Positions 1 through 41,812 of a stretch of DNA of 41,812 nt are shown here, one piece after another. The position numbers were made by a program, and so were the translations under genes. The notes below the pieces were generated by a model. It had not been told where the DNA came from and searched no databases. It saw nothing but the letters and a program-made list of their open reading frames with translations. Every line of letters starts with the position of its first letter. Position 1 is the first letter of the stretch. The stretch comes from Lysobacterales bacterium (GTDB lineage Bacteria > Pseudomonadota > Gammaproteobacteria > Xanthomonadales > Marinicellaceae): contig JALSLV010000094.1 in the NCBI GenBank assembly GCA_026988115.1, positions 1 to 41,812 of the forward strand, given 5' to 3'.

Positions 1-1157
1 TCCATATCAACTTGCGTGAAACGAATACCACTAGAGAGCTTAAGGTGACTAGTTAATTCGGATAATAATTCAGTAAAAAAGCTAGTTCGGTCTTTTTGTG
101 TATCAAAATTATCAATAGAGAACATAGCATTATCTGGACTGGTAATAGTGGCTTGATGACTGGTGACATCTCCCTCTAAACCAAAAGAAAGTTGACCCAG
201 TGAAGTTGTTGTATCCAAAACAAAGGCAAAAGAGTTGCTATTGACCTGCGTGAAAGAGTCCTTACGGCTGGTTGCGTTTCTAAAAAGATAATTACTCATC
301 ACGTGATCCGTGTTTTGATGAGAAAAGTCTGATGTCAACTTCCAATCATTTGAAAAACGATAGGAGTGCTCAATACTTGCAACCCCTCCTGTGGCATAAA
401 CAATATCCATAGGCAAGGATGGAGTGCCTGTTTCCCCAGTATCATTGGTGTTGTATTTGAGATCAAAAGTTTGTTTTTCCCCTGTGTAGTTATAACCCAA
501 GAGATAAAAGTCTCGATCATATTCTGTATTGAAGTTTGTGCCTTCTTTAAAGTCAAAACTGTCTCCAGTTTCAGTTTGAGCACCAAAGTAAAAATTGTGT
601 AGAGAAGACTGAGCAGAGAGTAGAATAGAGGCCTTTTTACCTGAGTTAACAGAAGTAAACCCAACCGAAGCTTCGCCGCCAAACTCAAGATTATCAGAGG
701 AGCCTTTAACGTTTTTTGGTATAACAAAAATACTGCCACCGATAGTTTCGATACCGGTACTAACAGGAGCAACACCACGATTTAAAATAACCGCATCAAC
801 CATGCTGGCAGGCACATGACTCATGGCAGCATCCATTGAGTTAGAACAAGATTCTTGCATGTTAGAGCCATCAACCTGTACATTAACACGGGCCCCTGAA
901 AGTCCGCGGTATTGAGCCAAACCTGTTAATGGTCCATTGCGGTTGACATTGGCTCCTGCCATTTTTTTTAAAACATCAGGCGTGTCAATAATGCTTTGTG
1001 CTTTTTCGGGGAGTAATTGCACTGACATTTCTCGATTTTGTTGTTGTTCAACAACTTCCACGTTATCGAGTTTTTCAACATCTCTATCATCAGCTAAAAC
1101 CGATTGATTAATTGTTAAAGCGGATAAGATGCATAAAGCGAGTTTGTTTTTATTCAT
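1..1157 (-). CDS. OprC/NosA-type TonB-dependent copper receptor, 3' part beyond the window
   Basis: Outer-membrane TonB-dependent receptor, probably importing copper. Only the first 385 or so residues are present and the reading frame is open at the window edge. A signal peptide ends near residue 22 (SVLA/DD), followed by a plug domain with QYRGLSGARVNVQVDG at about 82-97. Cys104 and Met108 form CSNSM, and His285-Val-Met287 follows in the barrel. These match the CxxxM and HxM ligands known from the copper receptor OprC, so copper is a better guess than siderophore. Context supports it: the nos genes nearby encode a copper enzyme, and NosA of pseudomonads is the same family. The start codon lies 10 bp from the end of a MITE, so the mobile element forms almost the whole leader. 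The only Shine-Dalgarno-like string (AAAGG) comes from the element's terminal repeat and is rather distant. The gene is divergent from regB. Confidence 0.85.
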   Translation of the reverse strand, partial: MNKNKLALCILSALTINQSVLADDRDVEKLDNVEVVEQQQNREMSVQLLPEKAQSIIDTPDVLKKMAGANVNRNGPLTGLAQYRGLSGARVNVQVDGSNMQESCSNSMDAAMSHVPASMVDAVILNRGVAPVSTGIETIGGSIFVIPKNVKGSSDNLEFGGEASVGFTSVNSGKKASILLSAQSSLHNFYFGAQTETGDSFDFKEGTNFNTEYDRDFYLLGYNYTGEKQTFDLKYNTNDTGETGTPSLPMDIVYATGGVASIEHSYRFSNDWKLTSDFSHQNTDHVMSNYLFRNATSRKDSFTQVNSNSFAFVLDTTTSLGQLSFGLEGDVTSHQATITSPDNAMFSIDNFDTQKDRTSFFTELLSELTSHLKLSSGIRFTQVDM

Positions 1158-1167
1158 TTTTATTGTT

Positions 1168-1325
1168 GAGACCTTTGCATAACTCGTGGCACGTGTTAAA
1201 AAGTTGCAAAAAACACCACTCTGCGTTAAAAAATTCGCAAATAGCGGGCTATTTGCGAATTTTTTGCCTTGATTGGAGCTTTTTTCATTCTTTTTTCCAT
1301 CATCCCAGAGTTATGCAAAGGTCTC
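1168..1325. mobile_element. MITE family A, copy 1
   Basis: A 158-bp noncoding element bounded by perfect 18-bp terminal inverted repeats GAGACCTTTGCATAACTC. It is flanked by the direct repeat TTGTT at 1163-1167 and 1326-1330, a 5-bp target duplication. A second, inverted copy with a different duplication lies at 15217-15375. Inside is a perfect 15-bp hairpin (AAATTCGCAAATAGC, 2-nt spacer, then its complement). There is no transposase in the element. The ends remind me of IS5-type elements, which is recollection, not a database result. It sits in the leader of the copper receptor gene. Confidence 0.92.
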
Positions 1326-1379
1326 TTGTTAAGTTATTAATTTGCGAACACTATAAAGTCTTAATAGAGTTAAGTAAAT

Positions 1380-1394
1380 GCGACAAATTGTCGC
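1380..1394. promoter_or_regulatory. Candidate RegA/PrrA binding site before regB
   Basis: GCGACAAATTGTCGC is a perfect palindrome and fits the consensus recalled for RegA/PrrA/ActR regulators, GCGNC-N5-GNCGC, including the spacing. It lies 52-66 bp upstream of the regB start codon, between regB and the copper receptor gene. This suggests autoregulation of regBA, possibly also control of the receptor. Binding is inferred, not shown. Confidence 0.6.
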
Positions 1395-1445
1395 AGTTAC
1401 CGCATCAGTTGTTACAAAAGTGAAAATGTGGTTTAAAATAGGCAA

Positions 1446-2678
1446 ATGGCAACAAACACACAACAAAACACCTTCTTCTGGCTGAGAAATTTTCTGATTC
1501 TTGGGCAGGTATTATTGTGGTTGATGGCAAGCACGCTTTGGAATATTGATTACCCATCCAAAGTCTTGGTATTAACTGGCTTTTATTTTGCCATGAATGT
1601 ATTTTCATGGGTGTTCCGGTCAGATTTTACCGACAGACAGATTTTTATTAATTTACTCATCGATGTGACTGAACTGTCTTTCTTTTTTTACTTAACAGGT
1701 GGTGCCAGCAACCCTTTTACGTGGTTTCTTATTGTACCCATAATATTCTCTGCCACGGTTATTGCGCAAAAATACACCTGGATAATTACGGGTTACTCCA
1801 TTCTCTGTTACACCTTATTGATTAAATTCTTTAAACCCGTAGCCATGTCGATGGGTGACATGCATGGTGTGAATCATATTATGGATCACTCCACAAGTTT
1901 CAGCCAACATCTGGTGGGTATGTGGCTTGGGTTTATCGTCTTATCAGTTTTAATTTCTTGGGTTATTAGTGGTTTGATGAAGAATATCCGTCGTAAAGAA
2001 AAGTTGTTGTTAGAGGCAAATACTAAACAAGCTGAAAATGAAAAGATTTTAGCGTTGGCAACTCTGGCAACAGGTTCTGCCCATGAGTTGGGTACGCCAC
2101 TTGCCACCATTAACATCATCATCAAGGAGCTGTTAAGGGATGAGTCCATACAAAAGCACCATAAAATGTTGAACATCATGGAATCACAAGTTTACAGGTG
2201 TAAAGAATCTCTGACACAAATTACGGCATCAACGGGTACAACCCAAGCCATTAGTGGTTTAGTGGTAACGGTTAATGAGTTTTTAGGTAAAGTACAAACC
2301 CGAATAATTGACCCAGACTCACAAAAATTACAACTTAATACCAACCACAAAAATAGTGACAAGCTCCATATTGACAAAACTTTAGTACAAGCTTTAGTCA
2401 ATATCATCAACAATGCACTGGAGTCGAGCGCCACAAAAGTGTTTATTAATTCTCAGAGCAAAGAAAAAATATTAACGCTAATAATTAGCGACAATGGCGA
2501 AGGGTTAAATGCAGACTTTGGTGCAAAAGACCGCTCAGAAAAAGAGTTTGGAATGGGTTTGGGCTTGTTTTTAGCGAAAACGACAATTGAGCGTTTTTCT
2601 GGAACAATATCCGTTATAAAAAGTAACCAAAAAGGCACAGAATTACAGATTGAACTACCGTTGATAGCACATGAATAA
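1446..2678 (+). CDS. regB: Redox-sensing histidine kinase RegB/PrrB
   Basis: Membrane sensor kinase of the RegB/PrrB/ActS family, which senses redox state through ubiquinone and a cysteine and phosphorylates RegA. The first 180 residues hold about six hydrophobic segments. GGASNPF at 85-91 matches the GGxxNPF quinone-binding heptad of the family. The phospho-acceptor is His213 in AHELGTPLA, the family's H-box. Cys252 in YRCKESL sits 39 residues after the histidine, equivalent to the redox-active cysteine of Rhodobacter RegB. The ATP-binding domain has the N box (NIINNALES), DNGEGL and GMGLGLFLAK. The 410-residue length is slightly short of alphaproteobacterial homologues. The stop overlaps regA by 8 bp. 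No senC/prrC gene accompanies the pair. Confidence 0.93.
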   Translation: MATNTQQNTFFWLRNFLILGQVLLWLMASTLWNIDYPSKVLVLTGFYFAMNVFSWVFRSDFTDRQIFINLLIDVTELSFFFYLTGGASNPFTWFLIVPIIFSATVIAQKYTWIITGYSILCYTLLIKFFKPVAMSMGDMHGVNHIMDHSTSFSQHLVGMWLGFIVLSVLISWVISGLMKNIRRKEKLLLEANTKQAENEKILALATLATGSAHELGTPLATINIIIKELLRDESIQKHHKMLNIMESQVYRCKESLTQITASTGTTQAISGLVVTVNEFLGKVQTRIIDPDSQKLQLNTNHKNSDKLHIDKTLVQALVNIINNALESSATKVFINSQSKEKILTLIISDNGEGLNADFGAKDRSEKEFGMGLGLFLAKTTIERFSGTISVIKSNQKGTELQIELPLIAHE

Positions 2679-3210
2679 AAGCCTATTAATAATCGATGAT
2701 GATGAAACGTTTTGTGCTGTATTGGCATCGGCATTAGAAAACCGAGGCTTCAAAACCAAACAAGCCCATGACTTTAAACAAAGCCAAAATATTATCCAGC
2801 AATGGCAAGCCAAATATGCCGTGGTGGATTTACGTATTGGCAAGGATTCAGGCTTAAAAGTGTGTCAAATGTTGCTGGAAAAACAACCCTACATTCACAT
2901 CGTCATCTTAACGGGATTTGCCAGCATTGCCACAGCGGTGGAGGCGATAAAACTGGGCGTGGTGCAATACCTGACAAAACCCACTGATGTTGATACCATT
3001 TTAAAGGCTTTGGGACAAAAAAAAGCCGATACAGAGATTAAAATTCCAAGTAAACCCTTGCCAGTTAAACGCTTAGAATGGGAACACTTACAAAAAGTCT
3101 TAGCCGAAAACAATGGCAATATCACAAAAGCTGCCGAACAACTCGGTATGCACCGCCGAACACTGCAACGCAAACTACAAAAAAAACCCGTGCGAGAAAA
3201 TGATGTTTAA
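2671..3210 (+). CDS. regA: Response regulator RegA/PrrA/ActR
   Basis: DNA-binding partner of RegB. The receiver domain covers about residues 1-120 with acidic residues DDD at 9-11, phospho-acceptor Asp53 in VVDLRIGKDSGL, Thr in LTGFAS and Lys in LTKP. The last 35 residues form a Fis-like helix-turn-helix, GNITKAAEQLGMHRRTLQRK, nearly identical in pattern to the unusually conserved RegA effector domain. Length 179 is typical. The start overlaps the end of regB, and apbE starts inside its 3' end, so the three genes are probably co-translated. Likely targets inside the window are its own promoter (dyad at 1380-1394) and possibly the nos genes; the latter is inference. Confidence 0.93.
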   Translation: MNKSLLIIDDDETFCAVLASALENRGFKTKQAHDFKQSQNIIQQWQAKYAVVDLRIGKDSGLKVCQMLLEKQPYIHIVILTGFASIATAVEAIKLGVVQYLTKPTDVDTILKALGQKKADTEIKIPSKPLPVKRLEWEHLQKVLAENNGNITKAAEQLGMHRRTLQRKLQKKPVRENDV

Positions 3211-4231
3211 ATTATTTATCCCTTTATTTGTTTTATCACTATGGGCTTGTCAACAAGAAAAGGTTGAAGATAAGCTGATTCAAAAACAATACTTTATTTT
3301 TGGCACAATCATCGAAGTTCTTGTCTGGCACCACGATGAAGCATTGGTCAATCAAGCTTTTAATGATGTAGAAAAAACCCTCAACGGCATGCACAGCCAA
3401 TGGCATGCATGGAAATCTGGACGACTCAACGAAATAAATAAAGCCATGCGTAAAAGCGAATCATTTGCTATTACCGATGAAGAAGCACAATTTATAAAAC
3501 AAACAAAACAATTATCCCTGCAATCACAGGGAAACTTCAATCCAGCTATAGGTGAACTTATTCACCTTTGGGGCTTTCACACCGATAACTACCCCATAAC
3601 AACACCGCCACCCAGTGATGCAGAAATCAAGGACTTTTTAGCGCACATGCCAAGTATGCAAGACATCAGTATTTCGAACAATCAAATTAGCTCAAGTAAC
3701 CCTCGCATCTGGTTAGATTATGGCGGTGTGGCAAAAGGCTACGCCATCGACAAAGCCATTAACATCCTCAAAAAACACGGCATAGAAAATGCCATCGTCA
3801 ATGCCGGTGGAGACCTGCGAAGCATCGGCAGCAAAGGCGATAAAAACTGGCGTGTCGCCATTCGAAAACCTAATTCTGAAGACATACTCGCGGTTATTAC
3901 CGTGCAAGGCGATGAATCAGTTTTCACTTCAGGCAATTACGAACGTTACAAAGAATTTAATGGTAAGCGTTACGCCCATATCATCGACCCAAAAACAGGC
4001 AAAGGCGTTAATCAAATCGTCTCGGCAACCATCATAGCCGAAAACGGCACAAAAGCCGATGCCGCCGCCACCGCCATGATCGTGGCAGGCAAAGCCAACT
4101 GGCACAAAATAGCCAAAACCATGCAGCTCGACCAAGTATTATTGGTAGATGCTGAAGGCAACTGCTTCGCCAGTGAAAAAATTATGCCGAGATTAGAGAA
4201 AATTGAAACTATTTGTGAGGTTTTGGAGTGA
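3200..4231 (+). CDS. apbE: FAD:protein FMN transferase (ApbE/NosX-like lipoprotein)
   Basis: Attaches FMN covalently to a threonine of periplasmic target proteins, using FAD and magnesium. The N terminus MMFKLFIPLFVLSLWACQQ is a lipoprotein signal with Cys after LWA. Family motifs are WLDYGGVAKGYAID, NAGGDLRSIGS and YAHIIDPKTG. Two adjacent ATGs (3200 and 3203) are possible starts; a frame extension to 3113 runs inside regA and precedes the signal peptide, so it is not used. The mature protein is about 325 residues, normal for the family. The obvious local substrate is NosR, which carries an SGAT flavinylation motif. In many nos clusters this family is named NosX. Co-expression with the redox regulator would be unusual but sensible. 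Confidence 0.93.
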   Translation: MMFKLFIPLFVLSLWACQQEKVEDKLIQKQYFIFGTIIEVLVWHHDEALVNQAFNDVEKTLNGMHSQWHAWKSGRLNEINKAMRKSESFAITDEEAQFIKQTKQLSLQSQGNFNPAIGELIHLWGFHTDNYPITTPPPSDAEIKDFLAHMPSMQDISISNNQISSSNPRIWLDYGGVAKGYAIDKAINILKKHGIENAIVNAGGDLRSIGSKGDKNWRVAIRKPNSEDILAVITVQGDESVFTSGNYERYKEFNGKRYAHIIDPKTGKGVNQIVSATIIAENGTKADAAATAMIVAGKANWHKIAKTMQLDQVLLVDAEGNCFASEKIMPRLEKIETICEVLE

Positions 4232-4539
4232 AATTTTCATTTTGGTTTTAAAAGAAGTCTTTTATTGAAACAGTGCTGGCTTTAGGAGATTGCCGCGTCG
4301 CTTCGGCTCCTCGCAATGACGGTGTATTATTTGGGGTTTAGTGCAACCTCGAAAAAGAAAATGTCATTGCGAGGAGGAACGACGCGGCAATCTTATGGCG
4401 AGTCATATTTTCATTTAAAGCGCTATTTGTAGGTTGTGGCCTCGCCCACCAGGCTGTTTTTGGGTTTTTCGATAGTCGTCAAGATTTGAAAATTTTATCC
4501 TCGCTCTTCTCGCAGGTAATGTGAGGCAATTGTAATTTA
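4232..4539. other. Intergenic repeat-bearing segment between apbE and a membrane-protein gene
   Basis: No gene is visible here. The segment contains the inverted REP-like pair listed separately and, after it, low-information sequence up to the stop of the next gene. No clear terminator for apbE was found. Confidence 0.6.
4285..4394. repeat. Inverted pair of REP-like repeats (BIME-like)
   Basis: Left arm GATTGCCGCGTCGCTTCGGC followed by TCCTCGCAATGAC, right arm TGTCATTGCGAGGAGGAAC followed by GACGCGGCAATC. The arms are inverted and separated by about 40 bp. A further copy of the left arm lies at 31029-31066 and a decayed one near 5620-5652. This type of repeat is common between genes in many bacteria and can form a stable hairpin. 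Confidence 0.8.
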
Positions 4540-4968
4540 CTAATTAGTCTGGCTATTGTGTTTTATTCTTCCAAGTTCTGCCATATCAAGGGCGACATTT
4601 TCTATACGAGTTAATTTGATTTTTGAAACAATAAATGCAATTCCTGCTGCTATTGGTGCAAACAAATAAAATAAAGGAAAAAGTTGTAAGTAATAACAAC
4701 CAAAAATATGCAGAATGAATGCTAAAACAGCAACAACAATCCGAGGTTTTACTTCATAGGGTTGACCAAACAATTTTGCAAAAAAACCAATAAGCACAGG
4801 AGGAATCGCCAAAAATATTACTAAAAGACCTTGCATTTGAGCAAAGAAAAAAAACACACCACAAGCAAAAACAGTACCAATCAGCGCACCTATAACTGTT
4901 TTTGTAAAGCTTTGTATTTTGACCAGTTCATCATAAGCTTGTTGTAATTCTAGGTTAGTATATTTCAT
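4540..4968 (-). CDS. Small membrane protein of unknown function
   Basis: Not recognised. The 142-residue protein starts MKYTNLELQQAYDELVKIQS, a short amphipathic stretch, and has about four hydrophobic segments (TVIGALIGTVFACGVFFFF, GLLVIFLAIPPVLIGFF, IVVAVLAFILHIFG, LFYLFAPIAAGIAFIV) with a charged C-terminal tail. An in-frame upstream extension would overlap the toxin gene and is hydrophilic, so the ATG at 4968 is preferred. It begins 16 bp after the toxin stop codon on the same strand and may be transcribed with the toxin-antitoxin pair as cargo. No functional claim is made. Confidence 0.6.
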   Translation of the reverse strand: MKYTNLELQQAYDELVKIQSFTKTVIGALIGTVFACGVFFFFAQMQGLLVIFLAIPPVLIGFFAKLFGQPYEVKPRIVVAVLAFILHIFGCYYLQLFPLFYLFAPIAAGIAFIVSKIKLTRIENVALDMAELGRIKHNSQTN

Positions 4969-4984
4969 TTTTTTAATGTGTTTT

Positions 4985-5275
4985 TCATGCAAGGTCTTTA
5001 GTTGTTTGGTTTGGGTCTTGGCGACAATCCAGTATTCTCCAGATGGTAATCGTAGTTTTATTGATTTTATAGTAAATTGCAAATGGAAAAGTTTTTGATA
5101 GTTTGCGGTAGTAGCCAAACACATTTTGGTGGACACCAGCATAAAGGATAAGAGAGTCTATATCGGCAAATAAGCTATCAAAAAAATAGTCTCCAAGGCT
5201 TGATGATTGTTTTTCATAAAAATTACGCCCTTTTTGTAAATCTTTATAAGCGGATGATAGAACTTCTATTTTCAT
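4985..5275 (-). CDS. ParE/RelE-family toxin
   Basis: Toxin half of a type II toxin-antitoxin module. The 96-residue protein starts MKIEVLSSAYKDLQKGRNFYE, has the RelE/ParE superfamily layout (helical hairpin, then FPFAIYYKI and TITIWRILDCRQDP strands), and usual size. RelE-like members cut mRNA on ribosomes and ParE-like members poison gyrase; the sequence does not decide which. The gene overlaps the antitoxin stop by 4 bp (ATGA), the usual order antitoxin then toxin. Confidence 0.85.
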   Translation of the reverse strand: MKIEVLSSAYKDLQKGRNFYEKQSSSLGDYFFDSLFADIDSLILYAGVHQNVFGYYRKLSKTFPFAIYYKINKTTITIWRILDCRQDPNQTTKDLA

Positions 5276-5481
5276 TCAAACTCTTGTCTCAACATTTTTT
5301 TTGCATCTTTCCAGTCAATGGTTTTTTCTTCACCCAAAGCCATGCGAATTTCGGTTTCTTTTAATGCCGTTTCGTGCCATGTTGGTGAGTCATAATCTGA
5401 TTTTAAATCATTCCATAAAAACTCCATGACCTTAATTTTTTCTGTTTTTGGTAGCTCTTGTAAGCTTTGTAATAAATTCAT
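5272..5481 (-). CDS. Antitoxin, addiction-module component family
   Basis: A 69-residue protein, MNLLQSLQELPKTEKIKVMEFLWNDL, of the small helical antitoxin family often annotated as putative addiction module component. It carries the typical SPTWHETALKETE and GEEKTIDWKDAKK segments. It would bind and neutralise the toxin encoded directly downstream, and in such families usually represses its own promoter. The ATG at 5481 has only a weak ribosome-binding site. The module sits between apbE and nosL and may stabilise this chromosomal stretch. Confidence 0.85.
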   Translation of the reverse strand: MNLLQSLQELPKTEKIKVMEFLWNDLKSDYDSPTWHETALKETEIRMALGEEKTIDWKDAKKMLRQEFE

Positions 5482-5669
5482 ATGCAGATTTTTGGTTAAA
5501 ACTACTGTTCATTGTAAAACATATTTAGGTAATTCGCCATAACTATCGACCAAACTAAAACCCTGCTCGGTGGTTGTGGTCACACTCTATGGATTGAGTT
5601 ATAAAGAGAGCTACGGTTCTTTATGAGATTGCCACACCGCTCCTTCTCGTAATAACCAAATGTTTTTTT

Positions 5670-5716
5670 ACCTCTGCGAACTTTGCACTTCCATTGCGCT
5701 CTTTGCGTTACTTAAA
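5670..5716. repeat. Dispersed CGCAGAG-type repeat, copy 1
   Basis: Decayed repeat with periodic CTCTGCG/CTTTGCG words ending in GCGTTACTTAA. Related copies lie at 25094-25141 (other strand orientation) and 31080-31125. A degenerate REP-like sequence (GAGATTGCCACACCGCTCC) precedes it at about 5620. Together they fill the gene-free stretch between the antitoxin and nosL. Confidence 0.65.
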
Positions 5717-5756
5717 ACAGCGATGCAGTGTGGCATTAGTAAACCTTAGCAAAGCA

Positions 5757-6317
5757 TTATTTTTTACTTCCACACTTCATTGAGCCTCCGCATTTCATGC
5801 GTTCATTGGGATTCATTTCGGACATGTCTCCCAGTGAATGGAGGTAATCATCGCTGATTTCTGCAACAGAGTTTACCAACTCGCCACCGTTGGCTTTAAT
5901 AAAATCTTGGGCGATTTTTTTATCAGAAAAAGGGATGGTTTCTGGCATACCCATGCCGCCTTTTTTACGGGATTTGATGACGAATACAGCTTTGTCGAGT
6001 TCGACCCATATGTCTTTGACGTTGCGGTAATCTGGATTTTTTGCCATATCATGGGCATAGATAACGGCTATGTTGTCGGCTTCTTCAGGTGTGCGAGTAA
6101 AAGTTATGGCATCACGCACATCGACAAACCAGATGGGCTTGCTTTTATCGTCTAACCACAATTGGGCTTTGGGCCCTGCGTGATCGGCAACTATCATTTG
6201 CATATAATAACCAACATCATCTGGTGTTAGTGCGATTGGTTTTGGCTTTTCTTTGGGTGTGTCATCGCCACAAGATGCCAATAAAACAAGGGATAATAAT
6301 AGGAATAGTTTTTTCAT
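5757..6317 (-). CDS. nosL: NosL, copper-chaperone lipoprotein for nitrous oxide reductase
   Basis: Outer-facing lipoprotein that delivers Cu(I) for assembly of the CuZ centre of NosZ. The signal peptide ends in the lipobox LLASC (Cys16). The NosL pattern YYMQMIVADHAGPKAQ gives the Met and His ligands expected for the family, followed by PIWFVDVRDAITF and a C-terminal KGGMGMPETIPF segment. The last 13 residues are MKCGGSMKCGSKK, an extra Met/Cys-rich tail that may add a metal site. Length 186 is normal. The start overlaps nosY by 4 bp, so it is the last gene of the nosRZDFYL operon. Confidence 0.95.
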   Translation of the reverse strand: MKKLFLLLSLVLLASCGDDTPKEKPKPIALTPDDVGYYMQMIVADHAGPKAQLWLDDKSKPIWFVDVRDAITFTRTPEEADNIAVIYAHDMAKNPDYRNVKDIWVELDKAVFVIKSRKKGGMGMPETIPFSDKKIAQDFIKANGGELVNSVAEISDDYLHSLGDMSEMNPNERMKCGGSMKCGSKK

Positions 6318-7135
6318 AATTTAACTCTTTTGAATAAATATAAGGCTAAAAACAAAGGAACAATCAGCCACGCTAACATGGATAAACTCAACAACCCAAA
6401 GGATAAGGTGTTGACCTCGCCAATGGCTTGCATGGCGGAGAATTGATTGACTTGCTCGGTGGATAAACTCATCAGTCTAAAAATATCCACAGGGTTTGCC
6501 ATCAATAAACCATTAACTTGCGAAGCGTTGAGGCCTTTGCCAGTGTCGCTAACCAATAAACCAAGCAAAGCTAAATCAAACAACATCACGAATACCAACC
6601 ATAAACCAATAGCAATGCCTGCAGCACTGCTGCGTTGTTTGACCAAGACACTGACAATATAGCCAATGCCGATAAAGACTCCTCCTAGCAGGATGGAACT
6701 GTAAATCAGCCTCGCAAAAGAAAGTATACTGTCTTTTGAGAGTTCGGATGAGACAAGTATCGGTATCACGGCAATGATATAACCGATAAAGATAGCAATG
6801 ATAACAGCAATCCAATGCCCTAAAAATTTACCCATTAGCCATTCAAAGCGGGTGATAGGGAAAGATAGTTCTAACATTAAACGTCCTTGCTCTTTTTCAC
6901 CAACCACCGAATCGTAGCTAATAAACAAGGCAATAAGGGGCACTAAAAAAATGGATAAACTGGATAAACTAGCAACCTGAACGGTGAGTCTATCAACTTT
7001 TACTGCCCCTGTTGTGCTGCTGCCAATACTGACCAAGGTTAAACCCAATGCTGCCAAAATAATTATCATGGCAATTAAATAACGATTACTTAAGGAGTTT
7101 CGGAGTTCGCGAGAGAGAATAGTGAAGACATTCAT
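6314..7135 (-). CDS. nosY: NosY, ABC transporter permease
   Basis: Membrane subunit of the NosDFY complex, needed for copper-centre maturation of NosZ. The 273-residue protein has six hydrophobic segments, a motif ISYDSVVGEKEQGRLMLELSFPITR in the cytoplasmic loop typical of ABC-2 permeases of this type, and ends in LFKRVKL. It overlaps both nosF and nosL by 4 bp (ATGA), which points to translational coupling and equal dosage with the ATPase. Confidence 0.95.
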   Translation of the reverse strand: MNVFTILSRELRNSLSNRYLIAMIIILAALGLTLVSIGSSTTGAVKVDRLTVQVASLSSLSIFLVPLIALFISYDSVVGEKEQGRLMLELSFPITRFEWLMGKFLGHWIAVIIAIFIGYIIAVIPILVSSELSKDSILSFARLIYSSILLGGVFIGIGYIVSVLVKQRSSAAGIAIGLWLVFVMLFDLALLGLLVSDTGKGLNASQVNGLLMANPVDIFRLMSLSTEQVNQFSAMQAIGEVNTLSFGLLSLSMLAWLIVPLFLALYLFKRVKL

Positions 7136-8040
7136 GCGTTTTCCTCCTTTTTTAACAACTCGTGGTAAATGGTTTCTAAACTGGCATCCAATAAACGTAA
7201 ATCCGTTACACTAGGATTGGCACTGATATAAGCCAGTGCGGGCAATTTGTTACTGTAATCAACCGTTATATGGGCAATATTTTCATCGTATTCGACTTCA
7301 CCAAACTTCTTTAAACCTGTGTAAAAGGCAACAGATGCATCGGTGGTTTGGATTTCTATCATCACGGGTAACTTAAGCGAATCACGATACTGAGCAATAC
7401 TGCAATCCATCAAAACTCCGCCTTCATTGAGTAAAATAATATGGTCAATATACGATTCAATATCATTTAAGGCATGGGACGAAAACATCACGGTATTGCC
7501 AGCCTTAGCATGGGCTTGCAAGGAACGGTATAGAATTTGGCGACTATCGGGATCAAGTCCTGAAGCCGGCTCATCCAATATTAATACTTTGGGGTCACCC
7601 AACATGGCTTGAGCTAAACCAAGGCGTTGTTTCATGCCTTTGGAATACGCACCAATTTTTTTGTTTTGGGCAAAGGCAATATTGGTGAGTTCCATTTTGT
7701 CTTGTATGTCTTGAGCACTTGCTCCCTTGAGCTTGGCGACGTATTGCATGAGTTGCAAGCCTGTGTTGTTGGGTTGGAAGTTGATGCTTTCTGGCACAAA
7801 GCCAATTTGTTTTTTAATTTGTTTTTCATGCTTGCCAATGGGATTAAACTGGCATAATTCTACACTGCCTGAATTGGGCTTTATCATGCCTAATAGCAGT
7901 TTAATTAAGGTGGTTTTACCTGCGCCATTGTGACCAATCAAAGCACAACACATGCCTGGTTCTACCGAAAAACTGACATCATGCAGTATGGTTGATTGTC
8001 CATAACTAAATTTTATATTTTTGTAACTTATGTTTGTCAT
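7132..8040 (-). CDS. nosF: NosF, ABC transporter ATP-binding protein
   Basis: ATPase that powers NosDFY. Walker A is GHNGAGKTTL at about 36-45, the signature is SKGMKQRLGLAQ at about 139, and Walker B is VLILDEPASGLDP, followed by the H-loop SSHALND. The last 90 residues are a regulatory extension typical of NosF. Length 302 is normal. The start overlaps nosD by 4 bp and its stop overlaps nosY by 4 bp. Confidence 0.95.
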   Translation of the reverse strand: MTNISYKNIKFSYGQSTILHDVSFSVEPGMCCALIGHNGAGKTTLIKLLLGMIKPNSGSVELCQFNPIGKHEKQIKKQIGFVPESINFQPNNTGLQLMQYVAKLKGASAQDIQDKMELTNIAFAQNKKIGAYSKGMKQRLGLAQAMLGDPKVLILDEPASGLDPDSRQILYRSLQAHAKAGNTVMFSSHALNDIESYIDHIILLNEGGVLMDCSIAQYRDSLKLPVMIEIQTTDASVAFYTGLKKFGEVEYDENIAHITVDYSNKLPALAYISANPSVTDLRLLDASLETIYHELLKKEENA

Positions 8041-9335
8041 TTTCTAAAATCTTCGGGTTGTTTTGATAACACACTGGCGTAATCAATAAGGAATATTGGT
8101 TTAAGTAAAGGGTAAGAATCTTGAGCACCGCCAGGCAGTAGTGCGGGGAAATAGGATTGTGACCATTTTAATATTTGTATCGCTGGCGAATTGAGTAAAA
8201 CTTTGGTGTTGCTGTTACGCCATAAAATTTGATCGGTTATTGAATTGGGTCGATAAACCGCATCGGCAATGCCATCGGCATTTAAATCAAAGGCAGCATG
8301 ATCGCTCCAATAATTGCCTTTTTTATCGGTTGACCACTCTAAATACTTGGTGCCAACGTATTTGACTTGGGTGTGATTTTGGATAAAACTATTGCCACTA
8401 AAATGATTGTCTTGCGAACCAGCGGTGTAATGCACGCCAATGTCGCATTGTTCAAAGTGGTTATTTTTCATGGTGTTGTAGTTGGAGTTATACAACATTA
8501 AACCTTTCTTGCAGGGCCCCAATACAATATTGTTGGTTAAGGTTGATTTATTCATGAAGTTACTGAATATACCACGTTCAATATCATTAACCGAAGTGTT
8601 GTTTTCAACCGTTAAGCCATCGGAAAACATCAAGGCGTAGCCAATTTTGTTTTTAACTGAATAATTGTGACTGATTGTGCTATTTCGCGTGTACATGTAA
8701 TGAATACTGTAACGCAGGTTATCAAAATAGTTGTAGGTGAATTCGTTATTGCGACTGGTGGTAGTAAAAATACCGTCTCGCCCATAGCTAATGTGGTTGT
8801 GGGTTACAATTGAGCCAGGTGAATTCCACACTTGCACACCGTTTCCTCGGTCATTGATGCGGTGAAATTTTTGCCCAATAATGCGATTGCCTTCGACCAA
8901 AGAGTCAATGCTTCCCCACAAATAAACACCGATGAGGTTGTCTTCTATGTGGTTGTTTTTTACCACCACATTTTTAGTGTTTTTATTGATAAATATACCA
9001 CTGTTTTGCACAGATAAATCCAAGCCAGAATGGTAAATAGAGATATTGTTTATCGTTACATTATCAGCCATTATTTTTATGGTGTTGTCGTCTCGGTTAC
9101 CAATGATTTTGGCATTGTGAGTGCCTGTTAATGTGATGGCTTTTTCGATAATAAGGTTGCCATTGTATTCACCATCTTGTAATCGAATAATGTCGCCATT
9201 TTCTGAATGTTCGATAATGTTTTGTAGGTTATCATCAGGACGGACATCAATTTGTTTGGCACAGGCAAACGAGTCTATTAAAAAAATAATTAATAGAGTC
9301 GTTGAAATTAGTTTTTTTAAATAACGCTTTTTCAT
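8037..9335 (-). CDS. nosD: NosD, periplasmic right-handed beta-helix copper-maturation protein
   Basis: Periplasmic partner of NosFY that works with NosL in building the CuZ centre. After a signal peptide (about 1-26, ending DSFACA) come repeated parallel beta-helix rungs with the CASH/NosD pattern, for example NNISIYHSG, NNHIEDNLIGVYLWGS, GNRIIGQ and NNHFEQCDIGVHY. YWSD and RPNSI near the end are also family features. Length is 432 with the ATG chosen here. An extension to a TTG at 9362 would run through the hairpin between nosZ and nosD and was not used. It starts 63 bp after nosZ. Confidence 0.95.
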   Translation of the reverse strand: MKKRYLKKLISTTLLIIFLIDSFACAKQIDVRPDDNLQNIIEHSENGDIIRLQDGEYNGNLIIEKAITLTGTHNAKIIGNRDDNTIKIMADNVTINNISIYHSGLDLSVQNSGIFINKNTKNVVVKNNHIEDNLIGVYLWGSIDSLVEGNRIIGQKFHRINDRGNGVQVWNSPGSIVTHNHISYGRDGIFTTTSRNNEFTYNYFDNLRYSIHYMYTRNSTISHNYSVKNKIGYALMFSDGLTVENNTSVNDIERGIFSNFMNKSTLTNNIVLGPCKKGLMLYNSNYNTMKNNHFEQCDIGVHYTAGSQDNHFSGNSFIQNHTQVKYVGTKYLEWSTDKKGNYWSDHAAFDLNADGIADAVYRPNSITDQILWRNSNTKVLLNSPAIQILKWSQSYFPALLPGGAQDSYPLLKPIFLIDYASVLSKQPEDFRK

Positions 9336-9347
9336 GGGTGTGGTTAA

Positions 9348-9374
9348 TAAGAGGCATCGCAAAGACGCCTCTTA
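9348..9374. promoter_or_regulatory. Intercistronic hairpin between nosZ and nosD
   Basis: TAAGAGGC pairs with GCCTCTTA, with two further pairs inside and a 5-nt loop. On the operon strand it is not followed by a T-run, so it is more likely an mRNA-processing or stability element that lowers nosDFYL relative to nosZ. On the plus strand it is followed by TTTTTT, but no gene ends there in that direction. Confidence 0.6.
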
Positions 9375-9398
9375 TTTTTTCCTTTAGCTTGTCTTAAC

Positions 9399-11333
9399 TT
9401 AAGCCAGAGATTTTGGTTTAACCAACATTCTTCCACGCATTTCCATGTGTAAAGCATGACAGAACCATTGGCAATAAAACCAATGCACGCCTGGGCGGTC
9501 TGCTGTAAAAGTAACAGAAGAAGTCGCTTGTGGACCAATTTCCATCGCAATGCCATAGTTGGCAACAGAAAAACCATGGGTTAAATCATCAATGGTGTCT
9601 CGGTTACTAATATAAACAGTGACCTCATCGCCTTGATTAACTGTGAATTTCTCCATGCCAAAGTTTGGAGCTACTGACGTCATGTAAACACGCACTTTTT
9701 TGCCATCACGAATGATTTTGTTATCGTTTTCGATATCGACACCGTCTTTTTTTGCTTGGGCAATGGCTTCTGCAAACATTGGGTTGTCGCGTTTATAAAT
9801 ATTATCAGGATTAACCAAATCAGTTTTAACGATAATACAGTCATGGGGTTCTGCAAATGTAGGTCCATCGTGTACAATTTTCATTGTATCGCCAGAAATA
9901 TCAATTAACTGATCATTTTCTGGCTTCAAAGGCCCAACATTAAGGAACCTGTCTTTGGAGAACTTGTTCAAAGACACCAACCATTTTCCATCGGCTTCTT
10001 TGGTTTCACCCATAGAGGTATGGTTATGACCTGGTTGATAATGCACGTCAATTTTTTGAACGATGTAATCGACTTTCTTGCCCGCATAAGATTCTATCGC
10101 TTTAGCAATATTCCACTTAGCCATCTGAGAATCTAAGAATAAAGTGGTATAAGCATTACCACGACCATCAAAGGCAGTATGTAATGGCCCTAAACCCAAT
10201 TCAGGTTCAGCAACAACAGTATCACGCGGCTTAATTTTATTAGCAAAGGCATCCGGAAGTTTTTTAACATCAATCACGGTGACGGTTGGTGATAATTTAC
10301 CATTAATCATCAAGTGGCGCTTATCTGGTGCCATGTTGCAACCATGAGGCGAATTTGAAACAGGAACATAACGTGTAAAAGGTGATTTAGCCGCCTTGGT
10401 TCCATCAACCACAGGCACACCCTGAATCATTTTGGCCTTGCCTGCTTTAACAGCCTTTTCAATGGCTTTGATATCAAAAATAACCGCATGATCTTGTTCT
10501 GATGAAGTCATTTCTGCTAAATTTGTGCCCTCTTCTGAATTGTAACAGGTTGAGAACGCATACAAACCATCGTAATCACAGTCGCAGTTATCTAAGTTAC
10601 CACTGACAATAACCTGCCAAGCCACCTTCATGGTGTCACCATCTAATGCCGTAAAGACCGAATGGTATTTTGTTGGCTCATCTAAAATAATGCCATCATT
10701 TGGTATGGGCACTCGATGCTCACCATTGGCAAAAACATAACCTGTACGTGGGTATTTTTGCGGACGCAGACCATGAATATCCGCAGCATTTGGGATTTCA
10801 GTCATTTTATCGCACTTCATGTGTTTTAAGTCAATGCGAGCAACGCGTGTATTGAGTTTATCATTCATAAACAAATAACGACCATCATAAGTGCCGTCGG
10901 TAAAAGACATGTGAGGGTGGTGTAAATCACCATTTTGCCATACGCCGCCTTTATCTTTTAAGTATTCTTTTGTGGCTGGCAACATCCCATCCGTCATGAT
11001 TTTTTTAGACTCATTGGTTTGACCCCAACCCGTTGCGCTACAGCGGTTAAATACGGGTATGCGCATCAGTTCACGCATGGATGGAACGCCCATAATGCGC
11101 ACTTCACCTGCTTGTCCTGAACTCCAAAAACCATAATATTCATCTAGCTCGCCAGGTTTTACTTCCGCTGAAGCAAACTCTGATTTACCCGATGCCATAA
11201 CACTTGATGAGGCGGTTAGACCAAATCCTGTCGCACCAGCAACCGTTCCAGCCGCCATACTGCCAAGGATTTTACGACGCGTCATACTGACTTTATCGTC
11301 CCACTCTTTTTGGCTTATATTTTTATCTTTCAT
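9399..11333 (-). CDS. nosZ: NosZ, clade I nitrous-oxide reductase
   Basis: Periplasmic copper enzyme that reduces N2O to N2. The N terminus carries a twin-arginine signal, [13 protein letters not shown] (Arg19-Arg20), which marks clade I and export of the folded protein by Tat. The seven-bladed propeller holds CuZ histidines, for example DLHHPHMS (138-141), [24 protein letters not shown] and AEPHDC. The cupredoxin domain holds the CuA ligands: His in DLTHGFS, then [12 protein letters not shown] with Cys621, Trp623, Cys625, His629 and Met632. All key ligands are present at 644 residues. A GGAG sits 9 nt before the ATG, inside the end of nosR, which stops 3 bp upstream. Confidence 0.98.
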
Positions 11334-11336
11334 ACT

Positions 11337-13538
11337 CTAACTCCGAATGTTTAAATTAATATGAGTGTGCGCACTTTGCTTGTTCCGACAAGACTGACTT
11401 TCGCGCGCTTCTCTTCTTTCTCGTTTCTTCCGTTTTTTAACCATAACAGGACAAACTTCTTCATCAACGTACCTGACTTGACAGTGCAAACAATTCACAC
11501 ACTCATTCATGTTGATATTACCTTCAGGATGAATGGCTTGCACCATGCATTCTTTAGCACAGACTTGACAAGGGCTTCCGCAATCGTTGGGATAACGTTT
11601 AATCCAATCAAATAATTTAAGTTTAGCCGGAATGGCAAGACCCGCTCCAAGCGGGCATAAATAGCGACAAAAGAATCGTTCAATGAACAACCCAATCACT
11701 AAAAGGGATAAACCGTAGACCACGAACGGCCAGGTTCTTTGAAATTTTAAAATAATACTGGTTTTAAAAGGCTCAACCTCGGCCAAATGTTCAGCGGTCT
11801 CAATGGAGTACAAAGACACACCAAGAAGACCTAAGAAAATCATATACTTCAGTGCCCAAAGGCGTTCATGCAACCCCCAAGGCAAGGTAATTTGAGGTGT
11901 TTTTAATTTACGGGCAATGTGATTGGTTAATTCTTGCAAAGCACCAAATGGACACAACCAACCACAATAAGCACCGCGTGCCCACAAGATTAATGAGGCA
12001 GCTACCGAACACCATAAAATAAAGACCAAAGGATCTCTTAAGAAGAAACTCCAGTCAAAGTTATTAATTAATGCACCAAAAAAGGTTAAAATATTGACTA
12101 CAGATAATTGTGCATTATTAATGAAACCTAACCAAATCAAGACAAAGGTGAGGAAGGAATAGCGCACAATCTTTGTCCATTTAGCACTCTTGGTGAGTTG
12201 GTTTTGAAAGAAGAAGATTAAAGTTAAAATTGTCAACAAAACACCCAACACTATTATTTGTGTATGTTTTCCTTTCCAAATGCTTTTAACCAACTTCATA
12301 TTGGCTGCATTTCTTTCGCTTTTTGCTTCACCACCTTCTGGCACATATTGAAGTTGCTTAACAACAGGTTTTGGCGCAACAATATCAACAAACTTATCTG
12401 GTACTTGGTAAGGTAAATGTGCATTGAAAAAACGCTTTTCACGCGGACCGACCGCTTGTGAAATTAACAAATTAAAGATAAATTCATCACCAGCCTCAAA
12501 TTTACTTTTGCCATTGGTGGGTTTCGGCAAATAGAACACACCAATTTCAACAAACTCAGGAGAACCCTCTGCATAGAGCTGACGCAAACGTTTGTAATGT
12601 TGATCGCGGAAACGGATAGTATTGTCACCCTGTTCTACTTGGAAGCGATCAAAAACCCCACCACGAACAAAGCCCGAACCTCTAAATGAAAATAAACCAT
12701 TAGCAGCAATAACAAGGGCTTGTTGCCCATCAACAATTCTTTCTTTTAAATTTCTATACTCACCTTTGCCTAATAAGTTTTCACCAATTTCAGGAACAGA
12801 AACCATGCCCATGTACAGATCAATAAAAGTGTCATTGGGGTTTTGTGTTTTGACTCGTTGCGCCGCTGTGGTAAAACCCTTTTCCAAAAACTTTTGACTG
12901 ACTTGCCCCGTGGTTAAATGCAGGTTTTTAACAGAACCTTCTTCAATAAGTTGTTGCCATGTTTTTGGTTCATTTGGCATGTTTTTCTTTAACTTTCGTG
13001 TTTCCTTGCCGGCATGCTCTTCATCACTAATAACAGATAAGGCACGAAATGCCTTAATTACACTGGAAACAATGCTGTCATTCATCACAATAACGGTAAC
13101 AGTTGCTCCTGAAACGATATCAATTTCATTGTCTTCCAAGGTCTTTTCTTTAAAACCTTTAATAACATTGTAACCAATGAGCTTTTCAAATGGCTTCATA
13201 AGTTTTGGTTCAGGAATACCAATCAAAACAATGGGTTCAGAGTGTTTAAGCAGTTGAATCCCACGAATCACACCATCTTTATCCACACCTATTGCCATAT
13301 GGATGGGTTTGCCAGAATATCCGATACTTTCGGTATAATTGGTATTGATGATTAAATAACCAATTTGTTCATCGCCTTTATATGCGTCAAAAAGGCTAGG
13401 AACTTTTTTGTTGGCAACAATTTTATCTGCTTGTGGGTAAGCTTTTTTTAAATTAAGCTTATGTTCTAACTGAAAAGCAGAAACAGAAAAACTCATCAAT
13501 AGGTAAAAACTCAATAAAAAGGATCGCATAAATGGCAT
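11337..13538 (-). CDS. nosR: NosR, flavo-iron-sulfur membrane electron donor/regulator of N2O reduction
   Basis: Membrane protein needed for nosZ expression and for electron supply to NosZ. A signal peptide or first membrane segment (MRSFLLSFYLLMSFSVSA) leads into a periplasmic FMN-binding domain with SGATVTV near 143-149, where ApbE would link FMN to Thr146. Several membrane helices follow, with CGWLCPFGALQE and CRYLCPLGAGLA polyferredoxin-type loops. The cytoplasmic C terminus has two 4Fe-4S motifs (CGSPCQVCAKEC and CVNCLHCQVRYVDEEVC) and ends in a basic tail. Three starts are possible: TTG 13547, ATG 13538 and ATG 13529. The 13538 ATG has AGAG upstream. Length 733 is normal. Confidence 0.96.
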   Translation of the reverse strand: MPFMRSFLLSFYLLMSFSVSAFQLEHKLNLKKAYPQADKIVANKKVPSLFDAYKGDEQIGYLIINTNYTESIGYSGKPIHMAIGVDKDGVIRGIQLLKHSEPIVLIGIPEPKLMKPFEKLIGYNVIKGFKEKTLEDNEIDIVSGATVTVIVMNDSIVSSVIKAFRALSVISDEEHAGKETRKLKKNMPNEPKTWQQLIEEGSVKNLHLTTGQVSQKFLEKGFTTAAQRVKTQNPNDTFIDLYMGMVSVPEIGENLLGKGEYRNLKERIVDGQQALVIAANGLFSFRGSGFVRGGVFDRFQVEQGDNTIRFRDQHYKRLRQLYAEGSPEFVEIGVFYLPKPTNGKSKFEAGDEFIFNLLISQAVGPREKRFFNAHLPYQVPDKFVDIVAPKPVVKQLQYVPEGGEAKSERNAANMKLVKSIWKGKHTQIIVLGVLLTILTLIFFFQNQLTKSAKWTKIVRYSFLTFVLIWLGFINNAQLSVVNILTFFGALINNFDWSFFLRDPLVFILWCSVAASLILWARGAYCGWLCPFGALQELTNHIARKLKTPQITLPWGLHERLWALKYMIFLGLLGVSLYSIETAEHLAEVEPFKTSIILKFQRTWPFVVYGLSLLVIGLFIERFFCRYLCPLGAGLAIPAKLKLFDWIKRYPNDCGSPCQVCAKECMVQAIHPEGNINMNECVNCLHCQVRYVDEEVCPVMVKKRKKRERREARESQSCRNKQSAHTHINLNIRS

Positions 13539-13557
13539 TAACAACAACTCTGAAAAA

Positions 13558-13605
13558 TCAAATCATTATAAAGATTTAAATTTTTTGCCAATTGACCTAC
13601 ATCAA
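13558..13605 (-). promoter_or_regulatory. nosR promoter with FNR/DNR-type box
   Basis: On the minus strand, TTGATGTAGGTCAA (13605-13592) matches the FNR/DNR/NNR consensus TTGAT-N4-(A/G)TCAA. A perfect -10 hexamer TATAAT follows at 13570-13565. Counting from it, the start point is near 13558 and the box is centred about 40.5 bp upstream, the class II activator position. The leader would be about 20 nt. This supports induction of the nos operon under oxygen limitation or by nitrogen oxides. No regulator gene of this family lies in the window. Confidence 0.82.
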
Positions 13606-13612
13606 TACCATA

Positions 13613-13775
13613 CCCAAATCCCGATATAGAATCGCAATAAAGAGTGCAAGCAGTTGATGTGCATAAGGAATTGACAAAAACTGAATCCACCTGATTGGTG
13701 ATTAAGCTTTTTGACGATTTCTTAGGTGCATTAAGGGCTTGTGCTCTCATTGTGATTTCTATATCGGGATTTGGG
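13613..13775. mobile_element. Foldback MITE, family B, between nosR and tsaD
   Basis: A 163-bp near-complete palindrome. The outer 19 bp, CCCAAATCCCGATATAGAA, are a perfect inverted repeat, and the arms continue pairing with few mismatches and short gaps to a central ACC-TGATT-GGT turn. It is flanked by the 5-bp direct repeat CCATA (13608-13612 and 13776-13780), a target duplication. It has no coding capacity and no resemblance to family A. It lies 7 bp beyond the FNR-type box of nosR, so whatever DNA used to be upstream has been displaced toward tsaD. The rest of the gene-free stretch up to tsaD shows no other clear signal. Confidence 0.88.
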
Positions 13776-13859
13776 CCATAGGTTAAATCACTTTAAAAAA
13801 CATAATGCATTTATTTATGATTGATTTACAATAAGCCTACTTTAAACAAAACACCCTCC

Positions 13860-14897
13860 ATGAAGATTTTAGGAATAGAAAGCTCTTGTGATGAAACAGG
13901 CATTGCCATTTACGATACCGATAAGGGACTTATCGCCGACCAACTGTATTCGCAAATAGAATTGCACGCACAATACGGTGGCGTGTTTCCAGAAATTGCT
14001 TCACGTGATCACATTAAAAAAACCGTTCCATTAATACGGCAAGCTTGTGATGAAGCGGGAATTACCTTGCAAGACCTTGATGGCATTGCTTATACGGCAG
14101 GGCCTGGCTTGATTGGGGCTTTATTGGTGGGTTCGAGCGTTGGTTGTTCTTTGGCTTGGGCGTTGGATTTGCCCTCAATTGAAGTGCACCACATGGAAGG
14201 TCATTTATTGGCTCCATTATTGGATGAAAACAATAAACCAGAATTTCCTTTTGTGTGTTTACTGGTCTCTGGCGGTCACAGCCTGTTGGTTGATGTCAAA
14301 GCACTCGGCGATTACACGATTTTGGGTGATACACTCGATGATGCTGCAGGAGAAGCCTTTGATAAAACGGCTAAGTTGTTGGGTTTGGGTTATCCTGGAG
14401 GAAAAATACTGTCCGATTTAGCCACACAAGGCGACAAAACCCGTTTCAAATTTCCGCGTCCAATGATAAATAGACCCGGTTTAGATTTTAGTTTCTCTGG
14501 GTTGAAAACAGCGGTGCGAGTGGCATATATGCAAGAGATTGAAAAAGAGAGCTATATTGAATTTCGTGATAAATACAGGCTAGTCAAAGACATTGCAGCG
14601 AGTTTTCAAGAAGCCATTGTTGATACCTTGGTAAAAAAATGCCAACGAGCCATGAAACAAACCAGCTATAAAACACTTGTTATTGCAGGAGGAGTTAGTG
14701 CTAATACTGAGTTGCGTCACCAATTAAAAATGTTGGATAAAAAAATACGCATCACCACGTATTTTCCAGAACTAAAATACTGCACCGACAACGGTGCGAT
14801 GATTGCCTTTGCAGGAGCCATGCGCTTACTAAAAGAAAAAAAGCACAACAATAAAATTAAAGCATACCCAAGGTGGAGTTTGGAAGGCTTGGATTAA
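13860..14897 (+). CDS. tsaD: TsaD, tRNA N6-threonylcarbamoyladenosine transferase
   Basis: Transfers the threonylcarbamoyl group to A37 of tRNAs that read ANN codons, with TsaB and TsaE. ASKHA-fold motifs: [14 protein letters not shown] at the N terminus, [13 protein letters not shown], the metal-binding [44 protein letters not shown] and [12 protein letters not shown]. At 345 residues it is of standard length. The start is set by the invariant N terminus; thirteen further in-frame residues upstream do not belong to the family. It stands alone here, next to nosR only because of divergent orientation. Confidence 0.97.
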
Positions 14898-14925
14898 AGC
14901 TTATTCTACGCCGCAGTTAAGATCA

Positions 14926-15189
14926 TTAAATGCCTGTTTTACTCAACATATCCACTATTCCACGCATTAAGTTTGCAGCCATTGGGTGTTCGTTTAAAAA
15001 ACTGTATTCTAGTTGCATAATTCCTTTGTATAAATCCTGTTGTTGTAAGTTTTTATTATCCATTAAATGACCGATTTGCCTATCGAAATCAGTTATTTGT
15101 TGTTTTGACTCTTCATTTAAATCCCCAAGAGATTGACTTAGCTCGTTTCGTAACTGCTCAAGTAACTCATTAATTTTTTTAGTATTCAT
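14926..15189 (-). CDS. DUF4404 family protein
   Basis: An 87-residue, mostly helical protein, MNTKKINELLEQLRNELSQ, with the family ending HPMAANLMRGIVDMLSKTGI. Function unknown; members are small cytosolic proteins found in gammaproteobacteria. The frame is open further upstream to 15357, but that extension is the translation of a MITE and was removed. AGG about 11 nt before the ATG is the likely ribosome-binding site. The MITE lies 28 bp upstream, so the native promoter may have been separated from the gene. It converges on tsaD. Confidence 0.8.
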   Translation of the reverse strand: MNTKKINELLEQLRNELSQSLGDLNEESKQQITDFDRQIGHLMDNKNLQQQDLYKGIMQLEYSFLNEHPMAANLMRGIVDMLSKTGI

Positions 15190-15216
15190 TTCTAATAACC
15201 TGTTTATTTTATTTAA

Positions 15217-15375
15217 GAGACCTTTGCATAACTCTGGGATGATGGAAAAAAGAATGAAAAAAGCACCAATCAAGGCAAAAAATGAGTCAAATAGCCCGCT
15301 ATTTGCGAATTTTTTAACGCAGAGTGGTGTTTTTTGCAACTTTTTAACACGTTCCACGAGTTATGCAAAGGTCTC
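15217..15375. mobile_element. MITE family A, copy 2 (inverted relative to copy 1)
   Basis: A 159-bp element with the same 18-bp ends as copy 1 and about 95% or more identity to it when reverse-complemented. It is flanked by TTTAA at 15212-15216 and 15376-15380, a 5-bp target duplication. The internal hairpin has decayed on one arm (GACTCA in place of GCGAA). It separates the DUF4404 gene from rapA. The remaining noncoding sequence up to rapA shows no distinct signal. Confidence 0.92.
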
Positions 15376-15502
15376 TTTAAATATTATACTCTTATATCAA
15401 CCCTGTGGAACAATATTATTACTCAAATTAACTAAAAACTGGAAAGCAGCCACAATTTAAGTAAGATGACAGGGTTATTAAAAACATCATACGAAATACT
15501 GC

Positions 15503-18361
15503 ATGAATACACAATTTGAGTTTGTAAAGGGTCAACGTTTTATTAGCCAAACAGAGCAAGAACTTGGTCTTGGGCGTGTTGAAGAAATTAACCACCGCAT
15601 GGTGAAAATATTTTTTGAAGCGGCTAATGAAAGCCGAATTTATGCAAAGGATAATGCTCCAATTTCACGCATTGTTTTTGATGTGGGGGATAAAATACCG
15701 GCAAAAGATGGCTGGACATTAATGGTTGAAAAGCAACAACCGCTTAACGGTTTAATTATCTACCAAGGCATTAATGATAAAGGTGAAGATGTACTATTAC
15801 CCGAAACCGAAATTGCCAATACCATTAAGCTTGATCGCCCAACCGAACGCATGTTTTCAGGTCATTTAGATTCCAACAAATGGTTCAACCTTCGTCAGTT
15901 AGCTTTATCTAAACGCAATGAATTGCAACAAAATCCACTCTTTGGTTTATTGGGCTGTCGAACCTCCTTACTCGAACACCAACTTTATATTGCCCAAGCG
16001 GTAGCAAAACGTTTTGCACCGCGTGTTTTATTGGCTGATGAGGTTGGGTTAGGTAAAACCATCGAAGCAGGGCTAATTATTCATCAACAATTGCTTAAAA
16101 ACCGCGCCAAACGCGTCTTGGTGATTGTTCCTGAGAGTTTAACCCACCAATGGATGGTTGAAATGTTGCGGCGCTTTAACCTGCATTTTAGTGTTTATGA
16201 TGAAGAACAGTGTCTTGGTATAGAAGAGTCCTCACGGTTTAACACCCCTTTTGAAAACAGCCAACTAGCCATTATTCCCTTGCAATTTTTATTAAACAAC
16301 CCAGCCAGGGCAGAACAGGTACTCAATACCCAGTGGGACTTAATGGTTGTCGATGAAGCCCACCACCTTAAGTGGTCTCCCGATAGCACAAGTGAGGAAT
16401 ACCAGCTCGTTGAAGATTTATCCCATAAAATTAAAGGCGTTTTATTATTGACAGCAACACCCGAACAATTGGGAAAAGAAAGCCACTTCGCCCGCTTGCG
16501 TTTATTGGATGCGAATCGATTTAATGATTTTAATGCTTTTGTTGAGCAAGAAAACAACTACCAGAGTATTGTAAACGCCATTGATGTTTTGCGCTCTGAA
16601 AAGCCCATGACTAAAACTGGACATAAAAACACCGCCAGTGTTTTTACTAATGAACAAGACATTGCCGCTGTTTTAAACCTCTTTGAAGACAAATATGAAG
16701 AGGAAGAAAAATGGGTTGTTAAGCAACAATTGATTGAAAAATTGCTTGATCAACACGGCACAGGGCGTTTGTTGTTTCGAAATACCCGCCACGCTATCAA
16801 AGGATTTCCGCGTCGCAAACTGAAAAAATACAAACTAGAAAACCCCTACCAAGACAACACTAACCAAGTGATAGAACTGCAATTAACACCCGAACGTTTA
16901 GGTGAGTTTGAAAATTGGACAAAAATAGACCCTCGCATGCAATGGTTAGCTGAAAAAGTGGTGGATTTAGCACCAAAAAAGATTTTGTTAATTGCTTCTC
17001 AAAAACAAACCGTATTGGATATTGCTGAGAGTTTGCGGGTTAAAATGGGCATTCATAGCGCTGTTTTTCATGAAGACTTAAGTTTAATTGAGCGCGATAA
17101 AGCAGCGGCGTGGTTTGCCGACCAAGAAAAAGGATGCCAGTTATTGCTGTGTTCTGAGATTGGCTCTGAGGGTCGTAATTTTCAGTTTGCATCGCATGTA
17201 ATTTTCTTTGACTTGCCTTTTAATCCAGACTTACTGGAACAAAGAATTGGGCGTTTAGATCGAATTGGACAAAACAACACCATTAATATTCACGTGCCTT
17301 ATTTGCAAGAGACAGCCACCGAAAAGTTATTTAAGTGGTACCACAAAGGTTTGGATATTTTTACCAAAGTCAACCCCGTCGCTTATACTCTCTTTAATCA
17401 ATTACAGCAACCTTTGCGTGATTGTTTTGAGCATGGTGCGGATGAAAAAGAGTTTGAAAAATTGCTTGAAAAAACGCGTGAATTAAGTGCTCAATTCAAT
17501 CAGAATTTCCAAAAAGGTAGAGATAGGTTATTAGAATATAATTCATGCCGTCCTTTTGTCGCTGCCAAAATATTAGCCGATGCACAAAAGCAAGATGACA
17601 CCAGTTGTCAGCGCTTTATGCACCGCATGTTTGATAGATACGGTGTGGATTATGAAGAACTTCGCCAAAACATTGAGTTCATTAAACCGAGTGAAAACCT
17701 CAAAACCCACTTCCCGGGATTAATAGATGATGGAATGAGCGTTACTTTTGATCGGGATACGGCTTTATCGAATGAAACCTTACATTACCTAACGTGGGAA
17801 CACCCAATGGTTGTTGAAGCCATGGAGATGATAACTTCTGGCGAAAAAGGAAATGCCAGTTTAATTTCCTTAAAAAACTCTGGGCTCAAGCCCTCAACTA
17901 TTTTATTGGAAACACTATTTAGTTTGCACGCTCCTGCTGATGCTTCTTTACAGTTGTCGCGTTATTTACCGGCTGACCCAATTCGGATCGTTGCCGATGA
18001 AACCCTAAGAGACAGAACCAAGGTCTTAACCTCGCTTGCTATTCACAACAACCACCAATCAGTACCGCTTAATGTGGCATTGCAAGTGATAAAAATGAAA
18101 CAAGCAGAAATCAAAAAAGTGGTCAGCGCTATTGAGAAAAAGATAGAAATAATTTTGCCTGATTTGGTAGAAGAAGCGAAACAAAAGGCAGAGTTAGAGC
18201 TGAATCAAGAAATCCAGCGTTTAGAGTCCTTGAGAGAAGTAAATGGCAATGTAAGACCTGAAGAAATTGAATTTTTGAAAATTCAAAAACAACAAACCCT
18301 AGAAGCCATTCTTGCAGCTAAAGCACAGATGAATGCCGTTCGGGTTTTGGTTTGTTTATAA
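15503..18361 (+). CDS. rapA: RapA (HepA), RNA polymerase-associated ATPase
   Basis: Swi2/Snf2-type translocase that recycles stalled or post-termination RNA polymerase. The N terminus (about 1-110) carries the two Tudor-like domains (FVKGQRFISQTEQELGLGRV). The helicase core has DEVGLGKTIEAGLI (motif I), DEAHHLKW (motif II), LLTATPEQLG (motif III), and in lobe 2 SEIGSEGRNFQF and LDRIGQNNTINIHVPY (motifs V and VI). The C-terminal half has the RapA-specific region ending in a coiled coil of KQKAELELNQEIQRL type. Length 952 compares with about 970 in enterics. It is monocistronic and is followed by a hairpin terminator. Confidence 0.97.
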   Translation: MNTQFEFVKGQRFISQTEQELGLGRVEEINHRMVKIFFEAANESRIYAKDNAPISRIVFDVGDKIPAKDGWTLMVEKQQPLNGLIIYQGINDKGEDVLLPETEIANTIKLDRPTERMFSGHLDSNKWFNLRQLALSKRNELQQNPLFGLLGCRTSLLEHQLYIAQAVAKRFAPRVLLADEVGLGKTIEAGLIIHQQLLKNRAKRVLVIVPESLTHQWMVEMLRRFNLHFSVYDEEQCLGIEESSRFNTPFENSQLAIIPLQFLLNNPARAEQVLNTQWDLMVVDEAHHLKWSPDSTSEEYQLVEDLSHKIKGVLLLTATPEQLGKESHFARLRLLDANRFNDFNAFVEQENNYQSIVNAIDVLRSEKPMTKTGHKNTASVFTNEQDIAAVLNLFEDKYEEEEKWVVKQQLIEKLLDQHGTGRLLFRNTRHAIKGFPRRKLKKYKLENPYQDNTNQVIELQLTPERLGEFENWTKIDPRMQWLAEKVVDLAPKKILLIASQKQTVLDIAESLRVKMGIHSAVFHEDLSLIERDKAAAWFADQEKGCQLLLCSEIGSEGRNFQFASHVIFFDLPFNPDLLEQRIGRLDRIGQNNTINIHVPYLQETATEKLFKWYHKGLDIFTKVNPVAYTLFNQLQQPLRDCFEHGADEKEFEKLLEKTRELSAQFNQNFQKGRDRLLEYNSCRPFVAAKILADAQKQDDTSCQRFMHRMFDRYGVDYEELRQNIEFIKPSENLKTHFPGLIDDGMSVTFDRDTALSNETLHYLTWEHPMVVEAMEMITSGEKGNASLISLKNSGLKPSTILLETLFSLHAPADASLQLSRYLPADPIRIVADETLRDRTKVLTSLAIHNNHQSVPLNVALQVIKMKQAEIKKVVSAIEKKIEIILPDLVEEAKQKAELELNQEIQRLESLREVNGNVRPEEIEFLKIQKQQTLEAILAAKAQMNAVRVLVCL

Positions 18362-18376
18362 AGGTCCTTTTTGTTC

Positions 18377-18407
18377 AAAAAGCCGCTAAATTAGTTGTGC
18401 GGCTTTT
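18377..18407. terminator. Bidirectional terminator between rapA and the lipoprotein gene
   Basis: AAAAGCCGC and GCGGCTTTT form a stem around a 12-nt loop, with A and T tracts on the two sides. It serves convergent rapA and the lipoprotein gene. Confidence 0.85.
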
Positions 18408-18412
18408 ACCCT

Positions 18413-20572
18413 TTATTCCACTAGTGTAAAACATTCATCAGGGATTTGGCTGTAGCTAACGGTACTAAAACATGTCCATGACAGGCTTTTATCTTCTTCA
18501 ACCTTTGGTTTAAATACAAGTGAGTCGTACTGCAAGGCCGGATCATCACTGGCTGAAAAGTAAAAGGTTAACTCCCCATTTTCCGCATCGTAATCAAAAT
18601 CATCAAGTCCTTGGTAGTGATCATAAAAATAGCCATCATCAGGGAACTTATTATGTGCATAGTAATAATCTGTGACAATGGCTTTATCCTTTTCATGCTT
18701 AACCCTTTTCTGCGTCACTTTTAATTTAAGGGTATAATCTTGGTAAGCAGGAACGGCATAAGCCGAAACAACACCCAAATAAACCACTGCTAAATAGCCA
18801 TCCACATATGACATGTTTTCAAAAACACTGTATTCATAAGAAAACTTCACCGAAAAACCGTCCTTATTGGCATCAAGGGCAAAACTAAACTGCCCCTTTT
18901 CTGGCAAATTTAATTGTCTCGCCGTTGGCATGGTAAATAAGTCCACTTCACTGTGGGTTAAGTTGCCCATAATCTCTAAAAGCTTCAAATAGAAGTAATA
19001 AACACTGCGTGGCGCATCTTGCACTTCGGTTGTGTAGGCGAGCAACGATGAATCCCAATTTTGCCCTTGTTGTTTGTTTAGCCAGCTTGATAGGCTTTGC
19101 TTATTTTTGCTGTTTTCCCTGTCGGCTAATACCTGTGGAATAAAGGCTTGGATGTATGTATCGTCTTTGATTTGGAAATACGATGTTTGTTTCATATCCA
19201 TAAAAGGATTTTTGAATGAAGGATTATCTAAACCAAGGTCTTTTATCAGTTTTTTTGCCATTTCATTGGTTGAAGCTTGCATAACATCAATTGAAACACC
19301 AGCAAGCATTTTAGTCTCTAAAGTGAGTTTAAATGTTTTTTTAAACTTTTCAATCAGTGTTTTATGAGCGTTCATGTCTTTTATTTTACTGGCAAACCAG
19401 GTGCCTGAGTCATCCGTGACAACCACGATTTTCTGCCCATAGATTTTTAGTATATCAGCAAGCGAAACGCCAAAACAATTATTTAATAAGGCAATGATTT
19501 CATTGGTTTTATTTCGAGCTTTTTCTGCCTCTGACTGCGTTGCAAAACTTAAAGCAAATTCATAAGCATTGGTAATCTGTTCTACTGTGGGTCGCGTAAA
19601 TTGCCACGCACGTCGAGGAGTGCCGGCAGTTTGTATTTCAAAGTTTGAGTCTACACCCGCAATAAATTTTCTGGCACCAACCTCTGGCATGGCAAGTTTA
19701 ACAATTAAATCACTTTTACCTGCCGTTGATGCTGTTCCTGCCCACAAAAACTTCATTTTATCTAAGCCAAGCTTTTTAACCATTGGCTGCTCACTGGCTG
19801 GAATCAGGGCTTTGTTATTTTGGTAGACTGCATCAATGTTTATCCACGTTTCGAGGTTGTTACCACTGGCATCGACGCTGTCTTCATAAGCAAATATGTC
19901 ATCTAGCTCTGGGTCGTGTTTGTTTTGTGCTAAAAGCGTTTTTAATTGTTTTTCGGAAGCGCTTAAACCTGATAACATTAATAACCGACCTGTTTTTTCA
20001 TCAAAAGACATAAAGACAGGCGCCATTGCGACAAAAAGCCCAGCAAAATTAGTGCCATCAAAGGCTTTAGTGACACGAAATTGCTTATTGCTTTGTTTTT
20101 CTATTAATCCCAAAAGCTCGCTTATTTGTGCTTTTGTTGTGTTATCTAAAGTTGTGGCAATCATCACTTCGGGAACCATCGAACCATCACTGGCATTTAA
20201 AACAGCAATTTCCAATGGTGATGACATGTTTTTTAACAACAGCTCAAAAGGAAATTGTGCCTCCTTTGGCAGTTTATTGGCATAACGAGCAACCAAACCT
20301 TTTTTAATGTTGCTGATTATGGTTTTGTGAGCCTCTAGTTTTTGTGCAGGATGTAAACCATCGGCTTTGGCTTCAAACAAAAGCTGCCATATCGTTGGGA
20401 TGCGTGCATAAGCCAAGGTCTGGGCGGGTAATTTTTCGCGCATCCATGCCACATTTTGCAGTTTAATCATCTGGTGTCGTGCTGATTGACTTTGTGTTGT
20501 TGAGTTGTCACACCCTGTTAAAAAGACCAACAAACCAGTTAGTGCTATTAGTATTCCTTTTGTTTTCATCAT
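18413..20572 (-). CDS. Large lipoprotein with a C-terminal type IV pilin-like domain
   Basis: Function unknown. The N terminus MMKTKGILIALTGLLVFLTGC is a lipoprotein signal (Cys21). About 550 residues follow that resemble DUF3352-type periplasmic proteins (LPAQTLAYARIPTIW near the start), with no catalytic motif. The last 125 residues look like a type IV major pilin: a hydrophobic helix ending AYAVPAYQDYTLKLKV (near 603-618), a middle segment with YYYAHNKFPDDG, and a C-terminal Cys pair, SWTC (Cys701) and IPDEC (Cys714), placed like the pilin D-loop disulfide. The prepilin-peptidase site and Glu5 are missing, so it would not be processed as a pilin. Its end overlaps nothing; its start overlaps the CvfB-like gene by 4 bp. 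Confidence 0.7.
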   Translation of the reverse strand: MMKTKGILIALTGLLVFLTGCDNSTTQSQSARHQMIKLQNVAWMREKLPAQTLAYARIPTIWQLLFEAKADGLHPAQKLEAHKTIISNIKKGLVARYANKLPKEAQFPFELLLKNMSSPLEIAVLNASDGSMVPEVMIATTLDNTTKAQISELLGLIEKQSNKQFRVTKAFDGTNFAGLFVAMAPVFMSFDEKTGRLLMLSGLSASEKQLKTLLAQNKHDPELDDIFAYEDSVDASGNNLETWINIDAVYQNNKALIPASEQPMVKKLGLDKMKFLWAGTASTAGKSDLIVKLAMPEVGARKFIAGVDSNFEIQTAGTPRRAWQFTRPTVEQITNAYEFALSFATQSEAEKARNKTNEIIALLNNCFGVSLADILKIYGQKIVVVTDDSGTWFASKIKDMNAHKTLIEKFKKTFKLTLETKMLAGVSIDVMQASTNEMAKKLIKDLGLDNPSFKNPFMDMKQTSYFQIKDDTYIQAFIPQVLADRENSKNKQSLSSWLNKQQGQNWDSSLLAYTTEVQDAPRSVYYFYLKLLEIMGNLTHSEVDLFTMPTARQLNLPEKGQFSFALDANKDGFSVKFSYEYSVFENMSYVDGYLAVVYLGVVSAYAVPAYQDYTLKLKVTQKRVKHEKDKAIVTDYYYAHNKFPDDGYFYDHYQGLDDFDYDAENGELTFYFSASDDPALQYDSLVFKPKVEEDKSLSWTCFSTVSYSQIPDECFTLVE

Positions 20573-21402
20573 TTTACCTGTTTAATTTCTTCTTTGGTTA
20601 TTGTAATTAATTTTTGTTTGTACAAAGAGCCAATGGCTTTTTTGTAACTGCCTTTGGAGACTTTCCATTTGGCGTATATTTCTGCAGGTGGCGCCTTATC
20701 GGTCATGGTGGATACGCCGTTATTGACTTTCAAATCTTCATAAATCTTTGTTGCCAATGTGCCTTGTTGTTTTGAATCGGGTAAATTCAAGCTCAAATTG
20801 ATTTTTTTGTCTTCTCGGATATCTTTGATATAGCCTTTAATCTTTTGCCCGACTCGAATGGTTTGAAACACATCGGAATGATGGATAACACCCAAGTGTG
20901 TTTTGTTTATCACCGCTTTAAAGCCCAGCTGAGATTTTCCACAAATTAATAAATCCACTTGTTGTTGCGGTTTAAAGTTAGTGTTGTATTCGTTTAAATG
21001 CTTGCTGAGTTTTATTGAGCCAACCAAACGTTTGGATGCATTGTCTTGGTACATGTAAACGGTGTAATAAAGCCCTGGATAAATTTTATAGGATTGTTCG
21101 GCATAAGGCACCATTAAGTCTTTAGGTAAACCCCACTCAAAAAAAGCCCCTATTTTATTCATATCAGCCACCTTTAAATAAGCACATTCGCCTAATGTTA
21201 TTTTGGGTGTTTGGGTGGTGGCAATGGGTTGGTCATTGGTATCAAGATATAAAAATACTCGCATGACTTGACCAATGCGGTAATCCTCGGGTAAAAAGCG
21301 GTTGGGTAATAATATATGACCCAAGTGTCCGCCTTCGAGTAAAACGCCTTGATCGGTTGCTTTAACTATTTCTAATTGATTGTATTTACCTAAATGTGCC
21401 AT
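20569..21402 (-). CDS. CvfB-like S1 RNA-binding protein
   Basis: A 277-residue protein of the CvfB/YitL family, with tandem S1-type OB folds and a C-terminal winged helix (YAKWKVSKGSYKKAIGSLYKQ). Seen motifs include GVLLEGGHLGHILLPNRF, GAFFEWGLPKDLMVPYAEQ and VGQKIKGYIKDIREDKKINLSL. The founding member affects virulence-gene expression in Staphylococcus; in proteobacteria its role is unclear, presumably RNA binding. It is co-transcribed with the lipoprotein gene that overlaps its stop by 4 bp. Confidence 0.88.
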   Translation of the reverse strand: MAHLGKYNQLEIVKATDQGVLLEGGHLGHILLPNRFLPEDYRIGQVMRVFLYLDTNDQPIATTQTPKITLGECAYLKVADMNKIGAFFEWGLPKDLMVPYAEQSYKIYPGLYYTVYMYQDNASKRLVGSIKLSKHLNEYNTNFKPQQQVDLLICGKSQLGFKAVINKTHLGVIHHSDVFQTIRVGQKIKGYIKDIREDKKINLSLNLPDSKQQGTLATKIYEDLKVNNGVSTMTDKAPPAEIYAKWKVSKGSYKKAIGSLYKQKLITITKEEIKQVK

Positions 21403-21470
21403 ATTTTTCTCGTGATTTTCAGGCGCAATTATAAAGCGTTGAGATTTATTATGCTGTTTATTTACAGAGC

Positions 21471-22127
21471 TTAGAGTGACTTTCTTGCAAATACCAAGAC
21501 TTTAACCGATTTTACCCCTGACTTGATTAAAGTTTTAGCACATTCACTTAAAGTGTTACCCGATGTCATGACATCATCCACAAGAATAACTTTTTCACGA
21601 TAAAAGCTATCTGGCAGGGTAAAAGCTCCACGCACATTTTTTGCCCGTTCTTTAAACTTGAGTTGTGCTTGCATTTGTGTGTTTTTTTGTCGAATTAAAG
21701 AAGTATCGAGTTGACGTCCAGAGTATTTAGCTAGTTCTTTTGCAATCTCATAAGCCTGATTATAACCACGAGCCCGCAGGCGTGATTTGTGTAAGGGCAC
21801 AGGCATTAATACATGATCTTTGTTGGCTTGATTCAACAAGGGCAACATAAGTTCTGCCATTAAGCGTGAATAAATAATTTTTTTGCCAAATTTTAACGCC
21901 ATAACCCATTTATCAATGGGAGCCTGATAAAAAGCAGCATAAAGTGTTTGATTAAATACCGGTGGTTTTATCAGGCAAGAACCACACAAGTGTTGGCTCA
22001 CTTGCAGAGATTCACCACATTGGTGGCAGGCAAAAATAGGCTTGTGCAATAAGGATTGGCAACCCACACACAAGCTTTTATAGTCTGAGTCTTGGGTATT
22101 GTTTTGGCAAATCAAACAATTGTTCAC
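21471..22127 (-). CDS. comF: ComF family phosphoribosyltransferase-like protein
   Basis: Related to the competence protein ComF, needed for uptake of single-stranded DNA in naturally competent bacteria, though also present in non-competent ones. The N terminus has paired zinc-binding cysteines (CLICQN, CVGC, CHQCGE, CGSC) and the rest a PRTase fold with the PRPP loop VILVDDVMTSGNTLSE. Length 218 is typical. Translation begins at a GTG, chosen because the first zinc knuckle follows at once and no ATG precedes it. It is divergent from bioC, a frequent neighbour pair in gammaproteobacteria. Confidence 0.92.
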   Translation of the reverse strand: MNNCLICQNNTQDSDYKSLCVGCQSLLHKPIFACHQCGESLQVSQHLCGSCLIKPPVFNQTLYAAFYQAPIDKWVMALKFGKKIIYSRLMAELMLPLLNQANKDHVLMPVPLHKSRLRARGYNQAYEIAKELAKYSGRQLDTSLIRQKNTQMQAQLKFKERAKNVRGAFTLPDSFYREKVILVDDVMTSGNTLSECAKTLIKSGVKSVKVLVFARKSL

Positions 22128-22176
22128 TAACTTAATGCCTTAATGATAAAATGTAATTTTTATCTTAGCACAACAC

Positions 22177-22998
22177 ATGCCGTTAGAATACGAAGCCATC
22201 CGAAAATCATTTAATGCCACAGCGCACCAATATGAAGATAACGCCATCTTACAAAAAGAGGTTTTATCGCGTTTGCTCGAACGATTAAGCGATGAAGCCC
22301 TAATTGATGTCAATTTAAAACCACAACATATTGTCGATTTAGCCTGTGGAACGGGTTGGGCGCACAAAGGCATTAAACAACTTTTTGCCGATACAAAAAT
22401 TTCCGCACTTGACTTTGCCCAAAACATGTTAAATCAAGTCGATAAAAAGCTGGCAACACCCGTATTTGCGGATGCTCATGACTTGCCTTTTGCAGATAAC
22501 AGTGCGGATGTGGTGTTTTCTAACATGGCATTGCATTGGTGCAATGAGCCCGATGTTTTTGCAGAATCTCGTCGCGTGTTAAAACCTGGTGGCTTAATTG
22601 TTATGAGTGCCTTGGGAGAAACCAGTTTATACGAACTCAAAGGCATACTATCAGAGCTGGATGATAAACCTCGTGTTCACACTTTTCCTGCCTTACACGA
22701 TTTAGGCGATGATTTACTCAAAGCTGGTTTTGAGGATGTAGTGGTTAATGCCGAAGTGATAACATTAACTTATAAAGATGTGGTTTCATTAATGAAAGAC
22801 ATTAAAGCATCGGGTGGTCACAATGCCGATGAAAAGCGTTCAAAAGGATTAACGACAAGGCATTGGCTCAAACAAACTCAAGCCGCTTACGAAGATTACC
22901 GAGAAGATGGTCGAATACCTGCCAGTTATGAAATTGTATATTTGCGCGCCAAAAAACCATCAGTTAAAAATGGACTGAATTTAACGATTAAATCCTAA
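22177..22998 (+). CDS. bioC: BioC, malonyl-ACP O-methyltransferase
   Basis: First step of pimeloyl-ACP synthesis for biotin: methylates malonyl-ACP with SAM. The N terminus IRKSFNATAHQYEDNAILQKE is diagnostic, followed by motif I VDLACGTGWAH, ALDFAQNML, and NMALHWCNEPDVFAESRRVLKPGG. Length 273 is slightly long. No other biotin gene is in the window. Its last 18 bp overlap the 3' end of the convergent flavoprotein gene, so the two could interfere at the RNA level. Confidence 0.93.
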   Translation: MPLEYEAIRKSFNATAHQYEDNAILQKEVLSRLLERLSDEALIDVNLKPQHIVDLACGTGWAHKGIKQLFADTKISALDFAQNMLNQVDKKLATPVFADAHDLPFADNSADVVFSNMALHWCNEPDVFAESRRVLKPGGLIVMSALGETSLYELKGILSELDDKPRVHTFPALHDLGDDLLKAGFEDVVVNAEVITLTYKDVVSLMKDIKASGGHNADEKRSKGLTTRHWLKQTQAAYEDYREDGRIPASYEIVYLRAKKPSVKNGLNLTIKS

Positions 22999-25020
22999 GC
23001 CTTTATCTCTTTTGAAAATCGCTTTGTCTTTACCAGAACCAAAAAATTGCGCCTCTAAATGACCCGAGTGAACCGCTTGGGCAATCAACCCAGGTGCGTA
23101 AGCATCTCCGATTAGTGCAAAGTGTTTAAAAGGGTGTTTGTCTTTTAGCGGTGTGTATAAATCATCATTTGGACTTCTTTCACTAACAACCACAAGGGTT
23201 TTACAGGGTGTATAGTTTTCTTTACGGGTGTAAATATGCTGACTGACAACATTGTTTTGTACAATTTTATGGAGTTGTTGGTTGAGAATTATTTTCACAC
23301 CTTTTTCATGCAAGCAATTATGGATGCGTTGCTGTTCTAGGGTGTTGTCACTCCATTCCGCCACGCGTGCACTATTGGTTACATAGGTGACATTGCAACC
23401 TAATTCAACACATTTTTCTGCCAACACGCTTGCCATGTAATAATGATCTGCATCGTAAATAACCACTTCGCCTTGTGGTACAACGCCTGACATAATATCA
23501 TCGGGTGTCAAAATTTGCAGTGAGCCATCGTGCACCAAATGTTGACGTGTTTCACGCGATTGTCCATTGTTTTTCCAGTATGAACCCGTGGCAATAATGA
23601 TGTTTTCAAAGCCAAATTCAGTTAAATTTTCAGGCGTGACTTCACTGTCAAAATACATCTCGACATTAGGCATTTGTTTCAAAGCGTTTAATCTGTAATC
23701 AATTACACGCTTCCATTGCGCCAGCCCTGGCAATTGAGACTCGCGCAATACGCGACCACCTGCGACTTTATTTTTTTCAGCAATAACGACCTCGTAACCT
23801 CGCTTGGCAAGTGCGTGGGCACACTCCAAACCAGCAGGACCTGCTCCCACAATTAAAACAGCTTCATCTTGGTGTTTGGGTTTGATAATTTCGGGATGCC
23901 AATCGCGCCGCCACTCTTCGCCCATGGTTGGGTTTTGCGTGCAACGAATTGGCGCAGCATAATTGTCACTAGAGACACAAATATTACAACCAATGCATTC
24001 ACGAATGGTATCGAGTTTGTTATCACGAATTTTATTCGGTAAAAAAGGATCGGCAATTGAAGGGCGAGCTGCTCCGATTAAATCCAAAACACCGCGTTTG
24101 ATTTGTGACACCATCGCATCGGGCGAAGTAAAACGCCCTACACCGACAACGGGCTTGGTGGTTAAGGATTTAACGTGTTTGGTGTATTGTTCTTGAAAAC
24201 CCTCTTGGGAAAAACGCGAAGTTTGCGAATCATTTTCCCAACTCGATACATTAACATCCCACAAATCAGGAATATCGGCCAACATTTCAATAATATCAGA
24301 ACCCTCGCCATCCGCTTGAGTGCCATTTTTGCCGAGTAATTCATCCACAGCAATGCGCAAGGCAATTCCACAAGTATCACCCACCGCTTCTTTGGTGTCA
24401 ATTAACACTTCTTTGAGTAATCTGGCTCGATTCTCCAAACTGCCACCGTATTCATCGCTTCGGTCATTGTGTTGACGTGATAAAAAGTGCATCAAAACCG
24501 ACAGACCATGCCCCGCATAAACATAAACAATATCAAAACCCGCTTTTTTAGAGCGAATTGCCGCATTTTTGTACCATTGACGCAAATTTTTTATATCAGC
24601 TCTATCCATTGCCCGTGCTTGCATGGGATAACCACCAAGCACAGAAGCATGAGTGGGTGCTAATGTTGGCAAACGCGAATAATGATTTTTGCCCGCCAAA
24701 CCTTGGTAAACCAATTCAATCCCAGCAAGCGAGCCGTGCTCATGCACTGCATCGGTCATTAAGCGTAAATTGGCAATATCACTATCATCCCACAAGCGCC
24801 CTTGGTTGTACGGTGTAATATCCGATGACGGATGAATTTCCACCTCTTCAGTACAAACCACACCCCAACCGCCTTCGGCTTTAATCCCCCGCATACGCGC
24901 CAAAGCCTGCGGAAACCGATGCCCCATGCCATTACAATGCGGTACTTGGTAAAAGCGATTAGGTGCCGTAACTGGTCCGATTTTTACTTTTTCAAAGAGG
25001 ATGTCGTAGCGTGAATTCAT
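22981..25020 (-). CDS. 6-S-cysteinyl-FMN amine dehydrogenase, histamine/trimethylamine dehydrogenase family
   Basis: Oxidative deamination or demethylation of an amine, with electrons passing to an ETF. Residues 1-340 form an Old-Yellow-type barrel with Cys29 in VPHCNGMG, the site of covalent FMN in TMADH. The 4Fe-4S cluster is CIGCNIC...C (342, 345, 348, 360). A dinucleotide-binding half with AVLIVGAGPAGLECA follows. The catalytic Tyr168, His171 and Asp264 are conserved. Of the aromatic bowl that holds trimethylammonium, only one Trp remains (Trp261). The Tyr60 position is Glu59 and the Trp355 position is Asp352. Asp at that last site is known from histamine dehydrogenase, so a diamine or other dicationic substrate is more likely. 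Full length at 679 residues. Confidence 0.85.
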   Translation of the reverse strand: MNSRYDILFEKVKIGPVTAPNRFYQVPHCNGMGHRFPQALARMRGIKAEGGWGVVCTEEVEIHPSSDITPYNQGRLWDDSDIANLRLMTDAVHEHGSLAGIELVYQGLAGKNHYSRLPTLAPTHASVLGGYPMQARAMDRADIKNLRQWYKNAAIRSKKAGFDIVYVYAGHGLSVLMHFLSRQHNDRSDEYGGSLENRARLLKEVLIDTKEAVGDTCGIALRIAVDELLGKNGTQADGEGSDIIEMLADIPDLWDVNVSSWENDSQTSRFSQEGFQEQYTKHVKSLTTKPVVGVGRFTSPDAMVSQIKRGVLDLIGAARPSIADPFLPNKIRDNKLDTIRECIGCNICVSSDNYAAPIRCTQNPTMGEEWRRDWHPEIIKPKHQDEAVLIVGAGPAGLECAHALAKRGYEVVIAEKNKVAGGRVLRESQLPGLAQWKRVIDYRLNALKQMPNVEMYFDSEVTPENLTEFGFENIIIATGSYWKNNGQSRETRQHLVHDGSLQILTPDDIMSGVVPQGEVVIYDADHYYMASVLAEKCVELGCNVTYVTNSARVAEWSDNTLEQQRIHNCLHEKGVKIILNQQLHKIVQNNVVSQHIYTRKENYTPCKTLVVVSERSPNDDLYTPLKDKHPFKHFALIGDAYAPGLIAQAVHSGHLEAQFFGSGKDKAIFKRDKGLGFNR

Positions 25021-25093
25021 TTTTTAATCATAGGTTATGGGTTGGCTTTTATCAAGGAATGTTTCCTGTTATATTGGGGTGTTCTAATCACTG

Positions 25094-25141
25094 TTAAGTA
25101 ACGCAGAGATTCACGGAGGAGGCACAGAGTTACACGGGGGT
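25094..25141. repeat. Dispersed CGCAGAG-type repeat, copy 2
   Basis: TTAAGTAACGCAGAG followed by degenerate repeats of the same word (GGCACAGAG, TACACGG). It is related to sequences at 5670-5716 and 31080-31125. It fills the short gap between the flavoprotein and the AAA ATPase genes. Confidence 0.65.
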
Positions 25142-25231
25142 TTTTATGGTTCTCGATCCTCACTCTCCTATGTGGTAATGCATATTACTTAATTCCCCTA
25201 CTGCTTATAGGTTTATAATGCTCTCAATATT

Positions 25232-26398
25232 TTATAGCAAACTCTTTTGCCAAGGAGTTATTTTGGAGTTTTTAAAAACATTTTCCTTGTCCCCGCAGTA
25301 AATCACTTGTGCATTGATTTCAGGAAGTTGAGTGCCGATTTCTTCTTGTAATTTATTAAAATACTTGGTGTTTTTTATAAATCCACTGTTAAAGGTTTGG
25401 CTAAGTTTTATTTCTATAGGGAAAAGGTAAGAAGACCTATCCAATACCAAATCAATTTCATGACCCTTTTGGTCGCGCCAATAGTAAAGGTTGTTTTCTT
25501 GTGCTTTGTTTAACAAGTTTTTATAGGTTTCACTAATGATAAAATTTTCAAAGATATGACCACGAAGCGGGTGAGTTTCTAATTGTTTGGCTTCATTAAT
25601 GCCCAATAAATAACACAATAATCCCGTATCGTAAAAATACAGCTTTGGACTTTTGACTATGCGTTTATTAAAGTTCTTAAAATGCGGTTGCAGTGAAAAA
25701 CAGATAAAAGTGGTTTTTAGTGCAGATAACCAATGATTAATTGTAGGGGCACTTACGCCTGTTTCATTTGCTAGTGAATTGGCATTGTATAATTGCCCAG
25801 CCCGTCCTGCGGCCAATTTCACGAAACGTTCAAATAAGTCTATGTTTTTTATGTTGGTGATTTGGCGTATGTCTTTTTCGACATACAGCTGAAAATAACT
25901 GCGCAACCACTTTGTAGGGTTAAGTTTGTCTTTGTAAATTCTAGGATAACCACCTGTAAACATATGTTCATTTAATGACACGGATTTTCGTTGTTTTACG
26001 ATTTCTTGATAGGATAGAGGCGGCAGTTCAAATAATTCTGTACGACCAGCCAGGGTTTGGGTAATGCTATCAATTAATAGTAAGCCATTAGAGCCTGTTA
26101 ATACGAATTTTCTCTTATTGTTTGGCTCATCTACTATGCCTTGAATATAAGAAGATAACTGTGGAGTTCTTTGAAATTCATCCAAAATACAATTTTGCCC
26201 CAACCCACTTAAAAAACCTTTTGGGTCTTCGTTTGCAAAAGCCCTTTCATCGGGATTTTCTAATGAACGGTAATCAAAGTCAGGAAATAAATGTCTGGTT
26301 AATGTTGTTTTTCCTGATTGACGAGAGCCAATTAGGGTTAAAACATCATAGTCTTTAAGTGAGTTTTTTAAGTGTTTTGCAAGCTTTCTTTTGAACAT
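25232..26398 (-). CDS. AAA family ATPase with DUF4143 domain
   Basis: A 388-residue P-loop ATPase of the AAA_14/DUF4143 type, a widespread family of unknown role that behaves like an accessory gene. Walker A is GSRQSGKTTLTRH near 24-36, Walker B is CILDEFQRTPQL, and the sensor region is FVLTGSNGLLL. The C-terminal half has a winged-helix part (NETGVSAPTINHWLSALKTT) and the PD-(D/E)xK-like segment YYWRDQKGHEIDLVLD...PIEIKLS seen in DUF4143. Nothing in its surroundings indicates a partner. Confidence 0.9.
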   Translation of the reverse strand: MFKRKLAKHLKNSLKDYDVLTLIGSRQSGKTTLTRHLFPDFDYRSLENPDERAFANEDPKGFLSGLGQNCILDEFQRTPQLSSYIQGIVDEPNNKRKFVLTGSNGLLLIDSITQTLAGRTELFELPPLSYQEIVKQRKSVSLNEHMFTGGYPRIYKDKLNPTKWLRSYFQLYVEKDIRQITNIKNIDLFERFVKLAAGRAGQLYNANSLANETGVSAPTINHWLSALKTTFICFSLQPHFKNFNKRIVKSPKLYFYDTGLLCYLLGINEAKQLETHPLRGHIFENFIISETYKNLLNKAQENNLYYWRDQKGHEIDLVLDRSSYLFPIEIKLSQTFNSGFIKNTKYFNKLQEEIGTQLPEINAQVIYCGDKENVFKNSKITPWQKSLL

Positions 26399-26493
26399 TG
26401 CTTGATTATAACAAACATAACAACGGTGTCAATTCAAAGTTAAATTTTCAATTAACACCATTTTAAAACGTTTTTGCAGTAAAGTGCTTGATT

Positions 26494-27180
26494 TCATAAT
26501 TTCCTCGGTCTTCCACGGGTATTATAACCCACTTTTATTTTTAGTTTAGATTCAATTTGCGACTTAAATTTATTGTTGCCAAGAGGTGTTCCTGTTTGAG
26601 CACAGTTTCTAATATCAGTGAGAACTTTTTCATCCAAGTGTTCTAAAAATAAATCTCGATAATTTTCTTGTTGTTTCTTTCTGCTCCTTGCTAACCCTTT
26701 GTAACTGCTGTGTTCTGAAATCACGGGGTCATAAGCACCTCTTACATTGGAATGATAACTTGACCATTGATAATCTTGCGGTGCTTTTACCATATCTGCT
26801 CTAACAGGGTTCATCTCGATATAACGCATACAAGCCAAAACATAGACTTCATCAGCAACCAAAGAACTTTTAAAACGACCCTCCCACAATGTACCTGTTC
26901 TGTTGTATTTGGAATTGACATAGGGAACATAAAATCGTCCAACTTGTTGCATCATTTGACTGATGCCATTAGTTGTATCAGCTGTGGCTAAAAGATGTAT
27001 ATGGTTTGTCATCAAAACATAGGCATGAACCTTTACCCCTTGTTTAGTGGCTGCTTCATTTAAAATAGTTAAATACTTGCGATAATCTTCTTCTTCAAAA
27101 AAGACAGCTTCTTTATTGTTGCCGCGTTGAATAACGTGGTTGGCAACCCCTGCAACAAAAAATCTTGGTTTTCTAGGCAT
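26494..27180 (-). CDS. REP-associated tyrosine transposase (RAYT) 1
   Basis: A single-domain Y1 transposase of the IS200/IS605-related RAYT group, thought to mobilise REP-like palindromes. The HUH motif is NHIHLL, the N terminus is MPRKPRFFVAGVANHVIQRGNN, and the central RTGTLWEGRFKSSLV and RYIEMNPVRA are family features. Length 228 is normal. A GGGTACTGACCCC repeat is 42 bp upstream of the start, with no matching repeat on the left. About 45% identical by eye to RAYT 2, so the two are separate lineages, not a recent duplication. Confidence 0.93.
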   Translation of the reverse strand: MPRKPRFFVAGVANHVIQRGNNKEAVFFEEEDYRKYLTILNEAATKQGVKVHAYVLMTNHIHLLATADTTNGISQMMQQVGRFYVPYVNSKYNRTGTLWEGRFKSSLVADEVYVLACMRYIEMNPVRADMVKAPQDYQWSSYHSNVRGAYDPVISEHSSYKGLARSRKKQQENYRDLFLEHLDEKVLTDIRNCAQTGTPLGNNKFKSQIESKLKIKVGYNTRGRPRKL

Positions 27181-27223
27181 GATTATATCTACAAAAGAAG
27201 GTATTATAACACAGAATCAGCTA

Positions 27224-27240
27224 AAAGGGTACTGACCCCT
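27224..27240 (+). repeat. Outer inverted repeat of a 3.4-kb accessory segment, left copy
   Basis: AAAGGGTACTGACCCCT. Its exact reverse complement is at 30585-30601. Between them lie the class V PLP enzyme, RAYT 2, and the toxin-like pair. Just downstream, at 27283-27319, is a short tandem of two CTTGACCCCCC-TTTCTCT units. Confidence 0.8.
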
Positions 27241-27415
27241 TAAACTACTTTGTTGTAGGAAAGGAGGTGAAAAGAAAAGTGACTTGACCCCCCCTTTCTC
27301 TCTTGACCCCCCTTTCTCTTTATAAAAAATGAAAATATTAACAAAGTAAAAAAAAGGCAGTCACTTAAAAAGTAAGAAATTATAGAATGTGTTTTGTAAC
27401 ATCAAAGGCATAAAG

Positions 27416-28606
27416 TTAATTAGTTTTCATTAGAGATTCAAGAACCTCAATAAAGCAATCAATTTCTTCTTCAGTATTATAATAATGTACCGATGACCTA
27501 ACTACAGCATCAATATTTCTATCACTAAATGAAATCAAACTACCAGCCCCTTTGGAAACCGAAACATTAATCTGGTGTGAAGCCATTGTTGCTTGAATAG
27601 TGAAAGGGTCTTTATTCTTTGCTAAGAATGTAACAATACCACATTGTTCAACACCTTCATCAGTTACAGTAACACCTACAATAGATGAAAGTTTGCCACG
27701 CAAATTATCTGCAAGGGAATATATTCTTTTTTGAATGGCAGGCAACCCCCATGATAGTGAATACTCAATAGCTTTACCTAATGCGACTTTTCCTGCACAA
27801 AACTGTTCCCAATTTTCAAAACGTTTTGCGTCTTGCCGAATTCTATATTCTGTTGGTGAAATTAAATCAGCAGCATGTTGGTCTAGTAACGGAGGTTCAA
27901 GTTTTTCTATTAAAGTATTGCGTACATACAGAAACCCTGTCCCCCTTGGCCCACGTAGGTATTTACGCCCTGTACCACACAATATATCGCAACCAATGGC
28001 TTCTACATCTAGATGTAGTTGTCCTACTGCTTGACAAGCATCTAATAAAAAAGGAATGCCTGCACCTTTAGCTATTTTACCTATTTCCATAACTGGGTTA
28101 ACTAAACCCCCGCCTGTTGGAATATGAGCAATTGAAATCAATTTAACTCTCTTGTCAATTAAGTTTGCCAGTATTTTGGTATCTAATTGACCTTGTTCAT
28201 CATTAGGAACATAAATTACATCTACTCCAAAATTTTTGGCTTGTTGGAGGTATGCAATAACACTACTACCATATTCAGCCATGGAAGCTAGTATTCTATC
28301 CCCTGGTTGAAATTTAAAAGCATAAAAGGCCATATCCCAAGCTCGTGTAGCATTTTCAATATAGGCTATCTCATTGCTTGAACAATTAAGAAGTTTTGCA
28401 GTAGAGTCATAAAAACCGTTCAATAAGCTTATGTATTTATCGGCAGTTTCATATCCTCCAAATTGTTCTTCAGCATGGAGATAGTCGTGTAAAGCTTGGC
28501 TAACTGGCAATGGCATTAACGATGATCCTGCATTATTGAAGTGAATTATGTTATTAGTTCCAATAGTTTCTTTTCGAGCTCGGCGAATATCAAAATTATT
28601 ACTCAT
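27416..28606 (-). CDS. Class V PLP-dependent aminotransferase-fold enzyme
   Basis: A 396-residue PLP enzyme of the NifS/isopenicillin-N-epimerase fold. Visible features are HFNNAGSSLMP near the N terminus, Asp189 in LLDACQAVGQ (contacts PLP nitrogen), and Lys215 in GTGRKYLRGPRGTGF (Schiff base). A cysteine-desulfurase active-site loop is not evident, so desulfurase activity is doubtful; epimerase, lyase or selenocysteine-lyase-like chemistry is possible. It lies alone in a repeat-bounded accessory segment, so no substrate can be inferred from context. Confidence 0.85.
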   Translation of the reverse strand: MSNNFDIRRARKETIGTNNIIHFNNAGSSLMPLPVSQALHDYLHAEEQFGGYETADKYISLLNGFYDSTAKLLNCSSNEIAYIENATRAWDMAFYAFKFQPGDRILASMAEYGSSVIAYLQQAKNFGVDVIYVPNDEQGQLDTKILANLIDKRVKLISIAHIPTGGGLVNPVMEIGKIAKGAGIPFLLDACQAVGQLHLDVEAIGCDILCGTGRKYLRGPRGTGFLYVRNTLIEKLEPPLLDQHAADLISPTEYRIRQDAKRFENWEQFCAGKVALGKAIEYSLSWGLPAIQKRIYSLADNLRGKLSSIVGVTVTDEGVEQCGIVTFLAKNKDPFTIQATMASHQINVSVSKGAGSLISFSDRNIDAVVRSSVHYYNTEEEIDCFIEVLESLMKTN

Positions 28607-28803
28607 TTATTTCTCTATTAAATTTTATATTATTTTAGCAGTCTTTGTCATTAAAATGACTTCTCATTGTTGTAAAAATTTTTCTTGTATATAAATTTGT
28701 TTTACCATGTAGGAGACACTAAAATATCACCAAATTTCATTGTATCAGAAGCCCCAATAAAAAGGATGCTAGAAAAGTAAAAAGAAGTAAAAAGGACACT
28801 CAT

Positions 28804-28893
28804 CAATCGAAGGGGTCACAATCGAAGGGGTCAGAGTATTTGATTTACAATCGAAGGGGTCATACAATCGAAGGGGTCAGAGTATTTGATTTA
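28804..28893. repeat. Tandem RAYT-associated repeats, left side of RAYT 2
   Basis: Four occurrences of CAATCGAAGGGGTCA, arranged as a short-long pair repeated twice. The long units continue into GAGTATTTGATTTA. The stop codon of RAYT 2 overlaps the last unit. A matching inverted copy lies on the other side of that gene at 29636-29659. The pattern is too short and irregular for a CRISPR. Confidence 0.85.
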
Positions 28894-29607
28894 TGCATTT
28901 CCTAACCCCTCTTTATATTTCTTAGACTTCCTATCACCACCTCGTGGTTTTGGTTTACTCCATTGCCCTGTTTTCTTTTCAATCTTTTTAATAAACTTCA
29001 AGCTACCTAAACTCCATCCTTTCATTACCGATTCATTTATTTCATCAAGTGTATAATCGGGAATATGCGAATCAAATAATGACAAATAGTTTTCTTGCCT
29101 TAATTGCTTGGTTTTCCCCAGTGATTTATAGCAATAATGCGGAGTTAATAATTTAATTGGAACTCCCATTGCATTGGCATGAAAGCTACTCCAAGGATAT
29201 TCTGACGGATGTTTAACCATACGTGCCCGAACGGGATTGAGTTCTATATATCGACTGACAAGCAAAAAATAATCATCACTATCTACTAAACAAGATTTAT
29301 AACGGCCTTCCCAAAGCGTTCCTGTTCTATCGTAAGTTTGGTTAATATACCTGACATAATAACTGCTTAAAGTTTGAATCAATCGACTCACGCCATCATC
29401 GGTTGATGGTGTTAACAACAAATGAACATGGTTTGTCATAAGAACATAGCTATGAACGGCGACTTTGTATTTTGCGCCGTATTCTTTGAGTTTATCCAAA
29501 AAAACGGCATAGTCTTCATCACTAAAGAAACAAACACTGCGGTTATTGCCACGTTGAATAACATGTTGAGGTATTTTTGCTAAGTTTAATCTTGGTAATC
29601 GAGCCAT
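28891..29607 (-). CDS. REP-associated tyrosine transposase (RAYT) 2
   Basis: Second Y1-type transposase, 238 residues, with MARLPRLNLAKIPQHVIQRGNNRSVCFF at the N terminus in the usual pattern, HUH motif NHVHLL, and RTGTLWEGRYKSCLV. The C terminus is a basic tail (KPKPRGGDRKSKKYKEG), perhaps for DNA binding. It is bracketed by inverted copies of one repeat whose inner part reads TCAGAGTATTTGATTT, its probable substrate or boundary. The coding frame is intact. Confidence 0.93.
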   Translation of the reverse strand: MARLPRLNLAKIPQHVIQRGNNRSVCFFSDEDYAVFLDKLKEYGAKYKVAVHSYVLMTNHVHLLLTPSTDDGVSRLIQTLSSYYVRYINQTYDRTGTLWEGRYKSCLVDSDDYFLLVSRYIELNPVRARMVKHPSEYPWSSFHANAMGVPIKLLTPHYCYKSLGKTKQLRQENYLSLFDSHIPDYTLDEINESVMKGWSLGSLKFIKKIEKKTGQWSKPKPRGGDRKSKKYKEGLGNA

Positions 29608-29623
29608 TTGGGTAGTTTAACAG

Positions 29624-30253
29624 ATGAAAGAGATAAAATCAAATACTCTGACCCCTTCGGTTATGGAAGCCAGTTTTGAAGGGTATGCAACTGATACAGA
29701 TATGGCAACGGTTAATGCATTTAGAATTAGTTCTAATGCTTTGCAAGAAGCCTATGCTATAGTATCAAAAGAAATTGGAATTAGGCAATTTCAAACGGCT
29801 TTTTTGATTAATACTATTAATGCGGTTTCTTTGGCTAGCGGGGCTGGTAGCGTTGTTACTATTGGTAAGGGTGTTGTTGGAAAGTTGTTATTTGGTGCTG
29901 GTGGTAAAGCTAAAGTATTTTGGACTGGTGGAGTTCAAGATTTTACCCAGACTATGGTGAAACAAAAAGCAACAGAATTTGCTATTTCAAGAGGTGCTGT
30001 TACAATTGAAATGACAGTAGGAGGGAAAATCCTTAATAAATATTCTTTAGCATTTGGAGATAAATATTTTGCTAACAGCACTAGAAAGTTATGGGATCTA
30101 GCTTCTGCTTCATTTGCTAAAAATACAACTGGAATTACCAATGTCTTCCAACTTTCAAGGGGTGTTGGAATAAATAGTATCTGGGCTACAACAGAATCTA
30201 GAATTTTACTACAAAACAACATTAAAATTATTTACCATTTAATTGGATTTTGA
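29624..30253 (+). CDS. Orphan C-terminal domain resembling a polymorphic toxin tip
   Basis: Not assigned to a named family. The 209-residue frame begins inside the RAYT-flanking repeat, so its first 13 or so residues are repeat translation. From FEGYATDTDMATVNAFRIS onward it has the look of a variable C-terminal module: Gly/Ala-rich segment at about 65-95 and a final ...SIWATTESRILLQNNIKIIYHLIGF, reminiscent of tips in polymorphic toxins. There is no secretion signal and no N-terminal carrier. A small gene follows after 1 bp, as immunity genes do. It may be a stranded 3' end left by rearrangement and may not be expressed. Confidence 0.45.
   Translation: MKEIKSNTLTPSVMEASFEGYATDTDMATVNAFRISSNALQEAYAIVSKEIGIRQFQTAFLINTINAVSLASGAGSVVTIGKGVVGKLLFGAGGKAKVFWTGGVQDFTQTMVKQKATEFAISRGAVTIEMTVGGKILNKYSLAFGDKYFANSTRKLWDLASASFAKNTTGITNVFQLSRGVGINSIWATTESRILLQNNIKIIYHLIGF
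29636..29659 (-). repeat. RAYT-associated repeat, right side of RAYT 2
   Basis: Exact inverted copy of 24 bp shared with the long units at 28804-28893 (AAATCAAATACTCTGACCCC and four further bases). It overlaps the beginning of the toxin-like frame. Confidence 0.85.
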
Positions 30254-30254
30254 G

Positions 30255-30563
30255 ATGATTACTAATAAAGATATAAAACTATTCATCGGATATAATGACT
30301 TTGGTTATAACGGAAGGTTTGTTCCTGCTAAATATAAAAATTTTTCTAATAGTAAAGAATTTAAACAATTGTTATGGTTATTTGATAGATTGTTGTTAGA
30401 AAAAAATACTAAAGTTTCACAGGTGTTTTCTGAAGAAACGTCAGGCGTAATTAAATCCGAGTTAGACTCACAGGAAACAATTGATTATTTTAAAAACTAT
30501 GTTCTAAATTATGACCCAAATAAACAACCTGAAAAATCTAAACCTTGGTGGAAATTATGGTAA
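30255..30563 (+). CDS. Small acidic protein, possible immunity protein
   Basis: A 102-residue protein starting MITNKDIKLFIGYNDFGYNG and ending PEKSKPWWKLW. It has no signal peptide or membrane segment, and resembles no family I can name. Its place, one base after the stop of the toxin-like gene and on the same strand, is what an immunity protein would show. An alternative TTG start 12 bp upstream would overlap that gene. Function is inferred from position only. Confidence 0.4.
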   Translation: MITNKDIKLFIGYNDFGYNGRFVPAKYKNFSNSKEFKQLLWLFDRLLLEKNTKVSQVFSEETSGVIKSELDSQETIDYFKNYVLNYDPNKQPEKSKPWWKLW

Positions 30564-30584
30564 ATGGTCAAAAGAAACGGATAT

Positions 30585-30601
30585 AGGGGTCAGTACCCTT
30601 T
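30585..30601 (-). repeat. Outer inverted repeat of a 3.4-kb accessory segment, right copy
   Basis: AGGGGTCAGTACCCTTT, the exact reverse complement of the copy at 27224-27240. Confidence 0.8.
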
Positions 30602-30787
30602 AAGAGACAACTAATTGACTAAACAGCACATTTAACCATGTTATAATTAAACAATGTAGCATCTAAAAAAACCGACAAATATAAATTTGTATTTAGTAAT
30701 AACTATAATTCTGCAGGAATTAAAATTTTAGAACATTGGCATTAATAGCTCGAATGAACTTTTGATAATAGCCATTGTCGATTATAC

Positions 30788-30904
30788 ATGAAAACATTTC
30801 TTTTTATTGCATTATTGAGCAGCTCTTTTGTCCGTGCCCAAAGCACTTTGGTTGAAGCTGCAAAAGAGCGCCTTAAACATTTTGTCATTTACGATGGTTC
30901 TTAA
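30788..30904 (+). pseudogene. Remnant of a DUF1287 family gene
   Basis: Thirty-eight codons: a signal peptide MKTFLFIALLSSSFVRAQ and then STLVEAAKERLKHFVIYDGS, followed by a stop. This is the beginning of DUF1287 proteins, which continue after the YDG segment for about 150 more residues that are absent here. The truncation point is a TAA just after GGTTCT, and unrelated repeat-rich sequence follows, so the gene was broken rather than shortened naturally. Confidence 0.6.
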
Positions 30905-31028
30905 AGTAAAAGTGGTCAAGTGACTTGTTTAATAGCTAAATATATATTTCGATTTTTGACAAAGCTAAAGCATCGTAGCCGTATTAGGCGACAATTAGCT
31001 TGACTGGTTATAAATTACGGTTTATTTG

Positions 31029-31066
31029 GGAGGTTGCCGCGTCGCTTCGGCTCCTCGCAATGACGG
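31029..31066 (+). repeat. REP-like repeat, single copy
   Basis: GTTGCCGCGTCGCTTCGGCT followed by CCTCGCAATGACGGGA. It is nearly identical to the left arm of the pair at 4285-4394, over 26 kb away. Confidence 0.8.
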
Positions 31067-31079
31067 GAGTTTCTCCTTT

Positions 31080-31125
31080 AACCTTTGTGTACTTTGAGTC
31101 TTCTTTGCGACATTTGCGTTAAGTT
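31080..31125. repeat. Dispersed CGCAGAG-type repeat, copy 3
   Basis: CTTTGTGTACTTTGAGTC, then TTTGCGACATTTGCGTTAA. It is the same decayed family as at 5670-5716, in the same orientation. Confidence 0.55.
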
Positions 31126-31355
31126 TTTGATGTTGCTTTTCGTTAGCTGTGTTTATCAGATAAATTTTGGGAAATCCAATTTAGGTATCTTTTTTCTCAG
31201 TTAAAGGTGTCAGTACTCTTAATGCTTGTTTTCATAATCTAGATACCTCGGGTTTTTCATTTTTTCACTTTTGTAAATTGTGTTTTGAATTATTTCTTTT
31301 AAAGGATGAGGTCATCGTGTTGGCATTTTCTTTGCTAATTTCATACAATCAAAGC

Positions 31356-32855
31356 ATGACTGATATTTTATTAACGACGCTTAATTCTAAATACATCCAT
31401 TGCGCTTTTGGTTTGCGGTATTTGTACGCTAATTTGGGTGATTTGCAAGCCAGAGCAAAGATTCATGAGTTTACTATTCATGAGCGGCCTTTGGATATAG
31501 TCGAAAAGATAATGGAGCACAAAGCTAAGGTTGTTGGTTTTAGTGTTTATATTTGGAATGTCGTGGAAGTCGGTCAATGCATTAAGTTATTAAAGCAAAT
31601 TCAGCCTGAGTTGAAAATTGTTATTGGCGGCCCTGAGGTTTCGCATTATCCGGATGTGCCGGATTGGTTTGACGTGGTGGATTATTGCGTGACAGGTGCT
31701 GGTGAGTTGCAGTTTAAAACGTTGTGCCGACAGTTGTTGAACAACCAAAAACCGTTAGAGCGAGTGATAGCTGGCATAGAGTTGCCTTTAGAACAACTGA
31801 ATATGCCTTATGAGTATTATGATGACGCCGATATTAAAAACCGAATTTTGTATGTGGAAGCTTCGCGTGGATGTCCTTTTAAATGTGAGTTTTGTTTGTC
31901 TTCTTTGGATAAAACTTCCAAATCATTCAGTATAGATTTGTTTTTGCTGGAAATGGATAAACTGATTCAACGTGGAGCCAATCACTTTAAATTTATCGAT
32001 CGAACTTTTAACCTTAAGGTTAAAACAACAGTGGCTATCTTAGAGTTCTTTTTAGAGCGATTAACGGATGATATGTCGATTCATTTCGAGGTTGTACCTG
32101 ATCGCTTGCCTGAAAAATTGCGTGAAGTGCTGGCACGCTTTCCTGACCATGTTTTGCAGTTTGAAATTGGTGTTCAGACTTTTGATCCTGTGATTCAAGA
32201 CCTTATTTCTCGTAAACAGAACAATGAAAAAACCTGTGAAAATTTAGTGTGGTTAAGGCAAAACACCAAGGCGCATATTCATGCTGACTTAATCTTTGGA
32301 CTGCCTGGTGATAGTTTGGACAATTTTGCTAAGAGTTTTGATAAGCTGGTGTCCTTAAATCCACAAGAAATCCAATTGGGTATTTTAAAACGCCTGCGTG
32401 GTGCACCGATAAATCGCCACACTCAAGAATACCAAATGGTTTATAACGAAAACCAACCCTATAACATTTTATCCACTCGAGATATTGATTACTTGACCCT
32501 GCAGCGGGTCAATCGTTTTGCCCGCTTTTGGGATATGATAGGTAATTCGGGGCGTTTTCCTAATAGCAAACAACTTATATTTGGTGATGCGCCTTTTGCG
32601 AATTTTATGAAGTTGTCTGACAATCTGTATAAAACCGAAGGTTCCTCATGGAAAATATCACTTCGGCGTTTGTTTAAGATGCTTTATCAACAGCTAATCC
32701 ATGTGTTACATATTGATGAAGACATTGTTTTTAAAGCCCTGGAAAAAGATTTTATTCACTGCAATGAAAAAGGGGCTTTAGCTAACTTGTTAAGTGTGCA
32801 AAACAAGTCAGCCAAAATAGGCAACCGTAATAAACGCCAAAAACAACATGGTTAA
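31356..32855 (+). CDS. B12-binding-domain radical SAM protein
   Basis: Radical SAM enzyme with an N-terminal cobalamin-binding-like domain (MTDILLTTLNSKYIHCAFG, then VVGFSVYIWN and IVIGGPEVSH). The cluster motif is CPFKCEFC at about 177-184 (CxxxCxxC), and later features are FEIGVQTFDP and HADLIFGLPGD. The C terminus resembles DUF4080. Substrate unknown. The start is set at ATG 31356, where the domain begins; the 26 residues encoded upstream are not family-like. It converges on creD with only 5 bp between the stop codons. Confidence 0.9.
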   Translation: MTDILLTTLNSKYIHCAFGLRYLYANLGDLQARAKIHEFTIHERPLDIVEKIMEHKAKVVGFSVYIWNVVEVGQCIKLLKQIQPELKIVIGGPEVSHYPDVPDWFDVVDYCVTGAGELQFKTLCRQLLNNQKPLERVIAGIELPLEQLNMPYEYYDDADIKNRILYVEASRGCPFKCEFCLSSLDKTSKSFSIDLFLLEMDKLIQRGANHFKFIDRTFNLKVKTTVAILEFFLERLTDDMSIHFEVVPDRLPEKLREVLARFPDHVLQFEIGVQTFDPVIQDLISRKQNNEKTCENLVWLRQNTKAHIHADLIFGLPGDSLDNFAKSFDKLVSLNPQEIQLGILKRLRGAPINRHTQEYQMVYNENQPYNILSTRDIDYLTLQRVNRFARFWDMIGNSGRFPNSKQLIFGDAPFANFMKLSDNLYKTEGSSWKISLRRLFKMLYQQLIHVLHIDEDIVFKALEKDFIHCNEKGALANLLSVQNKSAKIGNRNKRQKQHG

Positions 32856-32860
32856 AAATT

Positions 32861-34177
32861 TTATATTTTTGACTGGTTAATGGCGTTACTCTCGTACCAA
32901 TTAATTTTGCGAGTCAAATACATCGCCAAAGCCAACACTATCCACAAGCCGATAGAACCCATCAACAGTGAACTCTCCTCAGCTTTAACCAATACAAATA
33001 TAAAACCATAAAGAACACTAAAAAGAATGCCCGTGTAAAACCCGCGCATTCGTTGACCCAAAACAACCGAGCAGTAGCCAGCAATCAAGGTAATGGTTGA
33101 GAAGGCTGAAAGCAAGAAGGCAAAATTAAAGCGCAAATACTCAGACAGGGAAAGTAAAAGGAGATAAAACAAGGTTAATGAAACGCCGATGAGTAAATAC
33201 TGAAAAGGGTGCAAGCGGATTTTGAAAAACACTTCAGCCAAAAATAATCCAGCAAAAGATAAGAGAATGATTAATAGGCTGTATTTGGCTGTACGTGTGT
33301 TGACTTGGTAGGTGTTGGCTGGAATGATAATTTTAACACCAAACTGTTTAATTTCAGGTTCATAAATATAATGCAAAGGGGCAGAAGAAGTCGCAAGAGC
33401 ATCTAAAGGAGATGCAAAATTAAGCTGATTTATTGCCCATTTTGCATCAAAACCGTGTTCATTAATTGTTCTTGAATCTGGTAGGTGGCTTCCAATAAAT
33501 GAAGGTGATGACCAGTTTGAATGGATAGCAACATCTGTGCGGGCGGCATTGGGTACAACCGTAAAAGATTTTGACCCTGTCACGTTCATTTTAATACGAA
33601 AGGTAACTAACGGCGGTAAGTTTTGATCGCTTATGTCTAAGGTAAAACCTTTTGTATCTTGGAGTGTTTTAATTTGAGGTTGCTTGTTGATTTTGACCGA
33701 GTTTAGAAAAACACCCTCAAGACTTTTGATTGAACTGGCATCTCGAATTGGGATGAAAAGTTTAACATTTGAGTTTAAAGGCTGTAATTTTTTGGTGTCT
33801 ATTTCTCCCGTTATTTCAATTGAAGCCGTATAAATAGCGGCTTCAAAGACACCTAAGTAACGTTTTTGAGCTTGCAAGTCGATAGCGAAACTTGCGGTTG
33901 TTGCATTGGCAATTTGACTAAAAAGTTGTTTTTTACTATTCCCCTCAACAGCTATTAAACGATTCTTAATGACTAAAGGTGCACCAATATATTGTTTGGG
34001 ACCCCACCTTTGACTGATGGATTGCTGTGCTTGATTTTGCATACTTTGCCTTTCTCGAATCACGTCTTTAACTAAAAAAAGGGGTATTTGTAAAAGAATG
34101 ATTAAGAAAAAGATAACAATTAGTTTAAAGGATATTCTTTGAGTGACTAATAATCTGGGTTTGTTTAAATCGGTCAT
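32861..34177 (-). CDS. creD: CreD family inner-membrane protein
   Basis: Inner-membrane protein of the CreD family, known from the CreBC regulon where it affects envelope stress and colicin tolerance. One membrane segment near the N terminus (LIVIFFLIILLQIPLFLV), a large periplasmic region with RWGPKQYIGAPLVI, and about five helices in the last 130 residues. Length 438 is normal. No creB or creC is present here. It is divergent from the DUF885 gene. Confidence 0.92.
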   Translation of the reverse strand: MTDLNKPRLLVTQRISFKLIVIFFLIILLQIPLFLVKDVIRERQSMQNQAQQSISQRWGPKQYIGAPLVIKNRLIAVEGNSKKQLFSQIANATTASFAIDLQAQKRYLGVFEAAIYTASIEITGEIDTKKLQPLNSNVKLFIPIRDASSIKSLEGVFLNSVKINKQPQIKTLQDTKGFTLDISDQNLPPLVTFRIKMNVTGSKSFTVVPNAARTDVAIHSNWSSPSFIGSHLPDSRTINEHGFDAKWAINQLNFASPLDALATSSAPLHYIYEPEIKQFGVKIIIPANTYQVNTRTAKYSLLIILLSFAGLFLAEVFFKIRLHPFQYLLIGVSLTLFYLLLLSLSEYLRFNFAFLLSAFSTITLIAGYCSVVLGQRMRGFYTGILFSVLYGFIFVLVKAEESSLLMGSIGLWIVLALAMYLTRKINWYESNAINQSKI

Positions 34178-34282
34178 AATGTTTTAATAAGTTTGTAAAA
34201 GTCACATATTAAATCTAAGAACTGGTAAAATAATGGCAAAGTCATGATGAGATATGACAGTAAACTTTTTTGGAGACATTGA

Positions 34283-36100
34283 ATGAAACGTATACTTTTA
34301 ACCCTGTTTTGTCTGATTTTAATCAGCTCCTGTGCGAATAAAAATCCACGAGAAACAAAAGCTTCTCTGGATGATTTATATAAACAACTCACAACAGTTT
34401 TGTTTAAGGCTCGTCCTGCAGCAGCTACGATGCTTGGGATTGATGCGTCCTTGGCAGGAGGTGATTACAACCACAGATTGCCTAATTATTCACCAGATTC
34501 TGAAGCCCAACTTCGTGCCGACTTACGCCAAATGACAAGCCTTATAAAAAACATAAAAACGGTTAGTTTTGATGAAAACAAAGAGGTCATGCAAAACTTG
34601 GGGCGTTACTTTTCAGGCAGTAAGGATTTTGATATTGGTTATATTGATACATGGATGGGATTATCGCCTTTTATTGTCAATCAAATTAATGGCCCATTAA
34701 TTGATGTACCCAATACCATGATTACTAATCAACAGATTAATTCTTTAAAAGATGCAAAGGATTATATTAAGCGCTTAGATCACTATGACTTATTTGTTGA
34801 AAATGTGTTAGCCAAAATGTCAGCAGATAGCGATAATAATTGGACACCTCCGTTGGTGATTGTTAATAAAAGCATTGCAGCCATGAAAAGCTTTATTAAA
34901 CCAGAGGCAAGTCAACACCCTTTTGTGACTTCTTTTGAAAGTAAATTAAAAAAGAATAAAACCATTACATTCAATGATAAAAAACACATGACCGACATGC
35001 TTAAACTCATTGTTGCCACCAAGGTTTATCCCGCTTATCGAAATGTCATTACTGCATTGGAAGATTTATCCATGTCGGCACGCAACGAGTCAGGTATTTG
35101 GGCACAACCAAACGGTGCAGCATATTATAAAGATGCAGTGAAAATGTTGGGTGATACCGATTTGTCCCCTGCACAAATACACCAATTGGGTTTGGATGAA
35201 GTGAAACGAATTTTGAAGCAAATGGATGCTATTTTAAATTCACAAGGAATGAACAAGGGTTCTGTTGGGCAAAGGATGACTGCTTTAAACGATGATGCTC
35301 GGTTTTTATATGAAGATTCTCAAGCAGGACGAAAGCAACTGCTCGATGATTTAAACGGCTACATAAAAGGCATTAGCCAGCGCATGGATGAACAATTTGC
35401 CACGCGCCCAAAGTATGCAGTAGAGGTTCGAAAATTTCCAAAATCACGTGAACAATCTGCCCCAGGTGGCATGTACACTAATCCGCCTATTGATGGTTCT
35501 CAGCCTGGAATTTATTGGATTAATCTACGAGACATCAAGGCAAATCCAAAGTTTGATTTAAAAACACTAACTTACCATGAAGCCATTCCTGGGCATCATT
35601 GGCAAATTGCGTTAAATCTTGAGCAAGAGAGTTTGCCTTTATTGCGACGCATTGCTCCATACAATGCCTATACCGAAGGCTGGGCATTGTATTCGGAAAA
35701 AGTTGCGGCTGAAATGGGCATGTATAAGAATGATCCATTTAGTGATTTGGGTCGATTAAAAGCAGAATTATTTCGAGCGGTTCGGTTGGTGGTTGATACG
35801 GGCCTGCATTATAAAAAATGGACCCGAGAACAAGCCATTAAATACATGGCAGAAACTACAGGAACGGTGGAATCAGATGTGGTTGCCGAAATAGAGCGCT
35901 ACATGGTCTGGCCTGGTCAAGCTTTGGGCTATAAGTTAGGGATGATAAACATCTTGCGGTTACGTGATAAAGCCCGAAAACAATTGGGTGATAAATTTGA
36001 TATAAAAGCCTTCCATGATTTGATTCTGCTAGGAGGAGCCGTGCCAATGAGCGTCCTGAATAGAAAAGTTGAAGAGTGGATAAAGGCTCAGAAAAAATAA
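34283..36100 (+). CDS. DUF885 family lipoprotein, putative zinc-dependent peptidase-like protein
   Basis: Periplasmic lipoprotein with signal MKRILLTLFCLILISSCAN (Cys17) and a 570-residue helical domain. The motif HEAIPGHH (in LTYHEAIPGHHWQIAL) is an HExxxGHH-type metal site, and YTEGWALYSEK supplies the third ligand, as in the family. Members are predicted metallopeptidases; few have been characterised. GGAG lies 10 nt before the ATG. It is monocistronic and ends at a strong terminator. Confidence 0.9.
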   Translation: MKRILLTLFCLILISSCANKNPRETKASLDDLYKQLTTVLFKARPAAATMLGIDASLAGGDYNHRLPNYSPDSEAQLRADLRQMTSLIKNIKTVSFDENKEVMQNLGRYFSGSKDFDIGYIDTWMGLSPFIVNQINGPLIDVPNTMITNQQINSLKDAKDYIKRLDHYDLFVENVLAKMSADSDNNWTPPLVIVNKSIAAMKSFIKPEASQHPFVTSFESKLKKNKTITFNDKKHMTDMLKLIVATKVYPAYRNVITALEDLSMSARNESGIWAQPNGAAYYKDAVKMLGDTDLSPAQIHQLGLDEVKRILKQMDAILNSQGMNKGSVGQRMTALNDDARFLYEDSQAGRKQLLDDLNGYIKGISQRMDEQFATRPKYAVEVRKFPKSREQSAPGGMYTNPPIDGSQPGIYWINLRDIKANPKFDLKTLTYHEAIPGHHWQIALNLEQESLPLLRRIAPYNAYTEGWALYSEKVAAEMGMYKNDPFSDLGRLKAELFRAVRLVVDTGLHYKKWTREQAIKYMAETTGTVESDVVAEIERYMVWPGQALGYKLGMINILRLRDKARKQLGDKFDIKAFHDLILLGGAVPMSVLNRKVEEWIKAQKK

Positions 36101-36126
36101 TTGCACTTTCATCGTTTTCATAAGCA

Positions 36127-36178
36127 TTGAGTGAAAGGATTCCTGCTCTCGCTGAGGCTCGGCTGGAATGACAGAGGA
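36127..36178. repeat. REP-like palindromic repeat, second type
   Basis: GGATTCCTGCTCTCGCTGAG followed by GCTCGGCTGGAATGACAG. It differs from the type at 4285 but is also an intergenic palindrome-like repeat. It occurs once in the window. Confidence 0.6.
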
Positions 36179-36185
36179 TTTTATG

Positions 36186-36225
36186 TTATAAAAAACCCCG
36201 TCCTAAAGAATGGGGTTTTTTATAA
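36186..36225. terminator. Bidirectional terminator between the DUF885 and DUF302 genes
   Basis: A perfect 14-bp stem, TTATAAAAAACCCC and its complement, around a 12-nt loop with T-tracts at both ends. Confidence 0.92.
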
Positions 36226-36244
36226 AACACAGGTTAAGTCTCTT

Positions 36245-36832
36245 TTAAAAATCGCCAGCAGCACCTTTTTCCATCACTGCTAAAATCGTTTCTTTAACTC
36301 GCGACGCTTTTTTAAACAATTCAGGAGGCAGTGATTCTCCACCATGTAAAATCATATCCATATTCATCGAATACAAGGCAAATGTGCCGTCTTTGCGTTC
36401 AACCATTGAGACGCGGCAAGGCAAATAGGCAGAAATAAAGACATTATAATCGACCATCATTCGAGCGGTTCTGGCATCGCAGAACTCAAATATTTTTAAA
36501 TAACGTTGTGGCTTGCCTGTTTCTGCAAAGACTTGTTCGGATAAAGGCAACTCACCTACAATTTTCATGTTCATGTCGTTGGCAACTAACTTCATGGATT
36601 CTTCTGCATCTTCTTTAGTGACGCCTTCGTCAAACTCTTTGACCCAAACAGTCGCTTCTGCTGTGACGCGTGATTTTTTTAGCTTAGTCCACATTTCCCA
36701 GTAAACCTCGCCTGCTTTTGGATCAAAAGACTTAAACGTTTTATAATCATCACCAAACTTTGACCAGCCGTATATGCCAGCGCCAATAGCAAGCACACCA
36801 ACTAGGGCTAAAATGTTTATTATTAATCTCAT
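36245..36832 (-). CDS. DUF302 family protein
   Basis: A 195-residue protein with an N-terminal membrane anchor or signal (MRLIINILALVGVLAIGAG) and a DUF302 domain: SMKLVANDMNMKIVGELPLSEQ, KIFEFCDARTARMM, and YLPCRVSMVERKDGTFALYSMN. DUF302 proteins are linked by co-occurrence to sulfur and copper metabolism; a function is not proven. GAGG precedes the ATG. It lies 65 bp after doxDA across a hairpin and is likely read in part from the same transcript. Conserved cysteines in FCDA and LPCR could bind a metal or thiol. Confidence 0.85.
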   Translation of the reverse strand: MRLIINILALVGVLAIGAGIYGWSKFGDDYKTFKSFDPKAGEVYWEMWTKLKKSRVTAEATVWVKEFDEGVTKEDAEESMKLVANDMNMKIVGELPLSEQVFAETGKPQRYLKIFEFCDARTARMMVDYNVFISAYLPCRVSMVERKDGTFALYSMNMDMILHGGESLPPELFKKASRVKETILAVMEKGAAGDF

Positions 36833-36855
36833 ACCGTACCTCTTTTAAGTGTCAC

Positions 36856-36886
36856 AAATAAGAGTGGCATTATACCACTCTTATTT
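36856..36886. terminator. Hairpin between doxDA and the DUF302 gene
   Basis: AAATAAGAGTGG and its complement form a 12-bp perfect stem with a 7-nt loop. No clear T-run follows on the minus strand, so it could be an attenuating or processing hairpin rather than a full stop. Confidence 0.7.
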
Positions 36887-36897
36887 GAATTTCGTGT

Positions 36898-38016
36898 TTA
36901 ATGTTTTGAACTTGCGCCTTCAAGAGCAAAGCCACCATTTTCGGCCTTAGCCACTCCAGTAAATTCAAAAGGGGCACCTTCAATTTGAGAAAGTTTTAAT
37001 GTGTAGGTTTCACCCTCTTCCACTTCTAAATCATCTGCTGCTGGTAAAGTGATTTTTGCTTGAGCCCCTGTTTTTCCTCCGATTCCAAAACGTGTGCGAA
37101 CAAATTTTGAGCCCCAAGGCATCTTGAAGGTGTTATCAATGTTATCAGCGGGCATATTTGCCATTGTTGAACCGCTCCATGTTGCAACATTATCGCCAAA
37201 CTCGTCTTTGAGTTCAGCTTTAATTACATAACCTTTTTGTGTGTCAGGCCCTGCGTTGACATAACCATAAAAAGAAAGCGTACCGTCATCGTTGACATGA
37301 ACATCAGAAATTTTTATATTTTGGTGGTGAAAGCTTACGCGAGGTTTCAGTTTACTGTATGTTGCGCCATATAGAACATTATAAAACCCGACAACAAAGA
37401 CAAAAGTGATGACAGCCATCCAAATGCTAAGTTTCTTAAGACCGCTTTGGCTAAGTGGCAGTGGCCCAGAAAACAACCATGGAAATATTTTCCATTGACC
37501 AATTTTCCCACTGGCTAATTTATTGTCTATTGAATAGTAACCCGCACCTGTTATGTAAACTGCAGCTGAAATACCAAAACCAAAAGCTGCCATTGTCCAC
37601 TCATCAAGACAGGTGGAACCCATCCAACCAAAGACCAACATCATGCCAAAATTCAGTGCCATACCGCCAATAGCAGCTAAACGTGTGGCAAATCCAAAAA
37701 TCAAAGCCAGTCCAACCGCTAATTCTGCAAAAGAAAACAACCACATGGTAAAGTTCATTAATGGTACATTTTGTATAACCGAAACCAGTGTTTCTGGCAT
37801 AAAAGATCCAGGGTACGCCGCAGCGATTTTATTACCGACAAAATTAGCATGTTCGACATCTAATTTAAAATGATTGCCGTCAGCAGGTGCGACAGCATAG
37901 ATAGCTCGGCGTGAAAAACCACCCCAAAAGATAAAACCCATGGTAAATCGAATAGCAAGACTTGCTAAACCCATCTGCCCATAGATGTTTTGTGTTTGCT
38001 CGTTATTTGTTGACAT
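36898..38016 (-). CDS. doxDA: DoxD-DoxA fusion, thiosulfate:quinone oxidoreductase-like
   Basis: Resembles the fused DoxDA protein in which both subunits of thiosulfate:quinone oxidoreductase are one chain; it would oxidise thiosulfate to tetrathionate and reduce quinone. The first 165 residues have four hydrophobic segments with FTMGFIFWGGFSRR, FSFAELAVGLALIFGFATRL and GYYSIDN, as in DoxX/DoxD. A single helix (SIWMAVITFVFVVGFYNVLYG) leads to a C-terminal DoxA-like beta domain of about 150 residues. Length 372 fits the fused form. GAGGAG provides a strong ribosome-binding site. A regulatory near-palindrome lies 73 bp upstream. The reaction is inferred from family, since DoxX relatives vary. 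Confidence 0.78.
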   Translation of the reverse strand: MSTNNEQTQNIYGQMGLASLAIRFTMGFIFWGGFSRRAIYAVAPADGNHFKLDVEHANFVGNKIAAAYPGSFMPETLVSVIQNVPLMNFTMWLFSFAELAVGLALIFGFATRLAAIGGMALNFGMMLVFGWMGSTCLDEWTMAAFGFGISAAVYITGAGYYSIDNKLASGKIGQWKIFPWLFSGPLPLSQSGLKKLSIWMAVITFVFVVGFYNVLYGATYSKLKPRVSFHHQNIKISDVHVNDDGTLSFYGYVNAGPDTQKGYVIKAELKDEFGDNVATWSGSTMANMPADNIDNTFKMPWGSKFVRTRFGIGGKTGAQAKITLPAADDLEVEEGETYTLKLSQIEGAPFEFTGVAKAENGGFALEGASSKH

Positions 38017-38088
38017 TTATTAACTCCTCAAAATCAGTTTATTTTTCATTAACTTTGAAGTATAGCATAGAAATTTAGCCCCTGCTAC

Positions 38089-38105
38089 ATTAGCAAATGC
38101 TTATA
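38089..38105. promoter_or_regulatory. Shared near-palindrome upstream of doxDA
   Basis: ATTAGCAAATGCTTATA, built on TTAGCA-AA-TGCTTA (one mismatch from perfect). On the minus strand a -10-like TATACT lies downstream at 38064-38059. The sequence matches those at 39374-39390 and 40512-40528. A regulator binding site is inferred. Confidence 0.6.
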
Positions 38106-38124
38106 TTGAGAATTATTAATCCAA

Positions 38125-38150
38125 AAAAAAAGGGCAAAAGCCCTTTTTTT
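38125..38150. terminator. Terminator of the metallo-hydrolase gene
   Basis: An 11-bp stem (AAAAAAAGGGC and complement) with loop AAAA and long A/T tracts, 19 bp after the stop codon. It separates this gene from doxDA, so doxDA has its own promoter. Confidence 0.9.
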
Positions 38151-38168
38151 AAAAAATGAGAAGCTGTG

Positions 38169-39308
38169 TTATTCAACAGACTCTTCTTCCATAGAAAGAA
38201 AGACTGTGTTGGCATTTAGCCTATTGACCGCGTCAAAGGCAGGAAGTTTAGAAAACTCACTCCAATCCACGGCTTCATAAGCGTCAACAAATTCTTCCAT
38301 ATCTTCTACTGCTTGTCCCATTACCTTACGCATAAAAACCAAATAGCTTTTGGTTAATTTAATGGCAGCGGCAGGATCAGTTGATGCATCGCCATGACCA
38401 GGCACAAGAACATTTAAGTTTAGACCTTTTTCCATACTAGCCAATGTTTCCACCCATTTCTTGGTGCTTCCTCCACCTATGAATGGTACGCGTCCACCGA
38501 AAATAATATCGCCAGAATAAAGTACGCCATCTTCTTTAACCAATAAAGTCAAATCGCCATCAGAATGAGCAGCTCCAACAACATTGATTGTAAAGTGGAT
38601 ACCGCCCAATTCAAAATCAGTTGTTTTGTCAATTATGGTATCTGGCTTGACAACATAGGTTTGTTCATTAACCCATGGTTTTAATGACTCTCTTCTTTCT
38701 GCTAAACGCATTGGTGTTGAATCGGCATTGATGTATTTAAAACTTCCAACAGGAGCAATAACCTCTGCTCCAAGCTCTTTAAATACTTGAGCACCAAATA
38801 CATGATCTGCATGGTAATGGGTAATAACTAATTTTTTTATGGGTTTGTCTGTCACTTTACGAATTCTTTTAAGCAATTCAACAGCAAGCGGAGGTGAACC
38901 CAATGCATCAATAACAACAACACCCTCATCGGTAACCACAAAGCCAGAGTTAGAAATAAAACCACCATTATCTGTAGCAATACCTGCTTTACCTTGAACT
39001 TGGTATGAGTGGTCAGCTAATTTTTTAGCACTCATTTCAATTTCTAAAGGAGGGTATTTAGTTAAGATGTTTTTTTCAACAGCAGCAGAATCAGTACTCT
39101 TGCTATTGCCACATTTTCCTTCACCGCATTTTTTGGCTGTGTTTTTACTCTCTCCGCACTTTTTAGCACTGGTTTTATTGCCACCACATTTTTTTGCCTG
39201 CTGTGTAGCCGCTTTATCTGCTTTAACTGTTTTGCTATTGTCGTTAGTGCATGACGCTAAAGACAGGGCACCAACAACAGCTAAAATCAAGGTAAGTTTT
39301 TTGTTCAT
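38169..39308 (-). CDS. Metallo-beta-lactamase-fold lipoprotein with Cys-Gly-rich N terminus
   Basis: Zinc hydrolase of the type found near sulfur-oxidation genes (SoxH-like) or in quinoprotein relay systems; substrate unknown. The lipobox is LASC (Cys20). Residues 39-67 are a low-complexity KKCG repeat with Cys41, Cys51, Cys61 and Cys66, ending in GEGKCG. The catalytic domain has HYHADH, AAHSDGD, YSGDIIF and VPGHGD, all expected zinc ligands. A TTG 12 bp upstream is possible but the ATG at 39308 has GGAG 8 nt before it. Length is 379. A shared regulatory motif lies upstream and a strong terminator downstream. Confidence 0.87.
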   Translation of the reverse strand: MNKKLTLILAVVGALSLASCTNDNSKTVKADKAATQQAKKCGGNKTSAKKCGESKNTAKKCGEGKCGNSKSTDSAAVEKNILTKYPPLEIEMSAKKLADHSYQVQGKAGIATDNGGFISNSGFVVTDEGVVVIDALGSPPLAVELLKRIRKVTDKPIKKLVITHYHADHVFGAQVFKELGAEVIAPVGSFKYINADSTPMRLAERRESLKPWVNEQTYVVKPDTIIDKTTDFELGGIHFTINVVGAAHSDGDLTLLVKEDGVLYSGDIIFGGRVPFIGGGSTKKWVETLASMEKGLNLNVLVPGHGDASTDPAAAIKLTKSYLVFMRKVMGQAVEDMEEFVDAYEAVDWSEFSKLPAFDAVNRLNANTVFLSMEEESVE

Positions 39309-39373
39309 AAATTTCTCCAAATAAGCTCTTTTAAATTCTTCAAGTGCACAAGTATACCATAAAATATTTGTAT

Positions 39374-39390
39374 ATTAGCAACTTCTTATA
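39374..39390. promoter_or_regulatory. Shared near-palindrome upstream of the metallo-hydrolase gene
   Basis: ATTAGCAACTTCTTATA, overlapping the stop codon of the SirB2-like gene. On the minus strand a -10-like TATACT (39355-39350) and the surrounding TATGnTATACTT match the arrangement before doxDA. The motif overlaps the expected -35 position. Confidence 0.6.
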
Positions 39391-39754
39391 AACCAAATAA
39401 AAATGCTTGTTTTTTAAACGCGGTTAATACCATAAAGACAAACAACAAAGTTGCAATAACGTAACTGGTTTTGCTTTTCATGCCACTGGTTTTTAATGCC
39501 AGAGTACCAAAACCAATGTATAAGACTAAAGCAACAATTTTTGCTAAAAGCCACTGATGCACCATGGGATTTATACTGGATTGATAAGCCAGGGTAATGC
39601 CAGTGATTAATAATAATGTGTCATTAACATGCGGAATTATTTTTAAAGGTTTGGCAATTGGCTTGTTAAAACTCTTTAAAAAGAAACGCAATTGAAACAA
39701 GACAATGCTAATCGTTATGAATAGCATGTGCGAATGTTTTAATCCTGCATACAT
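39386..39754 (-). CDS. SirB2-like membrane protein
   Basis: A 122-residue membrane protein with four hydrophobic segments (HMLFITISIVLFQLRFFL, DTLLLITGITLAYQSS, LAKIVALVLYIGFGTLAL, SYVIATLLFVFMVLTAF) and the SirB2 pattern LKHSHMLF. Function is not established; despite the family name it is not an invasion gene. The start codon shares a base with the stop of the DUF2892 gene (TGATG), so the genes are coupled. Confidence 0.82.
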   Translation of the reverse strand: MYAGLKHSHMLFITISIVLFQLRFFLKSFNKPIAKPLKIIPHVNDTLLLITGITLAYQSSINPMVHQWLLAKIVALVLYIGFGTLALKTSGMKSKTSYVIATLLFVFMVLTAFKKQAFLFGL

Positions 39755-39960
39755 CAGTTTTTAACGCCTAATTTACTTAAAATATTTGCCATTAAACACC
39801 ACTTGGTAAAACCCGATTGAAACAAGTTAGCTCCAACAAAAGCAGTAAACCACAGCCACTTGGCTTGAGTGAAATCAACTTGACCACTAAAGTGCGCCAT
39901 TGCAAGGCTGAGCATGATGAAAAAGCCTGCGATAATTCTTATCATTTGTGTAACATTCAT
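39754..39960 (-). CDS. DUF2892 family small membrane protein
   Basis: A 68-residue protein, MNVTQMIRIIAGFFIMLSLAM, with two membrane segments and a short charged end (WCLMANILSKLGVKN), matching DUF2892, a family often fused or adjacent to rhodanese and thiol proteins. AGGAGA sits 9 nt before the chosen ATG; a GTG 33 bp upstream lies inside the thioredoxin gene and is not needed. It overlaps the thioredoxin gene by 4 bp. Confidence 0.88.
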   Translation of the reverse strand: MNVTQMIRIIAGFFIMLSLAMAHFSGQVDFTQAKWLWFTAFVGANLFQSGFTKWCLMANILSKLGVKN

Positions 39961-40463
39961 TTTTGATTCTCCTGTATTTTGTTTTTTGTACACTCTTGAT
40001 TTTCAAGAGCTTGATTGATTGATCTTTTTAAATAAAAGTCGTAAAACTCCATGGCACCACCAGTACCAACAATGCGTTTGCCAATTTCTTTGCCATTTTT
40101 ATCCAAAAATAACACGGTGGGTGTTAAGGTGGCTTTAATTGATCTAGCGTATTCAACGGATTTTATTTCCTTACCGTCAAAACCTATGTGTTTATTGCCG
40201 CTATCAATCAATAACTCACGCAATAACCACTTGTCATTCAGTTCGCCATGTTTTACTTCTGGAACAAAAATTTGTTTTTTTAATTTAACGCAATAAGGAC
40301 AGCTTTCACGGCTCACCATAATAACCATAACCTTGTTTTCATCACAGGCACGCTGACCCAGTTTTTGAAAATCTTTAAGGTACAGTAGCCGTTCGTAACC
40401 ATCAGATTGTGCGCCGCTAACGACAAAAAGAAGGGTGATAAAAATGAATAAACCACGAAGCAT
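39957..40463 (-). CDS. Periplasmic thioredoxin-like protein (SoxW-type)
   Basis: A 168-residue secreted thiol-disulfide protein. The signal peptide LRGLFIFITLLFVVSGAQS ends near residue 20. The active site is SCPYC (Cys55, Cys58), and later TPTVLFLDKNGKEI supplies the cis-proline segment. This resembles SoxW or the C-terminal domain of DsbD, which reduce or protect sulfur-carrier proteins in the periplasm. A TTG extension of 18 bp is possible. It is the first gene of a three-gene overlapping operon with DUF2892 and SirB2-like genes. Confidence 0.87.
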   Translation of the reverse strand: MLRGLFIFITLLFVVSGAQSDGYERLLYLKDFQKLGQRACDENKVMVIMVSRESCPYCVKLKKQIFVPEVKHGELNDKWLLRELLIDSGNKHIGFDGKEIKSVEYARSIKATLTPTVLFLDKNGKEIGKRIVGTGGAMEFYDFYLKRSINQALENQECTKNKIQENQK

Positions 40464-40511
40464 AAGTTTAAAACCTAACAAAAAACGAATATTTAAACTT
40501 AAATTAAGTAA

Positions 40512-40528
40512 ATTAGCAAATACTAATA
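40512..40528. promoter_or_regulatory. Shared near-palindrome upstream of the thioredoxin gene
   Basis: ATTAGCAAATACTAATA, 49 bp before the thioredoxin start and overlapping the stop codon of the beta-propeller gene. It matches the sequences before doxDA and the metallo-hydrolase gene. No clear -10 of TATACT type is seen here; AT-rich sequence follows. Confidence 0.55.
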
Positions 40529-41677
40529 CTGTGAAAGTCTTGTTTTGTAAGCAAACACTAACAAAAGCATAATTAACACGAGTAAGAGCGGAGTGGATAA
40601 CAGAGGGATAACTGGGACAGAATATAGTTTTTCGCCAACATACCGACCTTGGGCGTACGTGCCTGCACGGTCTTGTTCATATACCATGACTTCTTGACTG
40701 GTTTGGTGGTTTTGAATAAATACTTGTAAAGGGAAATAATTATTACAATCTAATCCTGGTGGAGTGACTCCACAAAAAGGAAGTTCAGGTCTACTTGCCT
40801 TAAGAAAAGTGTATTCTGTTATCCGTTGATAGGGGTTATTGTAGTTGCCACGCCCAGATATTCTAACCCCAACACCTGTATCCTTGTCAACTTCATAAGC
40901 TCCATGCCAACCAACAGCTAAAATTTTATTATTTTGTAATGGAAAAACATTAGCAAATGTGTCATTTAAACCGCCAAGTGGACCTGGAGCATAAACATAA
41001 GAGAAATACCAGTTTTCCACAAAATCATTGTAATTATACGAATACAATCGACCAAAACCAAAATAAGGGTAATAAAAACGCAGACCGTCATTGTCAATAA
41101 AGTAACTATAAGTATCTCCGACAAGTCGAACAAAATCAGGGCTCATGTCATTTAAGTCATAAACATGGAGATTGTAGTCTCCTGTAATCACATCATGTAT
41201 TTTAAAAGCAATTGTATCTAAGTTATCTGAAAACCAAAACCTTTGAAAACCAGGAAGAGTCAATGCAATTGATATTTGGTTTGTAACAAGGTCAATTTGA
41301 TAAATAGAGTCGTGGTTATATTCAGAAAAATATAAAACATTATCGGCTTTGTTTAAAATAATTTGTTCTGGTTTTATTGCCAAACCAGTCCATTCTTGAA
41401 CAATATCGAGCGTTGTTGTTTCAATTAAGACAATTTTATTGTCGTCTTTTGCACTGGCATAAAGTTTATCGCTTTGTGAATTTAAAAAAACAGCACCCAC
41501 ACCGTTACCTACTCGAATTTTTTTTAAAAGCTTCCCATCATCTAAATCAATAACAAGGATGGAATCTTCTTTGATATTAGTTAAGTCATGAGCATCAAAT
41601 AAGGGAAGATAAGCCACCTTAGCAAAAGAAACAGTATTGACAACAAGCAAACTAAGTATAACAAGCAGATTTTTCAT
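40523..41677 (-). CDS. Secreted beta-propeller protein with IPTL-CTERM-like C terminus
   Basis: A 384-residue protein with signal peptide MKNLLVILSLLVVNTVSFA. The central 300 residues have YVTN/NHL-type repeats (SILVIDLDDGKLLKKIRVGNG, KIVLIETTTLDIVQEW, SIYQIDLVTNQISIAL), consistent with a beta-propeller. The end is VPVIPLLSTPLLLVLIMLLL followed by a basic tail, the shape of an IPTL-CTERM sorting signal (PxL motif, hydrophobic helix, basic end). Ligand and target are unknown. The ribosome-binding site AAGGAGGAAACCC is perfect. The short stretch from 41678 to the window end shows no other signal. Confidence 0.72.
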   Translation of the reverse strand: MKNLLVILSLLVVNTVSFAKVAYLPLFDAHDLTNIKEDSILVIDLDDGKLLKKIRVGNGVGAVFLNSQSDKLYASAKDDNKIVLIETTTLDIVQEWTGLAIKPEQIILNKADNVLYFSEYNHDSIYQIDLVTNQISIALTLPGFQRFWFSDNLDTIAFKIHDVITGDYNLHVYDLNDMSPDFVRLVGDTYSYFIDNDGLRFYYPYFGFGRLYSYNYNDFVENWYFSYVYAPGPLGGLNDTFANVFPLQNNKILAVGWHGAYEVDKDTGVGVRISGRGNYNNPYQRITEYTFLKASRPELPFCGVTPPGLDCNNYFPLQVFIQNHQTSQEVMVYEQDRAGTYAQGRYVGEKLYSVPVIPLLSTPLLLVLIMLLLVFAYKTRLSQY

Positions 41678-41812
41678 GGGTTTCCTCCTTTAACGATAAC
41701 GATAGATTATAACAGGGTGGTTGTTAAAAATGCGTTAAATAAAAAAGGCAATAATCCCTTCAAATAGTCCAATAGGTAATATTATCTAGCAGGGTTGATA
41801 TGTTTTGACCTG

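Follow-up and report, generated by a model that had tools for sequence, protein, structure and literature searches.

Bacterial MITEs are commonly regarded as the remnant ends of transposons, and for several of them an RNA structure has been described. QMITE2/CbsR16 of Coxiella, present in about 50 copies, is a MITE with terminal inverted repeats, about 190 bp long and flanked by 7–9-bp duplications; the accessible part of PMC5896051 predicts its transcript as a long hairpin of −113 kcal/mol and reports that one copy makes an sRNA. The ERIC and YPAL/RU-2 repeats of enterobacteria, of 127 and 168 bp respectively, form a long stem-loop; open frames have been noted, and an RNAz P of 1.00 is given for YPAL (PMC2759123, PMC2267715, accessible parts). 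The BOX, RUP and SPRITE repeats of the pneumococcus are MITE-like with extensive RNA structure, and mobilisation in trans by IS transposases is proposed for them in the text available from PMC3049150. Correia elements are MITEs of Neisseria whose transcripts are cut by RNase III (PMC10969869, a review, accessible sections).

The window (i.e., the whole stretch of 41,812 nucleotides that was analysed) carries a 163-bp near-palindrome at 13613–13775 of the + strand, between nosR (11337–13529, − strand, start at 13529) and tsaD (13860–14897, + strand, start at 13860). It is a foldback MITE, short and without a transposase gene, with terminal inverted repeats matching perfectly over 19 bp (left repeat CCCAAATCCCGATATAGAA at 13613–13631, +; right repeat at 13757–13775, −) and with CCATA read on both sides as a target duplication (13608–13612 and 13776–13780). 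The MITE would have inserted into the AT-rich nosR-tsaD spacer with a 5-bp target duplication. The nosR gene was called from a match to NF046105 (E 2.5e-232, 773 bits, under the model cut-off of 1000). An intact FNR/DNR-type box, TTGACCTACATCAA (TTGATGTAGGTCAA on the nosR strand), lies at 13592–13605 (−), 7 bp from the MITE, and is centred at about −40.5 from the inferred nosR start, close to the class II position. An earlier note on this DNA had described a foldback element in this place, with its start 7 bp away from an FNR-type box at the class II position, and inverted-repeat search, flanks and folding confirmed that description. The structure prediction which it proposed as a check gave pairing over the whole length: as single-stranded DNA the window copy folded at −48.8 kcal/mol, whereas shuffled versions averaged −15.8 (z −12.5), and none of 200 did as well. 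The folding (sense) strand is the + strand of the window, which is the tsaD direction. Nothing in Rfam 15 matched the window copy above threshold, and a known Rfam RNA family was therefore rejected for it; the one sub-threshold match was to a miRNA hairpin (27.8 bits, cut-off 211). The 19-bp end occurred twice in the window at ≤3 mismatches, with 0 occurrences expected. A second foldback MITE family, with GAGACCTTTGCA ends, is found in the window at 1167–1326 and 15212–15380 and elsewhere in locus L186 (3832–3992), and comparison of both element sets supported the earlier view that the two families are distinct.

The window element is a real MITE with many relatives. A search of its own genome (3.51 Mb, 121 contigs) returned 87 matches, many of which were the two strands of one copy; this genome holds dozens of copies, nine of them (window copy included) at least 91% identical. 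Searching it for the ends, as the note had also proposed, located the first 18 bp 68 times at ≤2 mismatches, compared with once for the reversed control. From the collected loci 57 distinct near-full-length copies were taken (two weak ones, L116 and L166, were dropped), and 41 of these were flanked by an exact 5-bp duplication, compared with 4.8% of mismatched flank pairs; in an enlarged set the duplication was exact in 59 of 98 copies (one of the 98 overlaps another). Ten of the 11 genus genomes, counting the window's own, carried copies. Many copies and target-site duplications are thus both seen, and the empty sites, which the note had expected along with related elements, are represented by alleles in the congeners G007 and G008 that are near-empty and not exact. 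No relatives were matched by blastn in plasmids (window copy and four others as queries) or in phages (one of these copies). Within the genus the end variants GATATAGA and GATAGTGA were differently combined on copies of different subfamilies, as if exchanged between copies. Two hairpins of 46 and 45 bp (L143, 6908–6953; L071, 1531–1575) were little more than two MITE ends; their 5-bp duplication is exact in L071 and nearly so in L143, and they come from a Nitrospirae MAG and the window's genome. A strong match in L099 (JAMOMJ, labelled Cyclobacteriaceae) lies in a MAG that shares its sample with G007 but bears the label of another phylum, and may represent a misbinned contig. Contig numbers and coordinates identify G007 as the MAG JAMOMK.

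The IS1380 family includes ISEcp1. Transposases of this family most likely move the MITE, since matching ends flank some IS1380-family transposons. The congener G007 has a 1575-bp IS1380 element with the same ends as the MITE, a TAGAA duplication and a broken transposase, whose 303-aa frame matched NF033539 at E 2e-45, under the cut-off, and passed the cut-off at 192.3 bits when read through the stop. The window's own genome has one decayed IS1380 copy with one matching end, and no intact copy with matching ends was found there. IS1380 transposases were sought in 34 genomes with MITE relatives; 20 gave a match, 9 of them over the cut-off. For 20 of the 30 loci fetched, each scanned at ≤5 mismatches for the MITE ends of its own genome, ends were found on both sides of the transposase in two (G602, G157) and on one side in three (two in G798, one in G818); they were absent on these terms from the remaining 15, several of which are cut by contig ends. 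One IS1380 element in G798 has ends resembling those of that genome's MITE, the second being found on looser terms. Duplications at the full-length copies were ACATA in G157 and TAATA in G798, with none in G602. The same ends thus occur on full-length IS1380 elements (G007, G157, G602), and the MITE has the 5-bp AT-rich target duplication. It would be non-autonomous, moved by IS1380-family transposases acting on its ends. An intact IS1380 element of the window's own genome, in G000:C30, was rejected as parent, as it had no matching ends within the span searched; descent of the MITE from a full-length IS1380 element by internal deletion was also rejected, only the ends being in common (by eye).

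Relatives beyond the genus were sought with covariance models. The first model was built from set A1, comprising 49 ungapped copies of exactly 163 bp (the other 8 of the 57 copies have other lengths), and among 299 genomes from the order it detected the element in 14; ten of these belong to the genus, and the remaining four, whose copies have mostly different ends, to two other families. Matches to a second model, A2, from 21 diverse copies, came from 28 of 369 class genomes (24 of 272 genera) and 28 of 398 phylum genomes (13 of 213 genera). Each count includes the window's genome, and since the hits scored per genome were capped, copy numbers are lower bounds; family relatives were 159–164 bp long. 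Because E-values of the models were calibrated on random sequence and not on other hairpins, 19 class and 11 phylum matches, one per genome, were read individually. All 30 started with CC and ended with GG; 21 of the 29 with both flanks had exact 5-bp duplications, 26 of 30 had ATTG in the 5′ arm, and 22 of 30 contained ATCAAGAGCTTGTGC at ≤3 mismatches. The tip hairpin of the window copy, CACC-UNAUU-GGUG (13688–13700, +), is conserved in the genus: the tip sequence TCACCTNATTGGTGA (≤2 mismatches) was present in 49 of 49 A1 copies and 11 of 11 phylum matches, and in only 7 of 19 class matches and 1 of 16 copies from the other families of the order, so that at least two tip types exist in the wider family. 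Two 207-bp versions (L302 and L307, from G157 and G211) have an extra insert of GGA-loop hairpins at the hairpin tip. A literature search of titles and abstract openings, with most subscription journals outside its reach, returned no description of this MITE family, which is widespread and apparently undescribed. The covariance model can serve for annotating many unexplained intergenic repeats.

Other repeats accompany these elements. A unit of about 72 nt with three small hairpins, often with GGA loops, was seen in L315–L344, L018, L145, L065, L069 and L239; it has matches in 9 of 11 genus genomes and is nested in copies of both MITE families (by eye), and Rfam returned nothing in the six loci searched. 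GGA-loop hairpins are linked to CsrA binding; the idea that the unit is a CsrA sponge was set aside, the middle loop being without GGA in several copies. At 4287–4393 of the window are GC-rich nested inverted repeats, AGATTGCCGCGTCGCTTCGGCTC and CTCCTCGCAATGAC, which look like another interspersed repeat.

The mismatches between the arms of the MITE fall unevenly on the two strands. In a plain mirror register, which knows nothing of folding, the 49 A1 copies had 424 G.T against 100 A.C oppositions. Outside the genus, where orientation was set by models favouring G.U, the G.T:A.C counts in this register were 180:67, 171:65 and 127:17, the last two for the class and phylum matches that were read. 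When 34 disjoint pairs of copies at 70–85% identity were compared, changes between Watson-Crick and G.T pairs numbered 199 versus 89 for A.C; between 85 and 93% identity the G.T excess was not significant in the mirror register (56 versus 46, p 0.37) and was significant when scored on the structure (68 versus 39), and above 93% identity the changes were 36 versus 13. Among 33 interior pairs of set A3 (26 diverse copies aligned by sequence only) there were 144 G.T against 11 A.C in 849 cells, with G.T ahead in 24 of 26 copies; consensus folds favour G.U, and the mirror-register numbers are for this reason the fairer ones. Of the two strands' RNAs, the sense one (window + strand) was the better-folding in all 57 genus copies, with a mean difference of 25.7 kcal/mol, and likewise in all 16 copies from the order's other families. 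Twelve control elements with the same ends but other interiors, hand-chosen from 36 rows of which the other 24 were longer or shorter variants of the MITE family or its relatives, gave strand differences of 0–16.7 kcal/mol (median <5). Five copies of the unrelated GAGACCTTTGCA MITE also differed between strands, by 9.8–23.4 kcal/mol, but with 26 G.T against 30 A.C, so that an energy difference alone is not specific. The L359 element, almost perfectly palindromic, differs little between strands (−134.6 and −132.7).

These one-strand deviations suggest that selection acts on a single strand, as a folded RNA or as single-stranded DNA, and the simplest reading is probably RNA. The orientation of 141 copies to neighbouring genes showed no bias (upstream gene sense in 66, antisense in 63), which argues against an ordinary cis role as 3′-UTR or terminator; the fold therefore probably serves the element itself and not the genes beside it. 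Selection of the fold as single-stranded DNA, during replication or transposition, would fit this lack of orientation bias as well as the involvement of the whole element, ends included, in the hairpin, and DNA hairpins also tolerate G.T; nonetheless we regard it as unlikely, in that exact 5-bp duplications suggest ordinary double-stranded cut-and-paste, the bias of strands relative to local GC skew was not significant (40 of 97 positive, p 0.10; Wilcoxon p 0.054, borderline), and G.U pairs as numerous as those in the A3 interior are better tolerated by RNA.

We examined the nosR-tsaD spacer in relatives. Of the 11 genus genomes, six (G000, G002, G006, G007, G008 and G010) gave strong, in some cases partial, nosR matches and 3 more only weak ones; the nosR-tsaD arrangement was found in G000, G007 and G008, and in the closest relative, G006, the contig ends inside nosR. 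The spacer of G008 is near-empty, and that of G007 has no IS1380-ended element and contains at another place a 161-bp element of the GAGACCTTTGCA family, so that two MITE families entered the same spacer independently. The FNR-type box and its 21-bp spacing to the inferred nosR −10 element, TATAAT (13565–13570, −), are identical in all four readable promoters (G000, G002, G007, G008), and the inferred tsaD −10 element, TACAAT (13827–13832, +), lies outside the MITE and is present in all three genomes with the arrangement. The earlier suggestion that the insertion removed upstream control found no support, as no deletion is visible and what lies beyond the box can still be recognised past the MITE; with box, spacing and both −10 elements unchanged, the insertion appears to have displaced the sequence upstream of the box by 168 bp and not to have removed control. 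Both inferred core promoters lie outside the MITE and neither inferred main transcript contains it, and for this reason the window copy is most likely a near-neutral spacer at nosR, suggested to be tolerated because the FNR-type promoter was left whole. It may instead act in cis, the displaced upstream sequence having changed or insulated the FNR-dependent promoter; the 7-bp distance, the 168 bp added between box and tsaD promoter, the lack of such an element in G007 and G008 and the independent entry of the second family in G007 speak for this, but the unchanged promoter elements, and the failure to see by eye any motif upstream of the box common to G002, G007 and G008, make an effect on nosR distinctly improbable. 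Insulation of nosR from tsaD, the note's other idea, is possible.

The fold itself has been kept while the sequence changed. A1 copies diverge down to 65% identity, and on the fold of the window copy (71 pairs) 91.1% of their cells were paired; 29 pairs had changed on both sides versus 18.7 in shuffles, and the covariation score was 0.230 versus 0.136 in shuffles and at most 0.061 in slid controls, with further pair types only slightly raised (84 versus 79.2, 28 of 500 shuffles as high). In the more diverse A3 set, 92.7% of cells were paired compared with 70.1% in shuffles, 49 of 57 pairs had changed on both sides compared with 34.2, and covariation reached 0.653 compared with 0.236 (slid controls at most 0.16). 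Compensated double changes numbered 87, with about 10 expected, in the 34 disjoint copy pairs at 70–85% identity; these tests compare existing copies, which are not fully independent. A tandem U.G/G.U wobble, at 13645–13646 (5′ half, GUGCAAG arm) and 13742–13743 (3′ half, CUUGUGC arm) of the + strand, was kept in 47 of 49 A1 and 20 of 21 A2 copies, and its two positions in 20 and 17 of 26 A3 copies, where the exceptions were mostly other standard pairs. Pairs kept by compensatory change, and kept better on one strand, are what is expected of a structured RNA, and the best explanation would be that, in the lineages that propagate, selection has kept the fold through changes of sequence, ends and even tip. 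Palindromes are known to undergo arm-to-arm template switching, which would restore complementarity, so that mutation or conversion between the arms could produce compensatory changes where selection is lacking; such a process would favour neither G.T over A.C on one strand nor the persistence of the tandem wobble in A1 and A2, and we consider it a poor candidate, improbable as the source of the pattern. That the element is protein-coding, inserting in frame as 163 + 5 = 168 bp like the Rickettsia palindromic elements, is hardly credible and was rejected for both strands: of 49 copies, 34 have an open + offset 1 frame and 44 an open − offset 1 frame, and changes touching stops are rarer in these frames than under random placement (0.034 versus 0.058 and 0.011 versus 0.038, 14 representatives), but neither open frame has a synonymous excess (0.257 versus 0.262; 0.226 versus 0.258), the only such excess being in + frame 0 (0.321 versus 0.243), which has 2–7 stops per copy, and none of 57 copies lies inside an ORF (with less strict criteria, 8 of 141 fall within open frames of ≥100 aa).

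The reading that we prefer, and consider probable, is that of a MITE moved by IS1380-family transposases, near-neutral at nosR, whose family fold is selected on one strand, probably as RNA. Transcription of the sense strand (or its exposure as single-stranded DNA) would let the entire MITE fold into one long hairpin carrying the conserved tandem G.U motif in its arms. A conserved host factor would then recognise the folded RNA, e.g., through trimming by RNase III as reported for the Correia elements, and such recognition would lower the cost of insertion or stabilise an element RNA; more generally, the fold may be bound by a nuclease or RNA-binding protein of the host, or may aid transposition. 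The selected function is probably the element's own. A further and bolder proposal, for which we hold only slender expectations, is that these are phylum-wide cut-and-paste MITEs that depend for their spread on their own folded RNA, which would help IS1380-type transposases, or a host factor, to propagate the element in trans; if true, ends and tip would be exchangeable while an RNA core, with its covariation and arm tandem wobble, persists. Here a single MITE family, carried by several types of end, retains one strand-specific fold in many families of the phylum, and this opens to direct test the question whether selection can act on a DNA transposon for an RNA that it makes.

Compared with known systems, the MITE shares with the IS1380 family the ends of full-length elements that encode an NF033539 transposase, and the 5-bp target duplications; it differs in lacking a transposase gene and in its interior, which shares nothing with the full-length copies but the ends (by eye), and no MITE of this kind was named for the IS1380 family in the titles and abstract openings searched. 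QMITE2/CbsR16 is likewise a many-copy MITE with terminal inverted repeats and a long-hairpin transcript and differs in length and duplication size; the words “compensatory” and “RNA structure” are absent from its paper (PMC5896051). ERIC and YPAL/RU-2 have other ends and TA duplications, where the window family has 5 bp, which sets it apart from YPAL/RU-2 (PMC2759123, accessible part), and they are reported there from enterobacteria and Vibrio. BOX, RUP and SPRITE are tied to other IS families, BOX being modular, and the word covariation is absent from the available text of PMC3049150; Correia elements belong to Neisseria, and IS1380 is unmentioned in the accessible sections of the review (PMC10969869). 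Among the kinds compared, QMITE2/CbsR16, ERIC/YPAL, BOX/RUP/SPRITE and the Correia elements stand closest to the window family.
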